Shown here: positions 1 through 64,000 of the stretch, piece by piece
Layout of the letters: each line of letters opens with the position of its first letter
How positions within the stretch are numbered: position 1 is the stretch's first letter
Source: Tannerella serpentiformis
Lineage (GTDB): Bacteria > Bacteroidota > Bacteroidia > Bacteroidales > Tannerellaceae
DNA length: 64,000 nucleotides
Assembly: GCF_003033925.1 (NCBI RefSeq)
Contig: NZ_CP028365.1
Coordinates: forward strand, 1,240,001-1,304,000
Direction: 5' to 3'
Program-made: the position numbers and the translations under genes
Notes under the pieces: model-generated
Told to the model about the DNA's origin: nothing
Database searches by the model: none
What the model saw: only the letters and a program-made list of their open reading frames with translations

Positions 1-1
1 T

Positions 2-310
2 TGGTCGAACGTCCGTATCCCGGGTAAGCCTTACGACCTGAACGTAGAGCTCGAGAAAGCTCTCCGTCTGGCCGACTTCATCGAGACGGGTGCCCTTATG
101 GCGCACGATGCGCTCGACCGCGAGGAGTCTTGCGGCGGACACTTCCGCAGCGAACACCAGACAGAGGAAGGTGAGGCTCTGCGTCACGACGACAAATTCA
201 TGTACGTCTCCTGCTGGGAATACCGCGGCGAGGACAAGGATCCCGTCATGCAGAAAGAGATGCTGAACTATCAGTTTGTGGTACCGCAGACACGTAACTA
301 CAAGAAGTAA
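2..310 (+). CDS. frdA: Fumarate reductase/succinate dehydrogenase flavoprotein subunit, C-terminal part
   Basis: The reading frame is open from the window edge and ends at TAA 308-310, giving 102 residues of the C-terminus. The segment with [12 protein letters not shown] and a final QTRNYKK is typical of the flavoprotein subunit of Bacteroidales fumarate reductase. This FAD subunit carries the fumarate/succinate site and works on the cytoplasmic face of the membrane as the terminal step of anaerobic fumarate respiration. The iron-sulfur subunit gene follows after 26 bp, which supports the call. The N-terminal FAD domain lies outside the window. Assignment to FrdA rather than SdhA is by lifestyle and is not decided by sequence. 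Confidence 0.93.
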
Positions 311-336
311 CCCCCCTACTCAAATACGACCGAATC

Positions 337-1092
337 ATGGATAAGAATATCAATATAACATTGAAAGTCTGGCGCCAGAAAGGACCGAAAGAGAAGGGCG
401 CCTTTGAAACCTACCAACTGAAGGACATCTCGCAGGGCAGCTCGTTCCTCGAGATGCTCGACGTACTTAACGAGCAACTTGTCAACGAAGGCCGCGAGCC
501 TGTCTTCTTCGATCACGATTGCCGTGAGGGTATCTGCGGCATGTGCTCGCTCTACATCAACGGCCACCCGCACGGCCCCGACAGCGCCATCACCACCTGC
601 CAGCTCCACATGCGCAAATTCCACGACGGCGAAACGATCACCATCGAGCCATGGCGCTCGGCCGGCTTCCCCATCATTCGCGACCTCACGGTGGATCGTC
701 AAGCGTACGACAAGATTATGCAGGCTGGCGGTTTCGTATCAGTCAACACTGGCGGCGTCCCTGACGCCAACGCCATACCGATCCCGAAGAAGGATGCCGA
801 CCTCGCAATGGATGCCGCCGCTTGTATCGGCTGTGGCGCCTGCGCTGCCGCTTGTAAGAACGGCTCGGCGATGCTCTTCGTATCGGCCAAAGTCAGTCAG
901 TTGGCACTCCTCCCACAGGGAAGAGTTGAGGCTACACGCCGCGCTAAGGCGATGGTGGCCAAGATGGACGAGCTCGGCTTCGGTAACTGTACGAATACGC
1001 GTGCCTGTGAGGCCGAATGTCCGAAGAGTATCTCTGTCCTGAACATCGCACGCCTCAACCGCGAGTTCATCTCAGCAAAGCTCAAAGACTGA
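337..1092 (+). CDS. frdB: Fumarate reductase/succinate dehydrogenase iron-sulfur subunit
   Basis: A 251-residue protein with the three cysteine clusters expected of the B subunit. [10 protein letters not shown] near residues 55-65 is the 2Fe-2S ferredoxin motif. [11 protein letters not shown] near 163-173 and [14 protein letters not shown] near 217-230 bind the other two Fe-S centres. It relays electrons from the membrane quinol site to the flavin in the A subunit. It is the second gene of an operon with the flavoprotein gene upstream (26-bp gap); the membrane cytochrome b gene would lie outside the window. A hairpin terminator follows, so this is the operon end. The length is normal for the Bacteroidales type. 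Confidence 0.96.
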
Positions 1093-1137
1093 TCCCTACG
1101 TTGCACTCGGATTCCGAGTCGCACGACTATACGCACT

Positions 1138-1172
1138 GAGGGCGTCGGAACTTGTTTTCGACGCCCTCTTCT
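1138..1172 (+). terminator. Rho-independent terminator after frdB
   Basis: Inverted repeat GAGGGCGTCG (1138-1147) and CGACGCCCTC (1159-1168), followed by TTCTC. It closes the fumarate reductase operon. Confidence 0.75.
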
Positions 1173-1201
1173 CATATCCATCTGGGATCAGACGTAATCT
1201 T

Positions 1202-1209
1202 TACCTTTG
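1202..1209 (+). promoter_or_regulatory. Bacteroidetes -7 box of dprA
   Basis: TACCTTTG matches TAnnTTTG. It lies 26 bp before the ATG at 1236. It argues against any upstream start for dprA, because the transcript would begin near 1215. No clear -33 TTTG is visible. Confidence 0.6.
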
Positions 1210-1235
1210 TCCACATCACACAAAAACCAAAAGAC

Positions 1236-2186
1236 ATGATTGACAATGAACGAATCTGCATGATGGCTCTGGCGATGACAGAAGGCATCAACAACGCCAA
1301 GGCGCACATACTATTAGATCATTTTGGAACGGCAACTGAAGTCTTTGCGGCCCGCAGTCATCCGTGGGAGATTGCGCGTGGATTGGGCAGCGGATATCCT
1401 GCATCGCGGATTGTTAGTCGGATGGAGGAAGCGCTGAGGCGTGCTGAGCAAGAAGCGCGGTTTATCGAGCAGCATCGCATACGTCTCTACACCATCACGG
1501 ATCCGGACTATCCGCGCCGTTTGGCTGAATATGACAATCCGCCCATCGTATGTTACTACCGAGGAACTGCCGATCTTAATGCGCCGAAGGTGATCGGCGT
1601 GGTGGGGACTCGGCGTGCTACCCCTTACGGACTACGGCTTGCAGAGAAATTACTTCGAGATGTGGCTAAAGTTTTTCCAGAGATGCTTGTGATCAGTGGG
1701 TTAGCGTATGGTATCGACGTATGTGCTCACCGCACAGCATTGCAACTCGGGCTTCCGACGGTCGGGGTATTTGCTCACGGACTCGACAATTGCTATCCGA
1801 AGAGCCACTGCGAGATCGCGCGGAGGATGATCGAGCGGGGCGGATTATTTACCGATTACCCGTCCGAGACACCCATCGCAGGTGAGAACTTCTTAAAGCG
1901 CAACCGTTTGATTGCCGGTCTCTCCGATGCAATCGTTGTCGTCGAATCGTTTGAGCGGGGTGGGGCACTCTCCACGGCCACCCACGCCTTCGCCAATAGC
2001 CGCGACGTCTTTGCCTTCCCGGGTAATGTGGGAGATGACCACTCTCTCGGATGCAATCAACTGATCCGGGACAATAAGGCGGGATTGATTTTGTCTGCGA
2101 ACGACCTATTCCGCAGTATGCTCTGGGACGTCTGTACCGCTGAATCACACCCCCACATACAGATGAGGATCCCTTTCGAAGCGTGA
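1236..2186 (+). CDS. dprA: DNA processing protein DprA
   Basis: A 316-residue DprA/Smf family protein. The extended Rossmann fold is visible as GVVGTRRATPYG (about residue 122), VISGLAYGIDVCAHRTA (about 152), VFAHGLDNCYP, and FLKRNRLIAGLSDAIVVVES near residue 220. DprA binds incoming single-stranded DNA and loads RecA during natural transformation. The start at 1236 was chosen because an in-frame ATG at 1152 lies upstream of the promoter box. The protein ends about 20 residues after the Rossmann domain, so the C-terminal winged-helix region of longer family members is missing. It is monocistronic, between two terminators. Confidence 0.93.
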   Translation: MIDNERICMMALAMTEGINNAKAHILLDHFGTATEVFAARSHPWEIARGLGSGYPASRIVSRMEEALRRAEQEARFIEQHRIRLYTITDPDYPRRLAEYDNPPIVCYYRGTADLNAPKVIGVVGTRRATPYGLRLAEKLLRDVAKVFPEMLVISGLAYGIDVCAHRTALQLGLPTVGVFAHGLDNCYPKSHCEIARRMIERGGLFTDYPSETPIAGENFLKRNRLIAGLSDAIVVVESFERGGALSTATHAFANSRDVFAFPGNVGDDHSLGCNQLIRDNKAGLILSANDLFRSMLWDVCTAESHPHIQMRIPFEA

Positions 2187-2207
2187 TCACTCATTCACCG
2201 CCATACG

Positions 2208-2252
2208 GACTGAGGGCATCGGATACGTTTTCCGGCGCCCTCAGTCTGTTTA
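2208..2252 (+). terminator. Terminator after dprA
   Basis: Stem GACTGAGGGC (2208-2217) pairs with GCCCTCAGTC (2237-2246), followed by TGTTTAT. It has a similar GAGGGC core to the frdB terminator. Confidence 0.7.
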
Positions 2253-2411
2253 TATGGGTCGCGGAAATCGCAAGCGCAAGTCTGCGCTCGGGACGGTACG
2301 TTTACCGTTTCACGCGATAGGAGTCTGCGCAAGGAATAACAGGTCAGACGACGCTGTCGGTAGGGGGCTGCGTGGTGCGGGATAGATGCTACGCAGACGG
2401 TCGATGGACCG

Positions 2412-2443
2412 TTTGCAGCATCGGGGAACCTTGCGGATCTTTG
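2412..2443 (+). promoter_or_regulatory. Promoter of the DUF4301 gene
   Basis: -33 TTTG at 2412-2415, a 20-bp spacer, then GATCTTTG at 2436-2443 (one mismatch to TAnnTTTG). Spacing and position before the start codon fit a Bacteroidetes promoter. Confidence 0.6.
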
Positions 2444-2473
2444 GGGCATCAACCAACATAAATGATACGCCTT

Positions 2474-3997
2474 ATGACACTTAGCTCAGACGACATTCGG
2501 CATCTGGCCGATAAGAAAATTACCGAAGCCCAACTGAATGAACAGCTGGCATGCTTCGCGAACGGCTTTCCATTTCTCTCCCTCGTGGCCTCCGCAACTG
2601 CTGGAAACGGTATCCGCGTAGTGTCCGACGAAGAGCTTGCCCAGTACATTGAACGTTGGAACACTTATCTGACGCGCGATGCCCACATTCTCAAATTCGT
2701 TCCGGCCTCTGGTGCAGCCAGCCGGATGTTCAAGAACCTCTTCGCATTCCTGTCCTCCTCGTCGGATAGTCCGTCGACGGACTTCGAACGCACCTTCTTC
2801 GACCAGATTGACTCGTTCGCCTTCTTCGGTACGCTTGACGCTGCATGCCGCACCAATGAGGGAATGGGCGTGCATGAGCTGATCGCCGCGGGGCGGTATA
2901 AGGCTGTCGTTGCTAACTTGCTCGAGGCGCGCGGGATGGACTATGGCGAACTGCCGAAGGGACTGCTCCTTTTTCACGGATCGGCTGATGGTCCGCGGAC
3001 GGCACTCGAGGAACATCTCGTGGAGGGTGCACTCTACGCTCGCAATCAAGCGGGGCGTGTGAACATCCACCTGACCGTTTCGCCTGAGCATCAGGCACTC
3101 TTCGAGCAGCTGGTGCGGCGTGTTGTACCTGCATACGAGAGTCGTTACGGTGTACGGTATGACATCTCGTTCAGTACGCAGCAGCCTTCTACCGACACGG
3201 TTGCCGTGGATTTGCAGAATCAGCCCTTCCGCGAGGCGGACGGTACGATCCTTTTCCGCCCCGGTGGACACGGCGCGCTGATTGGTAACCTCGACGCGAT
3301 GGACGCGGATGTTGTTTTCATTAAGAATATCGACAACGTAGTCCCCGACCGCATGAAACCCGTGACCGTAACCTACAAACAACTTCTGGCGGGTATACTG
3401 GTCGACCTGCACGATCGCATTTCTAACTACGTACGACTGATCGATAGCGGTGCATGCTCGCCCGAACAGGTGGACGAGATCGACCGTTTCGTCTGCGAGA
3501 CGCTCTGCGTGCGTAATCCGTCTATGCCCACCGAGCTGAAGGATCGCATCGCCTATTTGCGACGCAAGCTCATGCGGCCGCTCCGGGTGTGCGGCATGGT
3601 GAAGAATACGGGTGAACCGGGCGGCGGACCCTTCTTTGCGGTCGATCCGGATGGCACCATCTCGCTGCAGATCCTCGAAAGTTCGCAGATCAATATGAGC
3701 GATCCCCATGCGCGCCACCTATTCGAGCAAGGTACGCACTTCAATCCCTGCGACATAGTCTGTGCGCTGCGCGATCCGTACGGTCATAAGTACCACTTGC
3801 CTGATTTTGTTGATCGTAACACGGGATTCATCACGCAGAAGAGTAAGGATGGGCGTGAGCTCAAGGCACTTGAGCTGCCCGGACTGTGGAACGGCGCGAT
3901 GAGCGACTGGAATACGGTCTTCGTAGAGGTGCCGATCGAAACTTTCAACCCTGTCAAGACGGTCAACGACCTGCTTCGACCGGAACATAGGAACTAA
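2474..3997 (+). CDS. DUF4301 family protein
   Basis: A 507-residue protein recognised as DUF4301, a conserved Bacteroidetes family of unknown function. Family hallmarks are EAQLNEQLACFANGFPFL near the N-terminus, KFVPASGAASRMFKNLFAFL near residues 70-90, and VCGMVKNTGEPGGGPF in the C-terminal half. The nucleotide-sugar-like phrase RPGGHGALIGNLDAMDADVV (about 259) recalls UDP-sugar pyrophosphorylase folds, which is suggestive only. The start at ATG 2474 gives the usual family N-terminus; ATG 2462 is in frame and possible. It has its own promoter and terminator, so it is probably monocistronic. No signal peptide is seen, so it is likely cytoplasmic. Confidence 0.9.
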   Translation: MTLSSDDIRHLADKKITEAQLNEQLACFANGFPFLSLVASATAGNGIRVVSDEELAQYIERWNTYLTRDAHILKFVPASGAASRMFKNLFAFLSSSSDSPSTDFERTFFDQIDSFAFFGTLDAACRTNEGMGVHELIAAGRYKAVVANLLEARGMDYGELPKGLLLFHGSADGPRTALEEHLVEGALYARNQAGRVNIHLTVSPEHQALFEQLVRRVVPAYESRYGVRYDISFSTQQPSTDTVAVDLQNQPFREADGTILFRPGGHGALIGNLDAMDADVVFIKNIDNVVPDRMKPVTVTYKQLLAGILVDLHDRISNYVRLIDSGACSPEQVDEIDRFVCETLCVRNPSMPTELKDRIAYLRRKLMRPLRVCGMVKNTGEPGGGPFFAVDPDGTISLQILESSQINMSDPHARHLFEQGTHFNPCDIVCALRDPYGHKYHLPDFVDRNTGFITQKSKDGRELKALELPGLWNGAMSDWNTVFVEVPIETFNPVKTVNDLLRPEHRN

Positions 3998-4040
3998 TCG
4001 ACTGTTTTGGGAGTTTTCTCCCTTGTCATACATTGTGTCT

Positions 4041-4077
4041 TCCCGCCGACGCAGAGATGCATCGGCGGGATTTTTTT
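4041..4077 (+). terminator. Terminator after the DUF4301 gene
   Basis: TCCCGCCGA (4041-4049) pairs with TCGGCGGGA (4062-4070), followed by seven T. A strong intrinsic terminator. The 240 bp beyond it, up to the repeat array, shows nothing I can identify. Confidence 0.9.
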
Positions 4078-4318
4078 GTCACCTGTTCCGCCGCCGGATT
4101 ATCCTTTCTCGATCCTCTTTGCCTACCCTGCCGCAGGATGGGGTGGAAAGATGGATGCCACGATTCTACCCAACGATGAGATGGGTTGCCCTTTGTGGGA
4201 ACGTTTGAGAGGCATATGCGGTACACGCCTATCCTACCGAGTAGGAGGAGCAGGAGCTTTCAGCAGAATGATAACCCTCACTGAAAGAGAATGAAAGCCC
4301 TTCTGAGAGAACGACTGA

Positions 4319-5213
4319 ATACAAAAACGGGCACCCTGACTTTGCAGGATACCCGATTGCTATGCGACAAACGCATGACCTATACTGCGGTCGGAGGGGG
4401 CCTATACGCTGAACATGCGATTAGATTCCCCGATCGGAAGGGTAGCATACAAAAATGGGCACCCTAACCTTGCAGGGTGCCCGATTGCCTTGCGACGAGC
4501 GCATGACCTATACTGCGGTCAGAGGGGATCTGAAAGCTGAGTCTGCGATTAGATTCCCTGGCTGGAAGAATACCATATAAAAACGGGCACCCTGACTTTG
4601 CAGGATGCCCGATTGCCATACGATAAGCGTATGGCCTATGCTGTAGTCTGAGGGGGTCTGAACACTAAATCCATGACTAGATTCTCCGATCGGAAGGATA
4701 GCATACAAAAACGGGTATCCCGGCTTTGCAGGATGCCCGATTGCTATGCGACAAGCGCATGGCCTATGCTGCGGTCTGAGGAGGCTGAACGCTGAGCCTG
4801 CGATTAGATTCCTCGGTCAAAAGGATAGCATACAAAAACGGGCACCCGGACTTTGCAGGGTACCCGATTGTCATGCGGCAAGCGTATAGCCTATACTACG
4901 GTCGGAAGGGGAGTTGAACGCTGAGCCTGCGATTAGACTCCTCGGTCAAAAGGATCTGGATACAAAAACGGGCACCCTGACTTTGCAGGATACCCGATTG
5001 CCATGCGACAAGCGCATGGCCTATACTACGGTCTGAGAAGGTCTGAACACTAAATCTGTGATTGGACTCTCCGATCGAAAGTATCAGCATACAAAAACGG
5101 ACATCTCGACTTTGCAGGATGCCCGATTGCCATGCGGCAAGCGCATGGTCTATACTGCGGTCGGAGGGAGCCTATACACTGAACCTGCGATTAGACACCT
5201 CGGTTGGAAGGGT
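4319..5213. repeat. Seven tandem copies of a 127-130 bp unit with two hairpins
   Basis: Units begin with ACAAAAACGGGCACC-like sequence at about 4319, 4448, 4575, 4704, 4831, 4960 and 5090. Each holds a first hairpin, CGGGCACCCT and AGGGTGCCCG around an 8-nt loop, then a second of the form GCCATGCG/CGCATGGC. In the third copy the second stem is CATACG/CGTATG, a compensatory change relative to CATGCG/CGCATG elsewhere. The array lies between converging genes. The unit is about three times the 42-bp period of other arrays here. No plausible CDS is seen. Confidence 0.9.
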
Positions 5214-5275
5214 CGGAAGAGTCGAGCCCGCAGAGAGACTCTGCCGGGCGAACGGTTCAGAGATGCAGTGAGCGG

Positions 5276-6247
5276 TTACTCCTCTGGGAGATGGATCTCA
5301 GGGCCGCCGCCGCTCTCGGGCTTCTTCGGTGGCTCGGGGGTCTCACCGCCGCCTTCGGGTTTCTTGGGCGTGTCGCCTCCGGGGGTGTCGGGCGTCTTCG
5401 GTTTTTCATCTTCCGGGAGGCGAATGTCTGGCTCTTCCTTTCTTTTCTTAGGGTTCTTCGGCGACTCGGGCTGCTTCGGTTCCTTATCCTTACCACCCTT
5501 TTTCTTCTTCGAGGAGGCTTTCTTCTGCGCGATTCGCTGGCGATACGTCGTCTTGATCATGCCGAGCACGGCGTTGATGCGGTCTATCAGCTCGCCAATA
5601 GCTTTGCGGTCATCGTCGGTGGTAGTGGACAGATAGGCGGCTTCGATATGGCGAAAGATTTGGTCAGCCGTCGCATCGTTCTTCACGCGTAACGATGCGC
5701 CAGAGGGTAGGGTGTCGGATGCGAGGTCCTTCACGCGCGATCCTCGGAGCGTAAGATATTCGTTATGGACTGTGTGGAGCATTTGGACGACCTCAGTCAG
5801 CCCAAGGGTGGCTAGATCTGCGGTGGCCGTAGGCTTATCCAGATCGTTGAGCAATCCAGAAACGTGACCTGTTTCCTCAATCAAGTTCTCACGCTGAAGA
5901 CCTTTATAGGAATCGATGACGAGGCGGAGGCGGTGAGCAGCTTTCGCGCGGGTTTCGACAGGTGAAGTCGACGCAGCGCGGATCTCTAAAAAGAGGGATG
6001 AAACGATCTCCCGCCGCTTTTTCCCTTTGGCGGTTAAGAATGGAATGGACTCCGACGGCGGCGTGTCTCGCACCGCATCTTTCTCCTGATCAATGTCCTT
6101 CTTCCAAGAGGGAATATCCGTTGTGCCCAGCAGAATCTTTTCCGGTGCGAAGGGCTGAATCAATCCATAGATTTGTTCCTGCATATCGATATGCATAGCC
6201 ATAGGATAGCGCGTTGTATCGTTCGCGATCTTTTTTATCTCTCTCAT
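5276..6247 (-). CDS. DUF6261 family protein with Pro/Lys-rich tail (copy 1)
   Basis: A 323-residue protein similar to the one at 20970-21998. The N-terminal two thirds is a helical domain of the DUF6261 type found in Bacteroidales; its function is unknown. The last 90 or so residues are low complexity (K, P, G, E) and carry two related motifs, PDIRLPE and a terminal PEIHLPEE. No signal peptide is seen. The start at 6247 (MREIKKIAND) was chosen because it falls downstream of the TACATTTG box; an in-frame ATG at 6307 would begin upstream of that box. The Lys-rich stretch KKASSKKKKGGKDK precedes the tail. It converges with the DUF4301 gene across the 128-bp array. Confidence 0.85.
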   Translation of the reverse strand: MREIKKIANDTTRYPMAMHIDMQEQIYGLIQPFAPEKILLGTTDIPSWKKDIDQEKDAVRDTPPSESIPFLTAKGKKRREIVSSLFLEIRAASTSPVETRAKAAHRLRLVIDSYKGLQRENLIEETGHVSGLLNDLDKPTATADLATLGLTEVVQMLHTVHNEYLTLRGSRVKDLASDTLPSGASLRVKNDATADQIFRHIEAAYLSTTTDDDRKAIGELIDRINAVLGMIKTTYRQRIAQKKASSKKKKGGKDKEPKQPESPKNPKKRKEEPDIRLPEDEKPKTPDTPGGDTPKKPEGGGETPEPPKKPESGGGPEIHLPEE

Positions 6248-6293
6248 CGTATTATGTTTTTGATGTGTGAATGAATCATGATGATTATGGCCG

Positions 6294-6327
6294 CAAATGT
6301 AAGTCACTTATTCGTATCCATTGCAAA
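6294..6327 (-). promoter_or_regulatory. Promoter of DUF6261 copy 1
   Basis: On the minus strand TACATTTG (plus 6294-6301) matches TAnnTTTG, and TTTG (plus 6324-6327) is a possible -33 box with a 22-bp spacer. Confidence 0.55.
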
Positions 6328-6560
6328 ACCATCTGCATTATTTTTTTTAACCCCTCTTGTTGCGGGATTAGTCCACGTCAAGCGGCGATACAATCATGTA
6401 GATCATCCCACCGATATGCGGCGTAAAGATTACCTATTGTGCCGATCATTGAATGCCTAAGCCATCCTTACATTGACTCCTATTCTATATATTTGCATAC
6501 TATTCACGGAAAATACGGTCGATAGCTTTCATTATTTGACAGCCTTTCAAGCGTCGTTTT

Positions 6561-6866
6561 TTGTATTCTGCACGCTGCAGAGTGTAAAATCAAGACTTGT
6601 TTTCTGGATTCCGCAGTGTGCAGAGCTCAAAAACAAAACTTGTTTTCAGGACTTCACAGCGTGCAGAGTCCAAAATCGGAGTTTGTTTTCGGATTTCGCA
6701 CGCTGCGAAATGCAAAAACAGAACTTGTTTTCGGACTCTGCACACTGCAGAGCGCAAAAACAAAGTCTGTTTTTGGACTCTGCACGCTGCGGAGTGGTCA
6801 TTCAAAACTTGTTTTCTGTACTCTGCACACTGCGGAATGCAAAATCGGAGTTTGTTTTTGCATCCT
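6561..6866. repeat. Seven tandem 41-43 bp units built from two alternating palindromes
   Basis: The GTTTT-containing segment recurs at 6596, 6639, 6682, 6724, 6767, 6808 and 6851. Palindrome 1 is CTCTGCACACTGCAGAG (6736-6752). Palindrome 2 is AAAACAAAGTCTGTTTT (6757-6773). Both are 17 bp with 4-bp spacers, so centres are 21 bp apart (6744, 6765, 6786). Variants of palindrome 1 keep symmetry by paired changes: TTTCGCA/TGCGAAA replaces CTCTGCA/TGCAGAG in one copy. The period is not a multiple of three, so the short ORFs across it are spurious. Confidence 0.9.
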
Positions 6867-7199
6867 ACAGCGCAATGAATCATAGCTACTTAGACGATTT
6901 TACCATCCTGCTCAGCGTTAGATGGGTCAAACATCAGCCGTTTATCAGTCTCTCTTTATATAGGAAGCCATATACAGATCCTTTTTGTGAGTCATTGGAT
7001 GCGCGGAGCAGGTCTCACTATATTTGATTGACCACCATACAGCCTGCGAAATAAGCAAAAATTGCTCAATGCATAAATTACGTACAGCGCGCAATAGATT
7101 CTACCTTATCCTCTGATCCATCCTGCCAGGAAAAGATCTTGCAAAACAATGCCCTATACATGACCCAGCGCACAAAATGGGTAATAAACTTTGTTCGCA
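6867..7199. other. Intergenic stretch without identified features
   Basis: I see no ORF with coding character, no RNA gene and no clear repeat between the 43-bp array and the amidase promoter. The stretch is somewhat more AT-rich than its surroundings. Confidence 0.5.
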
Positions 7200-7231
7200 C
7201 TTGGTCATTGTCGAATGAATGGGTACTTTTG
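7200..7231 (+). promoter_or_regulatory. Promoter of the secreted amidase gene
   Basis: CTTG at 7200-7203, a 20-bp spacer, and TACTTTTG at 7224-7231 (full match to TAnnTTTG). Transcription would start near 7238. Confidence 0.65.
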
Positions 7232-7266
7232 TTTTACATTTTAAGATGAACAAAAGCATACACCAC

Positions 7267-10200
7267 ATGAATAATCACACGATCTACTGTCTCGCGCGCC
7301 ATGCGGGGCAGTATCTGCTGGGCTTGTTTATGCTCAGCGGCCTATCGACCGCCAACAGTGCGGCGCAAACACTTCCCAAGGATCTCTCGCAGAAGGCGGC
7401 AACGTATCTCTCTACATGGGCCAAACGGCGTGCCCATGTGGGCAACGTCACCGTGGACTCTATCCGGACGGCCGGGCGAAAAGTCATCTTTTATGCGGAC
7501 GTTACCCTTTCTTATATCCCGATGCGTGAACCGGATGTGAAAGATGCCCTCCTCAATCTGAGCGCCATGCTCCCGAAATCTTATCGAGACTACAGCGTAG
7601 AGATCAGGACAGACGGGCAATCCATTAGCGACCTTGTGCCGGCGGCATACCGCACCGGAGAAAGTAAAAAGATCGACCCTCCGCAGTCGGGATCTGATCA
7701 TCCGCTTATCACTCGGCTATCCTCCCCTGCGACGGCTAAGCACGGGCTGAACGGCCGGCATATCGCCCTTTGGCAGAGTCATGGACTCTATTACGAACGC
7801 AAACTTGGGCGCTGGGAATGGCAGCGCGCACGGACATTTGGCACCGTAGAAGATCTCTACACGCAGAGCTATGTGTTACCCTATCTTGTACCCATGCTTG
7901 AGCGGGCCGGTGCCAACGTGCTCCTACCGCGTGAGCGCGATACGCAAGGGGTGGAAATCATTATCGATAATGACGGGTGTCGCAACCGATCGACATACAC
8001 AGAGAAAAACGCGAAGATGGCCTGGCGCGCGGGGGAGGGTAAAGGCTTTGCCCACCTCAGAGATCGTTATACGGGACAGGAGAATCCGTTTCGTGAGGGC
8101 ACCTATCGCGCAGTGGAAAGCATTGCCAAGGGGAAAGAGAGCACGGCGGAGTGGACGCCGGACATCCCACACGCGGGACGCTATGCGGTATACGTTTCTT
8201 ATAAGACCCTGCCAAATAGCACCGAAGAGGCCCTCTATACGGTGCACCATAAGGGCGGCAGCACACGATTTGCCGTCAATCAGCGCATGGGGGGCGGCAC
8301 ATGGATTTATTTGGGGCACTTCGATTTCGACCGGGGTCGTAATCCTTTGGGGCGTGTGGTACTCAGCAACCTGACGGGTCGTGGCGGCGAGATCGTTACG
8401 GCAGATGGCGTGAAGATTGGTGGAGGAAAAGGAAACATTGCGCGTGGGGTAACGCTCGATAAGCGAGCCACGACAAATGTGCATAGTGCCTCGTCCACCG
8501 AGGAGGATGAGGCGCCAACAACGCCCTATCCCAGCGAGACGAGTGGATACCCCCGATTCACCGAAGCGGCACGCTACTGGATGCAGTGGGCGGGTGTGCC
8601 GGATTCGATCTATTCACCATCGGGCGGAAAGAATGACTATACGGACGATTATCGCGGACGAGGCAAATGGGTGAATTACTTAGCCGGTGGCACCTCGGCG
8701 ACCCCCCAAGAGCCGGGATTGGGTATCCCGATCGATCTCTCTTTTGCCTTCCACTCCGATGCGGGTACAACAACGAACGACTCGACCATGGTCGGCACCT
8801 TGGGCATCTTCTGTACGGATGTCTATGACGGGGTCTTTGCAGACGGCAGTACACGTTACGCCTCGCGAGACCTTACCGATATGGTGCAAAGCTCTATCGT
8901 ACATGATGTGCGCACCCTCTATGAGCCGCGCTGGAGGCGTCGGGCGATGTGGAATAGGCCTTATTCCGAGGCGCGGACACCTCGCGTGCCGGCAATGTTG
9001 CTGGAGCTCCTTTCGCACCAGAACTTTGCCGATATGCGATTGGGACTTGATCCGCGTTTCCGATTCACCGTCAGCCGAGCGATTTACAAGGGTATGCTGC
9101 GCTTCTTAGCCAATCGTTACGGGCGAAAGTATGCCGTGCAGCCATTGCCTGTCGATCATATGCAGTTGCGCTTCGTCCGCGAAGGAGAGGCCGAGCTTTC
9201 GTGGCGCGCTGTGCAAGACCCCTTGGAGCCGACTGCGGAAGCCAAACAATATATCGTGTACATCCGCGAGGGGGATGGTGCATTCGATAATGGTACCTTA
9301 GTCAGCAAGCCGACCTTCCACCATGCGCAACGGCCAGGCGTGGTCTACAGCTATCAGGTGACTGCGGTGAATGACGGCGGCGAGAGCTTCCCGTCGGAGA
9401 CCCTCTCCGCAGGACGCGCTAAGCAGGAGCGCGGCGTGGTCATGGTGATCAACGGTTTCGACAGGGTTAGCGCGCCGGATGATTTCTCCACAGACAGTTT
9501 AGCTGGGTTCACCGATTGGACAGATCATGGCGTACCCTACATTAATGATATCAGTTATATCGGCAGCATGAAGGAATTTCGGCGTTCGGCACAGTGGACG
9601 GACGATGACGCGGCTGGGTTCGGCGACAGTCGTTCGAACTATGATACCGTCGTCATAGCTGGTAATACGTTCGACTATCCCGCCCTGCACGGCCAGTCCA
9701 TCTTGCGTGCGGGTTATTCTTTCGTATCATGCAGCAATGAGGCTGTGGAAGATCAAATGGTAGACCTCAAGAATTACCGGATCATTGACTTGATCTTAGG
9801 CAAACAGCGACGCACGAAGATGGGACGGGGGGGCGTCACGCCTTTGCAATTCGAGGCATTTAGCCGCGGAATGCAGCGCGCGCTGACGGATCACTGCAAG
9901 CGCGGCGGGCGCATCTTCGTTTCTGGCGCCTACGTGGGATCGGACCTTTTCAACAGTCCTCAATCGACGCCCGCAGACCAGTTCTTCGCTACGAACACCC
10001 TACATTTCAAATGGCGCGTTGGGCAGGCGTCGTCCACGGGCCAGGTGCGCGGCATCGTATCGCCCTACCCCGCTTTCGACGGGACCTTCGAATATTATGC
10101 GGAACCCAACCCTGACAGCTACGTGGTTGAGTCGCCCGATGGCATCGAACCAGCCGATGAGTCGGGACATACGGTCATGCGTTATGCGGAGACACGGATC

Positions 10201-10329
10201 AGCGCCGGCGTAGTCTATACGGGGAAATATCGCACCTGCATCTTCGGCTTTCCTTTCGAATCGATCAAGAAAGCGTCAGATCGCGATCGCATCATGCAGT
10301 CCGTGCTCGGCTTCTTGGATGAGAACTGA
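7267..10329 (+). CDS. Secreted N-acetylmuramoyl-L-alanine amidase with golvesin/Xly-type binding domain
   Basis: A 1020-residue exported protein; residues 1-34 form a signal peptide ending near NSAAQT. The amidase_3-type zinc site is spread across the chain: His172 (LWQSHG), Glu195 (TVEDLY), His496 (FAFHSDAG), and the likely catalytic Glu580 (LLELLSHQN). A golvesin/xanthan-lyase carbohydrate-binding-like domain (from WTPDIPHAGRY, about 296, to 385) is inserted between the second and third ligands. A fibronectin III-like domain follows at about 640-725, then a C-terminal domain of about 290 residues. The expected role is periplasmic or surface cleavage of the MurNAc-L-Ala bond. Context supports this, since peptidoglycan-salvage genes follow. 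ATG 7246 is an alternative start. Confidence 0.82.
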   Translation: MNNHTIYCLARHAGQYLLGLFMLSGLSTANSAAQTLPKDLSQKAATYLSTWAKRRAHVGNVTVDSIRTAGRKVIFYADVTLSYIPMREPDVKDALLNLSAMLPKSYRDYSVEIRTDGQSISDLVPAAYRTGESKKIDPPQSGSDHPLITRLSSPATAKHGLNGRHIALWQSHGLYYERKLGRWEWQRARTFGTVEDLYTQSYVLPYLVPMLERAGANVLLPRERDTQGVEIIIDNDGCRNRSTYTEKNAKMAWRAGEGKGFAHLRDRYTGQENPFREGTYRAVESIAKGKESTAEWTPDIPHAGRYAVYVSYKTLPNSTEEALYTVHHKGGSTRFAVNQRMGGGTWIYLGHFDFDRGRNPLGRVVLSNLTGRGGEIVTADGVKIGGGKGNIARGVTLDKRATTNVHSASSTEEDEAPTTPYPSETSGYPRFTEAARYWMQWAGVPDSIYSPSGGKNDYTDDYRGRGKWVNYLAGGTSATPQEPGLGIPIDLSFAFHSDAGTTTNDSTMVGTLGIFCTDVYDGVFADGSTRYASRDLTDMVQSSIVHDVRTLYEPRWRRRAMWNRPYSEARTPRVPAMLLELLSHQNFADMRLGLDPRFRFTVSRAIYKGMLRFLANRYGRKYAVQPLPVDHMQLRFVREGEAELSWRAVQDPLEPTAEAKQYIVYIREGDGAFDNGTLVSKPTFHHAQRPGVVYSYQVTAVNDGGESFPSETLSAGRAKQERGVVMVINGFDRVSAPDDFSTDSLAGFTDWTDHGVPYINDISYIGSMKEFRRSAQWTDDDAAGFGDSRSNYDTVVIAGNTFDYPALHGQSILRAGYSFVSCSNEAVEDQMVDLKNYRIIDLILGKQRRTKMGRGGVTPLQFEAFSRGMQRALTDHCKRGGRIFVSGAYVGSDLFNSPQSTPADQFFATNTLHFKWRVGQASSTGQVRGIVSPYPAFDGTFEYYAEPNPDSYVVESPDGIEPADESGHTVMRYAETRISAGVVYTGKYRTCIFGFPFESIKKASDRDRIMQSVLGFLDEN

Positions 10330-10397
10330 TCGCACTGCGGAGTAGGCCTGACGAGGAATGATTATCAACCATGCTTCATAACCAACAGGCAAACAGC

Positions 10398-10405
10398 TAC
10401 GTTTG
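10398..10405 (+). promoter_or_regulatory. -7 box of the peptidoglycan-salvage operon
   Basis: TACGTTTG matches TAnnTTTG and lies 61 bp before the ATG at 10467. The -33 element is not clear. The following four genes are overlapping or nearly so and are probably transcribed from here. Confidence 0.5.
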
Positions 10406-10466
10406 CCCCATCATTCAAACCGCTTAACTGGTGTGCCTGAGGGCGCACCCCAACCATTTACATCAA

Positions 10467-11945
10467 ATGAAAGATCAGATTACCTGTTTTGTCCCCTTAG
10501 CTGACAAAGAGCAAGTAGCCCCCATCATTGAAGAACTATCCGCCAGCCCGATGGTCAGTCGCGTCGTTATGCTCACTACAGACGAGCAGCTGGCACGAAG
10601 CACTGGCCGAGAAGATATCCTTTATGTGCCGTCGCTCCAGAGCACCGAAGCCATTTTTACAATAGCTCGAATGAGCCGCGGGACACCCTATCTTATTTAT
10701 TATACGAAGTACACACCCCTCAGGCTGGGCTATCTGGCTTTGGAACGTATGGTCCAAGTGATGGAGAATACGCATGCGAGCATGGTTTATGCGGACCGCT
10801 ATCAGCAGGATGGTGATGAGCAACGCCCGGCACCAGTCATCGACTATCAGAGGGGCAGTTTGCGCGACGATTTTGAGTTCGGCTCCGTGATGATGTTCCG
10901 TGCAAATGTCTTTCGTGCCACGGCCGTGACGATGAGTAGTTCCTACCATTTCGCCGGGCTCTATGATCTGCGCCTCCGACTGTCCGAACGGGCTCCGATT
11001 GTGCATATCGACGAGTATTTATATACCGAGGTGCTCAGCGATCGGCGGAAGAGCGGGGAGAAGATCTTCGATTACGTAGATCCCCGCAATAGGGAGTCGC
11101 AAATTGAGATGGAGCGCGCATGCACGGATTACCTCCGTTCTGTCGGCGCATATATCTCGCCGGATGAGATTAAGCTCCTCGCACTCGACGCCACAGGGTT
11201 TACACGCGAGACTTCGGTCATCATCCCCGTGCGCAATAGGGTGCGGACGATCGAAGATGCAGTCCGCTCTGTGCTGAGTCAGCAAGCGTCGTTTGATTTC
11301 AATCTCATTGTCATCGATAACCATTCGACGGACGGCACGACCGACATCCTCCGCCGCTACGCAGCTGATGATCCGCGCGTGATTCACCTCATCCCCGAGC
11401 GGAACGATCTCGGGATCGGCGGCTGTTGGAACCTCGGCGTGCAGCATGACGCCTGCGGGCGTTTCGCTGTGCAATTAGACAGTGACGACATCTATAAAGA
11501 CGAACACACCTTACGAACCGTTGTCGAAACATTCCACAGAGAACAGTGCGCGATGGTCATAGGATCTTACCAAATGACTGACTTTCACCTACAGCCCATC
11601 CCACCCGGTCTGATTGATCATAAGGAGTGGACGCCCGAGAATGGCCATAATAATGCCCTCCGGGTGAATGGTCTGGGGGCGCCGAGGGCCTTCTACACGC
11701 CGCTGCTCCGTGCGTTGCCTTTGCCCAACACAAGCTACGGCGAGGATTATGCCATCGGACTGACCGTGTCGCGGAACTATCGCATTGGCAGGATCTACGA
11801 TCCGATTTATATCTGCCGTCGGTGGGAGGACAACTCAGACGCTGCGCTCGACGTTACCCGATCGAACCGCAATAACTTCTACAAAGACAAAATCCGCACC
11901 TGGGAGCTCCAAGCGCGGATCCGCATGCACGAAGAAATATCATGA
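10467..11945 (+). CDS. Two-part family 2 glycosyltransferase
   Basis: A 492-residue cytoplasmic protein. The C-terminal half is a GT-A family 2 glycosyltransferase: TSVIIPVRNRVRTIEDAVRS (about 250-270), VIDNHSTDGT, and the metal-binding QLDSDD (about 345). The first 230 residues resemble another, degenerate GT-A unit (FVPLADKEQVAPIIEEL; YYTKYTPL where a DxD would be expected); this is an inference from pattern only. The start at 10467 (MKDQITCF) follows the promoter box. Its last four bases overlap the permease start (ATGA), so the two are translationally coupled. The acceptor substrate is unknown; its place in a muropeptide cluster suggests a cell-wall or surface-glycan role. Confidence 0.85.
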   Translation: MKDQITCFVPLADKEQVAPIIEELSASPMVSRVVMLTTDEQLARSTGREDILYVPSLQSTEAIFTIARMSRGTPYLIYYTKYTPLRLGYLALERMVQVMENTHASMVYADRYQQDGDEQRPAPVIDYQRGSLRDDFEFGSVMMFRANVFRATAVTMSSSYHFAGLYDLRLRLSERAPIVHIDEYLYTEVLSDRRKSGEKIFDYVDPRNRESQIEMERACTDYLRSVGAYISPDEIKLLALDATGFTRETSVIIPVRNRVRTIEDAVRSVLSQQASFDFNLIVIDNHSTDGTTDILRRYAADDPRVIHLIPERNDLGIGGCWNLGVQHDACGRFAVQLDSDDIYKDEHTLRTVVETFHREQCAMVIGSYQMTDFHLQPIPPGLIDHKEWTPENGHNNALRVNGLGAPRAFYTPLLRALPLPNTSYGEDYAIGLTVSRNYRIGRIYDPIYICRRWEDNSDAALDVTRSNRNNFYKDKIRTWELQARIRMHEEIS

Positions 11946-13237
11946 CCCCTTCACCGAAACGATCCGCCTGGCGGTGGATTCCCAGCCTCTATTTTGCCGA
12001 AGGGCTACCCTATGTGGCCGTGATGACCATAGCGGTCATCATGTACAAGCGCCTCGGACTATCGAACACGGACATCGCGCTCTATACCAGCTGGCTCTAC
12101 TTGCCTTGGGTGATCAAGCCTTTCTGGAGCCCATTTGTCGATCTGCTTAAGACGAAGCGTTGGTGGATCGTCACGATGCAGCTGCTGATCGGCGCAGGCT
12201 TTGCCGGCATAGCGTTCTCCATCCCAACGGCGTACTATTTGCAACTGTCCTTAGCGTTCTTCTGGCTATTGGCTTTCGCATCGGCAACCCACGACATCGC
12301 CGCCGATGGATATTATATGTTAGCCTTAGACAGCGGCGAGCAGTCCTTCTTTGTGGGGATACGTAACACGTTCTACCGCCTGGCCACCATCTTCGGACAA
12401 GGCATTTTGGTCATGCTGGCGGGTGCATTAGAGACCGGCACGTTGCTCCCTGACACCCCGCTTCGCATCCCGATGGCCTGGAGCTTGACGTTTTACCTAC
12501 TGGCCGCACTGTTCATCGGCCTAACGCTTTACCATAAGATAGTCCTCCCGCGGCCCGCCAGTGATGCGCCGCGCACCGAGCTATCGGTCGGACAGCTGAC
12601 CAGCGATTTCTTCCACACCTTCGTTACCTTTTTCCAGAAGAAGCACCTCGGACTGATGTTTTTCTTCCTCCTCACGTACCGCTTGGGTGAGTCGCAGCTC
12701 GTGAAAATCGCATCGCCCTTTCTGCTGGACAAGCATGCGGCGGGCGGTTTGGAACTGTCCACTGCGACGGTGGGGATGATCTACGGCACCATAGGTGTTA
12801 TTGCCCTGTTACTTGGGGGTGTACTGGGTGGGATTGTCGTCTCTCGCCACGGCTTCCGTCGCTGGATTCTTCCGATGGCGCTGGCCATCAACCTGCCCGA
12901 TGCCCTCTACATCTATCTATCGGCAGTCCATCCGGGCGCATGGCAGGTCATCGTGGCCGTGGCCATCGAGCAACTCGGCTACGGGTTTGGCTTTACGGCT
13001 TACATGCTCTACCTGATCTATATCGCCGAGGGCGAACATAGGACCGCACACTATGCCATCGGCACGGGATTTATGGCTCTCGGGATGATGCTCCCCGGGA
13101 TGGCTGCCGGATGCATACAAGATACGATCGGCTACACGCCCTTCTTCATCTGGGTGTGTATCTGTACACTGCCCGGCATCCTGGCCTCCGTCTTAGTTAG
13201 GAGCAAAATAGACCCCGCCTTCGGGAAGAAATCATGA
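11942..13237 (+). CDS. ampG: AmpG-like MFS permease
   Basis: A 431-residue polytopic membrane protein of the major facilitator superfamily, AmpG type. The N-terminus SLYFAEGLPYVAVMTIAVIMYKRLG is characteristic, as is WSPFVDLLKTKRWWI in the first cytoplasmic loop and ASATHDIAADGYYM. About 12 hydrophobic segments are visible. AmpG proteins import GlcNAc-anhydroMurNAc or muropeptides across the inner membrane. It overlaps the upstream glycosyltransferase by 4 bp and the downstream muramidase by 4 bp. The context of amidase, exo-muramidase and MurT-like protein fits peptidoglycan fragment uptake. The exact substrate cannot be read from sequence. Confidence 0.87.
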   Translation: MTPSPKRSAWRWIPSLYFAEGLPYVAVMTIAVIMYKRLGLSNTDIALYTSWLYLPWVIKPFWSPFVDLLKTKRWWIVTMQLLIGAGFAGIAFSIPTAYYLQLSLAFFWLLAFASATHDIAADGYYMLALDSGEQSFFVGIRNTFYRLATIFGQGILVMLAGALETGTLLPDTPLRIPMAWSLTFYLLAALFIGLTLYHKIVLPRPASDAPRTELSVGQLTSDFFHTFVTFFQKKHLGLMFFFLLTYRLGESQLVKIASPFLLDKHAAGGLELSTATVGMIYGTIGVIALLLGGVLGGIVVSRHGFRRWILPMALAINLPDALYIYLSAVHPGAWQVIVAVAIEQLGYGFGFTAYMLYLIYIAEGEHRTAHYAIGTGFMALGMMLPGMAAGCIQDTIGYTPFFIWVCICTLPGILASVLVRSKIDPAFGKKS

Positions 13238-14472
13238 AACGGTACCTATTCCTTTCCCTGATTCTCTACTTCGCAGTCGGAATAGTTGCCTCGGCGCAGA
13301 AAGTACGCGTCAAGACCGGCATAGAGGTCTTGCAAGACGAACATTTTCGGCGGCTCGAGGGTAAGCGCGTAGGGCTCATCACAAATCCCACGGGAGTTGA
13401 TCACCGCCTACGGTCGACAATCGACATCCTGCACGAGGCCCCCAACGTCCGCTTGGTTGCTCTTTACGGCCCCGAACATGGAGTCCGCGGCAATGTCCAT
13501 GCAGGCGACACGGTCGGCGGAACTGTCGATCCGGCCACAGGGTTACCCATCCATTCGCTGTATGGCAATACCCGCAAGCCAACGCCCGACATGCTGCGCG
13601 GGATTGACATCCTCGTTTACGACATACAAGATATTGGCTGTCGGTCGTTCACCTATATCAGCACGATGGGTCTGGCGATGGAGGCCGCCGCTGAAGCCGG
13701 CATAGAGTTCATGGTACTCGACCGGCCCAATCCATTAGGTGGCGAACGCGTAGAGGGCTGTATCGTGGAAGACGGATACCAGTCTTTCGTCAGCCCATAT
13801 CCCATTCCCTACGTCTACGGCCTCACCTGCGGTGAATTGGCCCGGTTACTCAATGAGGAAAGGATGATCGGACAGCGTTGCCGACTACAAGTCGTGAAGA
13901 TGAAAGGTTGGCGTCGTCGGATGTCCTATGCCGAGACAGGTTTGCCGTGGGTACTACCCTCACCGCACATCCCTCATCCCGAAACAGCACACTACTATCC
14001 CGCTACAGGTATACTCGGCGAACTCGGCACGACCTCCATTGGTGTAGGCTACACCCTCCCCTTCCAACTTTTTGCAGCCCCCTGGATCAACGGTCCACAA
14101 CTCGCGCGGCGTATGAACACCCTCCGTGTGCCCGGCGTGATCTTCCGTCCGATTTACCTCAAGCCATTCTACGCATTATTCAAGGGTGAATTCATCCAAG
14201 GTATTCAGTTGCATTTGATTGACACACGGCACGCACCGCTCAGTGAATTGCAATTCCTCGTTATGCAGGAGGCCGCCGCACTCTACCCAAACCATAGTCC
14301 GCTTCAAGAAGCTGACTCATCCCGCCTCCGTATGTTCGATAAAGTATGCGGCAGCCCCGAGATTCGTCGGCGCTTTACCCAACGATTCCGTTGGAACGAC
14401 ATGCGTGACTATTGGATGAAGGATGTTGCGGCCTTCCGACGCCTCTCTCGCAAATACTATCTCTACAAATAA
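13234..14472 (+). CDS. namZ: Exo-beta-N-acetylmuramidase NamZ (DUF1343)
   Basis: A 412-residue exported protein of the DUF1343 family, whose characterised members (NamZ) release terminal MurNAc from peptidoglycan glycan ends. The signal peptide is MKRYLFLSLILYFAVGIVASA. Conserved segments are GKRVGLITNPTGVDHRLRST, YGPEHGVRG (Glu81-His82), HSLYGNTRKPTPDMLRGIDI, VYDIQDIGCRSFTYISTM, and VLDRPNPLGG. The start overlaps the permease stop by 4 bp and the next gene begins 15 bp after its stop. Together with the permease and the downstream NagX/MurT-like protein it suggests scavenging of MurNAc. It is a confident family call; the exact activity is inherited from the family. Confidence 0.9.
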   Translation: MKRYLFLSLILYFAVGIVASAQKVRVKTGIEVLQDEHFRRLEGKRVGLITNPTGVDHRLRSTIDILHEAPNVRLVALYGPEHGVRGNVHAGDTVGGTVDPATGLPIHSLYGNTRKPTPDMLRGIDILVYDIQDIGCRSFTYISTMGLAMEAAAEAGIEFMVLDRPNPLGGERVEGCIVEDGYQSFVSPYPIPYVYGLTCGELARLLNEERMIGQRCRLQVVKMKGWRRRMSYAETGLPWVLPSPHIPHPETAHYYPATGILGELGTTSIGVGYTLPFQLFAAPWINGPQLARRMNTLRVPGVIFRPIYLKPFYALFKGEFIQGIQLHLIDTRHAPLSELQFLVMQEAAALYPNHSPLQEADSSRLRMFDKVCGSPEIRRRFTQRFRWNDMRDYWMKDVAAFRRLSRKYYLYK

Positions 14473-14487
14473 GCCTACCGAACACCC

Positions 14488-15657
14488 ATGTCCCATCAAC
14501 CTACTCAACGACTGCTTGCGCTCGACATCTTGCGCGGCATCACCATCGCCGGAATGATCACCGTGAACAATCCCGGCTCTTGGTCGTACGTCTATGCTCC
14601 GCTCGGCCATGCTGAATGGAATGGTCTCACACCGACAGACCTCGTCTTCCCCTTCTTTATGTTCATCATGGGCATTTCGACCTACATTTCCCTGCGCAAG
14701 TACCAATTCACTTATAGTGCAAGTGCCGCGCGAAAGATCGTACGCCGTACCGCAGTCATTTTTGCTATCGGACTGGCCATCGCTTGGTTTGGGCTTTCCT
14801 GCAGAACATGGCACGCCTTGGCCGAAGAGGCTGATCTGTCCTTTGCGAGCCGCCTCTGGCGCGCAGTGACGAACTTCGATCATCTACGTATCCTCGGCGT
14901 CATGCCGCGACTGGCACTTTGCTACGGCGCAACCGCCCTCATTGCTCTCACTATCCCTCACCGACACATACCTTTCCTTATCGGTGTCATCCTTGCGGGA
15001 TACACCGTGCTACTCTTCCTCGGAAATGGTTTCGCGTACGATGAGACAAACGTCTTATCTGTCGTCGATCGCGCCGTACTCGGCCCCGACCACATGTATA
15101 AGGACAACGGTATCGAGCCGGAGGGACTCCTCAGCACATTACCCGCCATAGCGCACGTGCTTGTCGGATTCTGCTGCGGCGCATTGCTCATCGGCGTCAC
15201 GGACGTGAGAGACAAGATGCTCCGACTCTTCCTCGTCGGTACGGCAATAGCTCTCAGTGGCTGGTTAATAAGTTACGGCTGCCCGATAAACAAGAAGATC
15301 TGGTCGCCAACGTTCGTACTTACCACATGCGGTATGGCTGCCTCACTGTTGGCCCTGCTCGTGTGGATTATTGACGTACGTGGACACCGCAGATGGTGCA
15401 GATTCTTCGAGTCATTCGGTGTCAACCCGCTATTTATGTACGTATTGGCTGCCGTTTTCGCTATTCTGCTGGGGAATATCCGAATTCCACACGGTGACGG
15501 TGAATCTGTCTCACTGGGAGGCTACATCTACGGCGATGTATTGCGTCCTCTGCTCGGTGAATACCCCGGATCGCTGGCCTACGCACTACTCCTTGTCTGT
15601 TCATGTTGGTGCATTGGCTACGTGCTCTATAAGCGGAATATTTACATCAAGATTTGA
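14488..15657 (+). CDS. NagX/MurT-like inner-membrane protein (COG4299, DUF5009)
   Basis: A 389-residue membrane protein of the heparan-alpha-glucosaminide acetyltransferase-like family (COG4299). The family signature is RLLALDILRGITIAGMITVNNPGSW near the N-terminus, then GLTPTDLVFPFFMFIMGIS. About ten hydrophobic segments are visible. Members have been linked to amino-sugar transport (NagX) and, in T. forsythia, to MurNAc uptake (MurT), so import of MurNAc is the likely role. It is the last gene of the salvage unit; a strong terminator follows. No MurNAc kinase or etherase gene follows, unlike the murTKQ arrangement I recall from T. forsythia. An acyltransferase activity is an alternative. 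Confidence 0.75.
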   Translation: MSHQPTQRLLALDILRGITIAGMITVNNPGSWSYVYAPLGHAEWNGLTPTDLVFPFFMFIMGISTYISLRKYQFTYSASAARKIVRRTAVIFAIGLAIAWFGLSCRTWHALAEEADLSFASRLWRAVTNFDHLRILGVMPRLALCYGATALIALTIPHRHIPFLIGVILAGYTVLLFLGNGFAYDETNVLSVVDRAVLGPDHMYKDNGIEPEGLLSTLPAIAHVLVGFCCGALLIGVTDVRDKMLRLFLVGTAIALSGWLISYGCPINKKIWSPTFVLTTCGMAASLLALLVWIIDVRGHRRWCRFFESFGVNPLFMYVLAAVFAILLGNIRIPHGDGESVSLGGYIYGDVLRPLLGEYPGSLAYALLLVCSCWCIGYVLYKRNIYIKI

Positions 15658-15693
15658 CGATGGAATAGCAAGCCGCTACAAGCAAACTATTCA

Positions 15694-15740
15694 CCCCCGG
15701 GCTGAAGACAGCGCATGCCTTTTGCTCGGGGGCTTTTTTT
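15694..15740 (+). terminator. Terminator of the salvage operon
   Basis: CCCCCGGGC (15694-15702) pairs with GCTCGGGGG (15724-15732, one G-T pair), followed by C and seven T. Confidence 0.88.
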
Positions 15741-15742
15741 GC

Positions 15743-16558
15743 GCCAAGAGTCACCCATCTCACGAAAAACATTCTCCTCAAAAAATGTAAGGCAAAGGAT
15801 CCGTCTCAATTATAAGCCACCTACACGCCAAGAGTCACCCATCTCACGAAAAACGTTCTCCTCAAAAAATGCAAGGCGAAGGATTCATCTCAAATACAAG
15901 CCACTTACACGCCAAAAGTCACCCATCTCACGAAAAGCATTCCCCTCAAAAAAAGCGAGGCGAAGGATCCGTCTCAATTACAAGCCACCTACACGCCAAA
16001 AGCCACCCATCTCACGAAAAACGTTCCCCTCAAAAAATGCAAGGCGAAGGATCCATCTCAAATACAAGCCACTTACACGCCAAAAGTCACCCATCTCACG
16101 AAAAACGTTCCCCTCAAAAAATGTAAGGCAAAGGATCCGTCTCAATTATAAGCCACCTACGCGCTAAGAGTCACCCATCTCACGAAAAACATTCCCCTCA
16201 AAAAATGTAAGGCAAAGGATCCGTCTCAATTATAAGCCACCTACGCGCCAAAAGTCACCCATCTCACGAAAAACATTCTCCTCAAAAAATGCGAGGCAAA
16301 GGGTCTATCTCAATTACAAGCCACTTACACGCCAAAAGTCTCCCATCTCACGAAAAACGTTCCCCTCAAAAAATGTAAGGCAAAGGATCCATCTCAAATA
16401 TAAGCCACTTACACGCCAAAAGTCACCCATCTCACGAAAAACGTTCCTCCTCAAAAATCCAGAACAGGGAATGCCTCTCGATCGGAAGGGGATGGAGCGG
16501 CGGTGATGAGACATGCTATGGAAAAATACCCTCCTCAAAAATCCAGAACAGGGAATGC
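15743..16558. repeat. Tandem array with an exact 84-bp period
   Basis: Copies start (GCCAA...) at 15743, 15827, 15911, 15995, 16079, 16163, 16247, 16331 and 16415, always 84 bp apart. Two diverged units continue in phase, with CCTCCTCAAAAATCCAG at 16446 and 16530. The period is 2 x 42. It is also 28 codons, so ORFs such as 15715-16167 arise with 28-residue repeats, but some copies carry TAA in that frame and no start context or terminator supports a gene. From 16560 to 16728 I see only a GC-rich stretch with no feature. Confidence 0.9.
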
Positions 16559-16728
16559 ATCTCGGTTGGAAGGGGATGGAGTGGCGTCGATGGGGCATAC
16601 ATGAAAGAATGAGGGGCGAGAGGTGGAGGGGGCGGAGGATCCTCCGCAGATGGAGGCGGAAAACGGAGCGCGGGCGACCGATCCGATCCACATTTGAGGG
16701 CCATCAATTAGCAATCGGCGCAGGAGTT

Positions 16729-16736
16729 TACCTTTG
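16729..16736 (+). promoter_or_regulatory. -7 box of thrA
   Basis: TACCTTTG matches TAnnTTTG. It implies a leader of about 110 nt. A 20-codon ORF (16790-16852 region, MHRKTAKS...) ends one base before the thrA start; it has too few Thr/Ile codons to be a convincing attenuator peptide. Confidence 0.5.
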
Positions 16737-16852
16737 CGGCCGCTTTTGCCGTTTATTTTTCCACATTCAAGCCCAAACGGTGCCCATAATGCATAGGAAA
16801 ACGGCCAAATCAAAGAATTGTATCACATCATCGGATCAAAGAATAGAATAAA

Positions 16853-19294
16853 ATGAAAGTATTGAAGTTTGGAGGGACCTCGGTAGGGTCTGTCAAGGGA
16901 CTGGCGAACGTAAAACGCATCGTAGAAGCCATAGACGAGGAGGTTATAGTGGTTGTTTCGGCCTTGGGCGGGCTTACCGACCGACTTTTATTGGCCTCAA
17001 AATTAGCCTCTGAGGGTAATGAGGCCTATTTAGCCGAATACGCGGAGATTGTGCGCCGTCATGACGAGGTGATAGACGGTATCGTGCCCGAAGTGTCGCG
17101 TGAAAGCGTAAAAAGGCACGTTCGCGAGACGCTCGGAGAGCTTGAAAACATCTATCGAGGGGTTTACCTGATCCGTGACCTCTCTCGCAAGACCTCCGAT
17201 ACGATCGTCAGCTACGGCGAGCGACTCTCCTCCTTCATTATCTCCCATATCATCGACGACGCGGTGCTTTACGACTCGTGCGAGTTCATCAAGACGGTCG
17301 ACCGTTTCGATAAACACATCGTAGACTTCGAGGTCACGGACCGCCTGATCAGTGAACGATTCAAAAAGTTGCCGCGCGTGGCCCTTGTGCCGGGTTTTAT
17401 CTCCACAGATGCCGTCACGGGCGAGATTACGAACCTTGGTCGCGGCGGATCAGACTATACCGCGTCTATTTTAGCGGCTCGACTCGGTGCATCACAGCTC
17501 GAAATTTGGACGGACGTAGATGGATTCATGACGGCAGACCCGCGCGTGATCAATTCGGCCTACGTCATCGACCAACTCTCCTTCATCGAGGCCATGGAGC
17601 TTTGTAATTTCGGTGCGAAAGTCATCTATCCGCCAACGATTTACCCCGTCTATCACAAAAATATCCCCATCCGCGTCTGCAACACCTTTAACCTCCAAGC
17701 GCCAGGTACGCTCATCACGCAGGAATACCGTCGCAAGGACGGCAAAAGGGCCCTCATCACCGGCATCTCGTCTATCGACAACACTTGCCTCGTCACCGTG
17801 CAAGGCCTCGGCATGGTCGGCGTGATTGGAGTCAATCACCGCATCTTCAAGACCCTGGCTGAGAACGGTGTAAGCGTCTTCATGGTCTCGCAAGCCAGTT
17901 CGGAGAACAACACCACCTTCGCCGTGCGTAACGAAGACGCTGACCGCGCCGTAGAAGCCCTCAACAAAGAGTTTTCGCTCGAGCGCTCGCAAGGTGAGAT
18001 CAACGACGTGACCGCCGAAAAGGGCCTTGCCACGGTGGCTATCGTCGGCGAAGACATGAAGCGCACCCCCGGCATCGCAGGACGCCTCTTCGGCACCCTC
18101 GGACGGGCTGGCATCAGCGTCATAGCCTGTGCACAAGGCGCGTCAGAGACAAACATCTCGTTCGTGATCCGCTCCGAAGTCTTGCGTAAGGCCCTCAACT
18201 CGATTCACGACTCCTTCTTCCTCTCGGAATACAAAGTCCTCAACCTCTTTATCGCTGGCGTGGGCACGGTGGGAAGCAATTTGCTCGAACAAATCCGTGG
18301 CCAGCAGGAAAATCTGAAGAAGCAGAACCGATTAAAGCTCAACATTGTCGGCGTAGCCAACTCCCGGAAAATGTTGTTCCGCCGCGAGGGGCTGAAGGCC
18401 GAAGGACTCGTAGAAGCATTGAAAAACGAGGGCGTCCCGTCGTCTCCAGCCTTGCTCAGAGAGGAAATTTTGCAGATGAACATCTTCAATTCCGTCTTCG
18501 TAGACTGTACCTCGAACGAGGACGTGGCTGCTATCTACGAATCACTCCTGGATAAGAACATTTCCGTCGTTGCGGCCAACAAAATAGCCCCTTCGTCGGC
18601 CTATGATCATTATCGTTTGCTCAAAGATACGGCTCGCCGACGCGATGTGAAGTTCCTTTTCGAGACCAATGTGGGTGCCGGGCTGCCGATCATCCATACA
18701 ATCAACGATTTGATCAACAGCGGCGACCATGTGATTCGTATCGAGGCCGTACTGTCTGGCACATTGAACTACATTTTCAACACCATCGACGCTGAAGTCC
18801 CCATGAGCCGCGCCATCCGCTTGGCTGTCGATTCAGGATACGCCGAACCCGATCCGCGCGTGGACCTGAGCGGGAAAGATGTCGTTCGCAAGCTCGTCAT
18901 TTTGGCTCGCGAGGCCGGTTATAGGGTCGAGCAAGCCGACGTGAAGCAGCGCCTCTTCATCCCAGCCGACTTCTTCGACGGGTCGGCGGAAAATTTCTGG
19001 GCACGTATCCCCGAACTCGACGCGCATTTCGAATCCGAGCGCAAACGACTCGCTGCCGAAAACAAGCGTCTGCGCTTCGTGGCTCGTATGGCCGACGGCG
19101 CCTGCGAGGTTGGCTTAGAGGAGGTTTGTAGCACCCATCCTTTCTACGAATTGGAGGGAAGCAACAACATTATTATGATCTCCACCGAGCGTTATCACGA
19201 GTATCCGATGATTATCAAGGGCTACGGCGCCGGTGCCGACGTGACCGCAGCGGGTGTGTTTGCCGATATTATTTCGATCGCCAACATCCGATAA
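16853..19294 (+). CDS. thrA: Bifunctional aspartokinase/homoserine dehydrogenase
   Basis: An 813-residue fusion enzyme. The N-terminal aspartokinase (1-about 295) opens with MKVLKFGGTSVGS and contains NLGRGGSDYTASILAA and EIWTDVDGFMTADPR. Two ACT regulatory domains follow (about 310-460; VTVQGLGMVGVIGV and VAIVGEDMKRTPGIAGRLF). The homoserine dehydrogenase domain starts near 462 (LFIAGVGTVGSNLLEQI) and includes ETNVGAGLPIIHTINDL and LSGTLNYIFNTI. It catalyses the first and third steps of threonine/methionine synthesis from aspartate and is normally feedback-inhibited by threonine. It stands alone: thrB and thrC are not adjacent in the window. Confidence 0.97.
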   Translation: MKVLKFGGTSVGSVKGLANVKRIVEAIDEEVIVVVSALGGLTDRLLLASKLASEGNEAYLAEYAEIVRRHDEVIDGIVPEVSRESVKRHVRETLGELENIYRGVYLIRDLSRKTSDTIVSYGERLSSFIISHIIDDAVLYDSCEFIKTVDRFDKHIVDFEVTDRLISERFKKLPRVALVPGFISTDAVTGEITNLGRGGSDYTASILAARLGASQLEIWTDVDGFMTADPRVINSAYVIDQLSFIEAMELCNFGAKVIYPPTIYPVYHKNIPIRVCNTFNLQAPGTLITQEYRRKDGKRALITGISSIDNTCLVTVQGLGMVGVIGVNHRIFKTLAENGVSVFMVSQASSENNTTFAVRNEDADRAVEALNKEFSLERSQGEINDVTAEKGLATVAIVGEDMKRTPGIAGRLFGTLGRAGISVIACAQGASETNISFVIRSEVLRKALNSIHDSFFLSEYKVLNLFIAGVGTVGSNLLEQIRGQQENLKKQNRLKLNIVGVANSRKMLFRREGLKAEGLVEALKNEGVPSSPALLREEILQMNIFNSVFVDCTSNEDVAAIYESLLDKNISVVAANKIAPSSAYDHYRLLKDTARRRDVKFLFETNVGAGLPIIHTINDLINSGDHVIRIEAVLSGTLNYIFNTIDAEVPMSRAIRLAVDSGYAEPDPRVDLSGKDVVRKLVILAREAGYRVEQADVKQRLFIPADFFDGSAENFWARIPELDAHFESERKRLAAENKRLRFVARMADGACEVGLEEVCSTHPFYELEGSNNIIMISTERYHEYPMIIKGYGAGADVTAAGVFADIISIANIR

Positions 19295-19331
19295 CGAGAG
19301 AGCGTATCGCCCCAGACGGAACGTGAAAAAT

Positions 19332-19376
19332 GCCGGGTGCGTAGCTGGATTCTTCCTGCGCGTACCCGGCTTTTTT
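19332..19376 (+). terminator. Terminator after thrA
   Basis: GCCGGGTGCG (19332-19341) pairs with CGCGTACCCGGC (to 19370), followed by six T. A closely related sequence near 20888-20935 sits 3' of DUF6261 copy 2. Confidence 0.85.
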
Positions 19377-19409
19377 GTTGTTTGTTCTCCGTTTTTTTCT
19401 CGGGAATCC

Positions 19410-19800
19410 ATCCTTTTCTTGTCTTGATACAAGAAAAGGATGCGAAAAGAAAATCAAGGCATCAGGGATGCCGGACAAATTGGCCAGGTACCTGATTTTT
19501 TCGTTGTTCATCTTTCGTTTTTCGATGCACTGGGTAGGGGCGTATTGCATACGCCCCACAAACGACCCGACAGGGGCGATCTTATCTATCTATGGGTAGG
19601 TGTTTTTATCCCTGCGGGATACATGTAGGGCGTATGCAATACGCCCCTACCCTACCGGCAGGAGATATTTCTATCATGCTTGCCATCAATTTTTTTCCGG
19701 AATCCATCCTTTTCTTGCCTTGATGCAAGAAAAGGATGCGAAAAGAAAATCAAGGCATCAGGGATGCCGGCCAATTTGGCCGGGTACCGGAAGGGGTCGT
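19410..19800. repeat. Two copies of a CCTTTTCTTG hairpin repeat
   Basis: At 19409-19510 and 19705-19800 the same block appears: CCTTTTCTTG and CAAGAAAAGG forming a hairpin, then GCGAAAAGAAAATCAAGGC, a short ATCAGGGAT core and GGCC...GGTACC. Related blocks occur near 20636, 35150, 35365, 35535, 56880 (reverse orientation) and 60175. It is an interspersed intergenic repeat family; no transposase is associated. Confidence 0.8.
19534..19650. repeat. GTAGGGGCG inverted-repeat element (117 bp)
   Basis: The left end GTAGGGGCGTATTGCATA continues to CGCCCCAC; the right end is its exact inverse, ending CGCCCCTAC at 19650. The 26-bp terminal arms are themselves near-palindromes. An element of the same 117-bp length lies at 20758-20874. 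It resembles a miniature inverted-repeat element, but I cannot see target duplications. Confidence 0.8.
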
Positions 19801-19877
19801 CAGGGATACCGGGGAATTTGGCCACGTACCCGACCCTCTCGTTTTTAGTTTTCCATTTTTTGATCTACCTTCCCCAT

Positions 19878-20462
19878 ATGATTCAGATAGAAGATACGAT
19901 TGTGAGTCTCGATGTGATCGAGCGACGGTTTATGTGTGACTTGAGCCAGTGCCGCGGGGCTTGTTGCATTGAGGGTGAGTCGGGCGCGCCGCTGGAGGAG
20001 GGTGAAGCGGAGCAGCTACGGCTGGCCTTGCCCGTGGTATGGGATGAGTTGAAGGAGGATGCCCGGGAAGTGATCCGCCAACAGGGTGTCTCGTACTTGG
20101 ATGCCGATGGCGACGAGGTGACGTCGATTGTCAACGGTCGGGATTGTGTTTTTACGCGTTATGCACCGGATGGCACCTGCCATTGTGCCCTGGAACAAGC
20201 CTTCCGAGAGGGTCGCACGACGTTTATGAAGCCTATCTCGTGCCGACTGTACCCTGTTCGCGTCACGCAGTACCGTCGATTCCGCGCCGTCAACCTTCAC
20301 CGGTGGGAAGTATGTCGTCCCGCAGAAATTTTGGGCGAACGGTTGGGCATTCCAGCCTACCGTTTCCTGCGCGAACCTCTTATCAGCAAGTTCGGAACCG
20401 AATGGTACGCCGCGCTCGAGGCTGCGGCCGAGATGGTAGCCCGTCAATCCGAACAGAAATAG
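19878..20462 (+). CDS. DUF3109 family Cys-cluster protein
   Basis: A 194-residue protein of the DUF3109 family, common in Bacteroidetes. The cysteine pattern is clear: FMCDLSQCRGACC near residues 16-30, then DC..., CHCALEQAF near 97-105, and KPISCRLYPVR near 118-128. This resembles YkgJ-type zinc/iron-sulfur chelating proteins. The precise function is unknown. ATG 19878 was chosen because upstream in-frame sequence belongs to a repeat element. Repeat elements flank it on both sides and no co-transcribed neighbour is seen. Confidence 0.9.
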   Translation: MIQIEDTIVSLDVIERRFMCDLSQCRGACCIEGESGAPLEEGEAEQLRLALPVVWDELKEDAREVIRQQGVSYLDADGDEVTSIVNGRDCVFTRYAPDGTCHCALEQAFREGRTTFMKPISCRLYPVRVTQYRRFRAVNLHRWEVCRPAEILGERLGIPAYRFLREPLISKFGTEWYAALEAAAEMVARQSEQK

Positions 20463-20502
20463 CCTCGAAAGGGGAAAGAATGCCCCTTTTTCGATGTCCC
20501 CT

Positions 20503-20874
20503 GTAGGGGCGTATTGAATACGCCCCACAAAACGACCCGACAGGGGCGGATTCAAGACGATGGGAAGGGTCAAATTTTTAGAGGCCGGCGCATTCAACAT
20601 GAAAGGAGGGGGCATTGCCCCCTCGCCCCTACATCCTTTTCTTGTCTTGATACGGGGCAAAGGATGCGAAAAGAAAATCAAGGCATCAGGGATGCCGGCC
20701 AATTTGGCCGGGTACCTGATTTTTTCGTTGTTCATTTTTCGTTTTCTGTTGTCTCGGGTAGGGGCGTATTGAATACGCCCCACAAACGCCCCGGAAGGGG
20801 CGATCTTATCTATCTATGGGTAGGTGTGTTTATCCCTGCGGGATACATGTGGGGCGTATGCAATACGCCCCTAC
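20503..20874. repeat. Cluster of interspersed repeats downstream of the DUF3109 gene
   Basis: It holds a lone left half of the GTAGGGGCG element (20503-20528), a CCTTTTCTTG hairpin block (about 20635-20730), and a complete 117-bp GTAGGGGCG element (20758-20874). The stretch between 20463 and 20969 has no credible CDS. Confidence 0.8.
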
Positions 20875-20969
20875 CCTACCGGCAGAAAAAAAGCCGGGTG
20901 CGCAGTTGGATTCTTCCTATGCGTCCCCGACCCTTTCGTTGTTAGACCTTCGTTTTTTGTCCCGTACGG

Positions 20970-21998
20970 TTACTCTTCGGGCAGATGGATGTCGGGATTG
21001 CCACTGTCGCCGCCACCTTCTTTCGGTTTCTTGGGCTGCTCGCCGCCGCCCGTGCCACTGCCACCGCCTGGTTTGGCGCCACCGCCGCCCGTTCCGCCAC
21101 CTTCACCTTCTGGCTTCTTCGGTGCGTCTGGCTTTTTCGGATCTGAACCCTCTGGGAGGTGGATGTCGGGCTTGCCGTCGTCCTTCCCTGGCTTTTTAGG
21201 CTTCGGATCTTTCGGATCCTTCGGATTCTTAGGCGCATCAGGCTTCTTCTTTTTGTCCGCCGACGCCTTCTTTATCGCCTGACCCTGCCGATAGGCCGCG
21301 TCGCTCTCATGCATGCGCTGATTGAAGCGTCCGACGAGCGTCTCGATCAATGCCGGCTCGATAGGAGTCTTGCCAAAGAGGTAGTTTGACTTGAGTAAGT
21401 CCAAGATACGTTCAAAATGTTCGTCCACTTCGGCACGCACCTTCGCTGTAGCTGGCAACTTTTTCGCCGCACGCTCTTTCGTGCGCTGAAGATGCAGCTC
21501 CGCAAACTCCTTATTGAGTGTCTCCAGCTTAGTAAGTGCCGAGGTTAGGCGCAGTTTGGTCATATCAGCCGCATGCTCCGTCTTCTTCAGATCCTCCACC
21601 AAGCCGTCAATATGTGCCGTCTCCCGATCTTGCGATTCTTGCTGGATACCAGCATAACCCTTGGTCACGACATAGAGACGCTCGGCAGCCTCAACCTCAT
21701 CCGTCTCCGGCGACAGCAAAAAGCTGCGCACCTGACTAAAAATGAACAGCGCCAACCGGGTGCGCGCCTCGTCCTTCTTCTTTAGCAGTTTCGACGTAGC
21801 GCTGGCCGTAGTCTCTATGTTCAGATCCTTCTCCAGATGCAGGCTGCCGTCCCACTCCGTCTTCGCTTCTTCCGGTATGCCGATCTTAGTCAGATCAAAC
21901 TCTGCCATGATGGCATACAAAGCGCTGTGCAGTTGCACATGTTGTGCATTGTCGAGCTTATTCATCCCGACGCGTTCAATAACTAATCCCTTTTTCAT
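20970..21998 (-). CDS. DUF6261 family protein with Pro/Gly/Lys-rich tail (copy 2)
   Basis: A 342-residue paralogue of the gene at 5276-6247. The helical domain (about 1-235) has the same organisation (QVRSFLLSP, TKGYAGIQQESQDRETAHI, LETLNKEFAELHLQRTK). The tail (about 245-342) is rich in K, P, D and G and carries PDIHLPE twice, once internally and once as the terminal PDIHLPEE. Copy 1 has the same two-motif tail. The start at 21998 (MKKGLVIERVG) follows AAAGACGAG; an ATG at 22052 is possible. No signal peptide is seen. Function unknown. Confidence 0.85.
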   Translation of the reverse strand: MKKGLVIERVGMNKLDNAQHVQLHSALYAIMAEFDLTKIGIPEEAKTEWDGSLHLEKDLNIETTASATSKLLKKKDEARTRLALFIFSQVRSFLLSPETDEVEAAERLYVVTKGYAGIQQESQDRETAHIDGLVEDLKKTEHAADMTKLRLTSALTKLETLNKEFAELHLQRTKERAAKKLPATAKVRAEVDEHFERILDLLKSNYLFGKTPIEPALIETLVGRFNQRMHESDAAYRQGQAIKKASADKKKKPDAPKNPKDPKDPKPKKPGKDDGKPDIHLPEGSDPKKPDAPKKPEGEGGGTGGGGAKPGGGSGTGGGEQPKKPKEGGGDSGNPDIHLPEE

Positions 21999-22109
21999 CT
22001 CGTCTTTCTTGATTGATAATGATACATTTACTGTTTGTGTTATGGTGATCAATGATGCCTCAGAAGGCCCTCACGAAGAGGAAATCCCGAAGCGCAATAC
22101 ATTTCAAAG

Positions 22110-22336
22110 TTCCATCTTAGATGGAAGTCCAAAACGCGGCGCGTTTCACTGTTCCATCTTAGATGGAAGTCCAAAACGCGGCGCGTTTCACTGTTCCATC
22201 TTAGATGGAAGTCCAAAACGCGGCGCGTTTTACTGTTCCATCTTAGGTGGAAGTCCAAAACGCGGCGCGTTTCATTGTTCCATCTTAGGTGGAAGTCCAA
22301 AACGCGGCGCGTTTTACTGTTCCATCTTAGATGGAG
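22110..22336. repeat. Six exact 42-bp repeats of two 17-bp palindromes
   Basis: Units start at 22110, 22152, 22194, 22236, 22278 and 22320. Each is TTCCATCTTAGATGGAA, 4 bp, AAAACGCGGCGCGTTTC or similar, 4 bp. Centres alternate every 21 bp (22118, 22139, 22160). Two copies have TTCCATCTTAGGTGGAA, which still pairs through G-T. As 42 is 14 codons, spurious ORFs with 14-residue repeats cross it. Confidence 0.95.
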
Positions 22337-22499
22337 CTTTTGTACTCGTCGCGTTAGATCGATCGAACTCGGAAAGAGCCTGCCACCTGACCCAAGTTCA
22401 GGTCCTCCCACCGGTAGCGATCGCTCCGACGCCCATCATTTCAAAAAGATGTCTACGACCGCTGTCGTAACGGCGGCGAATGTAGCGTCTTTTTTGAAA

Positions 22500-23450
22500 C
22501 AGCAAACACCCCACACCTTTTGCGCAGGATAATTCCTACCCGGAGACACGAAAACGCACCATATTTTCCACCTCCCATCCCATAGCATCCCCTAAAGGCA
22601 GCCTATTTTTCAGGTAACGCGGCAAAACATACCCTGACCGCGATCATTTTTCGGCCGTCAGGGTAGGGGCGTATGGCATACGCCCCACCCAATGGCCCCG
22701 CAAGGGACAAGAATGCGCATCGGCGATCGATCATTTGGATCATTCGCCCCATAAATGGGACGTTTGTGGGGCGTATGCTTTTGCGCCCTACACGGGGACA
22801 CGAAAACGCGGTGCGTTTTTCATATCCCACCCCATAGCATCCCCCAAAGGCAGCCTGTTTTTCGAGTAACACCGCAGAACATGCCCCGACCGCGATCATT
22901 TTTCGGCCGTCAGGGTAGGGGCGTATGGCATACGCCCCACAAAGCGCCATCCCATAGATGGCGAATGCCTGTCCACGACCAAAGGCAGGGCCCTCGCCCT
23001 CCTTCGGAGGGACGTTTGTGGGGCGTATTCAATACGCCCCTACACAGGGACATAAAAACGCGCCGCGGTTTATGCATACCACAACCGTGAAATAATCAAA
23101 CGCACCACATTTTCTACCTCCCACCCCATAGCATCCCCTAAAGGCAGCCTATTTTTCGTATCCCACCGCAAAACATACCCCGACCGCGATCATTTTTCGA
23201 CCGTCAGGGTAGGGGCGTATGGCATACGTCCCACAAAGCGCCATCCCATGGATGGCGAATGCCTGTACACGACCAAAGGCAGGGCCCTCGCCCTCCTTCG
23301 AAGGGTCGTTTGTGAGGCGTATGCAATACGCCCCTACACAGGGATACGTAAACGCGGTGCGGTTAGGGCATACCACAACCGTGAAACAATCAAACGCACC
23401 ACGGTTCACGCATTCCATCGCACGGAATGCCCCGACCGCAACGCGGTTGA
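22500..23450. repeat. Composite GTAGGGGCG array, left part
   Basis: GTAGGGGC recurs at 22663, 22915 and 23209, spacings of 252 and 294 bp (6 x 42 and 7 x 42). The 252-bp stretch from 22663 can be cut into six 42-mers, several of which share a GTTTTTC or ATTTTTCGG core, so the region looks like a diverged form of the neighbouring 42-bp array. Full inverted elements (left GTAGGGGCGTAT, right ATACGCCCCTAC) are embedded. No CDS is supported between 22000 and 23612. Confidence 0.8.
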
Positions 23451-23451
23451 G

Positions 23452-23575
23452 GCATGCACCGATGTGGGATGGGGAGAGCGGAAAAACTCTTTGCCTCGTC
23501 ACGTCCGAAAAGTTCTGACTGCTTCTTAGCTTTGCAACCCAGAAAAGAGCGATTACGGATATGTTTATCGAAGTA
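23452..23575 (+). promoter_or_regulatory. Promoter-leader, copy A (upstream of the lipoprotein gene)
   Basis: A 124-bp block nearly identical to 25807-25930. It contains TAGCTTTG at 23527-23534 (matches TAnnTTTG) and, at its end, an ATG (23561) that opens a five-codon ORF, MFIEV. The lipoprotein ATG is 35 bp further on. Confidence 0.75.
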
Positions 23576-23612
23576 TAGAATCAAAACCCAAGAAATGAAT
23601 TAAGCAAGCATC

Positions 23613-24164
23613 ATGAAGTTCATTTTTATAGCCATTTTGTTCCCCTTGTTGCTCTCATCTTGCCTTCAAAAAGGAAAGAGCAGACTCGCCCCCAACTTGT
23701 CTGTTGCTACAAGAGACACGACAGAGGAAGAAGAAGGTGGGCATATTACATCCTGCCATATTCGAGTGCGGATATTGGACGAATATGGGAATGACTTGTT
23801 AGATCCATCCTCCTCTTCGCCCAAAGCTATCGATGGTTCAAAAATCAAATTCTATTATGTAAGAGGTGGAAAGGAATTACCTTGTGGATTTGAAGGACGC
23901 CCGAGAGGAGGATACGTTATCACACCCGAAGGAAATGGTTCATCGTATTATGAGATCAAAGTCTTTTTGGATATTTCCCCAGAAGACTCGATCACAACGA
24001 CTCTTTTGGATTGGGGAGATGGTCATCGAGATGTTTTCAAGACCTATTTTTTCCGCCAACCTGGCGTAATCATCCGGCAAAAGGTTTGGTTGAATGATAG
24101 CCTGATCTTGGATATTCCTAAGCGATACGGCCCCAAAGATTTGATCTTTACAATCAGGCGCTAA
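23613..24164 (+). CDS. Hypothetical lipoprotein
   Basis: A 183-residue protein with a lipoprotein signal peptide (MKFIFIAILFPLLLSSC; lipobox LSSC, Cys17). The mature part is acidic at first (DTTEEEEGG) and then resembles the small beta-rich lipoproteins of Bacteroidales, with HIRVRILDEYGNDLLDP near residue 50. No function can be assigned. It is lower in GC than its neighbours and is an isolated gene inside the repeat region. Its promoter-leader is a near copy of the one upstream of the 25951 gene, so the two may be co-regulated. A weak hairpin (CGACCTA/TAGGTCG, 24173-24193) follows the stop. Confidence 0.8.
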   Translation: MKFIFIAILFPLLLSSCLQKGKSRLAPNLSVATRDTTEEEEGGHITSCHIRVRILDEYGNDLLDPSSSSPKAIDGSKIKFYYVRGGKELPCGFEGRPRGGYVITPEGNGSSYYEIKVFLDISPEDSITTTLLDWGDGHRDVFKTYFFRQPGVIIRQKVWLNDSLILDIPKRYGPKDLIFTIRR

Positions 24165-24229
24165 CCCCCACACGACCTAAATAGAATAGGTCGCGCGCAT
24201 ATGAGCGGCGCCATGTCAGGCAGTAAGAT

Positions 24230-25800
24230 GCCAGCATGGCGCCGCGTTTTTCATATTCCACCTCAAAACATACCCCGGCCGCGATCATTTTTCGGCCGTC
24301 AGGGTAGGGGCGTATGGCATACGCCCCACCGAATGGCCCCGCAGGGGACAAGAATGCGTATCGACGATCGATCATTCGGATCATTCGCCCCATAAATGGG
24401 TCGTTTGTGGGGCGTATGCAATACGCCCCTACACAGGGACATGAAAACGTACCACATTTTCCACCTCCCACCCCATAGCATCCCCTAAAGGCAGCCTGTT
24501 TTTCGTATTCCACCTCAAAACATGCCCCGGCCGTGATCATTTTTCGGGTAACGTGGTAGGGGCGTATGGCATACGCCCCACAAAATGGCCCCGCAGGGGA
24601 CAAGAATGCGCATCGACAATCGATCATTCGGATCCTTCGCCCCATAAATGGGACGTTTGTAGGGCGTATTCAATACGCCCCTACACAGGGACATGAAAAC
24701 GCGGTGCGGTTAGGGCATACCACAACCGTGAGACAATCTAACGCACCACATTTTCCACCTCCCACCCCATAGCATCCCCAAAAGGCGGTCCGTTTTTCAG
24801 GTAACGCGGCAGAACATGCCCCGAACGCGATCATTTTTCGACTGTCAGGGTAGGGGCATATGGCATACGCCCCACCAAATGGCCCCGCAGGGGACAAGAA
24901 TGCGTATCAGCGATCGATCATTTGGATCATTCGCCCCATAAATGGGTCGCCGGTGGGGCGTATGCAATACGCCCCTACACAGGGACATGTAAACGCACCA
25001 CATTTTCCACCTCCCACCCCATAGCATGCCCCAAAGGCAGCCTATTTTTCGTATCCCACCGCAAAACATGCCCCGAACACGATCATTTTTCGGGTAACAC
25101 GGTAGGGGCGTATGGCATACGCCCCACAAAATGGCCCCGCAGGGGACAAGAATGCGTATCGACAATCGATCATTCGGATCATTCGCCCCATAAATGGGAC
25201 GTTTGTAGGGCGTATGCAATACGCCCCTACATGAGGACACGAAAATGCGGTGCGGTTTATGCATACCACAACCGTGAAACAATCAAACGCGCCACATTTT
25301 CCACCTCCCACCTCATAGCATCCCCTAAACGCAGCCCGTTTTTCAGGTAACGCGGCAGAACATACCCCGACCGCGATCATTTTTCGGCCGTCAGGATAGG
25401 GGCGTATGGCATACGCCCCACAAAGCGCCATCCCATGGATGGCGAATGCCTGTCCACGACCAATGGCAGGACTCTCGCCCTCCTTCGGAGGGTCGTTTGT
25501 AGGGCGTATTCAATACGCCCCTACACAGGGATACGTAAACGCACCACATTTTCCACCTCCCACCCCATAGCATCCCCTAAAGGCAGCCTATTTTTCAGGT
25601 AACACGGCAAAACATACCCCGAACGCGGCGCGTTTTTCACATGCTACAACCGTGAAACAATCCAACGCGCTGCGTTTTACGCATTTCACCGAATGATGTG
25701 CCCGATACATATCACGTTGGGATATATTGTAATCGTGGAACGACTGGGGCGCACTACGTTTCACGCATTCTGCGGCATGGCATGATCTCAACGCGCTGCG
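24230..25800. repeat. Composite GTAGGGGCG array, right part
   Basis: GTAGGGGC-type starts at 24304, 24556, 24850, 25102 and 25396 give spacings of 252, 294, 252 and 294 bp. The internal modules are the same as in the left part: CCCCATAAATGGG, CCATAGCATCCCC, TTTTTCGG. From about 25620 the register continues with 42-bp units such as AACGCGGCGCGTTTTTCA and AACGCGCTGCGTTTTACG. No CDS is supported here. Confidence 0.8.
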
Positions 25801-25806
25801 GATGGG

Positions 25807-25930
25807 GCATGCGCCGACGTGGGATGGGGAGGGGTGGAAAAATTTCCTGCCTCGTTACGTCCGAAAAGTCCTGACTGCTTCTTAGCTTTGCAGCCCAGAA
25901 AAAACGATTACGGATATGTTTATCGAAGTA
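25807..25930 (+). promoter_or_regulatory. Promoter-leader, copy B (upstream of the pseudo-RecQ gene)
   Basis: A 124-bp near copy of 23452-23575. TAGCTTTG at 25883-25890 is the -7 box. It ends in the same ATGTTTATCGAAGTA sequence, which here opens a 12-codon ORF. Confidence 0.75.
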
Positions 25931-25954
25931 ACCCTTCATCCCCTCCTGCCATGA
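25916..25954 (+). CDS. Leader peptide candidate, 12 residues
   Basis: ATG 25916 opens MFIEVTLHPLLP and stops at TGA 25952-25954, which overlaps the next gene's ATG (25951-25953) as ATGA. The copy at 23561 reads MFIEV and then stops. Overlap suggests translational coupling to the large gene. It may be only a chance product of the duplicated leader. Confidence 0.35.
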   Translation: MFIEVTLHPLLP

Positions 25955-28900
25955 CGCTATCTTACAGAGAAAACATGCGTCGGCTACGCAATCCGTCTTT
26001 TGAAAAAATCACGGCCATCGCTCACTCTTTCCTTCCCTCTCCTACGGATGGCCGGACGGCCCCTCCCATCGATCTTCCATCCCCCGACATGGCGGCGGAT
26101 CGCGGACAAATGCTCCTCAGAGCCCTCTGCGACGACGGTGTGCGGCAAAAAGCCAAGGTGGATAGGGTGCTCGGCACGATGCCCAGGAAGCTCTTTCAAG
26201 GCACAACCTTCGACGTCGTCGATTGGCAGTGTGGGCAGGGCGTGAATACGGTCTGCTTCTTCGATTTTATCCGTCGTAACGGCATGGAGAATCGTGTCCA
26301 GCAGGTTTTTCTGATCGATACCGATGCGGAAGCCATGGAGCGCGCCCTCTGGCACCTTGAACCCTACATGGGAGACACGGATCGCATCGTGACCATCCAT
26401 AAACCGATCAATGAAGTGGATCGATTCGACATCGAGACCCATCAACCGGTCACATTTCACTTCTTTACCGACGTTTTGGGGCATCCTGAGATCGATTTAC
26501 GCCGATTGGCGCAACTGATTGGGCGTACTATCCGCGGGGAACACTATTTTTTCTGCGTGGACGCACTTAAACATGGCAACGATCGGTTAGAGACGTTCTA
26601 TCGCTGCTTCAATAGTCCGGAGCTTTTCACGGACGAGACGTATTACCCCACTGCACGTCAGCCGTATGCCATGACCTGCAAAGCTTTTCGGCTTCGCGCC
26701 GAGACGTTTGGGCTTAACACGGCCCTTTCGCCCGTTCAATGGCAGGCGGCTTTCCGACTCGACATCGTCCGAGAGCTATTACAGCAGACGGAACGCGAAA
26801 AAGTGGCCGCGCTCTACCGTTCCCTTTCGCGATTTGAGGTCTCCGCGGGCTACGACGTGGCTGCCTGCGCCCATAATGACCTGCCGCCGCTGCTGGCGGT
26901 GCTGAGTAACCTCATTACACGCGGTCTGCCTACCGCCGCTTCGCCTCTACTCGAAGAGGCATTCGCACCGCTGGGCAATCGCAAGAGATGGAACGAGGAG
27001 GGAAGGATCACTTACGCCGCGCGAGACCTTTATCCGTCTGATTTGTTCGAGGCTTTGCACCTGATTGACCCTCGATTTAAGCCAGATGAGACCACTTACA
27101 ACATGGACGCACTCGAAAGTGACCTGCAACGGGAATACATCACGCGGGTGGCCCCTCCACCCTTCCGACAGCTCTTCGAACCGCAGCGGAACGTCTATAC
27201 CTTGACCGGGCAACGCGAATATTGCACGCAGCATGTCGATTTTTCGCTCGAGTTTCCCTATCCGACGAAAGATCTGAGGGACGTAAGGCACAACGGATTC
27301 GTGATCGAGATCGAGGATCCCACTGTGCAGACCACTATGGATCAGCGGCGCATCGAGAAACAACGTACTGACGATCTGGCAGCCATGAACTGGACTTGCG
27401 AGACCTTCTCCGACGGCCATTTGAGCGACATGCACTTCGGCTATTTGGATAGCGACTATGTGCGGACGGCCTTCCGCGTTTTCAGTCGCCCATTCGACAG
27501 CGAATGGGTCCGCACGCTGCAATATGTGCTTACTCCTATCGGTGTAGCACGCATCGAGAAGGTCATTTTGGAGGCTCTTATGGCCGGACGATTAGATCTC
27601 GCGGCGCCGCATTGGGAGGTACTCGTGGTGGAGCGCGATGTACCCTGCGCCGTGGCGGCTCTATCGGACTTGCGAGCCCTGTTTGAGCGCCTGACAGCGC
27701 TTAGTGCAGAGTGGGATGGGGTACATTTTCCGGAAGTGACGCTTGATGTGATCAGTACACCGGAGTTTATCGATTCGCCACTCCATGCCGACGTGGTGCC
27801 ATCGGCTGAACTGACCGAGGAGCACCGCGCTAAGACGTACGATTTGATCATCGACATCTCCGTGCTGCGACGTGCAGGCATTGAACGCCCGCTCATCGGC
27901 ACGTACACGAACTGCCACAACGATTGTTGCTTCATCGTCCGCTCGGCTCACCATGCCCGCGAACCGAGAAGGGTGCTCACCACGGGGCGCATCACTTATC
28001 GCCCGCTCATTATCCGCGACGCCATCGGGCGAAGCACACTCATCCCAGAAACAGCTGGGGCTATACATTATATTATGGGTATCCTATCCCGTCGGGAGGA
28101 CTTCCGGCCGGGCCAGGAGGCCATTCTCGACCGGTTACTTCGCGGCGAAAGCGTGGCGGCGCTACTTCCCACGGATGCGCATGGTGCAGCGGTGGCGCTT
28201 CCGGCCGCTCTGTTGCAGCCGGGTGTGACGGTCGTCATAACGCCAGACGCTAAAACGGCTGATAAGCTGATCGACGAGGCGCGGCAGCAAGATATAGATT
28301 GTGGAGCCAGCCTCCACACGAACATGACGGACGGTGAACGTGAGCGGAGAGAGCGTCGCGTGGAATCGGCCGCACTCCATTTCGTTGCGATCTCCGCGGA
28401 ACAGTTGGCCAGGCCCACCCTACAACAACGCTTCCTCTCTATGCGTGAGACGGGGGTATATTTTGCTTATGGTATCCTCGATAGCGCAGAAAGAGGGTCA
28501 GAATGGAGTCCATTTTTTGACCCTCATTATCTCTGTGCGGGGAAAATTTTGCGTCGATATGCCCGACCGCGAGAGGGAACGATCACGCTCGGGGCTACCT
28601 TGAGTCAGGCATCGTTCGATGTGCTCTTCGACGTCGAACGAGAGCTGCTCCCCGTCGATTCCTACACTCCCGACCGCGATCGAATCGTCACCGCCAGCGC
28701 TACCGTGGCTCCCATGTCGTTAGAATCGCGTTCGGAGGCGGAAGAAGGGAAGGACATCGAGCAGATGATCCGCGAAATGGGAATGGAATACATCGCTCCG
28801 GTCTTAGGATCCTCTTCGGCGGAAGAGGCACGCCTTGTGGGCTTGTCTTATCCTACATCCGCAGGCGAGGGAGGCGAAAGCACACGAGACAAAGCCGCCG

Positions 28901-29712
28901 AAGCGCGCTACATACGTATCCTCTACCGCATGGGATGCCTCGGACTGATCGATGGCATGGCTCGCGATGAGGCCCAAAAGCGCTTCCTGCTCGTGGTGCG
29001 CAACTGCACCGCGGAACAGGTCTACAAACGGTACTGCGATTACTTTAATCGCTACTATACAAGGAAACGCGCCGAACGGGAAGAGACTGCTGCACGAGCA
29101 GGAATGCCCGCCGTGATGCTCCGCGACGAACGTGAGGGGGTTATATATAAGTGCCTCACCGGATTGACGCACTACGTTTGCGATAACATTGCGCGCCTTG
29201 CCCCCGACACCGCTTCCCACACGCCACTGACCGAGCGACTCGCTCAGGATTTGGCTGACGACTCGCAGGCAACGGACGAAGTACTTTTCCGTTACCTACA
29301 TCTTGTCAATGATTCCTCCGAGGGATCGCCCAAAGGGCGTATCCATGCCCTACACGAGTCGGTCTGCACGCTGCGTCGGGCAGGTCATACGCATCCGGTG
29401 TTGCTACTCTTGAATACTTTTTGCCTGCTTTATCTCGGTACAGGGGATCGCGCGACGCTTGAGCAGGATCTCTCTACGAGTTATGAGCAGGGCATCGTAG
29501 GGCTTTATCACTTAATGCCGGATTATGCCCGCTTCCAAGAACAATTTGAGGCTTATAATCGCTTCGTGCGCAACGAGGCGGACGCTACGGACGATGCCAC
29601 CGAGGCACGTATGGAAAAGGCGGCCTCGCGCCTCCTTCTGATCCGTGCGGCAGACATCTTGAGCACGCATTTGACTTATACGACAGAATTACAACGTACT
29701 TATTTAGGATAA
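25951..29712 (+). CDS. Methyltransferase-like/degenerate RecQ-like protein
   Basis: A 1253-residue protein. The N-terminal 250 residues contain a Rossmann methyltransferase-like motif, DVVDWQCGQGVNT (about 88-100), with an acidic FLIDTDAE strand about 30 residues on. Near 711-900 lies a sequence colinear with RecQ RecA domain 1: REDFRPGQEAILDRLLRGE keeps the Q-motif, but Walker A reads LLPTDAHGAAVALPA instead of PTGxGKS, DEAH reads LDSAERGSEW, and motif III reads LGATLSQASFD. RecA domain 2 appears to be missing. The C-terminal 250 residues are helical, as in large Bacteroidetes RecQ-like proteins I recall. It is therefore probably inactive as an ATPase; a scaffold or DNA-binding role is inference. 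The stop abuts the next ATG. Confidence 0.75.
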   Translation: MTLSYRENMRRLRNPSFEKITAIAHSFLPSPTDGRTAPPIDLPSPDMAADRGQMLLRALCDDGVRQKAKVDRVLGTMPRKLFQGTTFDVVDWQCGQGVNTVCFFDFIRRNGMENRVQQVFLIDTDAEAMERALWHLEPYMGDTDRIVTIHKPINEVDRFDIETHQPVTFHFFTDVLGHPEIDLRRLAQLIGRTIRGEHYFFCVDALKHGNDRLETFYRCFNSPELFTDETYYPTARQPYAMTCKAFRLRAETFGLNTALSPVQWQAAFRLDIVRELLQQTEREKVAALYRSLSRFEVSAGYDVAACAHNDLPPLLAVLSNLITRGLPTAASPLLEEAFAPLGNRKRWNEEGRITYAARDLYPSDLFEALHLIDPRFKPDETTYNMDALESDLQREYITRVAPPPFRQLFEPQRNVYTLTGQREYCTQHVDFSLEFPYPTKDLRDVRHNGFVIEIEDPTVQTTMDQRRIEKQRTDDLAAMNWTCETFSDGHLSDMHFGYLDSDYVRTAFRVFSRPFDSEWVRTLQYVLTPIGVARIEKVILEALMAGRLDLAAPHWEVLVVERDVPCAVAALSDLRALFERLTALSAEWDGVHFPEVTLDVISTPEFIDSPLHADVVPSAELTEEHRAKTYDLIIDISVLRRAGIERPLIGTYTNCHNDCCFIVRSAHHAREPRRVLTTGRITYRPLIIRDAIGRSTLIPETAGAIHYIMGILSRREDFRPGQEAILDRLLRGESVAALLPTDAHGAAVALPAALLQPGVTVVITPDAKTADKLIDEARQQDIDCGASLHTNMTDGERERRERRVESAALHFVAISAEQLARPTLQQRFLSMRETGVYFAYGILDSAERGSEWSPFFDPHYLCAGKILRRYARPREGTITLGATLSQASFDVLFDVERELLPVDSYTPDRDRIVTASATVAPMSLESRSEAEEGKDIEQMIREMGMEYIAPVLGSSSAEEARLVGLSYPTSAGEGGESTRDKAAEARYIRILYRMGCLGLIDGMARDEAQKRFLLVVRNCTAEQVYKRYCDYFNRYYTRKRAEREETAARAGMPAVMLRDEREGVIYKCLTGLTHYVCDNIARLAPDTASHTPLTERLAQDLADDSQATDEVLFRYLHLVNDSSEGSPKGRIHALHESVCTLRRAGHTHPVLLLLNTFCLLYLGTGDRATLEQDLSTSYEQGIVGLYHLMPDYARFQEQFEAYNRFVRNEADATDDATEARMEKAASRLLLIRAADILSTHLTYTTELQRTYLG

Positions 29713-30771
29713 ATGGAAACGATAGAAGATATTAATGTCGCCCTCTTGCAGCTGCGGGAGAACTTAGCGAACTTGGATGCGGCGCGCCTGCAAGTGGCAC
29801 AAGTCACAGGCAGCAGTCAAGAGCTCGTCGAGGCCACAGCTCGGCTGTCGGACGAGGTGAAACGGTTGGCCGACCGTATCAGCGAGGAAACACAGGCGGT
29901 GATTAGCCGTTTCGCCGAACAGTTGGAGGGGTCACGGGCCGAATGGACCGACGCCATCAACGACGGGAAGACTCGTTTCGCGACAGAAGTGGAGCAAACC
30001 CGGCAGGCTACGGCTCTATTGAAGTCCGATGCCGAGCTGGCTCTGCAACAGGCCCTCGCCACCTCCACACAGTCGGTCGCCGACCTGAAATTGGAGACGC
30101 AGGAGACGCTCCGTCTGGCTACCTCCGCCGCGACACAGGTCGTCGCCGACTTGAAGTCGGAAACCCAAGAGACGCTCCGCCAAGCCACCGCCTCCGCAGC
30201 CCAAACCGTGGCGGCGCTGAAGGATAACACCGAGGAGACACTCCGTCAAGCAGCAGCCACGTCGACTCAGACGGTCGCAGACCTAAAAACGGAGACCGAG
30301 GAGACACTCCGACAGGCTAAGGAAGCCTCACTCCAGGCTACGGAACAGCTCCGCACGGAGACGCAAGCGGCTCTGCAACAGTCGCTCGAGGCTACTACAC
30401 GCACAATGGGCGAAGTCAGCGAGCAGGCGAAGCAATCTGTCGGTGAAGTGTCCGCACTGGCCAAACATGCGCTGACTGAAGTGACCACCGTTTCGACTGA
30501 CGCGATAGAAATGCAGCAATCCGAGATCGCAGATACGCTCGACACGCTGGCGGACTATAACGAACGGATCCGGCAACTTATCGACGCGCTCACGGCCTCG
30601 AATCTTTCTGCACAGATTGCCTCACTTGAGCGTAAAGTGGACGAGCAATCGGCCGCGCAACAGGCTGCACTCGAAAAGATTCGCCTCGATGCCGAACGGA
30701 ATCAGAAGATTCAGCTGTTTACGGCCATCACTATCGTCATCCTTCTCCTACTTTTCTTCTTCCTCAAATAG
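29713..30771 (+). CDS. Tail-anchored coiled-coil protein with 22-residue repeats
   Basis: A 352-residue protein that is almost entirely coiled coil. From about residue 115 to 225 there are five consecutive 22-residue units of the type TQ-VADLK-ETQETLRQAT, i.e. two hendecads each. The protein ends in a single hydrophobic segment, LFTAITIVILLLLFFFLK, so it is a C-terminal tail-anchored membrane protein with the coil in the cytoplasm. The start codon directly follows the TAA of the pseudo-RecQ gene, which implies co-expression and perhaps interaction. carB begins 21 bp after its stop. It has no recognised family; the repeat resembles apolipoprotein-like or chemoreceptor-like helices only in general pattern. 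Confidence 0.85.
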   Translation: METIEDINVALLQLRENLANLDAARLQVAQVTGSSQELVEATARLSDEVKRLADRISEETQAVISRFAEQLEGSRAEWTDAINDGKTRFATEVEQTRQATALLKSDAELALQQALATSTQSVADLKLETQETLRLATSAATQVVADLKSETQETLRQATASAAQTVAALKDNTEETLRQAAATSTQTVADLKTETEETLRQAKEASLQATEQLRTETQAALQQSLEATTRTMGEVSEQAKQSVGEVSALAKHALTEVTTVSTDAIEMQQSEIADTLDTLADYNERIRQLIDALTASNLSAQIASLERKVDEQSAAQQAALEKIRLDAERNQKIQLFTAITIVILLLLFFFLK

Positions 30772-30792
30772 TCAAAGAACATTTTTACGCAT

Positions 30793-33700
30793 ATGTCAAA
30801 GAACAATATCCACAAAGTCCTTGTGCTTGGATCCGGTGCGCTGAAGATTGGGCAAGCCGGCGAGTTTGACTACTCCGGCTCGCAAGCACTGAAGGCTCTC
30901 CGACAGGATGGAATCAAATCCGTGCTGATCAATCCTAACATCGCCACCATTCAGACCTCTGAAGGCGTGGCCGACAGCGTATATTTCCTTCCGGTAACGC
31001 CCTATTTTGTCGAGCAAGTCATTGCTAAGGAACGTCCAGATGGTATCCTGCTGGCCTTCGGCGGACAAACAGCTCTCAATTGTGGCATCAAACTCTACAA
31101 CGAGGGCACGCTGGAACGTTACGGTGTCCAAGTGCTGGGTACCTCGGTAGAAGCCATCATGAATACAGAGGATCGCGACCTCTTCGTACGCAAACTGCGC
31201 GAGGTGGATCTCAAGACGCCCGTCAGTCAGGCCGTCGAAACGATGAGCGATGCCATCACCGCGGCCGAGCAGATCGGTTATCCCGTCATGGTACGCTCGG
31301 CTTACGCTCTGGGAGGACTTGGTAGCGGTATTTGTAAGACAGAAAGCGAACTGCGGGCACTGGCTGAGAGTGCGTTTGCCTTCGCCCCGCAAATTCTTGT
31401 GGAAGAATCGCTGAAAGGTTGGAAAGAAATCGAATTTGAAGTGATCCGTGACCGGACAGATCGGTGTTTTACCGTGGTGAGCATGGAAAATGTCGATCCG
31501 CTTGGTGTACACACGGGCGAAAGTATTGTGGTCGCCCCGACATGTTCGCTGCGCGAGGACGAACTCACTCAGCTTCAAGAATTATCCGTCCGTACCGTGC
31601 GCCATTTAGGCATCATCGGCGAATGCAATATCCAATACGCATACAATTCTGACACTGGTGACTATCGCATCATTGAGGTCAACGCCCGATTGAGTCGCTC
31701 CTCGGCCCTTGCATCCAAGGCAAGCGGCTATCCGCTGGCTTTCGTCGCTGCCAAATTGGCCATCGGCTACGCGCTCGATGAGATCGGTGAGCCGGGAACG
31801 ACCGGATCAGCCGCCGTAGCCCCACAAGTGGACTATCTGATCGCCAAGATTCCCCGTTGGGACCTCACGAAATTTGCTGGCGTAAGCCGCCAAATCGGAT
31901 CCAGCATGAAGTCAGTAGGAGAGATCATGTCTATCGGCCGATCTTTCGAAGAGATCATGCAGAAGGGTCTACGAATGATCGGACAGGGCATGCATGGATT
32001 TGTGGGTAATAACAATCTGGAATTCGAAGACCTGGATAGCGAACTGGAGAATCCGACTGACCTGCGCATTTTTGCCGTAGCTCAGGCCTTAGAGAAGGGA
32101 TACACGATCGAGCACATCTATGAGCTGACGAAGATCAACCCCTGGTTCCTGGAGCGACTGAAGAATATCGTCGATTATACCCACGTACTCGGACAGTATA
32201 AGAAGATCGAGGACCTTCCGGCCGACGTACTCCGCGAGGCTAAGCGACTCGGTTTCTCTGACTTCCAAATAGCGCGTTACACGGAGCACCCTGAGGGTAA
32301 CATGGAGCGCGAAAATCTCCGCGTGCGTGCCTTGCGTAAGCGACATGGTATATTGCCGGCCGTGCGACGCATAGACACTGTCGCCTCCGATCGCGCAGAA
32401 CTCACGAATTACCTCTACCTCACCTACGGAGCACCCTCTGGCGACTCTGCGACAGGAGATGAGCACGACATTCCATTCTATAAGAACGATAAGAGTGTGA
32501 TTGTCCTCGGTTCGGGAGCCTACCGCATTGGATCGTCCGTCGAGTTCGACTGGTGTTCGGTTAATGCCGTGCGCACCGCACGCAGTCTGGGCTACAAATC
32601 CATTATGATCAACTACAATCCGGAGACAGTCTCTACCGACTACGACATCTGCGACCGACTCTATTTCGATGAGCTCTCACTGGAGCGAGTCCTTGACATT
32701 GTTGATTTGGAGCAACCGCGCGGTGTCATTGTATCCGTCGGCGGACAGATTCCGAATAACCTGGCCATGAAGCTCTACCGGAGGCAAGTTCCGATTCTCG
32801 GAACCTCGCCCGTATCGATCGACCGCGCAGAGAACCGCCATAAATTCTCCGCCATGCTCGATACTCTCGGAATAGACCAGCCACGTTGGGCAGAGCTCAC
32901 GAGCATGGACGAAATCGATGACTTCATCCATCGCGTAGGCTTCCCGGTTCTCATTCGGCCCTCCTATGTGTTGAGTGGAGCAGCCATGAATGTGTGCTAC
33001 AACAAGGATCAGCTAATCGAATTCCTCGGCGTAGCCGCACGCGTATCAAAGGAGTATCCCGTCGTCGTGTCAGAGTTCCTGCAAGACGTGAAGGAGATCG
33101 AGTTCGATGCCGTAGCGCGTCACGGAGAGATCGTCGAGTACGCTATCTCTGAGCACATCGAATACGCCGGCATTCATTCAGGTGATGCCACCCTGGTCTT
33201 CCCACCGCAGAAACTATACTTCGAGACCGTTCGCCGGATCAAGAAGATTAGCCGCAAGATCGCCCGAGAACTTAACATCAGCGGGCCTTTCAACATACAG
33301 TACTTGGCGAAGAACAATGACGTGAAGGTGATCGAATGTAATCTGCGAGCCTCACGCAGTTTCCCGTTTGTCAGCAAAGTGCTGCGGCAAAACTTTATCG
33401 ATACCGCCACGCGCATCATGCTCGACGCACCGTTTACGCCACCCAACAAGACGGAGTTCGACATTGACTGGATAGGTGTCAAAGCCTCACAATTCTCATT
33501 CGGGCGTTTGTCAAATGCAGACCCCGTGCTGGGTGTAGACATGAGTTCTACGGGCGAAGTAGGTTGTATTGGTGATGACTTTGACGAGGCGCTTCTCGCC
33601 GCGATGGTCGCTGTGGGTAACACCATACCCACGCGTAGCATTATGGTTTCTTCGGGAGGAGCTAAGAGCAAGGTGGAGTTGCTAGAACCCTGTCGGATGC

Positions 33701-34038
33701 TCTGTGAGCGAGGCTACACGATATACGCCACGCAAGGCACTGCGGCTTTCCTACGCGACAACGGAGTGGAAGTGACACCTGTGTGCTGGCCCGATGAGCG
33801 TGACGGAGGGCTGAACATACTTGATATGTTTAGTCGCCATGCCTTCGACTTAGTCATCAACATTCCAAAGAATCAAAGCCGGCGTGAGTTGACAAACGGA
33901 TATAAGATTCGGAGGGCAGCTATCGACCACAATATACCGCTGATCACAAATGCCCGACTGGCAGGCGCATTCATCCGAGCTGTCTGCAACTTAGGCGAGA
34001 AGGATATACCGATCAAGAGCTGGCAGGAATACCGTTAA
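30793..34038 (+). CDS. carB: Carbamoyl-phosphate synthase large subunit
   Basis: A 1081-residue enzyme with two homologous synthetase halves: VLVLGSGALKIGQAGEFDYSG near the N-terminus and VIVLGSGAYRIGSSVEFDW near residue 565. ATP-grasp elements ALGGLGSGI and EIEVNARLSRSSALASKA mark the first half, and a C-terminal MGS-like allosteric domain is present (about 940-1081). It makes carbamoyl phosphate from bicarbonate, ammonia and ATP for pyrimidine and arginine synthesis. No carA is adjacent. With 21 bp to the upstream coiled-coil gene and no visible promoter of its own, it may be read from the pseudo-RecQ promoter. An intrinsic terminator follows. Confidence 0.97.
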   Translation: MSKNNIHKVLVLGSGALKIGQAGEFDYSGSQALKALRQDGIKSVLINPNIATIQTSEGVADSVYFLPVTPYFVEQVIAKERPDGILLAFGGQTALNCGIKLYNEGTLERYGVQVLGTSVEAIMNTEDRDLFVRKLREVDLKTPVSQAVETMSDAITAAEQIGYPVMVRSAYALGGLGSGICKTESELRALAESAFAFAPQILVEESLKGWKEIEFEVIRDRTDRCFTVVSMENVDPLGVHTGESIVVAPTCSLREDELTQLQELSVRTVRHLGIIGECNIQYAYNSDTGDYRIIEVNARLSRSSALASKASGYPLAFVAAKLAIGYALDEIGEPGTTGSAAVAPQVDYLIAKIPRWDLTKFAGVSRQIGSSMKSVGEIMSIGRSFEEIMQKGLRMIGQGMHGFVGNNNLEFEDLDSELENPTDLRIFAVAQALEKGYTIEHIYELTKINPWFLERLKNIVDYTHVLGQYKKIEDLPADVLREAKRLGFSDFQIARYTEHPEGNMERENLRVRALRKRHGILPAVRRIDTVASDRAELTNYLYLTYGAPSGDSATGDEHDIPFYKNDKSVIVLGSGAYRIGSSVEFDWCSVNAVRTARSLGYKSIMINYNPETVSTDYDICDRLYFDELSLERVLDIVDLEQPRGVIVSVGGQIPNNLAMKLYRRQVPILGTSPVSIDRAENRHKFSAMLDTLGIDQPRWAELTSMDEIDDFIHRVGFPVLIRPSYVLSGAAMNVCYNKDQLIEFLGVAARVSKEYPVVVSEFLQDVKEIEFDAVARHGEIVEYAISEHIEYAGIHSGDATLVFPPQKLYFETVRRIKKISRKIARELNISGPFNIQYLAKNNDVKVIECNLRASRSFPFVSKVLRQNFIDTATRIMLDAPFTPPNKTEFDIDWIGVKASQFSFGRLSNADPVLGVDMSSTGEVGCIGDDFDEALLAAMVAVGNTIPTRSIMVSSGGAKSKVELLEPCRMLCERGYTIYATQGTAAFLRDNGVEVTPVCWPDERDGGLNILDMFSRHAFDLVINIPKNQSRRELTNGYKIRRAAIDHNIPLITNARLAGAFIRAVCNLGEKDIPIKSWQEYR

Positions 34039-34074
34039 CGAAGACCTATCGCCGGTAGGGCCGAGTAGGTCGTG

Positions 34075-34119
34075 GCCGAGCATGCGGAGGATCACCTCCC
34101 CGCGTGCTCGGCTTTTTTG
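34075..34119 (+). terminator. Terminator after carB
   Basis: GCCGAGCATGCGG (34075-34087) pairs with CCGCGTGCTCGGC (to 34112), followed by six T. Confidence 0.9.
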
Positions 34120-34224
34120 TGTCTGTGTGCGTAATCGATAGATGCGGGCGATTGCCCGTCGGAGAATGGTTGGGCTATCATGGCGGCTGCAGGAAAGCAA
34201 AAAGAGATTCCAATGGGCTATCCC

Positions 34225-34850
34225 GCCCATTCCACGAAACCGAAAACAACTCTCTATCTCAATCTCCGGACACTCCACGAATCAAAAAACTGATTTCGTT
34301 TCATTACCTCGGACATTCCACGAAGCCAAAAACAACTCTCTATCTCAATCTCCGGACACTTCGTGAATCAAAAAACAGATTCCGTTTCGTTACCTCGGAC
34401 ATTCCACGAAGCCAAAAACAACTTTCTGTCTCAATCTCCGGACACTCCGCGAAACCAAAAACGAATCTCAATTTCGATCCCCAGGCACTATGCAAAGCGA
34501 AAAACGAATCTCGATTTTGACTTCCGAGTACTCCGGAAGCAAAAAATGAATTCCGATTTTGCTTTCAGAGTGTCCGGGAAGCGAAAAATGAATTACGATT
34601 TGCGTCTCCGGACACTCAGTGAAGCGAAAAATGAATTACGATTTCGCTTTCGGAGTATCCGGGAAGCCAAAAATGAATTGCGATTTCGCATTTTGGGTAC
34701 TCCGGAAGGCCAAAATGAATCTCGATTTCGCTTCCCGGAGTGTCCGAAAGCCCAAAATGAATTCCGATTTTGCTTCACTGAGTGTCCGAAGTCGCCAAAA
34801 TGAATTACGATTTTGCTTCCCGGAGTGTCTGTGAAGCAAAATCGAGATTC
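34225..34850. repeat. About 15 tandem units of 41-43 bp
   Basis: GGACACTCC-type cores at 34268, 34311, 34354, 34397, 34440 and 34483 are 43 bp apart. ATGAATT cores at 34547, 34588, 34631, 34673, 34715, 34757 and 34800 are 41-43 bp apart. Units in the second half carry stems such as CTTCCG/CGGAAG, GCGAAA/TTTCGC and CATTTTGG/CCAAAATG. The array lies between converging carB and hisS. Short ORFs here are periodic artefacts. Confidence 0.85.
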
Positions 34851-34984
34851 ATTTTGAGCTTCATTTTGTCCGCTGAATAGGCGATAATAACTTGCTGAAC
34901 CTTAGGCGGAGAGTCCGGATATACACACCGCATTTTGTTTCTCTTATCGATGAGTGAAGATGAATGGCAAGAGGATCAAGGCGA

Positions 34985-35780
34985 TGATCGCCATCAAGTC
35001 GTCCGGATGGGCGCGGAAAATTGTTTGGACCTTCATAGGGTTCGTCTGAATAGGCGCAGAGGGTTGTTGGGACTTTCGCGGGGTGCGTCTGGTAGGTGTA
35101 GGAGGTTCATTAGGGCTTTCGCGGGGGCTTCGCCCCCGCGTCCTGACTTCCTTTTCTTCCCTTGATGGAAGAAAAGGAAGCAAAAGAAGATCAAGGCGAT
35201 GATCGCCATCAAGTTTGCCGAATGGGCGCGGAAAGTTGTTTGGACCTTCATAGGGTTCGTCTGAATAGGCGTAGGGAGTTGTTTCGACCTTCATGGGGTG
35301 CGCCTGGTAGGCGTAGGTGGTTCGTTGGGGCTTTCACAGGGGCTTAGCCCCCGCGCCCCGACTTCCTTTTCTTCTCTTGATAGAAGAAAAGGAAGCAAAA
35401 GAAGATCAAGGCGATGATCGCCTTCAAGTTGGCCGGATAGGCGTAGGGAGTTGTTTTGGCCTTCATGGGATGCGTTTGATTGGCGTAGGAGGTTCGTTGG
35501 AGCTTTCGCGGGGGCTTCGCCCCCGTGCCCCGACTTCCTTTTCTTCTCTTGATAGAAGAAAAGGAAGCAAAAGAAGATCAAGGCGATGATTGCCCTCCAG
35601 TCGTCTGAATGGGCGCAGAGGATTGTTTTGGCCTTCATAGAGTTCGTCTGAATGGGCGTAGAGGGTTGTTTGGGCCTTCATAGGGAGTGGCCGAATGGAT
35701 ACAGAGAATTTTTTGGGCCTTCGCGGAGTATGTCTGGATGGGTGTATGGATTGCTGCGTGGTTTCATGGGATGTTGGTGA
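34985..35780. repeat. 43-bp units interrupted three times by a GC-rich/CCTTTTCTTC block
   Basis: Units such as GTTCGTCTGAATAGGCGCAG... are 43 bp long and recur from 34985 to 35130, 35215 to 35340, 35430 to 35510 and 35600 to 35780. Between them sits a block of GCGGGGGCTTCGCCCCCGC-type hairpin, then CTTCCTTTTCTTC/GAAGAAAAGGAAG hairpin, then AGATCAAGGCGATGATCGCC. GGCT of the block occurs at 35128, 35341 and 35513, spacings of 213 and 172 bp, about five and four units. Confidence 0.8.
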
Positions 35781-35810
35781 TTGTCCGCAGGGATTGGTGG
35801 GGGCGGGCAC

Positions 35811-35859
35811 AAAAAAAGCCGGATACCGGCTCGAGACGACGCTCGGCTGGTATCCGGCT
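35811..35859 (-). terminator. Terminator of hisS
   Basis: On the minus strand AGCCGGATACC and GGTATCCGGCT (plus 35849-35859 and 35817-35827) form a stem followed by seven T. Confidence 0.9.
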
Positions 35860-35879
35860 GGGGGGATGGGGTATAGAGG

Positions 35880-37253
35880 TTAGTTATGGCTTTCGCTAAG
35901 GGCGGCGATAAGCTCGTCGAGGGTGACGGCGCGTTGCTCGCCGCTGCGCATGTCCTTGAGCTGAATGCGTCCGGTGGACATCTCGTCTTCGCCGACAAGG
36001 GCCACGAAGGGAATTGCGTTTGCGTCGGCATAGCCGAGTTGCTTTTTCATCTTCGCCGCGTCGGGGTAAAGCTCCGCACGAATGCCGGCAGCGCGCACGC
36101 GGGCTATCAGCGGCAGGAGGTAGTTGGCCTCACGCTCGCCGAAGTGCACAAAGAGCAGCTGGGTGGTTCGCAACGTGTCTTCGGGATAGAGATCGAGCTG
36201 GTTCAGGACATCGTAAATGCGATCTGCGCCGAATGAGATCCCGACGCCGGAAAGGCCGGCCATACCGAAGACGCCTGTCAAGTTGTCGTACCGACCGCCG
36301 CCCGTGATGCTTCCGATCTCCGCATCGAGGGCCTTGACTTCGAAAATGGCTCCGGTGTAGTAATTGAGGCCGCGCGCCAGTGTGAGCTCGGTCTCTAAGT
36401 GGGCCTTCAGCGGCAGCGGCTCTATGTGATCCAGAATGTATTCCGTCTCCTCCACGCCGCGGATGCCTATCTCCGAGCCTTCCAATACGCTACGCAGGGC
36501 CGCCATCTTTTCCCGATTGGAACCTCGAAGGTCTATCACCGGCTGCAGGCGATCGATGGCCGAATCGCTGATGCCCTTTGTCCGAAGCTCGGCGATTACT
36601 CCCTCGCGTCCGATCTTGTCTAACTTGTCGATCGCCACAGTGATATCGACGATCCGTTCGGCCTCCCCGATCACTTCGGCTATGCCGGCAAGAATCTTGC
36701 GGTTATTCATCTTGATCACCACATTGATGCCCAGACGTCGGAAGACCTCGTCCATGATCTGGATGAGTTCCACCTCGCAAAGCAGCGAGTCACTACCGAC
36801 TACGTCCGCATCGCATTGGAAGAACTCGCGGTATCGGCCCCGCTGCGGGCGATCGGCACGCCAAACGGGTTGTATCTGGTAACGCTTGAAGGGGAAGGTC
36901 AATTCGGATCGGTGTTGGACTACGAATCGAGCAAAGGGTACCGTAAGATCGTATCGAAGGCCTTTCTCGGAGATCCTGGCCGAGACCTTCGGAAGGCTTT
37001 TTTCCTTCCAGTCGTCGTCGGTGATAGCCGAGAGAAAGTCGCCCGAGTTTAGAATTTTGAACAGCAGTTTGTCGCCCTCTTCGCCATACTTACCCATGAG
37101 GGTGGATAGTTGCTCCATGGCGGGCGTTTCGATCTGCCGGTAGCCGTAGAGGTGGTAAACCTGACGTATGGTTTCGAATATGTAGTTGCGCCGGGACATC
37201 TCCACGGGCGTAAAATCGCGAGTCCCTTTCGGGATGGAAGGTTTCTGTGCCAT
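35880..37253 (-). CDS. hisS: Histidyl-tRNA synthetase
   Basis: A 457-residue class II aminoacyl-tRNA synthetase. [19 protein letters not shown] begins the protein; motif 2 region [15 protein letters not shown] and [28 protein letters not shown] follow, then the histidine-binding [16 protein letters not shown] and [10 protein letters not shown]. The C-terminal anticodon-binding domain follows ([18 protein letters not shown]...). The start at 37253 is one base after the upstream gene's stop, so the two genes form an operon. The synthetase charges tRNA-His, whose gene is also in this window (47052). Length is usual for Bacteroidetes. Confidence 0.97.
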
Positions 37254-37254
37254 G

Positions 37255-37956
37255 CTAATCTCTTCTGCTGCCTGAGGTGAATATGAGAATGTAATAAAGG
37301 AGGGTAGCCAATGAGCCAAGGGCTGCCACGACATAAGTATATGCGGCCGACTGCAGAGCGTCGCGGGCCATGCTATCGGTTTCCCGAGAGGTTAGTCCGG
37401 AGGTCTTCAACCAGGCTAAGGCGCGCCGACTGGCATCTATCTCGACCGGGAGGGTGATAAAACTAAATAGTGTGGTCAATGCGAACATCACAATGCCTAT
37501 CAACATGAGTTGCGGAAAGGTTTTGATGAGCAACATGCCAGCCAGTAAGACCCACTGGACGATATTCGATGAGAAGCTGACTATGGGAACCAGCCTTGAG
37601 CGGAGCTTAAGCGGAGCGTAGGCGCAAGCGTGTTGGACGGCGTGTCCGCATTCATGGGCAGCCACCGCAGCGGCGGCGATGCTGTTGCTGGCATAGACGG
37701 AGTCGCTGAGGTTGACCGTCTTCTTTGCGGGATCGTAGTGATCCGTCAGATGCCCAGCCACGGACGTGACCCGCACGTCTTCGATGCCATTCTGGCGAAG
37801 CATACGCTCGGCCACTTCGCGTCCCGTCAGGCCTCCGGGCAAGGGCACCTGAGAATACTTTTCGAACTTGCTTTTTAAGCGACTTGACACCAGCCAGCTC
37901 AGCGCGGCTATGCCGATAAAAATGCCCCAGTAAAGGGCCGTTGAAGAGGTAATCAT
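37255..37956 (-). CDS. Membrane zinc metallopeptidase (YugP family)
   Basis: A 233-residue integral membrane protein of COG2738. An N-terminal membrane segment ([19 protein letters not shown]) precedes a soluble part with the zinc motif HECGHAVQH near residue 114. Three further hydrophobic segments follow, including [37 protein letters not shown] lies near residue 180, where the third zinc ligand of such peptidases is expected. The substrate is unknown. Start at 37956 ([11 protein letters not shown]); the longer ORF would add an unlikely N-terminus. It overlaps no gene and is followed after one base by hisS. Confidence 0.88.
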
Positions 37957-38070
37957 TGGTTGTAGGGGATAGGTGATAATACTTTGTTTGGGGAATCGTC
38001 GAGGCAAAATAATAGTCCTCACGGAGGATGGAGGCGCTTCGTGACGTCTCCGAGCTTCCGGAGGACTATG

Positions 38071-38107
38071 CTTTTTGTCCTTCAGCCCGTGCGGTTGAAG
38101 GCAAAAA
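38071..38107 (-). terminator. Terminator downstream of purA
   Basis: CTTTTTG and CCTTCA (38071-38084) pair with TGAAGG and CAAAAAG (38096-38107). The flanking T/A runs make it a bidirectional-looking intrinsic terminator; it would serve purA on the minus strand. Confidence 0.8.
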
Positions 38108-38121
38108 GAATGCCAGACGGC

Positions 38122-39387
38122 CTACTCGTTGTAGCGGATGATAGTCTGCTCGCGATCGGGGCCGACTGAGACGATCTTAATGGGTACGCCCAGCTCATCC
38201 TCGAGGAAAGTCAAATAGGCGTTGAACTCCTCGGGAAATTCGTCTTCGCTCTTCATCCTTGACATATCGGTACGCCATCCGGGCAGCTCCGCGTATATGG
38301 GTTCGGCCTTTGAAAGGTCAAAGGGGAAGCGATCCGTCTCCACCCCGTCCACGCGATAGGCCACACAAGCCTTGATGACGTTAAAGGTATCCAGGACGTC
38401 ACTCTTCATCATGATCAGTTGGGTTACGCCGTCGATCATCACAGCGTAACGCAAAGCCACGAGGTCAATCCACCCGCATCGGCGACGGCGCCCCGTAACC
38501 GATCCGAACTCGTGTCCGCGCTCGCACATAGCCTCCCCCGTTTCATCGTGCAACTCCGTAGGGAAGGGCCCACTGCCCACGCGTGTGCAATAGGCTTTGA
38601 AGATGCCGTACACTTCGCCAATATTTCGCGGCGAGACTCCCAGGCCTGTGCAGCATCCGGCGCAGATTGTATTTGAGGAAGTGACGAAGGGATAGGAACC
38701 GAAATCGATGTCCAACATCGTACCCTGCGCACCCTCGGCAAGCACCGAGCGACCCTCGCGGAGCATCGCGTTCACCTCGTGCTCGCTGTCCACAAGTCGG
38801 AAGCCCTTCAAATAGTCCAGGGCTTCGAGCCACGGACGCTCGAGGTCAATCAAGTTGTACTCGAAGTTCATCGCCCGAAGCATGTTTTCGTGTCGGCGTT
38901 TGGCGGCGGAATACTTCTCGTCGAAGTTTTCCAATAGGTCGCCTACCCGGAGTCCGTTCCGGCTAATCTTATCGGTATACGTTGGGCCAATGCCTTTGCC
39001 CGTCGTACCTATTTTTCCCGATCCCTTAGCGGCCTCGTTAGCCAAATCGAGTATCCGATGGGTTGGCATGATCAAATGGGCTTTCTTCGAGATCATCAGT
39101 TGCTGCTTCAAGTTGTGCCCGTGATTGGCCAACGCTTCGGCTTCCTCCTTAAAGAGAAGCGGATCGATTACCACCCCGTTGCCAATTATGTTTGTCTTCC
39201 CACCCTGGAATATGCCAGAGGGAATGGAGCGGAGTATGTATCGCTCTCCGCCAAACTCAAGCGTATGTCCTGCGTTGGGTCCCCCTTGGAACCGCGCTAC
39301 CGCATCGTACTTCGGCGTCAATACGTCGACCACTTTGCCTTTGCCTTCGTCGCCCCATTGGAGGCCTAATAAAACGTCTACTTTCAT
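38122..39387 (-). CDS. purA: Adenylosuccinate synthetase
   Basis: A 421-residue enzyme that joins IMP and aspartate with GTP to form adenylosuccinate in AMP synthesis. The start MKVDVLLGLQWGDEGKGK is the family N-terminus with the GTP-binding loop and catalytic Asp; an ATG three codons earlier (39396) is less usual. Other signatures are GGPNAGHTLEFGG, GIGPTYTDKISRNGLRVGDL, EGAQGTMLDIDFGSYPFVTSSN, and GRRRRCGWIDLVALRYA. The Fur-family gene is 333 bp upstream across a repeat array. Confidence 0.97.
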   Translation of the reverse strand: MKVDVLLGLQWGDEGKGKVVDVLTPKYDAVARFQGGPNAGHTLEFGGERYILRSIPSGIFQGGKTNIIGNGVVIDPLLFKEEAEALANHGHNLKQQLMISKKAHLIMPTHRILDLANEAAKGSGKIGTTGKGIGPTYTDKISRNGLRVGDLLENFDEKYSAAKRRHENMLRAMNFEYNLIDLERPWLEALDYLKGFRLVDSEHEVNAMLREGRSVLAEGAQGTMLDIDFGSYPFVTSSNTICAGCCTGLGVSPRNIGEVYGIFKAYCTRVGSGPFPTELHDETGEAMCERGHEFGSVTGRRRRCGWIDLVALRYAVMIDGVTQLIMMKSDVLDTFNVIKACVAYRVDGVETDRFPFDLSKAEPIYAELPGWRTDMSRMKSEDEFPEEFNAYLTFLEDELGVPIKIVSVGPDREQTIIRYNE

Positions 39388-39420
39388 CTGATTCATTCAT
39401 TTTTGGGATTATCCTAAGTC

Positions 39421-39725
39421 ATTGCAACCCCTTCGTCGTTCATTTCGGGGATCGCCAGAGGTCATTGATTCACCTTCGTCATTCATTTCGGGGATCATCC
39501 GGGGCCATTGATTCCGCTCATTGATTCTTTTCGAGGATCATCCGGAGTCTTCGCTTCCCCGCCGCAGTTCATGCCGAGATTCATCCGGAGCCATTGATTC
39601 CACTCATCGATCCCTTTGGGGGATCATCCGGAGTCACCGCTTCCCCTTCGCAGTTCATGCGGAGATTCGCCCGGAGCCATTGATTCCACTCATCGATCCC
39701 TTTGGGGAATCATCCGGAGTCACCG
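39421..39725. repeat. Seven to eight units of 42-43 bp between purA and the fur-family gene
   Basis: CATCC-type cores at 39496, 39539, 39582, 39625, 39668 (CGCCC) and 39711 are 43 bp apart; the first units start with CATTTCGGGG at 39441 and 39484. Units alternate GGATCATCC, a small palindrome, with CATTGATTC-type sequence. The array reaches the last codon of the fur-family gene (stop 39720-39722). Confidence 0.85.
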
Positions 39726-40223
39726 CTTCCCCTTCGCAGCCTCGGCCGCCTTTCGCTGACTCATACGCATTCGGAATTTGCATTTGGAGCACATACCGTA
39801 GATGTAAAGCGAATGGCAGTCGTAGGTAAATTTGGGAATCCGCCGGTGAGCCAGCTCGCGCGTCAGTCTATCGTCCTTCACCTCCTGGACGGCACCGCAA
39901 TAGCTACAGATGGCATGATGGTGAGTGGCGGCCGCCGCCTGTAGCTCATATTGCACAAGTTGGGATGAGAACTGGTGTCGGACCACGATACGGGCATCCA
40001 TCAGCAGCTCAAGCGTGTTGTAGATGGATGCCCGACTGACATGAAAATGCGCTTCGTCGAGCTGACGGAGTAGCATTTCCACGTCAAAATGTCCTCTTAT
40101 CCGGCAAATGTGCTCCAGGATCGTGAAGCGTTCCGTCGTCTTCCTCATGCCGCGCTCAGTGAGAAAGCGAGCGAACGACTCTTTGGCCGGTTCGAAGGCA
40201 TAGGTATCGACGGCGTTATCCAT
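39720..40223 (-). CDS. Fur-family transcriptional regulator
   Basis: A 167-residue winged-helix metalloregulator of the Fur/PerR family. LTERGMRKTTERFTILEHI (about 22-40) and ISRASIYNTLELL-type helix (HFHVSRASIYNTLELLMDA) form the DNA-binding domain. The dimer/metal region has ATHHHAICSYCGAVQEV (about 99-115), giving His and CxxC ligands, and a C-terminal CSKCKFR, the second CxxC of the structural zinc site. Whether it senses Fe, peroxide or Zn cannot be decided. It starts 35 bp after the dipeptidyl peptidase III stop, so the two may be co-transcribed. Confidence 0.92.
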   Translation of the reverse strand: MDNAVDTYAFEPAKESFARFLTERGMRKTTERFTILEHICRIRGHFDVEMLLRQLDEAHFHVSRASIYNTLELLMDARIVVRHQFSSQLVQYELQAAAATHHHAICSYCGAVQEVKDDRLTRELAHRRIPKFTYDCHSLYIYGMCSKCKFRMRMSQRKAAEAAKGKR

Positions 40224-40258
40224 ATTCGGACGTCGTAAGGGATAGGGAAAAGAAGGAG

Positions 40259-42313
40259 TTAATTGTAAGTCGGGAGGTAGGAGTATTCCCGACTGTAACG
40301 CATCATCTGATCCGCGTAGTCCTCGGAGTAGTCAAGCGTAACGTCGGTCACCTTGCCCTGAGCGTCACGGATAGGCTTCATCACCGGGTTTACGAAACCC
40401 TTGTAAGGCGCCAGATTGAGTCGGGCATAGCGCGCGAGAACCTCCTCGTGCAGGGCACGGTCCACCTTCACGCCGTAGTCTTCCACCAACTTCCGACCTG
40501 CCTCAAAATCACCTTCGCTCTTGATTCGCTGCAGCTCAGCCAAAAGCTCCGCAAACAGCCCACGCAATTTGCCGTAATCGTTCACAACGACAAACGTCTT
40601 TCCGTCACGCTTCGCAAAGTCCACGACATGGTCCGCACGACCCTTTTCGTACACCCACCGAGCAATCAGCTGACGGTTTCGCATGTGCGCTTCCTCAATG
40701 TCATTACCCGGTTGAATGCGCACCAGCTGTGTCATCAGCCCATTCATGATGTATTTGTAATACTCCGCCTTGTACGCTTCGGGATCACTCAACAGTCCGA
40801 GCTCGATCAACTTAGGATCGGCCAGGTAGTAGAGAGCGAAGATGTCTGCCCGCGCCTCTTCCAACGTCGAACTGTAGGCACCCAGCGCATTGGGATCGGT
40901 ACCCTCGAGCAGTTGCCCCGAGGCGTGACCCAAGCACTCGTGAAGATCGGTGTGCAAGTTGTCGGTGATGAAGCCATACTTATCGATTCGCGCGTGCTCT
41001 GCGTCGTTCCAAACGAATTCCTCGCGAAAACCGTTGCCGAGAGACGCCTTGTCGTAAGCCTCGGTGATATTCTCAATGGTGACCGACTTCGAGCCATGAT
41101 CCTTACGGATCCAGTCCGCGTTCGGCAAGTTGATACCGATCGGAGTAGTCGGGTAGCAGTCTCCGCCCAGCATGGCGACGGTAATCACTTTGGCCGTGAT
41201 ACCCTTCACCTTCTTCTTGCGGAAGCGGGGATCCATCGGCGCATTGTCTTCGAACCATTGCGCGTTGTCGCTGATTATCCGCGTGCGTTTGGTCGCCTTG
41301 CGATTGATGAAGTTGGCTATCGCCTCCCAGCTGGCCTTCATTCCGAGCGGATCGCCGTATGACTCCGTGAATCCGTTCACGAAGTCCACCTCCGAGGCGG
41401 TATCCTTCACCCAAAGGATGGCGTAAGCGTCGAATGTCTTCAGATCACCTGTGCGATAAAACTCGACGAGCTTCTCGATCACGGCTCGCTGCGCCGCATT
41501 CTCGGCAAACTGCTCCGCCTTCTGGAGCTCGTCCACAATATGTTCGATGGCCTCAGTGTACAGCCCGCCGACCTTCCACACCTTCTCTGTGAGCTTGCCA
41601 TCGGCCGACTTACTCAGCCGGCTGTTCAGGCCGTAGGAAGGTGCGGTGGAGTCGTTCGGTGTACGCATCGCGGCATAGAATGCCTCGGCCTCCTGCTGCG
41701 TCACGCCGCCCTCATAATAGTTATTGGCCGACGCCAGCAAGAGGTCGCCGCTGCCACTTTGCACCGTGCGCTTTGGCATCACCTTCGGATCGAAGATGAC
41801 GGGCGTAATCTCCTTGAGCCAAGCGTCCACCGTCTGGCCCTTGCGCACGGGTACATGCTTCGGATCGAGGCTGCGAATGCACTTCGCGAAGTAATCTGCG
41901 GTGAATCCGGCGGGCTCGAACTTGTCCTCGCCGTAATGATGATGAATGCCGTTAGCGAGCCATACGCGCTTGAGGTATGTCTCCAGGGCTTTGAATTGTG
42001 CATCGCCCCGATCGCCCCGATATTCCCGGTAGATAGCCTCCAGCGCTCGCCGAATGGCCAGATTATAGCGGCAGTTCTGATCGAAGATTATATCACGCCC
42101 CATCAGGGCGGCTTCAGAGAGGTGATAGAGCAACTGCTTCTGCTGCAGCGATAGCTCTTCGAAGCCGGGCACCTCGTAGCGCAAGATTTCAATGTCGGCG
42201 AAGCGATCCACCGTGTAATCGATCTTCGGATGCTCGTCGTTTGCAGCCGTCGCCACGTGTGCGCCGACCGTAAGTAGTGATGTAGTCATAAGAAGTAAAG
42301 CAGACTTTCTCAT
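40259..42313 (-). CDS. Dipeptidyl peptidase III (M49), exported
   Basis: A 684-residue zinc exopeptidase that removes dipeptides from peptide N-termini. A signal peptide is present (MRKSALLLMTTSLLTVGAHVATA). The M49 zinc motif is HECLGHASGQLL near residue 450 (HEXXXH form with an extra residue), followed by the third ligand in EEARADIFALYYLADP near 479. The Cys within HECLGH is also found in Bacteroides DPP III. The location is periplasmic by its signal peptide. It lies between a ROK kinase gene and the Fur-family gene on the same strand, consistent with peptide nutrition. Confidence 0.92.
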   Translation of the reverse strand: MRKSALLLMTTSLLTVGAHVATAANDEHPKIDYTVDRFADIEILRYEVPGFEELSLQQKQLLYHLSEAALMGRDIIFDQNCRYNLAIRRALEAIYREYRGDRGDAQFKALETYLKRVWLANGIHHHYGEDKFEPAGFTADYFAKCIRSLDPKHVPVRKGQTVDAWLKEITPVIFDPKVMPKRTVQSGSGDLLLASANNYYEGGVTQQEAEAFYAAMRTPNDSTAPSYGLNSRLSKSADGKLTEKVWKVGGLYTEAIEHIVDELQKAEQFAENAAQRAVIEKLVEFYRTGDLKTFDAYAILWVKDTASEVDFVNGFTESYGDPLGMKASWEAIANFINRKATKRTRIISDNAQWFEDNAPMDPRFRKKKVKGITAKVITVAMLGGDCYPTTPIGINLPNADWIRKDHGSKSVTIENITEAYDKASLGNGFREEFVWNDAEHARIDKYGFITDNLHTDLHECLGHASGQLLEGTDPNALGAYSSTLEEARADIFALYYLADPKLIELGLLSDPEAYKAEYYKYIMNGLMTQLVRIQPGNDIEEAHMRNRQLIARWVYEKGRADHVVDFAKRDGKTFVVVNDYGKLRGLFAELLAELQRIKSEGDFEAGRKLVEDYGVKVDRALHEEVLARYARLNLAPYKGFVNPVMKPIRDAQGKVTDVTLDYSEDYADQMMRYSREYSYLPTYN

Positions 42314-42463
42314 TGTGATTGATGTCTATGTCGTTTCGAATCGGATAAAAGGCAGTAAGGGGTCTCTGTCAAGGCCCAAAGAAAGGGAGCGAACGCCTTT
42401 GGCTGACGGCCGCCCCCTACTTGCTGATGGGCCTATCATATATAGGTATGCCGTAGCCCAGAA

Positions 42464-43450
42464 TCAGACTAAGGCATCCATCGGCTCGTCCTTCGCTTCC
42501 CAGCCCAGCGCACTGGCGCCCAACACGGCTGCGTCGCTCTCCTTGAGCTGCGAGAACAAGAGGCGCGTCTTGCCTTGGAATACCTTCAGCATATGTGCCT
42601 CCATCGATCGCTTCACCGGCTCCATGATCAGGTCGCCCGCTTTGGACAACCCGCCGAACAGGATGATAGCCTCCGGACTGGAGAAGGCTACAAAGTTGGC
42701 AAATGCTTCACCCAGGATCTCACCCGTGATGTCGAAGATCTCGATCGACAGCTTGTCGCCCTGAACGGCCGCGTCGAAGACGTCCTTCGACGTGATCTTG
42801 TCCGGCTCCAGCGCCCGCAGCAGACTGGCGTCCGTGCGCATCGTCAACAGCTCGCGCGCTGTACGGGCCACATCCGTGGCCGAGGCGTAGGTCTCGAGGC
42901 AGCCGTGGCGACCGCAGCCGCAGAGCCGACCGTTCTCACGTCGCACCGTGGTATGGCCCAGCTCACCCGCGAAGCCATCGTGGCCATACACCAGATTGCC
43001 GCCGCAGACGATGCCACTCCCCACGCCCGTGCCGAGCGTAATGACGATAAAGTCTTTCAGACCACGCGCTGCGCCGTAGGTCATCTCGCCGATGGCCGCT
43101 GCATTGGCGTCGTTCGTGAGCGTCACGGGGATGCCCCCCGTACGGTCGCTGATGAGCTGTGCCAGCGGCACCTTGCCCTTCCACGGCAGGTTGGCCGCAA
43201 ACTCGATGCAGCCATTGAAGTAGTTCCCATTCGGCGCGCCCACGCCGATACCCTTGATCTTGTCCCGTCCGCCAGCCGATCGAATCACGGCCTGTAGCCC
43301 TTCGCCCAGCGCACGGACATAGTCGTTCACGTCTTCGTATTTCCCGGTCTTAATCGAACCGTTATACAGCACATTGCCTCGCGTATCGACGACCCCAAAG
43401 ACGGAGTTCGTTCCGCCGATATCTATCCCAATCACATACGGCTTATCCAT
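42464..43450 (-). CDS. ROK family sugar kinase (glucokinase-like)
   Basis: A 328-residue ROK protein. The ATP-binding motif VIGIDIGGTNSVFGVVDTRG opens the sequence. The catalytic base lies in NDANAAAIGEMTYGAA (about 120-135), followed by TLGTGVGSGIV. The ROK zinc motif HTTVRRENGRLCGCGRHGCLE is at about 170-190. No helix-turn-helix domain is present, so it is an enzyme and not a repressor. Glucose is the usual substrate of Bacteroidales members of this size; GlcNAc or another amino sugar is possible given the salvage genes elsewhere in the window. It has its own promoter. The 150 bp to the DPP III start hold nothing notable. Confidence 0.9.
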   Translation of the reverse strand: MDKPYVIGIDIGGTNSVFGVVDTRGNVLYNGSIKTGKYEDVNDYVRALGEGLQAVIRSAGGRDKIKGIGVGAPNGNYFNGCIEFAANLPWKGKVPLAQLISDRTGGIPVTLTNDANAAAIGEMTYGAARGLKDFIVITLGTGVGSGIVCGGNLVYGHDGFAGELGHTTVRRENGRLCGCGRHGCLETYASATDVARTARELLTMRTDASLLRALEPDKITSKDVFDAAVQGDKLSIEIFDITGEILGEAFANFVAFSSPEAIILFGGLSKAGDLIMEPVKRSMEAHMLKVFQGKTRLLFSQLKESDAAVLGASALGWEAKDEPMDALV

Positions 43451-43495
43451 AGATCTATCTGTTTTTATGTGTGATACTTATTTGATTGTGTGGGC

Positions 43496-43503
43496 CAAAG
43501 ATA
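43496..43503 (-). promoter_or_regulatory. -7 box of the ROK kinase gene
   Basis: On the minus strand TATCTTTG matches TAnnTTTG, 45 bp before the ATG. It directly follows the terminator of the small upstream gene. Confidence 0.6.
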
Positions 43504-43509
43504 CAGACG

Positions 43510-43543
43510 AAAAAAGATCCCGACGCTTTCGCGCCGGGATCTT
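43510..43543 (-). terminator. Terminator of the Cys/Lys-rich protein gene
   Basis: GATCCCG and CGGGATC (43516-43522 and 43535-43541) with extra CG pairs around a CTTTCG loop; on the minus strand it is followed by six T. Confidence 0.85.
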
Positions 43544-43587
43544 CCAAGTTTACCTATGAAAGCCTTCCGGGTGGAGGGGGGCAGTGA

Positions 43588-43854
43588 TTACTGCACTTCC
43601 TTCTTAGCCTCTTCCTTCTTAGCCTTGTTGCACTGCTTGCCGTCTTTCTTGTCCTTGCAGCAGCTCTTTTTGTCGGCTGCCTTGCAGTCCTTCTTGCCGG
43701 CCTTGTCGCAATGCTTCTTGTCCTTATCCTTGCTGCAGCAGCTCTTCTGCTCCGTCTGCTGACCTTCTTTCTTCACGTCCTGTGCGCTGGCCGAAAGGGC
43801 TACGCCGAACGTCATGGCAGCTGCGATGGCTGCGCTCAAAATCACTCTCTTCAT
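43588..43854 (-). CDS. Small exported Cys/Lys-rich protein
   Basis: An 88-residue protein with a signal peptide (MKRVILSAAIAAAMTFGVALSASA, cut before QDVKK). The 64-residue mature part is mostly Lys, Asp and Cys with seven cysteines in the spacing CC...C...C...CC...C, in loosely repeated SCCxKDK and KDCK units. Such composition suggests metal binding, but no family is recognised. The start at 43854 was chosen for the signal peptide; the longer ORF upstream is a chance extension. It has a strong terminator and a possible -7 box (TTCCTTTG, plus 43895-43902). Confidence 0.8.
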   Translation of the reverse strand: MKRVILSAAIAAAMTFGVALSASAQDVKKEGQQTEQKSCCSKDKDKKHCDKAGKKDCKAADKKSCCKDKKDGKQCNKAKKEEAKKEVQ

Positions 43855-43902
43855 TTCTTTGATGTGTTGATTAATAAGACTTGAAATCGTGGGGCAAAGG
43901 AA

Positions 43903-44180
43903 TGCCATTTTGCTCCTCATTTTCGTCACGCACACTGCCCGATTAATCTTATTTGTCCGAAACGCCCTCCATTTTGCCTTTTTTGGAGCCCCGTCCATGA
44001 TCCATCGGCCTTTCGCCTTAACATCCTTTCCGGTGCGCCTCCGTCGTTTCGCTTCTTCCGCCTGCTTTCGACCCCATTTTCCCGTCCGACGGGCTTTACT
44101 TCTGCCTCTCATCCCCTTTAAGCCCACTCGACGGCCTTGTCTTCCCTCCTCCATCTCTCGAAAGACCTTCTGGAGGCTTT
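43903..44180. other. Intergenic stretch without identified genes
   Basis: GC-rich in pyrimidine runs. An ORF at 43889-44308 crosses it, but its composition and lack of family resemblance argue against a gene. No RNA gene is seen. Confidence 0.4.
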
Positions 44181-44560
44181 CTCATGGCCTATACCTCTCC
44201 TGTTTTGATCCTAAACATAGTATCCAAAAACTTTTATATGCTGTTCTGATCATAGACAGCATCTACAAACAGATTGACGTCACTGTTTGCATCCTAATCA
44301 TATTATAAAGCATATATATATATCATCCATAAAAAGAACAGGATCATTCATCTTTTCTATATACAGATTAGATCATATACAGCATCTATATAGATTTATA
44401 GTCCATGTATATGATCCAAATATAGATTATAGGTTTTTTGACATACTGTATATATGATGGACGACATAATCTATGTATTTAGTATGCCTATCTATAGAGA
44501 AAACAGCATGCAAATCCATTTTTACTTGCCGTTTATGATCAAAACAGAAGAGCCTTGGGG
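44180..44560. other. AT-rich island upstream of ffh
   Basis: A sharp drop in GC relative to the genes on each side, with runs such as ATATATATAT (about 44312) and imperfect repeats GATCATAGACAGCATCTA and GATCATATACAGCATCTA. No ORF with coding character is visible. No DnaA-box cluster was found by eye. Confidence 0.6.
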
Positions 44561-44656
44561 CATGGTAAGGCTGGCGACTCGTTTTTTAGGACTTTCGGAG
44601 GGGGCGCAATGGCCGACGAACGTGTTTTCGGGGGATGGGGGAAGTTGGGGAGGCCG

Positions 44657-44688
44657 TTTGCGCGAGGTTTTCGGGCGTCCTACTTTTG
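44657..44688 (+). promoter_or_regulatory. Promoter of ffh
   Basis: TTTG at 44657-44660, a 20-bp spacer and TACTTTTG at 44681-44688: a full match to the Bacteroidetes -33/-7 arrangement, 24 bp before the ATG. Confidence 0.8.
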
Positions 44689-44712
44689 CGCGCATAAAGA
44701 CAACACGGAATT

Positions 44713-46041
44713 ATGTTTGAAAACTTAAGCGACAGATTAGAACGCTCATTCAAGCTGCTGAAGGGCGAAGGGAAGATCACGGAACTGAACGTGGCGGAGA
44801 CACTCAAGGATGTGCGACGCGCGCTGCTTGACGCCGACGTAAACTATAAGGTGGCCAAACAGTTCACCGACACGGTGAAGACCAAGGCCATGGGCCAGAA
44901 TGTGCTCACGGCGCTCAAGCCGAACCAGGTGATGGTGAAGATCGTGCACGACGAACTGGCTACGCTCATGGGCGCCTCGGCCTCAGAGCTGGAGCTGAAG
45001 GGGCAACCGGCCGTCATCCTTATGGCGGGCTTGCAGGGCTCGGGTAAGACGACCTTCTCGGGTAAGCTGGCCGGCATGCTGCGCAGCAAGAAGGGCAAGA
45101 AGCCGCTGCTGGCTGCGTGCGACGTGTACCGTCCGGCGGCCATCGATCAGCTGCATGTCTTAGGCGAGCAGCTTGGCGTGCCCGTGTATTCCGAGCGGGA
45201 GAACAAGAACCCGGTGGAGATCGCCGAGCATGCCATTGCAGAGGCACGGCGCACGGGGCGTGACTTGGTGATCATCGATACGGCCGGCCGTCTGGCCGTC
45301 GACGAGCAGATGATGCAAGAGATCGCCGCCATTAAGCAGGCTATCAACCCGGACGAAACGCTCTTCGTGGTCGACTCCATGACGGGCCAGGACGCGGTGA
45401 ATACGGCCAAGGAGTTCAACGATCGGCTCGACTTTTCAGGCGTGGTGCTCACGAAGCTCGATGGCGATACGCGTGGTGGTGCGGCGCTCTCGATCCGCAC
45501 GGTGGTCGACAAGCCCATCAAGTTCATCGGCACGGGCGAAAAGATGGAGGCGCTCGATGTGTTCCATCCCGAACGTATGGCCGACCGTATCCTCGGCATG
45601 GGCGACGTGGTCTCACTCGTGGAGCGCGCACAGGAACAGTATGACGAAGCCGAGGCGCGGCGCTTGCAGAAGAAGCTGGCCAAGAACCAGTTCGACTTCA
45701 ACGACTTCCTCGGGCAGATCCAGCAGATCAAGCGCATGGGTAACCTCAAAGACTTGGCCGCGATGATCCCCGGCGTAGGCAAGGCGCTGAAGAATATCGA
45801 CATCGACGAGAACGCGTTCAAGGGCATCGAAGCGATCATCTACTCTATGACGCCCGAGGAGCGCACAAACCCCTCGATCCTGAACGGTTCGCGGCGCCAA
45901 CGGATCGCCTCGGGCAGTGGCACGTCGGTGCAAGACGTAAACAAGCTCATCAAGCAATTCGACGAGACGCGCAAGATGATGCGCATGATCACCACCGCAA
46001 AGCCGAGCAGCCGCATGGCTGCACCGTTCCGCAGGAAATAA
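44713..46041 (+). CDS. ffh: Signal recognition particle protein Ffh
   Basis: A 442-residue SRP54-type GTPase. The N domain (1-about 95) precedes the G domain with [15 protein letters not shown] (about 104-118), [25 protein letters not shown] and [15 protein letters not shown]. The C-terminal M domain (about 300-442) contains the amphipathic helices with [17 protein letters not shown], which bind 4.5S RNA and signal sequences. It targets nascent membrane and secreted proteins to the SecYEG translocon. folD follows 29 bp downstream and is likely co-transcribed. The length is usual. Confidence 0.97.
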
Positions 46042-46070
46042 ACAGACACATATATAATAGGTATAGAAGG

Positions 46071-46976
46071 ATGGAAGAGCACAGCTATCAACTGATCGAC
46101 GGCAAAGCCGTGGCAGAGCAGATCAAAAAGGAATTGGCTGCTGAAGTAGAAAAGATCAAGCAGGACGGACGGAAGGCGCCGCACCTCGTGGCCATACTGG
46201 TGGGTCACGACGGAGGTAGCGAAGCCTATGTGGCCAATAAGGTGAGGAATTGCGAAGAGATCGGGCTGCGCTCGTCGCTCATTCGCTTCGAGGACGACGT
46301 GACGGAGCAGGCCCTGCTCGACAAGGTGAACGAACTGAACGCTGACGACGATGTGGACGGGCTGATCGTACAAATGCCGCTGCCGAAGCACATCTCTTCG
46401 CAGCGCGTGATCGAGGCCATCGACTACCGCAAGGACGTGGACGGCTTCCACCCGATCAACGTCGGGCGCATGTCCATCGGCCTGCCATGCTTCAAACCGG
46501 CCACACCCGCGGGCATTATCGAGTTGCTACGCCACTACGAGATCCCGACGAAGGGCAAGCATTGCGTCATCCTGGGCCGCAGCAACATTGTCGGCAAACC
46601 GATGGCGATGCTGATGATGCAGAAGGAGAATCCGGGTGACTGCACCGTGACGGTCTGCCACAGTCGGTCGGAAAACCTGCGCGAGATGTGCCTCAGTGCG
46701 GACATCATCATCGCAGCGCTGGGTGTGCCGGAGTTCCTCAAAGGCGACATGGTGAAAGAAGGCGCCGTAGTGATCGACGTCGGTACGACCCGCGTACCGA
46801 GCAGTGTGACCAAGAGCGGTTACCGACTGATGGGCGACGTAGCCTTCCATGAGGTGGCTCCGAAGTGCAGCTACATCACGCCCGTGCCTGGCGGCGTAGG
46901 GCCGATGACTATCATCTCGCTGATGCGCAACACGCTTTTGGCTGGCACGAAAGCCGTGTTCGGCAAAGAGGAATAA
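46071..46976 (+). CDS. folD: Methylenetetrahydrofolate dehydrogenase/cyclohydrolase
   Basis: A 301-residue bifunctional FolD. It has [20 protein letters not shown] (about 43-62; the catalytic Lys lies here), [13 protein letters not shown], the KDVDGFHP motif near 121-128, the NADP-binding [13 protein letters not shown] near 165, and the terminal [12 protein letters not shown]. It interconverts methylene-, methenyl- and formyl-tetrahydrofolate for purine, fMet and thymidylate synthesis. It is second in an apparent operon with ffh. Start ATG 46071 follows AGAAGG. Confidence 0.97.
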
Positions 46977-46990
46977 TTCCCCGGGCAGGC

Positions 46991-47020
46991 TTTGCCAGTG
47001 TGAAAACTGGTATATCTTTG
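46991..47020 (+). promoter_or_regulatory. Promoter of tRNA-His
   Basis: TTTG at 46991-46994, an 18-bp spacer, and TATCTTTG at 47013-47020. A hairpin, GCATTCC/GGGAATGC (47026-47043), lies between promoter and tRNA and may be removed as a 5' leader. Confidence 0.7.
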
Positions 47021-47051
47021 CGGCGCATTCCGAAAGGGAATGCGTCTTTAT

Positions 47052-47126
47052 GGTGAGAGTGGCTCAGTTGGTTAGAGCATCGGATTGTGGTTCCGAGGGT
47101 CGTGGGTTCGAGTCCCATCTTTCACC
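47052..47126 (+). tRNA. tRNA-His (GTG)
   Basis: A full cloverleaf is readable: acceptor GTGAGAG/CTTTCAC, D-arm GCTC/GAGC, anticodon arm TCGGA TTGTGGT TCCGA with anticodon GTG, variable loop GGGTC, and T-arm GTGGG TTCGAGT CCCAT. An extra 5' G (47052) can pair with the discriminator C (47126), the identity hallmark of tRNA-His. CCA is not encoded. Confidence 0.96.
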
Positions 47127-47213
47127 CTCCTCGTTTTTTAATTTCTCATTTTGATTTAGACCTCTTCCCCCCATCGCCACCTATAGGGCGATGAAGAGGT
47201 TATCTACAGTTTA

Positions 47214-47250
47214 AGCCTGTCGAAGTCTTCCTTCGGCAGGCTTTCTTTTT
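47214..47250 (+). terminator. Terminator after tRNA-His
   Basis: GCCTGTCGAAG (47215-47225) pairs with CTTCGGCAGGC, followed by a TTTCTTTTT run. A second hairpin (CATCGCC/GGCGATG within CCTCTT...AAGAGG, 47161-47199) precedes it. Confidence 0.75.
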
Positions 47251-47272
47251 ATCCACTGTCAAGCAAGAGGTC

Positions 47273-48160
47273 TTTGCGGGAGTCCCGCAAGTCCCACGGG
47301 AAATGCTTTGGCGTTTGCGGGAGTCCCGCAAGTCCCACGGGAAATGCTTTGGCGTTTGCGGAAGCCCCGCAAGTCTCTCGAGAAACTTTTTGGCGTTTGC
47401 GGAAGCCCCGCAAGTGTCTCGAAGAACTTTTTGGTGTTTGCGGGAGTCCCGCAAGTGTCTCGAAAAACTTTTTGGCGTTTGCGGGAGTCCCGCAAGTCTC
47501 TCGGAAAACTTTTTGGCCTCTGCAGGAATGCTGCAAACGCCACGAAAAACTTTTTGGCCTCTGCAGGAATGCTGCAAATGCCTCGAAAAACTTTTTAGCC
47601 TCTGCAGGAATGCTGCAAATGCCACGAAAAACTTTTTGGCCTCTGCAGGAATGCTGCAAACGCCACGAAAAACTTTTTGGTCTCTGCAGGAACGCTGCAA
47701 ACGCCGCGAAAAACTTTTTGGACTCTGCAGGAACGCTGCAAATGCCACGAAAAACTTTTTGGCCTCTGCAGGAATGCTGCAAACGCCGCGAAAAACTTTT
47801 TGGTCTTTGCAGGAATGCTGCAAACGCCAAAATGGAGAAAAGCGCTCTTGCAGAAGTTCTGCAAACACCAAAATGGAGAAAAGCGCCCTTGCAGAAGTTC
47901 TGCAAACGTCAAAATGGGGAAAAGCGTCCTTGCAGAAGTTCTGCAAACACCAAAATGGAGAAAAGCATCCTTGCAGGAGTTCTGCAAACACCAAAATGGA
48001 GAAAAGGGCGCTTGCAGGAGTTCTGCAAACGCCAAAATGGGGAAAAGCGCTCTTGCAGAAGTTCTGCAAAGGCCAAAATGGAGAAAAGCGCTTTTGCAGA
48101 AGTTCTGCAAACACCAAAATGGGGAAAAGCGTCCTTGCAGAAGTTCTGCAAGGGCACCAC
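47273..48160. repeat. About 21 tandem 41-bp units with changing palindromes
   Basis: TTTGCGG-type starts at 47273, 47314, 47355, 47396, 47437 and 47478, then TCTGCAGG at 47519 and 47560 and so on, always 41 bp apart. The main palindrome changes along the array but keeps symmetry: TTGCGGGAGTCCCGCAA, then TGCAGGAATGCTGCA, then TTGCAGAAGTTCTGCAA. In the middle section a second dyad, GCCA...AAA/TTT...TGGC, sits 20.5 bp from the first (centres 47528 and 47548.5). As 41 is not a multiple of three, long ORFs appear on both strands; they are artefacts. Confidence 0.92.
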
Positions 48161-48284
48161 GAGAAAAGGCGAAAGGCCCTGACGGGATGGACTTCCGCCA
48201 AGACCTTTCTAGATAGTTGAATGTTTGTTGATCGCGATCTGACCCGTAACCCCTCCGGAGGGCGGATGGGCAGATCGTTTTTGC

Positions 48285-50528
48285 TTATCGCTTTCCTTTA
48301 AGCGACCAGCCCGTGTGTAAACCGATAATAAAGTAGACCAGCAACAGCTCGCCTATGGCCAGCAGGGAGTCGCCCGGCACACGCAGCCAACGAATGGCCT
48401 GCATCGTGTCTGTCTGCATGAACTCCATGGAGCGCGCTGACCAGTAGCCGTTCTGGATAGATTCCACGGCCTGCAAAATGCCGATGGGCAGCAAGCTCCC
48501 GACGAGCATCACCAAGAGGCCGATGTTGATGAGCCAGAAGGACCATCCGAGCAGCTTGTCGTTCCACTCCCGGTCAGGATAAAGCCCGCGGAGGACGAAG
48601 AGGATCAAGCCGATGCCGAGAATGCCATATACGCCAAAGAGCGCAGCGTGTCCGTGTACAGCCGTCGTGTTCAGGCCTTGGATGTAATACAACGCAATGG
48701 GCGGATTGATGGCGAAACCAAAGATGCCAGCGCCCAAGAAGTTCCAAAAGCACATGGCGATGAAGTAATAGATGGGCCACTTGTAGGCCTTGATCCAGGG
48801 TGTGGAGCGAGAGAGGCTATAGTTGTGATAGGCCTCATAGCCGATGAGCACCAGGGGGACGATCTCCAGCGCACTGAAGGTGGCGCCTAAGGCCAGAACG
48901 GCTGTGGGCGTGGCGCTGAAATAGAGGTGATGGAAGGTGCCAAGGATGCCACCGGCCAAGAAGATGATGGTCGAGAAAAGCACCGAGACGCTGGCGACCT
49001 TCAGGCGTAACAGTCCCATCCGGGAGAAGAGGAAGGCGGCCACGACGGTGGCAAAGACTTCAAAGAAGCCTTCCACCCAGAGGTGCACAACCCACCAGCG
49101 CCAGTATTCAGCGATGGCCATGTGTGTCTGACGGCCGTACATCAGTCCTGCGCCATAGAAGCCTGCGATGGCGATCGAGGCCAGGACGAAGAGCACAAGC
49201 AGGTGGCGACTCTCATCGCGCCGACGGAGCGCAGGCAGCAGGGCGCGAACCATGAGGAAGAGCCAGAGGAAGAGGCCCACGAGCAGGAGTGCCTGCCAGA
49301 AGCGGCCCAGCTCCAGGTATTCATAACCCTGATGACCGAAGTAGAAGTTCTCGACCAGCCCCAGCTTTTGCATGACGCCAAACCACTGTCCGGCCAGCGA
49401 ACCAAGGACGACGATGAGCAAGGCGATGAAGAGCACATTCACTCCCAAGCGTTGGTATTTGGGTTCTTGGCCCGACACAGCGGGGGCGATATAGAGTCCC
49501 GTAGCGAGCCATGAGGTGGCAATCCAGAAGATGGCCAGCTGCACGTGCCAACTGCGCGAGATGGCCTGAGGCAGAATCAGGTCGAGCGGCAGGCCGAAGA
49601 ATCCGCCTCCCTCTACGCCATAATGCGCCGTGATGACTCCGGCTACCATTTGCACGAGGATAAGGAGCGACACGATCCAGATGTATTTCAGTGTAGCCCG
49701 CATCGACGGCGTCGGCTTCAGGCCTCGCATGGGGTCGGAGGCGGGCAGGCGATCGTTCTCTTCCTTTTCCTTATTGCTGGCGTGATAGTAGACCAAAAGT
49801 CCGACGCCAAAGAGCAGCATCAGCACGCTAAACCCGGACCACATCTGTAGCGAGGTCGACGGCTTATTGCCTATCACCGGCTCATAGGGCCAGTTGTTGG
49901 TGTAGGTCACATCACTCCCCGGACGGTTGGTGCTGCACACCCACGTGGTCCAGGTAAAGAAGGCGTTCATCTGTGCCATGCGCGCAGGGTCCTTGATGGC
50001 GCCCTTCGGGATGGCGTAGCTCTTACGGACATGATCCATCGAGGGGTCCTCCATAAAGAGCTTCGTGTAATAATCCGCCAAGGCCCGAGCCACCTGAGCG
50101 CGTTCGGGTGAGAAGGTGATCACGCCCGAAGCAGCATCGTAGGTGTTCGTACGGAGCTCTTTGCGTAGCTGTACGAGGTATTTAGCCTGCTCGTCCTCGG
50201 GGAGGTCTTTGTAGGTCTTGCCGTCCTTCTGGGCAAAAAGGTCCAGAAGCATTTCGGTCTCTCGATGCAGGTAGTCGGCGTTCCAGTCGGGGGCGATGTA
50301 AGCACCATGCCCCCAGATGCTGCCGACGGTTTGCCCGCCCATGGACTGCCAAACGTTCTGGCCGTCCTTAATGTCTTGTCCTTCGTAGAGGACTTCGCCG
50401 TCGCTCACCACGATCTTAGTGGGGAACGGAGGTGCTGTTCGGTAGATTTCCACACCGAATATGATCAGCACCAGGAATGAGGCTGCCACTGTAGCCCCAA
50501 GCCACATCCACAATCTTTTCGCTGTCAT
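48285..50528 (-). CDS. norZ: Quinol-dependent nitric oxide reductase (qNOR)
   Basis: A 747-residue single-subunit qNOR that reduces NO to N2O with quinol electrons in the inner membrane. An N-terminal transmembrane segment is followed by a periplasmic domain (about 40-220; IWGHGAYIAPDW) and then about 13 membrane segments. Haem-copper oxidase-type ligands are visible: SWHVQLAIFW (His), HLWVEGFFEVF (with a NOR-type Glu), GTFHHLYF (paired His) and AVHGHAALFGVYG. No copper-oxidase Tyr-His motif is seen. In an anaerobe it most likely detoxifies NO. A possible -7 box (GACCTTTG on the minus strand, plus 50559-50566) precedes it. It is monocistronic. Confidence 0.95.
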   Translation of the reverse strand: MTAKRLWMWLGATVAASFLVLIIFGVEIYRTAPPFPTKIVVSDGEVLYEGQDIKDGQNVWQSMGGQTVGSIWGHGAYIAPDWNADYLHRETEMLLDLFAQKDGKTYKDLPEDEQAKYLVQLRKELRTNTYDAASGVITFSPERAQVARALADYYTKLFMEDPSMDHVRKSYAIPKGAIKDPARMAQMNAFFTWTTWVCSTNRPGSDVTYTNNWPYEPVIGNKPSTSLQMWSGFSVLMLLFGVGLLVYYHASNKEKEENDRLPASDPMRGLKPTPSMRATLKYIWIVSLLILVQMVAGVITAHYGVEGGGFFGLPLDLILPQAISRSWHVQLAIFWIATSWLATGLYIAPAVSGQEPKYQRLGVNVLFIALLIVVLGSLAGQWFGVMQKLGLVENFYFGHQGYEYLELGRFWQALLLVGLFLWLFLMVRALLPALRRRDESRHLLVLFVLASIAIAGFYGAGLMYGRQTHMAIAEYWRWWVVHLWVEGFFEVFATVVAAFLFSRMGLLRLKVASVSVLFSTIIFLAGGILGTFHHLYFSATPTAVLALGATFSALEIVPLVLIGYEAYHNYSLSRSTPWIKAYKWPIYYFIAMCFWNFLGAGIFGFAINPPIALYYIQGLNTTAVHGHAALFGVYGILGIGLILFVLRGLYPDREWNDKLLGWSFWLINIGLLVMLVGSLLPIGILQAVESIQNGYWSARSMEFMQTDTMQAIRWLRVPGDSLLAIGELLLVYFIIGLHTGWSLKGKR

Positions 50529-50682
50529 AATTTCTATTGATTACAAGTAGTTCGGCCGCAAAGGTCTGTAAAGCGGATGCTGTAAAAAGTAACCTTTGCA
50601 ACACCCCCCTCTCCGATGAATAGCCAGGAGGGAAGCCCGAAGGAGAGGGGTGCCCCGTACTGACAAGGATCCTTTCGGAGCC

Positions 50683-50711
50683 TTTGCCATTGACAGATCT
50701 TTGTACTTTTG
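50683..50711 (+). promoter_or_regulatory. Promoter of pta-ackA
   Basis: TACTTTTG at 50704-50711 matches TAnnTTTG; TTTG at 50683-50686 may be the -33 box with a short 17-bp spacer. The leader would be about 70 nt. Confidence 0.6.
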
Positions 50712-50787
50712 TTGCGAAGGAAACAGCATCACGTGGCAAGATTCCAGATATATCCACATATTCATCATTCATATAATTCACGGAACC

Positions 50788-51801
50788 ATGAATTTGATTC
50801 AAAGTATCGTAGATCGCGCAAAAGCGAACAAGCAGCGCATCGTCCTGCCCGAAGGCACGGAAGAGCGCACATTGGTGGCCGCCGATAGGCTCGTAGCCGA
50901 CGGAGTGGCCGACATTATCCTGATCGGTGAGCCTAACGACATCCGTAAAGAGGCCGACCGACTCGGACTGAAGCACATCAACGGGGCACGTCTGCTCGAC
51001 CCCAAGAACCACGAGAAGAAGCAGGCCTACGCCGACCTGTTGCTCGACCTGCGTCGGGCCAAGGGCATGACCCCAGAGAAGGCCGCCGAACTGGTGGAGG
51101 ATCCGCTCTACCTGGCCTGCCTGATGATCAAGGCGGGCGATGCCGACGGTGAGATCGCTGGGGCACGCAACACGACGGGCAATGTGCTCCGTCCGGCGTT
51201 GCAGATTATCAAGACGACGAAGGGCATCTCGTGCGTATCGGGCGCCTTCCTGATGTTCGTCAAGGATCCATCGTACGGCCGCGAGGGCATACTGATCTTC
51301 GCCGACTGTGCCGTATTGCCCGACCCGACCGCTGCGGAGCTGGCACAGATCGCCGTCTCGTCGGCCGCTACAGCGCGTGCCATGTTAGGCACCGAGCCGC
51401 GCGTGGCTATGCTGAGCTTCTCGACCAAGGGAAGCGCCTCACACGAGCGCGTGGACAAGGTGGCCGAGGCTACACGCCTGGCACGTGAGCTGGATCCGAC
51501 GCTGCAAGTGGACGGAGAAATGCAGCTCGACGCCGCGCTCGTGGAGCGTGTGGCGGCGCTCAAGGCGCCGGGCAGCACGGTGGCCGGACATGCTGACGTG
51601 CTCGTCTTCCCGTCGCTCGAGGCTGGCAACATCGGCTATAAGCTCGTGCAGCGTCTGGGTGGCGCCGAGGCCGTCGGCCCGATCTTGCAGGGCATGGCAG
51701 CGCCGGTCAACGACCTCTCGCGCGGCTGCTCCGTGGACGACATCTATCGCATGGTGGCCATCGCCTGCAACCAAGCCATCGCATTAAAGAACCAGAAATA
51801 G
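50788..51801 (+). CDS. pta: Phosphate acetyltransferase
   Basis: A 337-residue short-type Pta (no N-terminal DRTGG domain). It contains [19 protein letters not shown] near the N-terminus, [20 protein letters not shown] (about 128), and the C-terminal [21 protein letters not shown]-type segment ([17 protein letters not shown]) with [17 protein letters not shown]. It converts acetyl-CoA to acetyl phosphate. Start at 50788 ([12 protein letters not shown]) was preferred because the longer ORF runs through the promoter. ackA follows 19 bp later, giving the standard ATP-yielding acetate pathway. Confidence 0.96.
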
Positions 51802-51820
51802 ACAAGGAGACCTCAGGATT

Positions 51821-53023
51821 ATGAAAACATTGGTATTGAACTGCGGCAGCAGCTCCATCAAGTACAAACTCTTCGACATGACCTCGGGCGAGGTGATGGC
51901 ACAGGGCGGCATCGAGAAAGTAGGCCTCCCGGATTCGTTCCTCAAGTTTACCGACAAGAACGGCGAGAAGGTGATCCTCGAAAAGGCCATCCCCGACCAT
52001 ACGGTGGGCATCGCCTTCATCCTCGACACCCTGACCGACGCCAAGTATGGCTGCCTGAAGAACTTCAAGGACATCGACGCCGTCGGCCATCGCGTAGTGC
52101 ACGGTGCGGAGAAATTCGCCTCCAGCGTGCTCATCACCAAAGAGCTGTTGGAGAAGGTCAAGGAGTGCACCCCGTTGGCACCGCTCCATAACCCAGCCAA
52201 CCTGAAGGGTATCGAGGCGATCGAGAAGATCATGCCGGGCACACCCCAGGTGGCCGTCTTCGACACGGCGTTCCACCAGACCATGCCCGACTACGCCTAC
52301 CTCTACGCCCTGCCCTACCGCATATATAAGGACTACGGTGTGCGCCGCTACGGCTTCCACGGCACAAGCCATCGCTACGTGTCGCGCCGCGCATGCGAGA
52401 TCCTCGGCGTGCCTTACGAATCGCAGCGCATCATCACCGCACACATCGGTAACGGCGCCTCCATCACGGCCATCAAGGGCGGCAAGTCGATCGACACCTC
52501 GATGGGTATGACCCCGACCGAGGGACTGATGATGGGCACCCGCAGCGGTGACGTCGATCCGGGTGCACTGCCTTTCATCATGCACAAGGAGAACCTCGAC
52601 GCCGACGGACTGGCCGAGCTGCTGAACAAAAAAAGCGGCATGGCGGGCTTCTCGGAAATCTCGTCAGACATGCGTGACATCGAAGGCGCCATCGAATCCG
52701 GTAACAAGCGCGCAGCGCTGGCTCTGGCCATCTACGACTACCGGATCAAGAAGTACATCGGCGCTTACGCTGCGGCCTTGGGCGGGCTCGACATTCTGGT
52801 CTTCACCGGTGGCGTGGGCGAGAATCAAGACTCGACGCGCGAGGTGGTCTGCCGCGACATGGAGTTCCTCGGCCTCGAGTTTGACGCAGAGAAGAACCGT
52901 GGCGTACGCGGTCGTGAGATGGTGCTCAGCAAACCCAGCAGCCGCGTGAAGGTGCTCGTCGTGCCTACGGACGAGGAGTATATGATCGCCTCGGATACGT
53001 GTGAAATCTTGAAGGGGAAGTAG
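51821..53023 (+). CDS. ackA: Acetate kinase
   Basis: A 400-residue enzyme of the ASKHA fold that makes acetate and ATP from acetyl phosphate. Signatures: MKTLVLNCGSSSIKYKLFD at the N-terminus, VGHRVVHGAEKF, FDTAFHQTMP, RYGFHGTSHRYVS, IGNGASITAIKGG and LMMGTRSGDVDPG. It is preceded by pta in the same operon and followed by a long hairpin terminator. The length is usual. Confidence 0.97.
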   Translation: MKTLVLNCGSSSIKYKLFDMTSGEVMAQGGIEKVGLPDSFLKFTDKNGEKVILEKAIPDHTVGIAFILDTLTDAKYGCLKNFKDIDAVGHRVVHGAEKFASSVLITKELLEKVKECTPLAPLHNPANLKGIEAIEKIMPGTPQVAVFDTAFHQTMPDYAYLYALPYRIYKDYGVRRYGFHGTSHRYVSRRACEILGVPYESQRIITAHIGNGASITAIKGGKSIDTSMGMTPTEGLMMGTRSGDVDPGALPFIMHKENLDADGLAELLNKKSGMAGFSEISSDMRDIEGAIESGNKRAALALAIYDYRIKKYIGAYAAALGGLDILVFTGGVGENQDSTREVVCRDMEFLGLEFDAEKNRGVRGREMVLSKPSSRVKVLVVPTDEEYMIASDTCEILKGK

Positions 53024-53057
53024 CCTCTGAGGGGTGACATTCGATTGATTTATTCGT

Positions 53058-53115
53058 GCTGCCGACGGGAGTGAGGATCCCCCAAAACTCACCTTCCGTC
53101 GGCAGCCTCGTTTCT
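53058..53115 (+). terminator. Terminator after ackA
   Basis: GCTGCCGACGG (53058-53068) pairs with CCGTCGGCAGC (53096-53106), with inner GTGAG/CTCAC pairing; CTCGTTTCT follows. Confidence 0.8.
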
Positions 53116-53123
53116 ATACAGTC

Positions 53124-53275
53124 GTTTCTGGTGACCCGAAATGGCCGAAAACCTCTTTGGGGTCGTTTCCGGTGACCCGAAATGGTCGAAAACTACTTTT
53201 TGGTCATTTCTGGTGACCCGAAATGGCCGAAAACCTCTTTTCAGCCGTTTCGGGCGAAAAGATGCGCTGGAAAAG
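53124..53275. repeat. Four 41-bp units upstream of trmD
   Basis: (G/A)TTTC units start at 53124, 53165, 53206 and 53247, 41 bp apart. Each of the first three holds the near-palindrome TTTCTGGTGACCCGAAA or TTTCCGGTGACCCGAAA, then ATGGCCGAAAACC. Confidence 0.85.
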
Positions 53276-53323
53276 GTTCCGCTTCTCATAACAATTAGTC
53301 ATTAACAACGAATCATAGCCTTC

Positions 53324-54004
53324 ATGCGAATAGACATTCTCACTGTGCTGCCGGAGATGATCGATGGCTGCCTGAACTGCTCCATCCTCCGCCGAGCGCA
53401 AGACCGCGGACTGGCCGAGATCTACCTCCACAACCTGCGCGACTACACGACGAACAAGTGGCGACGCACGGACGATTATCCCTTCGGCGGCGAGGCTGGC
53501 ATGGTGATGCAGATCGAGCCGGTCGACCGTGCCATCTCGGCCCTGCAAGCCGAGCGCACATACGACGAGGTGATCTACACCTCGCCCGACGGCCAGCGCT
53601 TCGACCAGCCAATGGCTAACCGCCTCTCGCTGCTCCAGAACCTCATCATCCTCTGCGGACACTACAAGGGCGTCGATTACCGCATCCGCGAACACCTCAT
53701 CACGCTCGAGATCTCCGTCGGCGACTATGTGCTGACGGGCGGCGAGCTGGCCGCAGCCATCATCGCCGACGCCACCGTGCGCCTCATCCCGGGCGTGATC
53801 GGCGACGAGCAGAGCGCCCTCTCCGACTCGTTTCAGGACGGCCTCTTGGCCCCGCCCGTCTACACCCGACCGGCCGAATACAAGGGTTGGCGAGTGCCGG
53901 ACGTCCTCCTCTCGGGTCACGAGCGACGCATCGCCGAGTGGCGCCTCCAGCAGGCCCAGGAACGCACCGAGCGACTGCGGCCAGACTTGCTCAGAGAGGA
54001 GTAA
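53324..54004 (+). CDS. trmD: tRNA (guanine37-N1)-methyltransferase
   Basis: A 226-residue SPOUT methyltransferase that methylates G37 next to the anticodon and prevents +1 frameshifts. [12 protein letters not shown], the [17 protein letters not shown] loop, [16 protein letters not shown] and the trefoil-knot segment [21 protein letters not shown] are typical. Also typical is [35 protein letters not shown]. It lacks neighbouring rpsP/rimM/rplS, as is usual in Bacteroidetes. Arrays of short repeats flank it on both sides. Confidence 0.97.
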
Positions 54005-54017
54005 GTCGATAGCCCCC

Positions 54018-54320
54018 CCAATACAATAGTTGTCGCGGCACCTAAAAGCGCTTTTCAACCCCAATACAATAGTTGTCGAGGCACTTAAAAGCGCTTTTCA
54101 ACCCCAATTCAATAGTTGTCGAGGCACTTAAAAGCACTTTTCAACCCCAATACAATAGTTGTCGAGGCACTTAAAAGCACTTTTCAACCCCGATACAATA
54201 GTTGAATCGGCCTTAAAAGCGCTTTTTGATAGGTATGCAGCAGCTGTATCGGCCCTGAAAACGCTTTTTGATAGGTATGCAGAAGCTGTATTGGCCTTGA
54301 AAACGCTTTTTGATAGGAAA
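54018..54320. repeat. Eight 42-43 bp units after trmD
   Basis: CCAATA-type starts at 54018, 54061, 54104, 54147 and 54190 are 43 bp apart; GCTTTTTGATAGG starts at 54221, 54263 and 54305 are 42 bp apart. The core AAAAGCGCTTTT is a perfect palindrome in several units and AAAAGCACTTTT in others. Confidence 0.9.
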
Positions 54321-54392
54321 ACAACACCTGTTCTTGGATTTACAGACAAGCCACACCCTCTCGGCTGAATGTGTTTCGATAGATACCCCATA

Positions 54393-54434
54393 AAAAGGGC
54401 ACCCCTGACAACGCATGTCGGAGGTGCCCTTTTC
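54393..54434. terminator. Bidirectional terminator between trmD and the ABC genes
   Basis: AAAAGGGCACC (54394-54404) pairs with GGTGCCCTTTT (54423-54433), with an inner GACA/TGTC pairing. The same core recurs at 61689-61722. Confidence 0.88.
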
Positions 54435-54452
54435 GTTTTTCGTTCCCCGCGA

Positions 54453-55256
54453 TCACTCCGGCGGGAACTTACGCGTGGGCATGACGCCCGTCTCCTCCTC
54501 CAGTTCCTGTAGCTCGCTGGCCTTGCGGAGCAGGTCGGAGGCAAAGATGAAATCGTTCAGTGCCTTGTTGCCGGACGAGATCACTTGCTCCTTCGTGCCC
54601 TGCCACTCCTTCCGGCCCTCGCTGATGAAGATGATGTTTTCGCCGATGTTCATCACCGAATTCATGTCGTGCGTGTTGATGATCGTCGTCATGTTGTACT
54701 CCTGAGTGATGCTGTGGATGAGGCGATCGATCACGAGCGACGTCTTCGGGTCGAGGCCCGAGTTGGGCTCGTCGCAAAGCAGGTATTTCGGTTGCAAGGC
54801 GATGGCCCGCGCGATGGCGGCACGCTTCATCATACCGCCACTGATCTCCGAGGGGTAGAGGTCGCGGGCATGACTGATCTCCACACGCTCGAGGCAACTG
54901 AGGGCGCGGCGCTCACGCTCGCGAGCCGTCTCGCGCGAGAACATGTCGAGCGGGAAGAGCACATTCTCGAGCACCGTCATGCTGTCAAACAGCGCCGAGC
55001 CTTGAAACAGCACGCCCGTCTCGCGGCGCAGGTGCTTCAGCTCCGACTTGTTCATCGACAGCAGGTCGCGCCCGTCGTAGAGCACGCGCCCGCGTTCCGG
55101 CTTCACCAGCCCGATGATACTCTTCACCGTCACCGTCTTGCCCGAGCCGCTTCGGCCGATGATGAGGTTCGTCTTGCCCGTCTCGAAGACGGCGCTGATG
55201 TCGTTCAGGATCACGCGCCCGTCGAACGACTTGACCAGATGTTCTATTTCGATCAT
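54453..55256 (-). CDS. mlaF: ABC transporter ATP-binding protein, MlaF-like
   Basis: A 267-residue ABC ATPase. Walker A is IIGRSGSGKTVTVKS (residues about 33-47); the Q-loop is in FQGSALFDSMTV; the signature is YPSEISGGMMKRAAIARAI (about 133-151); Walker B is KYLLCDEPNSGLDP, followed by the switch His in INTHD. The phrase GALFDS after the Q-loop and SGGM are typical of the Mla/Mce lipid transport ATPases that maintain outer membrane asymmetry. Its ATG overlaps the permease stop by 4 bp. The MCE-domain partner gene is not in the immediate neighbourhood. Confidence 0.92.
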   Translation of the reverse strand: MIEIEHLVKSFDGRVILNDISAVFETGKTNLIIGRSGSGKTVTVKSIIGLVKPERGRVLYDGRDLLSMNKSELKHLRRETGVLFQGSALFDSMTVLENVLFPLDMFSRETARERERRALSCLERVEISHARDLYPSEISGGMMKRAAIARAIALQPKYLLCDEPNSGLDPKTSLVIDRLIHSITQEYNMTTIINTHDMNSVMNIGENIIFISEGRKEWQGTKEQVISSGNKALNDFIFASDLLRKASELQELEEETGVMPTRKFPPE

Positions 55257-55999
55257 TTCGTAAGCATGATTTGAGTGAGGATCACGTCGGCCAACAGGAT
55301 CATGACGCTGCTGATCACAATGGCGTTCGTACTGGCCTTACCCACCTCTAAAGAGCCGCCCTTGACGTTGTAGCCGAAGTAGGAGGAGATCGACGAGATG
55401 AGGAAGGCGTAGACGACGGACTTGATGACGGAGTACCAGATGTAGAACGGGTTGAAGTAGTACTGAAGCCCGAACTCGAACGACGCCGGCGTCATGCCCG
55501 AGACGACGTGGCTGGCGAAGACACCGCCCAGAATGCCCGTCGTCATGCTAAAGAAGACGAGCACGGGGATGAACAGCATCATGCCCGTGATCTTAGGCAT
55601 GATCAGGAAGTTGGCCGAATTGACGCCCATGATCTCCATCGCGTCGATCTGCTCCGTGACGCGCATCGTGCCAATCTCGGACGTGATATTGCTGCCCACC
55701 TTACCGGCCAGAATAAGACACATGATGGACGAGGAGAACTCCAGCAGGATGATCTCGCGCGTGGTGTAGCCGATCGTAAATTTGGGGATGAGCGGTGAGC
55801 TGATGTTGAGCGAGATCTGTATCGCGATCACCGTGCCGATGAAGATCGAGATAATGACCACGATCCAAATCGAGTCGACGCCGAGCTTGTAGATCTCGCG
55901 CACAAGCTGCTTGAAGAACATGCTCCAACGCGTGGGCGGAGTGAGCGCTTTGCGCATCAGTAGGACGTATTCGCCTACCTGTTGTAATGCCTTGATCAT
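55253..55999 (-). CDS. mlaE: ABC transporter permease, MlaE-like
   Basis: A 248-residue integral membrane protein of the MlaE family. Five or so hydrophobic segments are visible. VDSIWIVVIISIFIGTVIAI, LILAGKVGSNITSEIGTMRV-type loop (GKVGSNITSEIGTMRVTEQIDAMEIMGVNSA) and SSYFGYNVKGGSLEVGKAST are characteristic. It forms the membrane channel with the MlaF-like ATPase, with which it overlaps by 4 bp. Start 55999 (MIKALQQVGEYVLLM); the longer ORF runs into a GTAGGGGC element, which lies just upstream in the promoter region. Confidence 0.93.
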   Translation of the reverse strand: MIKALQQVGEYVLLMRKALTPPTRWSMFFKQLVREIYKLGVDSIWIVVIISIFIGTVIAIQISLNISSPLIPKFTIGYTTREIILLEFSSSIMCLILAGKVGSNITSEIGTMRVTEQIDAMEIMGVNSANFLIMPKITGMMLFIPVLVFFSMTTGILGGVFASHVVSGMTPASFEFGLQYYFNPFYIWYSVIKSVVYAFLISSISSYFGYNVKGGSLEVGKASTNAIVISSVMILLADVILTQIMLTK

Positions 56000-56019
56000 A
56001 TTTTGAGAGGGGAATGTTT

Positions 56020-56091
56020 GTAGGGGCACAAAAGCATACGCCCCGGATTGTGTAATGGTACGTGCAGGGGGCGTATGCAATACGCCCCTAC
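56020..56091. repeat. Shortened GTAGGGGC inverted element upstream of mlaE
   Basis: GTAGGGGCACAAAAGCATAC at 56020 and the inverted GTATGCAATACGCCCCTAC ending at 56091; only 72 bp in total, with a 20-bp centre. It occupies the space where the mlaE promoter should be. Confidence 0.75.
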
Positions 56092-56096
56092 AACTA

Positions 56097-56822
56097 TTAT
56101 ATCCGATGATAAATCTCTTCCATTGGCACACGGAACCGTTCGCCCCAGACGCCACGCCCTTCGTCGCGGATGCCGCAGCTGATGATCATATTGACCTCAG
56201 CACGGCGTGGCAGGCGGAGGATGCGCTTCACCCGTAGGCTGTCGAAGCCCTCGAGCGGACACGTGTCATAGCCCGCGTCGGTCATGGCCAGCATGAACGT
56301 TTGCACGACCAGCGCACAACTCTTATGCACCACCACGCGCATATCGGCTTCCGAGACTTGCCGCGTGATCGGGCGGAAGAGGCCGACGGCCATGAGGATC
56401 GTCTTACGCAGCAGGCCGAGCAGCCCGAACGCGTTGCCGTAGAGGAAAGGCATCACGCGCTGGTAATACAACTCCCAACGCTTCGTGCGATGAGCCTGTC
56501 TGTCGGCAGGACTGTTACGCGCTACGTTGCCCCGTTCAAAGGCCAGTGCCGCGGCGGCACGGCGGCGGAACAAATCGCGTCGGGTGACGAAGACGACAAG
56601 CTGCTGCGCCGTCGACACGGCCGTCTGATCTAAACATGCGGGCACCAAACGGCGGATCGTGTCCGGGTCGGTGACGTGATAACACTCCCAGAGTTGCATG
56701 TTGGAGCTGGTGGGAGCCAGGCGTGCCAGGTCGATGCAGTGGCGCACCGTATCGGCATCGATCGCCTCGTCTGTGTAACGACGCACCGCTCGACGGGTGC
56801 GGAGGATTTCTTCTAATGTCAT
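56097..56822 (-). CDS. Nitroreductase family protein
   Basis: A 241-residue FMN-dependent nitroreductase-like protein. The N-terminus MTLEEILRTRRAVRRYTDEAI carries the FMN-phosphate-binding RRAVRRY motif, followed by LARLAPTSSNMQLWECYHV. The C-terminal GYDTCPLEGFDSLRVKRIL corresponds to the second FMN-contact region (usually GxGTCPxxGF...). It probably reduces nitro compounds or quinones with NAD(P)H; the natural substrate is unknown. It is likely monocistronic: repeat elements lie on both sides. Confidence 0.92.
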   Translation of the reverse strand: MTLEEILRTRRAVRRYTDEAIDADTVRHCIDLARLAPTSSNMQLWECYHVTDPDTIRRLVPACLDQTAVSTAQQLVVFVTRRDLFRRRAAAALAFERGNVARNSPADRQAHRTKRWELYYQRVMPFLYGNAFGLLGLLRKTILMAVGLFRPITRQVSEADMRVVVHKSCALVVQTFMLAMTDAGYDTCPLEGFDSLRVKRILRLPRRAEVNMIISCGIRDEGRGVWGERFRVPMEEIYHRI

Positions 56823-56869
56823 GGGGGAAATGGAAAAGCGAAAAACTAAAAGTGGTAGAGGATCAATTG

Positions 56870-56965
56870 CTTGGCACGTACCTGGCCGAGTTGGCCGGCG
56901 CCCCTTGGCGCCTTGACTTTCTTTTGCTTCTTTTCTTGTGTCAAGACAAGAAAAGAAGGAGTAAA
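56870..56965. repeat. CCTTTTCTTG-family repeat, reverse orientation
   Basis: GGCACGTACCTGGCCGAG...GGCGCC, then GACTTTCTTTTGCTTC and a TTCTTGTGTC/GACAAGAA hairpin. The order is the reverse of the blocks at 19.4-20.7 kb. Confidence 0.65.
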
Positions 56966-56981
56966 GACAAGCGAAGAGCCC

Positions 56982-57620
56982 TTATTCGGCACTCTCGCTC
57001 ATCACTGTCTTGGCTAAGTTGTAAAACGATTGAGGCACCTCTCGCTCACCGTTCGAAACGAAATCGTTGAAGCCCTCATCGTCGGTAAGATGGAACACAC
57101 GACCGGTAGAGTCACATTCATAGACGTAGGTGTCTTCTCCGACCTTCACCGAGCCACTGAGTGCGTCGGGGATGGCGTAGTCCTTGACCTGCGAGGCCAT
57201 GTAGAGGAGTCGGCTGCGCCACTTGACCGACGCCGCGCGCGTCTGCCCGCTCTCGATCAGGCGACGGATCTCCGTGAGGCTGCAATCGCTGCCGCTGCCC
57301 GAGAGGTCGCCTTTGCTAAAGTCCGGCAGGGCGTCCATCATCTCCACCAAGTGCTTTGACTTGCGCTTGCCGCCTTGAGTCATGGCCTCGACAAGCTCCC
57401 AAGCGTCACGGATGGACTGGATGGACAACACGGCGATGGTGATCTCTCGCCGCAGCTGCGTCTTGTCGAACTCCATGACGACAGGTCCGGGTTCGGGTTC
57501 GTTACTGGGAACCATCACGGGTTCGTTCGGCGTCGCGGCTGGAGCCTGCTCGGCTTTGCGTTCGCTGCACCCTGTCAGTAGGGCGAGCGCAGCCAGTGTA
57601 AGCAGTAAGAGCTTATTCAT
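56982..57620 (-). CDS. Hypothetical lipoprotein
   Basis: A 212-residue protein with a clear lipoprotein signal (MNKLLLLTLAALALLTGC; lipobox LTGC, Cys18). A Pro/Glu-rich linker (about 25-50) leads to a helical domain, LRREITIAVLSIQSIRDAW, and a second half with VGEDTYVYECDSTGRVFHLTDDEGF. No family is recognised. It lies 17 bp after the stop of the zinc peptidase gene on the same strand, so the pair is probably an operon and both products face the periplasm. Confidence 0.82.
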   Translation of the reverse strand: MNKLLLLTLAALALLTGCSERKAEQAPAATPNEPVMVPSNEPEPGPVVMEFDKTQLRREITIAVLSIQSIRDAWELVEAMTQGGKRKSKHLVEMMDALPDFSKGDLSGSGSDCSLTEIRRLIESGQTRAASVKWRSRLLYMASQVKDYAIPDALSGSVKVGEDTYVYECDSTGRVFHLTDDEGFNDFVSNGEREVPQSFYNLAKTVMSESAE

Positions 57621-57637
57621 TGCTGATCGTTGTATGA

Positions 57638-58513
57638 TTAGAGTTCGTCATAGGGGACCGAGAACGTGTCGCCGCCCCTGAGCTTGCCGGACTGGTAGCC
57701 GCGCTTGAGCCAACGCATGCGCTGCGCGGAGGTACCGTGCGTGAAGGCGTCGGGGACGACGGATCCTCCGGCCGCCTTTTGCAGTCGGTCGTCACCCACC
57801 TGCGAGGCAGCGTTGATGGCCTCCTCCAAGTCGCCGTCCTGGAGCGACTTCCAGCGTTCGTTCTCGTGATTGGCCCAGACGCCCGCCAAATAGTCGGCCT
57901 GAAGCTCTAACCGGACGCTGAGGCGGTTGCCCTCCTTCTTGCCGAGACGCGCCGTCTCGCGATTGACACGCTCAATGTTACCGAGGAGGTATTGGACGTG
58001 GTGGCCGACCTCGTGAGCGATGACGTAGGCATAGGCAAAGTCGCCGCCGGCGCCCAAGCTCCGCTCCATCTCGTCGAAGAACGAGAGATCGATATACACC
58101 GTCTGATCAGCGGGGCAGTAGAAGGGTCCCGTGGACGACGAGGCTTGTCCGCAGCCCGAGCGCGTAGAGTTGCGGTAGATCACCATCTTCGGCTGGGTAT
58201 ATTCCAAGCCTTCGGCCTTGAAAAGCTCCGTCCACACGTCCTCCGTGCTGGCGAAGACTTTCTTCGTAAAGCTGAAAAGTGCAGCCTCTTCTTCGCTCTG
58301 CACATATTCCTTCTGTGGCGACGCATCGTCGGCCTCACTGCCGCCGACACCGCCTTGCAACACCTCGAGCGGATTGCCGCCCATGACCCACGTCAGCAGC
58401 GCCACGATGATCATGCCGCCAATGCCGAGCGACGCCTTACCGCCGCCCGACATGCCGCCGCCACTGCGTCGGTCTTCCACATTCGTGCTTTCTCTTCTTC
58501 CGTCTAAACGCAT
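57638..58513 (-). CDS. Neutral zinc metallopeptidase (YpfJ-like)
   Basis: A 291-residue membrane-anchored protein. The N-terminus is MRLDGRRESTNVEDRRSGGG, followed by one membrane segment (LGIGGMIIVALLTWVMG, about 28-45). The domain after it carries the zinc motif HEVGHHVQYLLG near residue 165, with ELQADYLAGVWA (third ligand region) near 205. YCPADQTVYIDLSFFDEM and the end RMRWLKRGYQSGKL are typical of the family. The catalytic part faces the periplasm. Substrates are unknown. It is co-directional with the lipoprotein gene downstream. Confidence 0.93.
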   Translation of the reverse strand: MRLDGRRESTNVEDRRSGGGMSGGGKASLGIGGMIIVALLTWVMGGNPLEVLQGGVGGSEADDASPQKEYVQSEEEAALFSFTKKVFASTEDVWTELFKAEGLEYTQPKMVIYRNSTRSGCGQASSSTGPFYCPADQTVYIDLSFFDEMERSLGAGGDFAYAYVIAHEVGHHVQYLLGNIERVNRETARLGKKEGNRLSVRLELQADYLAGVWANHENERWKSLQDGDLEEAINAASQVGDDRLQKAAGGSVVPDAFTHGTSAQRMRWLKRGYQSGKLRGGDTFSVPYDEL

Positions 58514-58684
58514 AATTGGATAAGTAGTTAGGGGAGAGTTTGAAGTAGTAGTGGGTAGTTAGAGGTAGTAGGGTATGCCTTTTACTACCTGTGGGACGAA
58601 AGCCCCGATGACTACCAGACGCACAGCGCCTATAACCTACCCGAAGCGAACGCTCCGAAACGACCCCGAGGCCCACGGCCTTGA

Positions 58685-59788
58685 TTACACATTGAATCGA
58701 TAATGCATGATGTCTCCGTCTTGCACGACATACTCTTTGCCCTCGACGTGCATACGGCCGGCCTCCTTGACGGCCGACTCAGAGCCGTACTGAATAAAGT
58801 CGTCGTACTTGATCACCTCCGCACGGATGAATCCCTTCTCAAAGTCAGTATGGATCACGCCCGCGCATTGGGGTGCCTTGCTGCCACGGCGATAGGTCCA
58901 AGCGCGCACCTCGTCCGGCCCGGCGGTGAGGAAGGTCTCGAGGTCCAGCAGGCGATAAGCGGTCTTGATCAGCCGGTTCACACCCGACTCCTCGAGGCCG
59001 GCCTCGGCGAGGAACATCTGCCGCTCCTCGTAGGTGTCCAGCTCCGCGATCTCACTCTCGATCTTAGCCGCCACGACGAGCAGCTCCGCGCCTTCGTCCT
59101 TGATGGCCTCGCGCACCTGCTCCACATAGGCGTTACCCGATGCGGCGCTGGCCTCATCCACATTGCAGACGTAGAGCACGGGTTTGTTGGTCAGCAGGAA
59201 GAGATCGCGAGCCACGCGTTGCTCGTCCTTCGTATCGAACGTCACCGAGCGGGCGTTCCGACCCTGTTCGAGCGCCTCCTTGTAGCGTGCCAGCACGCCG
59301 TAGGCCAACGCTGCCTGCTTGTCGCCACCCGTCTGTGCCTGCTTCTGCACCTTGGCGATACGGCTCTCGATCGTCTCCAGGTCACGGATCTGCAGCTCGG
59401 CGTCGATGATCTCCTTGTCGCGCACGGGGTCAACACTGCCGTCCACGTGCACCACGTTCGCGTCGTCGAAACAGCGCAACACGTGCAGGATGGCGTCCGT
59501 CTCGCGGATATTGGCCAGGAACTTATTCCCCAAGCCTTCGCCCCGGCTGGCGCCCTTCACGAGGCCCGCGATGTCGACAATCTCGACCGTCGTGGGCACG
59601 ATGCGCGCGGGGTAGACCAGCTCGGCCAGCCGTGTGAGCCGCTCGTCGGGCACGGTGATGACGCCCACGTTGGGTTCGATGGTACAAAAAGGAAAGTTCG
59701 CCGCCTGCGCCTTCGCGTTCGACAAGCAATTAAACAAGGTCGACTTCCCCACGTTGGGAAGCCCTACGATTCCACACTGTAATGCCAT
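58685..59788 (-). CDS. ychF: Obg-like ATPase YchF
   Basis: A 367-residue YchF protein. [20 protein letters not shown] (P-loop) opens the sequence. [20 protein letters not shown] contains the hydrophobic replacement of the catalytic Gln that is usual for this family. [13 protein letters not shown] replaces the GTP-specific NKxD motif, consistent with ATP preference. The C-terminal TGS-like domain ends [17 protein letters not shown]. It is a ribosome-associated ATPase linked to redox stress. Short TAGT-rich sequences flank it on both sides (58530-58575, 59790-59835). Confidence 0.97.
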
Positions 59789-59944
59789 TATAAGTAGTAG
59801 TTAGAGTAATCTCGGAGTAGTAAGTAGTAGTCAGACATGGTATCGGATCGCTCTCAACGCATCCATATACCAGATAACCGGCGGCAAAGATAGGCGGGAT
59901 GGGCGGGGAACACCTTGTCGTGAATGTTTGTCCCTCCTTCCGAG

Positions 59945-60152
59945 GGGTCGGAAAACGTCAAAACGCGCCGCTGAACGTTTCCGACGCGTCGGAAAGCATC
60001 AAAACACGCCGCTGAACGTTTCCGAGGCCTCGGAAAGCTCCAAAACACGCCGCTGAACGTTTCCGACGCGTCGGAAAGCTCCAAAACACGCCGCTGAACA
60101 TTTCCGAGGCCTCGGAAGGCTCAAAACACGTCGCTGAACGTTTCCGAGGCCT
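59945..60152. repeat. Five 40-41 bp units with exchangeable perfect palindromes
   Basis: CTGAACG cores at 59971, 60012, 60053, 60094 and 60134. Each is followed by an 18-bp palindrome: TTTCCGACGCGTCGGAAA (59978-59995) or TTTCCGAGGCCTCGGAAA (60019-60036), alternating along the array. The two forms differ at four positions yet both are perfect. The array lies between divergent ychF and the glycosyltransferase gene. Confidence 0.92.
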
Positions 60153-60164
60153 CGGGGCGGCTGC

Positions 60165-60270
60165 GGCCGCCGGCGAAGTCTGGCCGGGTACCAGAAAAAT
60201 TTCCTTGCCTCGATAGAGGCCATCAGGGACGCCAGCCAAGTCTGGCCGGGTACCAAGAAAACTTCGCAGG
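60165..60270. repeat. GTCTGGCCGGGTACC repeat pair
   Basis: GTCTGGCCGGGTACCA occurs at about 60178 and 60241, with CATCAGGGACGCCAGCC between them. The whole is bracketed by inverted GCGGCTGCGGCCGCC and GGCGGCCGCAGCCGC (60157-60171 and 60271-60285). It is related to the 3' half of the CCTTTTCTTG repeat family. Confidence 0.7.
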
Positions 60271-60305
60271 CGGCCGCAGCCGCCCCGCAGATTGGCCCCT
60301 CGGTT

Positions 60306-60313
60306 TACTTTTG
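60306..60313 (+). promoter_or_regulatory. -7 box of the glycosyltransferase gene
   Basis: TACTTTTG matches TAnnTTTG, 24 bp before ATG 60338. It sets the start choice, since ATG 60311 lies within the box. Confidence 0.65.
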
Positions 60314-60337
60314 CCGCCACCATTTACGAACCCATCA

Positions 60338-61369
60338 ATGAAAGTATCTGTCATCCTTTTGAATTGGAACGGGCGAAAGTTGCTCGAGAAGTTTCTGCCG
60401 TCGGTCGTGGCGCATACGCCGCCAGACGTGGCCGAGGTGGTCGTAGCCGACAACGGTTCGACGGACGACTCTGTGGCCATGCTCCGCGAGCGCTTCCCCA
60501 GTGTCCGCCTCATCCTGCTCGACCGCAACTATGGCTTTGCCGAGGGTTACAACCGGGCCATCGAGCAGACCACGGCGGAGTACACGGTGCTGCTCAACAC
60601 CGATGTGGAGGTGACGCCTGGCTGGCTCACGGCACCGCTCGAGGAGCTGGACGCCGACGCCTCGGTAGCGGCCGTGCAACCCAAGCTACTCTCCCGCCGC
60701 GACCGCTCGTTCTTCGAGTATGCCGGGGCGGCCGGTGGGTGGATCGATCGCTACGGATATCCCTTCTGTCGTGGGCGTGTGCTCAGCGTCGTGGAGGAGG
60801 ATCGCGGGCAGTACGACACGCCGGCCGACATCCTTTGGGCCTCGGGCGCCTGCCTCTTCATCCGCACCGACCTCTACCGCCGTGTGGGCGGGCTAGACGC
60901 GCGCTTCTTCGCTCACCAAGAGGAGATCGACCTCTGTTGGCGACTCCGCTCGCGGGGCTATCGGCTGCGCTGCACGCCCCAGTCGGTCGTCTTCCACGTC
61001 GGCGGCGGCACACTCCACACGGAGAGCCCCTACAAGACGTTCCTCAACTTCCGCAACAACCTGCTGATGATCTACAAGAACCTGCCCGACCGTGAGCTGC
61101 CCCGCGTGATGCGTCTGCGGCGCGTGCTGGACTATTTCGCGGCGCTTCACTTCCTCCTGACGGGTCACGCGAAGAACGCCCTGGCCGTCGTCCGTGCCCG
61201 CCGCGAGTTCCGCCGCCTGCGCCCGGCGTACACCCCCGTCCGCATCGAGAACCTCCGCCTCTCCACCCTCGATCCCATCCCGGAACAGATGAATAGGTCG
61301 CTGCTTGCGGCGTTTTATTTCAAGGGACAAAAGCAGTTTGATCAATTGATGCCGGAAGCTCATGGATGA
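60338..61369 (+). CDS. Family 2 glycosyltransferase
   Basis: A 343-residue GT-A glycosyltransferase of the rhamnosyltransferase-like group. MKVSVILLNWNGRKLLEKFL begins the fold; VVVADNGSTDDSVAML binds the nucleotide. LLNTDVEVTPGWL holds the DxD-type motif (NTDVE), ASGACLFIRTDLYRRVGGLD is the acceptor loop, and HQEEIDLCWRLRSRGYRL carries the ED-type catalytic base. The C-terminal 80 residues contain short helices with FLNFRNNLLMIYKNLP, common in this group, and may touch the membrane. It probably adds a sugar to a cell-surface glycan. A 40-codon ORF overlaps its end. Confidence 0.92.
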   Translation: MKVSVILLNWNGRKLLEKFLPSVVAHTPPDVAEVVVADNGSTDDSVAMLRERFPSVRLILLDRNYGFAEGYNRAIEQTTAEYTVLLNTDVEVTPGWLTAPLEELDADASVAAVQPKLLSRRDRSFFEYAGAAGGWIDRYGYPFCRGRVLSVVEEDRGQYDTPADILWASGACLFIRTDLYRRVGGLDARFFAHQEEIDLCWRLRSRGYRLRCTPQSVVFHVGGGTLHTESPYKTFLNFRNNLLMIYKNLPDRELPRVMRLRRVLDYFAALHFLLTGHAKNALAVVRARREFRRLRPAYTPVRIENLRLSTLDPIPEQMNRSLLAAFYFKGQKQFDQLMPEAHG

Positions 61370-61484
61370 TCAAGATTTTCACCCCAACGAGACCACGCTC
61401 GCGGCGATGAGAGAGGCTGAGAGTGGCGTGGAATTAGAAGAACTGGACCTCGACAACTTCGATGAATACGTCAAGTCGTTGTGA
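61362..61484 (+). CDS. Mini antitoxin-like protein, 40 residues
   Basis: ATG 61362 overlaps the end of the glycosyltransferase gene by 8 bp in another frame and reads to TGA 61482-61484. The sequence contains NETTLAAMREAESGVELEEL and ends FDEYVKSL. This resembles the C-terminal, toxin-binding tail of RelB/DinJ-type antitoxins (NxxTLAAM-EAE-G pattern) without the DNA-binding N-terminus. No toxin gene follows; only a GTAGGGGCG element. It may be a remnant or a stand-alone antitoxin fragment. Confidence 0.5.
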   Translation: MDDQDFHPNETTLAAMREAESGVELEELDLDNFDEYVKSL

Positions 61485-61516
61485 CATCCCGCAGGGGGAC
61501 GGAGGCGCGTAACGCG

Positions 61517-61644
61517 GTAGGGGCGTATTGCATACGCCCCACCAATGCCCCGACAGGGGCAGACACCGTTTCATTACCATTCAATCGTCATTCAAATCCG
61601 CCCCCTTCGGGGCCGTCTGTGGGGCGTATGCAATACGCCCCTAC
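61517..61644. repeat. GTAGGGGCG inverted-repeat element (128 bp)
   Basis: Left arm GTAGGGGCGTATTGCATACG from 61517 and right arm GTATGCAATACGCCCCTAC ending at 61644. The centre differs from the 117-bp elements at 19.5 and 20.8 kb, so only the arms are conserved. Confidence 0.8.
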
Positions 61645-61688
61645 CCACAGGCACAATCATTCTATGATTGCACCTACATTCAAATACA

Positions 61689-61722
61689 AAGGGCACCCCC
61701 GACGCGTCGGAGGTGCCCTTTT
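61689..61722 (-). terminator. Terminator of the tricorn-like protease gene
   Basis: AAAGGGCACC (61688-61697) pairs with GGTGCCCTTT, with CCGACGCGTCGG-type inner pairing. It has the same AGGGCACC core as the terminator at 54393. Confidence 0.85.
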
Positions 61723-61749
61723 CATGATGGATCACTAATCATCGATCGA

Positions 61750-64000
61750 TCACTTGTTCCATACCCGCGGCGCAGGCGTCTTGGGGAGCGGCTTGCGGTC
61801 CTTGAGCTGGTTCATCACCTCCTCAATGGCGCGGTTCAGCTGTTCGTCTTCGCCGTTCCACTCCTTGATCGGGTCGTTGTCTACACGGATATCCGGGTCT
61901 ACGCCGTGGTTCTCGATGATCCAATTACCCTGCATATCGTAGCTCGTAAAGAAGGGCACACGCAGGTCTTGTCCGTCGATGAATGGCAACGAGCTGCTGA
62001 TGCCGACAATGCCACCCCACGAGCGTGTACCGATCAGCTTGCCCAGCTTCAGGGCGCGGAAGCCCCACGGGAAGAGGTCGCCATCGGAAGCCGAATACTT
62101 ATTGATGAGGCACACCTTCGGGCCCACCTGCACGGCGTCGGGCACGGTGCCGTTGTGGATAGATCCGCGGCGCATCGTCATCCGATACGGTTCGCGGGAG
62201 AGGCGCTCGAGGATCATCGGCGAGACGTTGCCGCCACCGTTGGCACGGTCGTCGATGATGAGCCCCTCTTTGTCGAGCTGCGGATAGAAGTAGCGCGTGA
62301 ACTCGTTCAGCCCCTCCGGACCCATGTCGGGGATATAGATGTAGCCGATCTTACCGCCCGAAGCCTTGTCCACCTTGGCGATATTGTTCTGCACCCATTG
62401 ATAATGGTAGAGCGGATACTCGTTCTCTAACGGACGGATCACCACGCGGCGTGCACCGGCCATCTGCGGGCGATCGTTGAGCGAAAGCTCCGTCGGCACA
62501 TTGGCCTTACCCACGAGCAACGCATAAAGGTCGCCGACTGTGTTGGCCGCGACACCGTCGACGGCTACGATATACTGGCCCACTTTGGCGATGATACCCG
62601 GATCAGCAAGCGGCGAGCGGAGCGTCGGATCCCACGTCTCGCCCGGCAGGATCTCCTCGATACGGAAGAAGCCACTCTTGTCGCGCGAGATCTTGGCGCC
62701 GAGCAGTCCCATCTTCACGCGCTTCGGGGCGTCAATCTCGCCCGTCGTCACGTAGGCATGACCGCAACCCAGCTCGCCGATCATCTCACCGATGATATAC
62801 GTCAAGTCCTGACGGTTCTTCACGTAGGGCAGCAGGGCGGCATACTTAGCCTTGATCGCCTTCCAGTCCACGCCGTGCATGTTCTCGAGATAGAAGCCGT
62901 CGCGGAAGGCACGCCACGACTCATCGAAGATCTGCGCCCATTCCTTCGGATAGTCCGTCGTGATCTTCATGTCCGCCGTGTTGACGGCGTCCTTCAGGTC
63001 GGCCTTGCCCGTGGGGATGTCCGTGACGTACACCTGACGCCCCTTGAAGAAGCCGGCCTTCTTGCCGCCTGGCTCCACCCACATCTGGGCGCCCTCGGCC
63101 ACGGTCTCCTCCTTCTGTTTCTCTAGGTCGAAGACGTACGTATTGCCTTTGCGAGCGTAGTAGACCCTCTTGCCGTCGGAGTAGAAGTTGCCGTAGTAGC
63201 CATCAGCGGTGAGCGGTAGTTTCACGATGCGTCGCGTCAGTCCGTCGCCGTCCACCTTTACGGTCACGGCATCCGACTTCTTTTCGGCGGCTGCATCTTT
63301 CTTCTTGCCGCCCTCTTCCACCTTGATCTCTACCTTACGATCAGCCTTTGCGCCGTCATCCTTTTGCAGGAAAGGCGAGGGCGTGTCCTTCGACAGGAGC
63401 GCCAGATAGACACCATTTGTGTAGCCGTAGACGTGGTTCCACTCCTTCGATCCATAGATCGGCTGGAAATCGCGCGTGGAGCTGAAGATGAGGTAGCGGC
63501 CGTCGGAGCTAAAGACCGGTTCGCCCGAGTCGTACCAGCGATCGGTGACGGCGTACTCCTGTTTGTCGGCAATGCGATAGACGTAGATGATGTCGTACTG
63601 GTTGTCAGCCATGCGGGTGTAGGCCAGCCAACGGCTGTCGGGCGAGAAGGAGACGTCGGACGGCTCCTTGCGCGGATCTTGCATCACCTCGGTCACGGCC
63701 TTCGTGGCCACGTCGACGAGGCGGATGCGGTTCTTGCGGTCGGTGTAGACGATCCAACGGCTGTCAGGACTCCAAGAGAAGTTGCGGATATACGTGTCGT
63801 TGTTTTTCGTCAGCTGAATCGGGTCGCCACCCTCGGCGGGCTGCATCCACAGCTCCGTCTCGCCCGTGGCGTCGGAGATGTAAGCGATGTATTTGCCGTC
63901 GGGCGACCAGGCGCCGCTGCGGTCGTGTGCGCCGGGCGAACGGGTGAGGTTTTTCGTCACGCCCTTCTCTACGGGCAGGTTGAAGATTTCGCCGCGGGCC
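61750..64000 (-). CDS. Tricorn-like S41 protease, C-terminal part
   Basis: 749 residues are visible; the frame is open to the window edge, so the N-terminus (with any signal peptide) is missing. Beta-propeller PD40/WD-like blades come first (WSPDGKYIAYISDATGETELW, FSPDSRWLAYTRM, FSSDGRYLIFSS). A Lys/Asp-rich insert follows (GGKKKDAAAEKKSDA), then the tricorn C1 domain (about 63000-62860), a PDZ domain (GPVGQYIVAVDG region, about 62680-62500), and the S41 peptidase domain with the nucleophile in NKYSASDGD (about 62078-62101). Tricorn peptidases degrade peptides released by other proteases. It probably acts in the periplasm in Bacteroidetes, as inferred from the family. Its terminator is at 61689-61722. 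Confidence 0.93.
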   Translation of the reverse strand, partial: ARGEIFNLPVEKGVTKNLTRSPGAHDRSGAWSPDGKYIAYISDATGETELWMQPAEGGDPIQLTKNNDTYIRNFSWSPDSRWIVYTDRKNRIRLVDVATKAVTEVMQDPRKEPSDVSFSPDSRWLAYTRMADNQYDIIYVYRIADKQEYAVTDRWYDSGEPVFSSDGRYLIFSSTRDFQPIYGSKEWNHVYGYTNGVYLALLSKDTPSPFLQKDDGAKADRKVEIKVEEGGKKKDAAAEKKSDAVTVKVDGDGLTRRIVKLPLTADGYYGNFYSDGKRVYYARKGNTYVFDLEKQKEETVAEGAQMWVEPGGKKAGFFKGRQVYVTDIPTGKADLKDAVNTADMKITTDYPKEWAQIFDESWRAFRDGFYLENMHGVDWKAIKAKYAALLPYVKNRQDLTYIIGEMIGELGCGHAYVTTGEIDAPKRVKMGLLGAKISRDKSGFFRIEEILPGETWDPTLRSPLADPGIIAKVGQYIVAVDGVAANTVGDLYALLVGKANVPTELSLNDRPQMAGARRVVIRPLENEYPLYHYQWVQNNIAKVDKASGGKIGYIYIPDMGPEGLNEFTRYFYPQLDKEGLIIDDRANGGGNVSPMILERLSREPYRMTMRRGSIHNGTVPDAVQVGPKVCLINKYSASDGDLFPWGFRALKLGKLIGTRSWGGIVGISSSLPFIDGQDLRVPFFTSYDMQGNWIIENHGVDPDIRVDNDPIKEWNGEDEQLNRAIEEVMNQLKDRKPLPKTPAPRVWNK

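Follow-up and report, generated by a model that had tools for sequence, protein, structure and literature searches.

The window analysed here, a 64,000-nucleotide stretch of the Tannerella serpentiformis chromosome, contains a tandem repeat array at positions 22102–22336, with a gene of the DUF6261 family (PF19775) next to it. The gene (20970–21998, minus strand) is oriented away from the array, and its product scores 133.3 bits for DUF6261 in Pfam against a curated cut-off of 27, with an E value of 9e-39 on the longer reading frame. Its start codon is likely to be the ATG at 21998, although a TTG at 22052 is possible. The encoded protein has a lysine/proline-rich linker and ends in NPDIHLPEE. 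A spacer of 103 bp (21999–22101, minus strand) separates the ATG from the array, and a motif scan of this spacer revealed no TAnnTTTG promoter motif.

Tandem Repeats Finder described the array as 5.6 copies of a 42-bp unit (95%). Dyad analysis of positions 22110–22336 resolved 11 dyads of two alternating types, with centres at 22118, 22139, 22160, 22181, 22202, 22223, 22244, 22265, 22286, 22307 and 22328, so that the pitch is exactly 21 bp throughout. This confirms the first-pass annotation, which had described 17-bp palindromes separated by 4-bp spacers with one dyad per 21 bp. The type A dyad, TTCCATCTTAGATGGAA, first occurs at 22110–22126 and again from 22152, 22194, 22236, 22278 and 22320; three copies are perfect and three have one pair changed. 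The type B dyad, AAAACGCGGCGCGTTTT (with a variant ending in C, ...TTTC), first occurs as AAAACGCGGCGCGTTTC at 22131–22147 and again from 22173, 22215, 22257 and 22299, with two perfect copies and three with one pair changed. When both strands of the window were searched for the 37-bp A–spacer–B pattern, allowing up to three mismatches, nine matches were obtained compared with 0.00 expected from 100 dinucleotide shuffles. The 4-bp spacers between neighbouring dyads are the same in every unit instead of being unique, and a CRISPR array was rejected on these grounds; a PADLOC search gave only scattered weak matches with one member each.

The window holds several related loci. A second DUF6261 gene (5276–6307, minus strand), recognized from a DUF6261 match at G000:C1:1245573-1246034 and its open reading frame, has a degenerate array of 42–43 bp units upstream (6556–6860). 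Other arrays have no DUF6261 gene beside them. Those of 42–43 bp at 34228–34841 match sequence that flanks the DUF6261 gene at G000:C1:1790537 on its upstream side. Between converging genes, about 880 bp of 41-bp units in two adjoining variants (47273–48151) match the array that precedes the DUF6261 gene at G000:C1:1647120 and are related to that one gene-linked family, and a further 41-bp array, the unit of which holds a perfect TTCCGAGGCCTCGGAA dyad, lies between diverging genes (59938–60155). An 84-bp unit repeated 8.5 times (90%) occupies 15742–16457, between co-directional genes and adjoining an aspartokinase/homoserine dehydrogenase gene. Repeats of 252 and 294 bp, equal to six and seven times 42 bp, are found at 22573–23402 and 24246–25312 and contain the dyad GGCGTATGGCATACGCC; akin to these, arrays of 84, 210 and 252 bp are present elsewhere in the genome. 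The 252- and 294-bp repeats look like higher-order forms of the 21-bp phasing.

Arrays and dyad geometry across the genome

To place this locus in context, we sampled 464 kb of the 3.01-Mb chromosome, comprising the window and 20 roughly evenly placed stretches of 20 kb. The sample contained 122 tandem arrays with many different unit sequences, and tandem arrays of all periods made up 8% of the sampled DNA. Array periods clustered at 40–43 bp and at multiples of this value (82, 84, 123, 126, 168, 210, 252 and 294 bp). Arrays of 40–43 bp with at least three copies numbered 68, which by extrapolation gives a genome-wide total of roughly 440. When genes were called with a simple codon-usage script, none of the 68 fell inside a called gene, and they were distributed over tandem, diverging and converging gene pairs in roughly the proportions seen for intergenic regions overall. 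A coding tandem repeat was rejected, since periods of 40, 41 and 43 bp were found beside 42 bp and the sampled arrays lay outside called genes. Dyad-to-dyad distances in intergenic DNA peaked at 21, 42, 63, 84, 105 and 126 bp.

The units found upstream of DUF6261 genes are close to their own reverse complements (0.583 compared with 0.467 ± 0.006 for shuffled units), and a second peak of dyad symmetry occurs exactly 20.5–21 bp, or half a unit, from the strongest dyad. Within a dyad the symmetry is strong from 3 to 8 bp from the centre, weaker at the centre itself and absent beyond 9 bp; a centre on a base is twice as common as one between two bases. Taken together with the half-unit spacing of the dyads, this places half-sites alternately about 11 and 10 bp apart, that is, one per helical turn. 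The pitch of 20.5–21 bp is kept across many bacterial families despite unrelated unit sequences: the sequence differs almost every time, and what stays the same is the period, the spacing of the dyads and the position. Loci L042 and L043, which are near-identical duplicates, differ by 84 bp, exactly two 42-bp units. In copies of the window array family at 523 kb, 1213 kb and 2612 kb, dyad B is kept and dyad A is altered on both arms together.

Association of the arrays with DUF6261 genes

The genome encodes 55 DUF6261 proteins. Among the best-scoring DUF6261 genes, which were not random draws, an array was present within 400 bp upstream in 35/54 cases in this genome (23/30 and 12/24), 22/29 in congeneric species and 18/28 in other families of the order; the corresponding downstream counts were 8/54 (4/30 and 4/24), 1/29 and 1/28. 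In a distant complete genome (G212), which has 38 DUF6261 genes, 24 of the 30 compared had an array within 500 bp upstream and none had one downstream. The background rate of upstream arrays for any gene was 60/298 in this genome, 1/220 in the congeners and 19/261 in G212, giving Fisher P-values of 8e-11, 2e-24 and 4e-18, respectively; the G212 count and its background use different limits (500 versus 400 bp), too small a difference to explain the effect. A Parabacteroides distasonis plasmid carries a DUF6261 gene with a 42-bp array of four copies about 100 bp upstream, and a DUF6261 gene from another class of the phylum has a 41-bp array of 4.8 copies. No array was detected for about one-third of the DUF6261 genes. 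Spacers between array and ATG can be as short as 28 bp.

The architecture of 40–43 bp units with two dyads upstream of DUF6261 is thus both genome-wide and order-wide, a context that, like the DUF6261 link and the gene-free copies, lay outside the first-pass annotation. Relatives in which the same genes carried arrays of unrelated spacing, or arrays devoid of dyads, would have spoken against the reading of the first-pass annotation; the comparison across species came out in its favour. In a number of congeneric drafts, including G011, G012, G033 and G050, many of the DUF6261 matches are only a few hundred bases or less from the end of a contig, as would happen if arrays interrupted assembly; copy numbers in draft genomes may be too low.

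Private array families and sequence turnover

Clustering of the units gave many small families, and most of the larger ones hold one DUF6261-linked member. For 40 of the 59 gene-free arrays sampled in this genome, a match was found in the DNA flanking a DUF6261 gene on its upstream side, usually at a single paralog, and 2/59 match a downstream flank. Array families in this genome thus seem to be private, each with a gene-linked member. In G212 the same flank matching was seen for about 5 of 17 arrays, with 30 of its 38 DUF6261 genes compared. We searched the flanks of gene-free arrays for DUF6261 coding remnants and found none. The gene-free arrays are thus not dead gene loci, and their origin as the remains of lost DUF6261 genes was rejected.

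Array similarity and protein similarity are unrelated beyond recent duplicates. For example, paralogs L023 and L031 have a protein similarity of 0.77 and unrelated arrays, and overall the unit sequence turns over much faster than that of the protein. Because the two do not track each other, duplication of the array along with its gene was rejected as a full account, and no protein-to-sequence code is visible.

DNA sites or RNA hairpins

The first-pass annotation had offered two readings of the dyads, a series of DNA sites bound cooperatively by a dimeric protein or a chain of hairpins in RNA. On the sense strand, dyad mismatches favoured G-T in 22 arrays compared with A-C in 32, and the data therefore give no support for selection on RNA pairing. 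The Rfam hits were limited to eukaryotic microRNA models with scores well short of the gathering thresholds, which is unsurprising for a palindromic repeat. Upstream of arrays, the promoter motif TAnnTTTG is enriched (23 compared with 5.1 expected; the reverse strand has 11). Enrichment is mild in the spacer between array and gene (13 compared with 5.2 expected) and absent within arrays. The upstream enrichment suggests that at some loci the array probably lies within a transcribed leader. The placement of the motif and the lack of a G-T bias are compatible with either an operator or a roadblock.

Since the half-sites are one helical turn apart and there is no G-U bias, the dyads look like DNA sites rather than RNA hairpins. 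Of the two readings, that of a chain of hairpins is weakened by the mismatch counts, though in many cases the array seems to have the promoter on one side and the start codon on the other. Sites for a cooperative dimeric protein are the best fit to the conserved pitch, the spacing of the half-sites and the two-unit difference between L042 and L043, with binding itself as the presumed element.

Properties of the DUF6261 protein

An AlphaFold2 model of DUF6261 is all-helical and of high confidence (mean pLDDT 95, pTM 0.73). Foldseek comparison of the model with the PDB and with viral models gave nothing at E ≤ 0.001, a DUF6261 profile had no credible match among PDB sequences, and by these structure and profile comparisons the domain has no recognizable DNA-binding fold. 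DUF6261 was the sole Pfam family above cut-off in these proteins; hhalign gave no signal of internal duplication, and no DUF6261 protein was found in phages. The mean net charge of the domain is −1.4, about neutral. Such a value would not be expected of a protein that binds DNA strongly, and this is the chief reservation about binding by DUF6261.

A PDIxLP motif is located near the C-terminus in 36/54 paralogs in this genome, mostly after a proline/lysine-rich linker. Tails of this type are associated with having an array (Fisher P = 0.003) and are absent from the relatives examined. Among this genome's own DUF6261 genes (L017–L046 and L144–L167), those with the C-terminal motif conserve it as PDIxLPEE, usually behind a long linker, and it is possibly a shared docking tail. 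Many congeneric DUF6261 proteins (L073, L078, L079, L081–L083, L085, L086, L088 and L091–L095) have a C-terminal domain of about 70–90 residues with a pattern like YTGKPVTP...FTxTYRNN...GTA...GKGxYxGxxTVTFNI, for which Pfam gave no match in the two proteins tested.

Discussion

We favour, at roughly even odds (about 0.5), a role for the array as a cooperative operator with multiple sites, which would probably serve its own DUF6261 protein and have additional copies scattered through the intergenic regions. The array is one member of a module that consists of a DUF6261 gene and an upstream tandem array of 40–43 bp units, in which two dyads per unit give a dyad every 20.5–21 bp, or two helical turns, and a half-site about every turn, so that dyads and half-sites all lie on one face of the DNA. 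A sequence-specific protein, most likely that encoded by the neighbouring DUF6261 gene, may assemble cooperatively on the array as a row of dimers. The DUF6261 protein would then control its own expression and might also bind the other arrays of its family around the genome, marking or organizing the regions concerned; every paralog would have a sequence private to it. This proposal builds on features that were seen directly, namely the geometry, which is conserved, the location upstream of the genes, the rapid change in unit sequence and, in this genome, the matching of families. Several observations weigh against an operator: the DUF6261 domain is not basic and lacks a recognizable DNA-binding fold, close paralogs (0.77) have unrelated arrays, about a third of the genes have no detected array, and gene-free arrays are found in every type of intergenic region, those separating converging genes among them, which is atypical of operators. 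More tentatively, DUF6261 may be a large family of sequence-specific array binders, in which every paralog is paired with a fast-evolving satellite family of its own. This would amount to tens of orthogonal protein–DNA filament systems per chromosome, covering several percent of the genome and organizing or silencing the marked regions.

The abundance of gene-free copies raises the question of whether DUF6261 or a partner copies or maintains its cognate array family, in the manner of REPIN–RAYT systems, with the gene-linked array as founder. Such dispersal would fit the existence of families in which a single gene-linked array is accompanied by several gene-free copies, all of them intergenic and in every orientation, as well as the lack of DUF6261 remnants in the flanks of gene-free arrays. 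We nevertheless consider it unlikely, given an all-helical bundle with no catalytic signature and no transposase or nuclease relative, arrays for which no target-site duplications or ends are defined, and the fact that REPINs are not strictly phased tandem arrays. Equally doubtful in our judgement is a shared host protein, either a nucleoid protein or a factor recognizing cruciforms or dyads, that reads geometry rather than sequence, DUF6261 being merely a regulated gene. Conserved geometry with unconserved sequence, unrelated arrays beside close paralogs and the non-basic domain are all in line with this idea, but it leaves unexplained the sequence matches between gene-free arrays and particular DUF6261-linked ones, and why this one gene family carries arrays in relatives.

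Control of translation or decay of the DUF6261 message by a chain of hairpins in its leader seems improbable. The enrichment of TAnnTTTG upstream of arrays and the shortest array-to-ATG spacers speak for it, whereas the absence of a G-T preference, the mild enrichment of the promoter motif in the spacer too, the location of some gene-free arrays between converging genes and the lack of a credible Rfam match speak against it. We regard as very improbable a neutral or contingency minisatellite, in which slippage would alter the number of units and so tune or phase-vary the adjacent gene, the dyads being incidental. Duplicates that differ by whole units and the rapid turnover of sequence would fit this reading, but a fixed period of 40–43 bp, a two-dyad anatomy and an upstream position across many families would be unexpected under neutral slippage.

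Whichever protein is involved, an uncharacterized protein family is tied to a precise and unusual DNA architecture across an order that includes common gut and oral bacteria. If DUF6261 proteins bind the arrays, a single cell would naturally contain many orthogonal pairs of a protein and the DNA that it recognizes, and much of the intergenic DNA in genomes like this one would be accounted for. Even if another protein binds, conserved geometry combined with freely changing sequence would represent a new type of constraint on bacterial intergenic DNA.

Comparison with known systems

Plasmid iterons and partition centromeres of the ParR–parC and StbA type are helically phased repeats upstream of the gene for their binder, an arrangement that leads to autoregulation, and they belong to single plasmid replication or partition loci. 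The arrays described here resemble them in having helically phased repeated sites upstream of the gene for a putative binder; they differ in comprising about 55 chromosomal loci and hundreds of dispersed arrays, and in the protein, which is without known homology. In the open (non-subscription) literature we found no account of DUF6261 function, the DUF6261 mention found there being unrelated, and no description of 42-bp dyad arrays.

REPIN–RAYT systems, REP elements with TnpA-REP (PMC3116915, PMC8266576), present a similar situation, in which members of a gene family each have seemingly private palindromic intergenic repeats, some of them beside the gene. Dispersed intergenic palindromic repeats related to the gene-flanking ones, which characterize those systems, are found here as well (40/59). 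However, DUF6261 is not a Y1/HUH transposase, as judged from the Pfam assignment to DUF6261 only and a helical model with no transposase match, and the repeats of this genome are 42-bp two-dyad tandem arrays locked to the helical pitch, with tens of paralogs per genome. BrickBuilt, a minisatellite/MITE of Porphyromonas gingivalis, is one sequence family with a 23-nt unit, a leader and a tail (PMC4596501). It is likewise a tandem minisatellite that is always intergenic in a Bacteroidales genome, but the units here are of 40–43 bp with two dyads, and the available portion of that report mentions no partner gene for BrickBuilt. REPIN–RAYT and BrickBuilt, the nearest published systems in the open literature searched, both fail in defining features here, and the arrays together with DUF6261 point to an undescribed DNA-recognition system.
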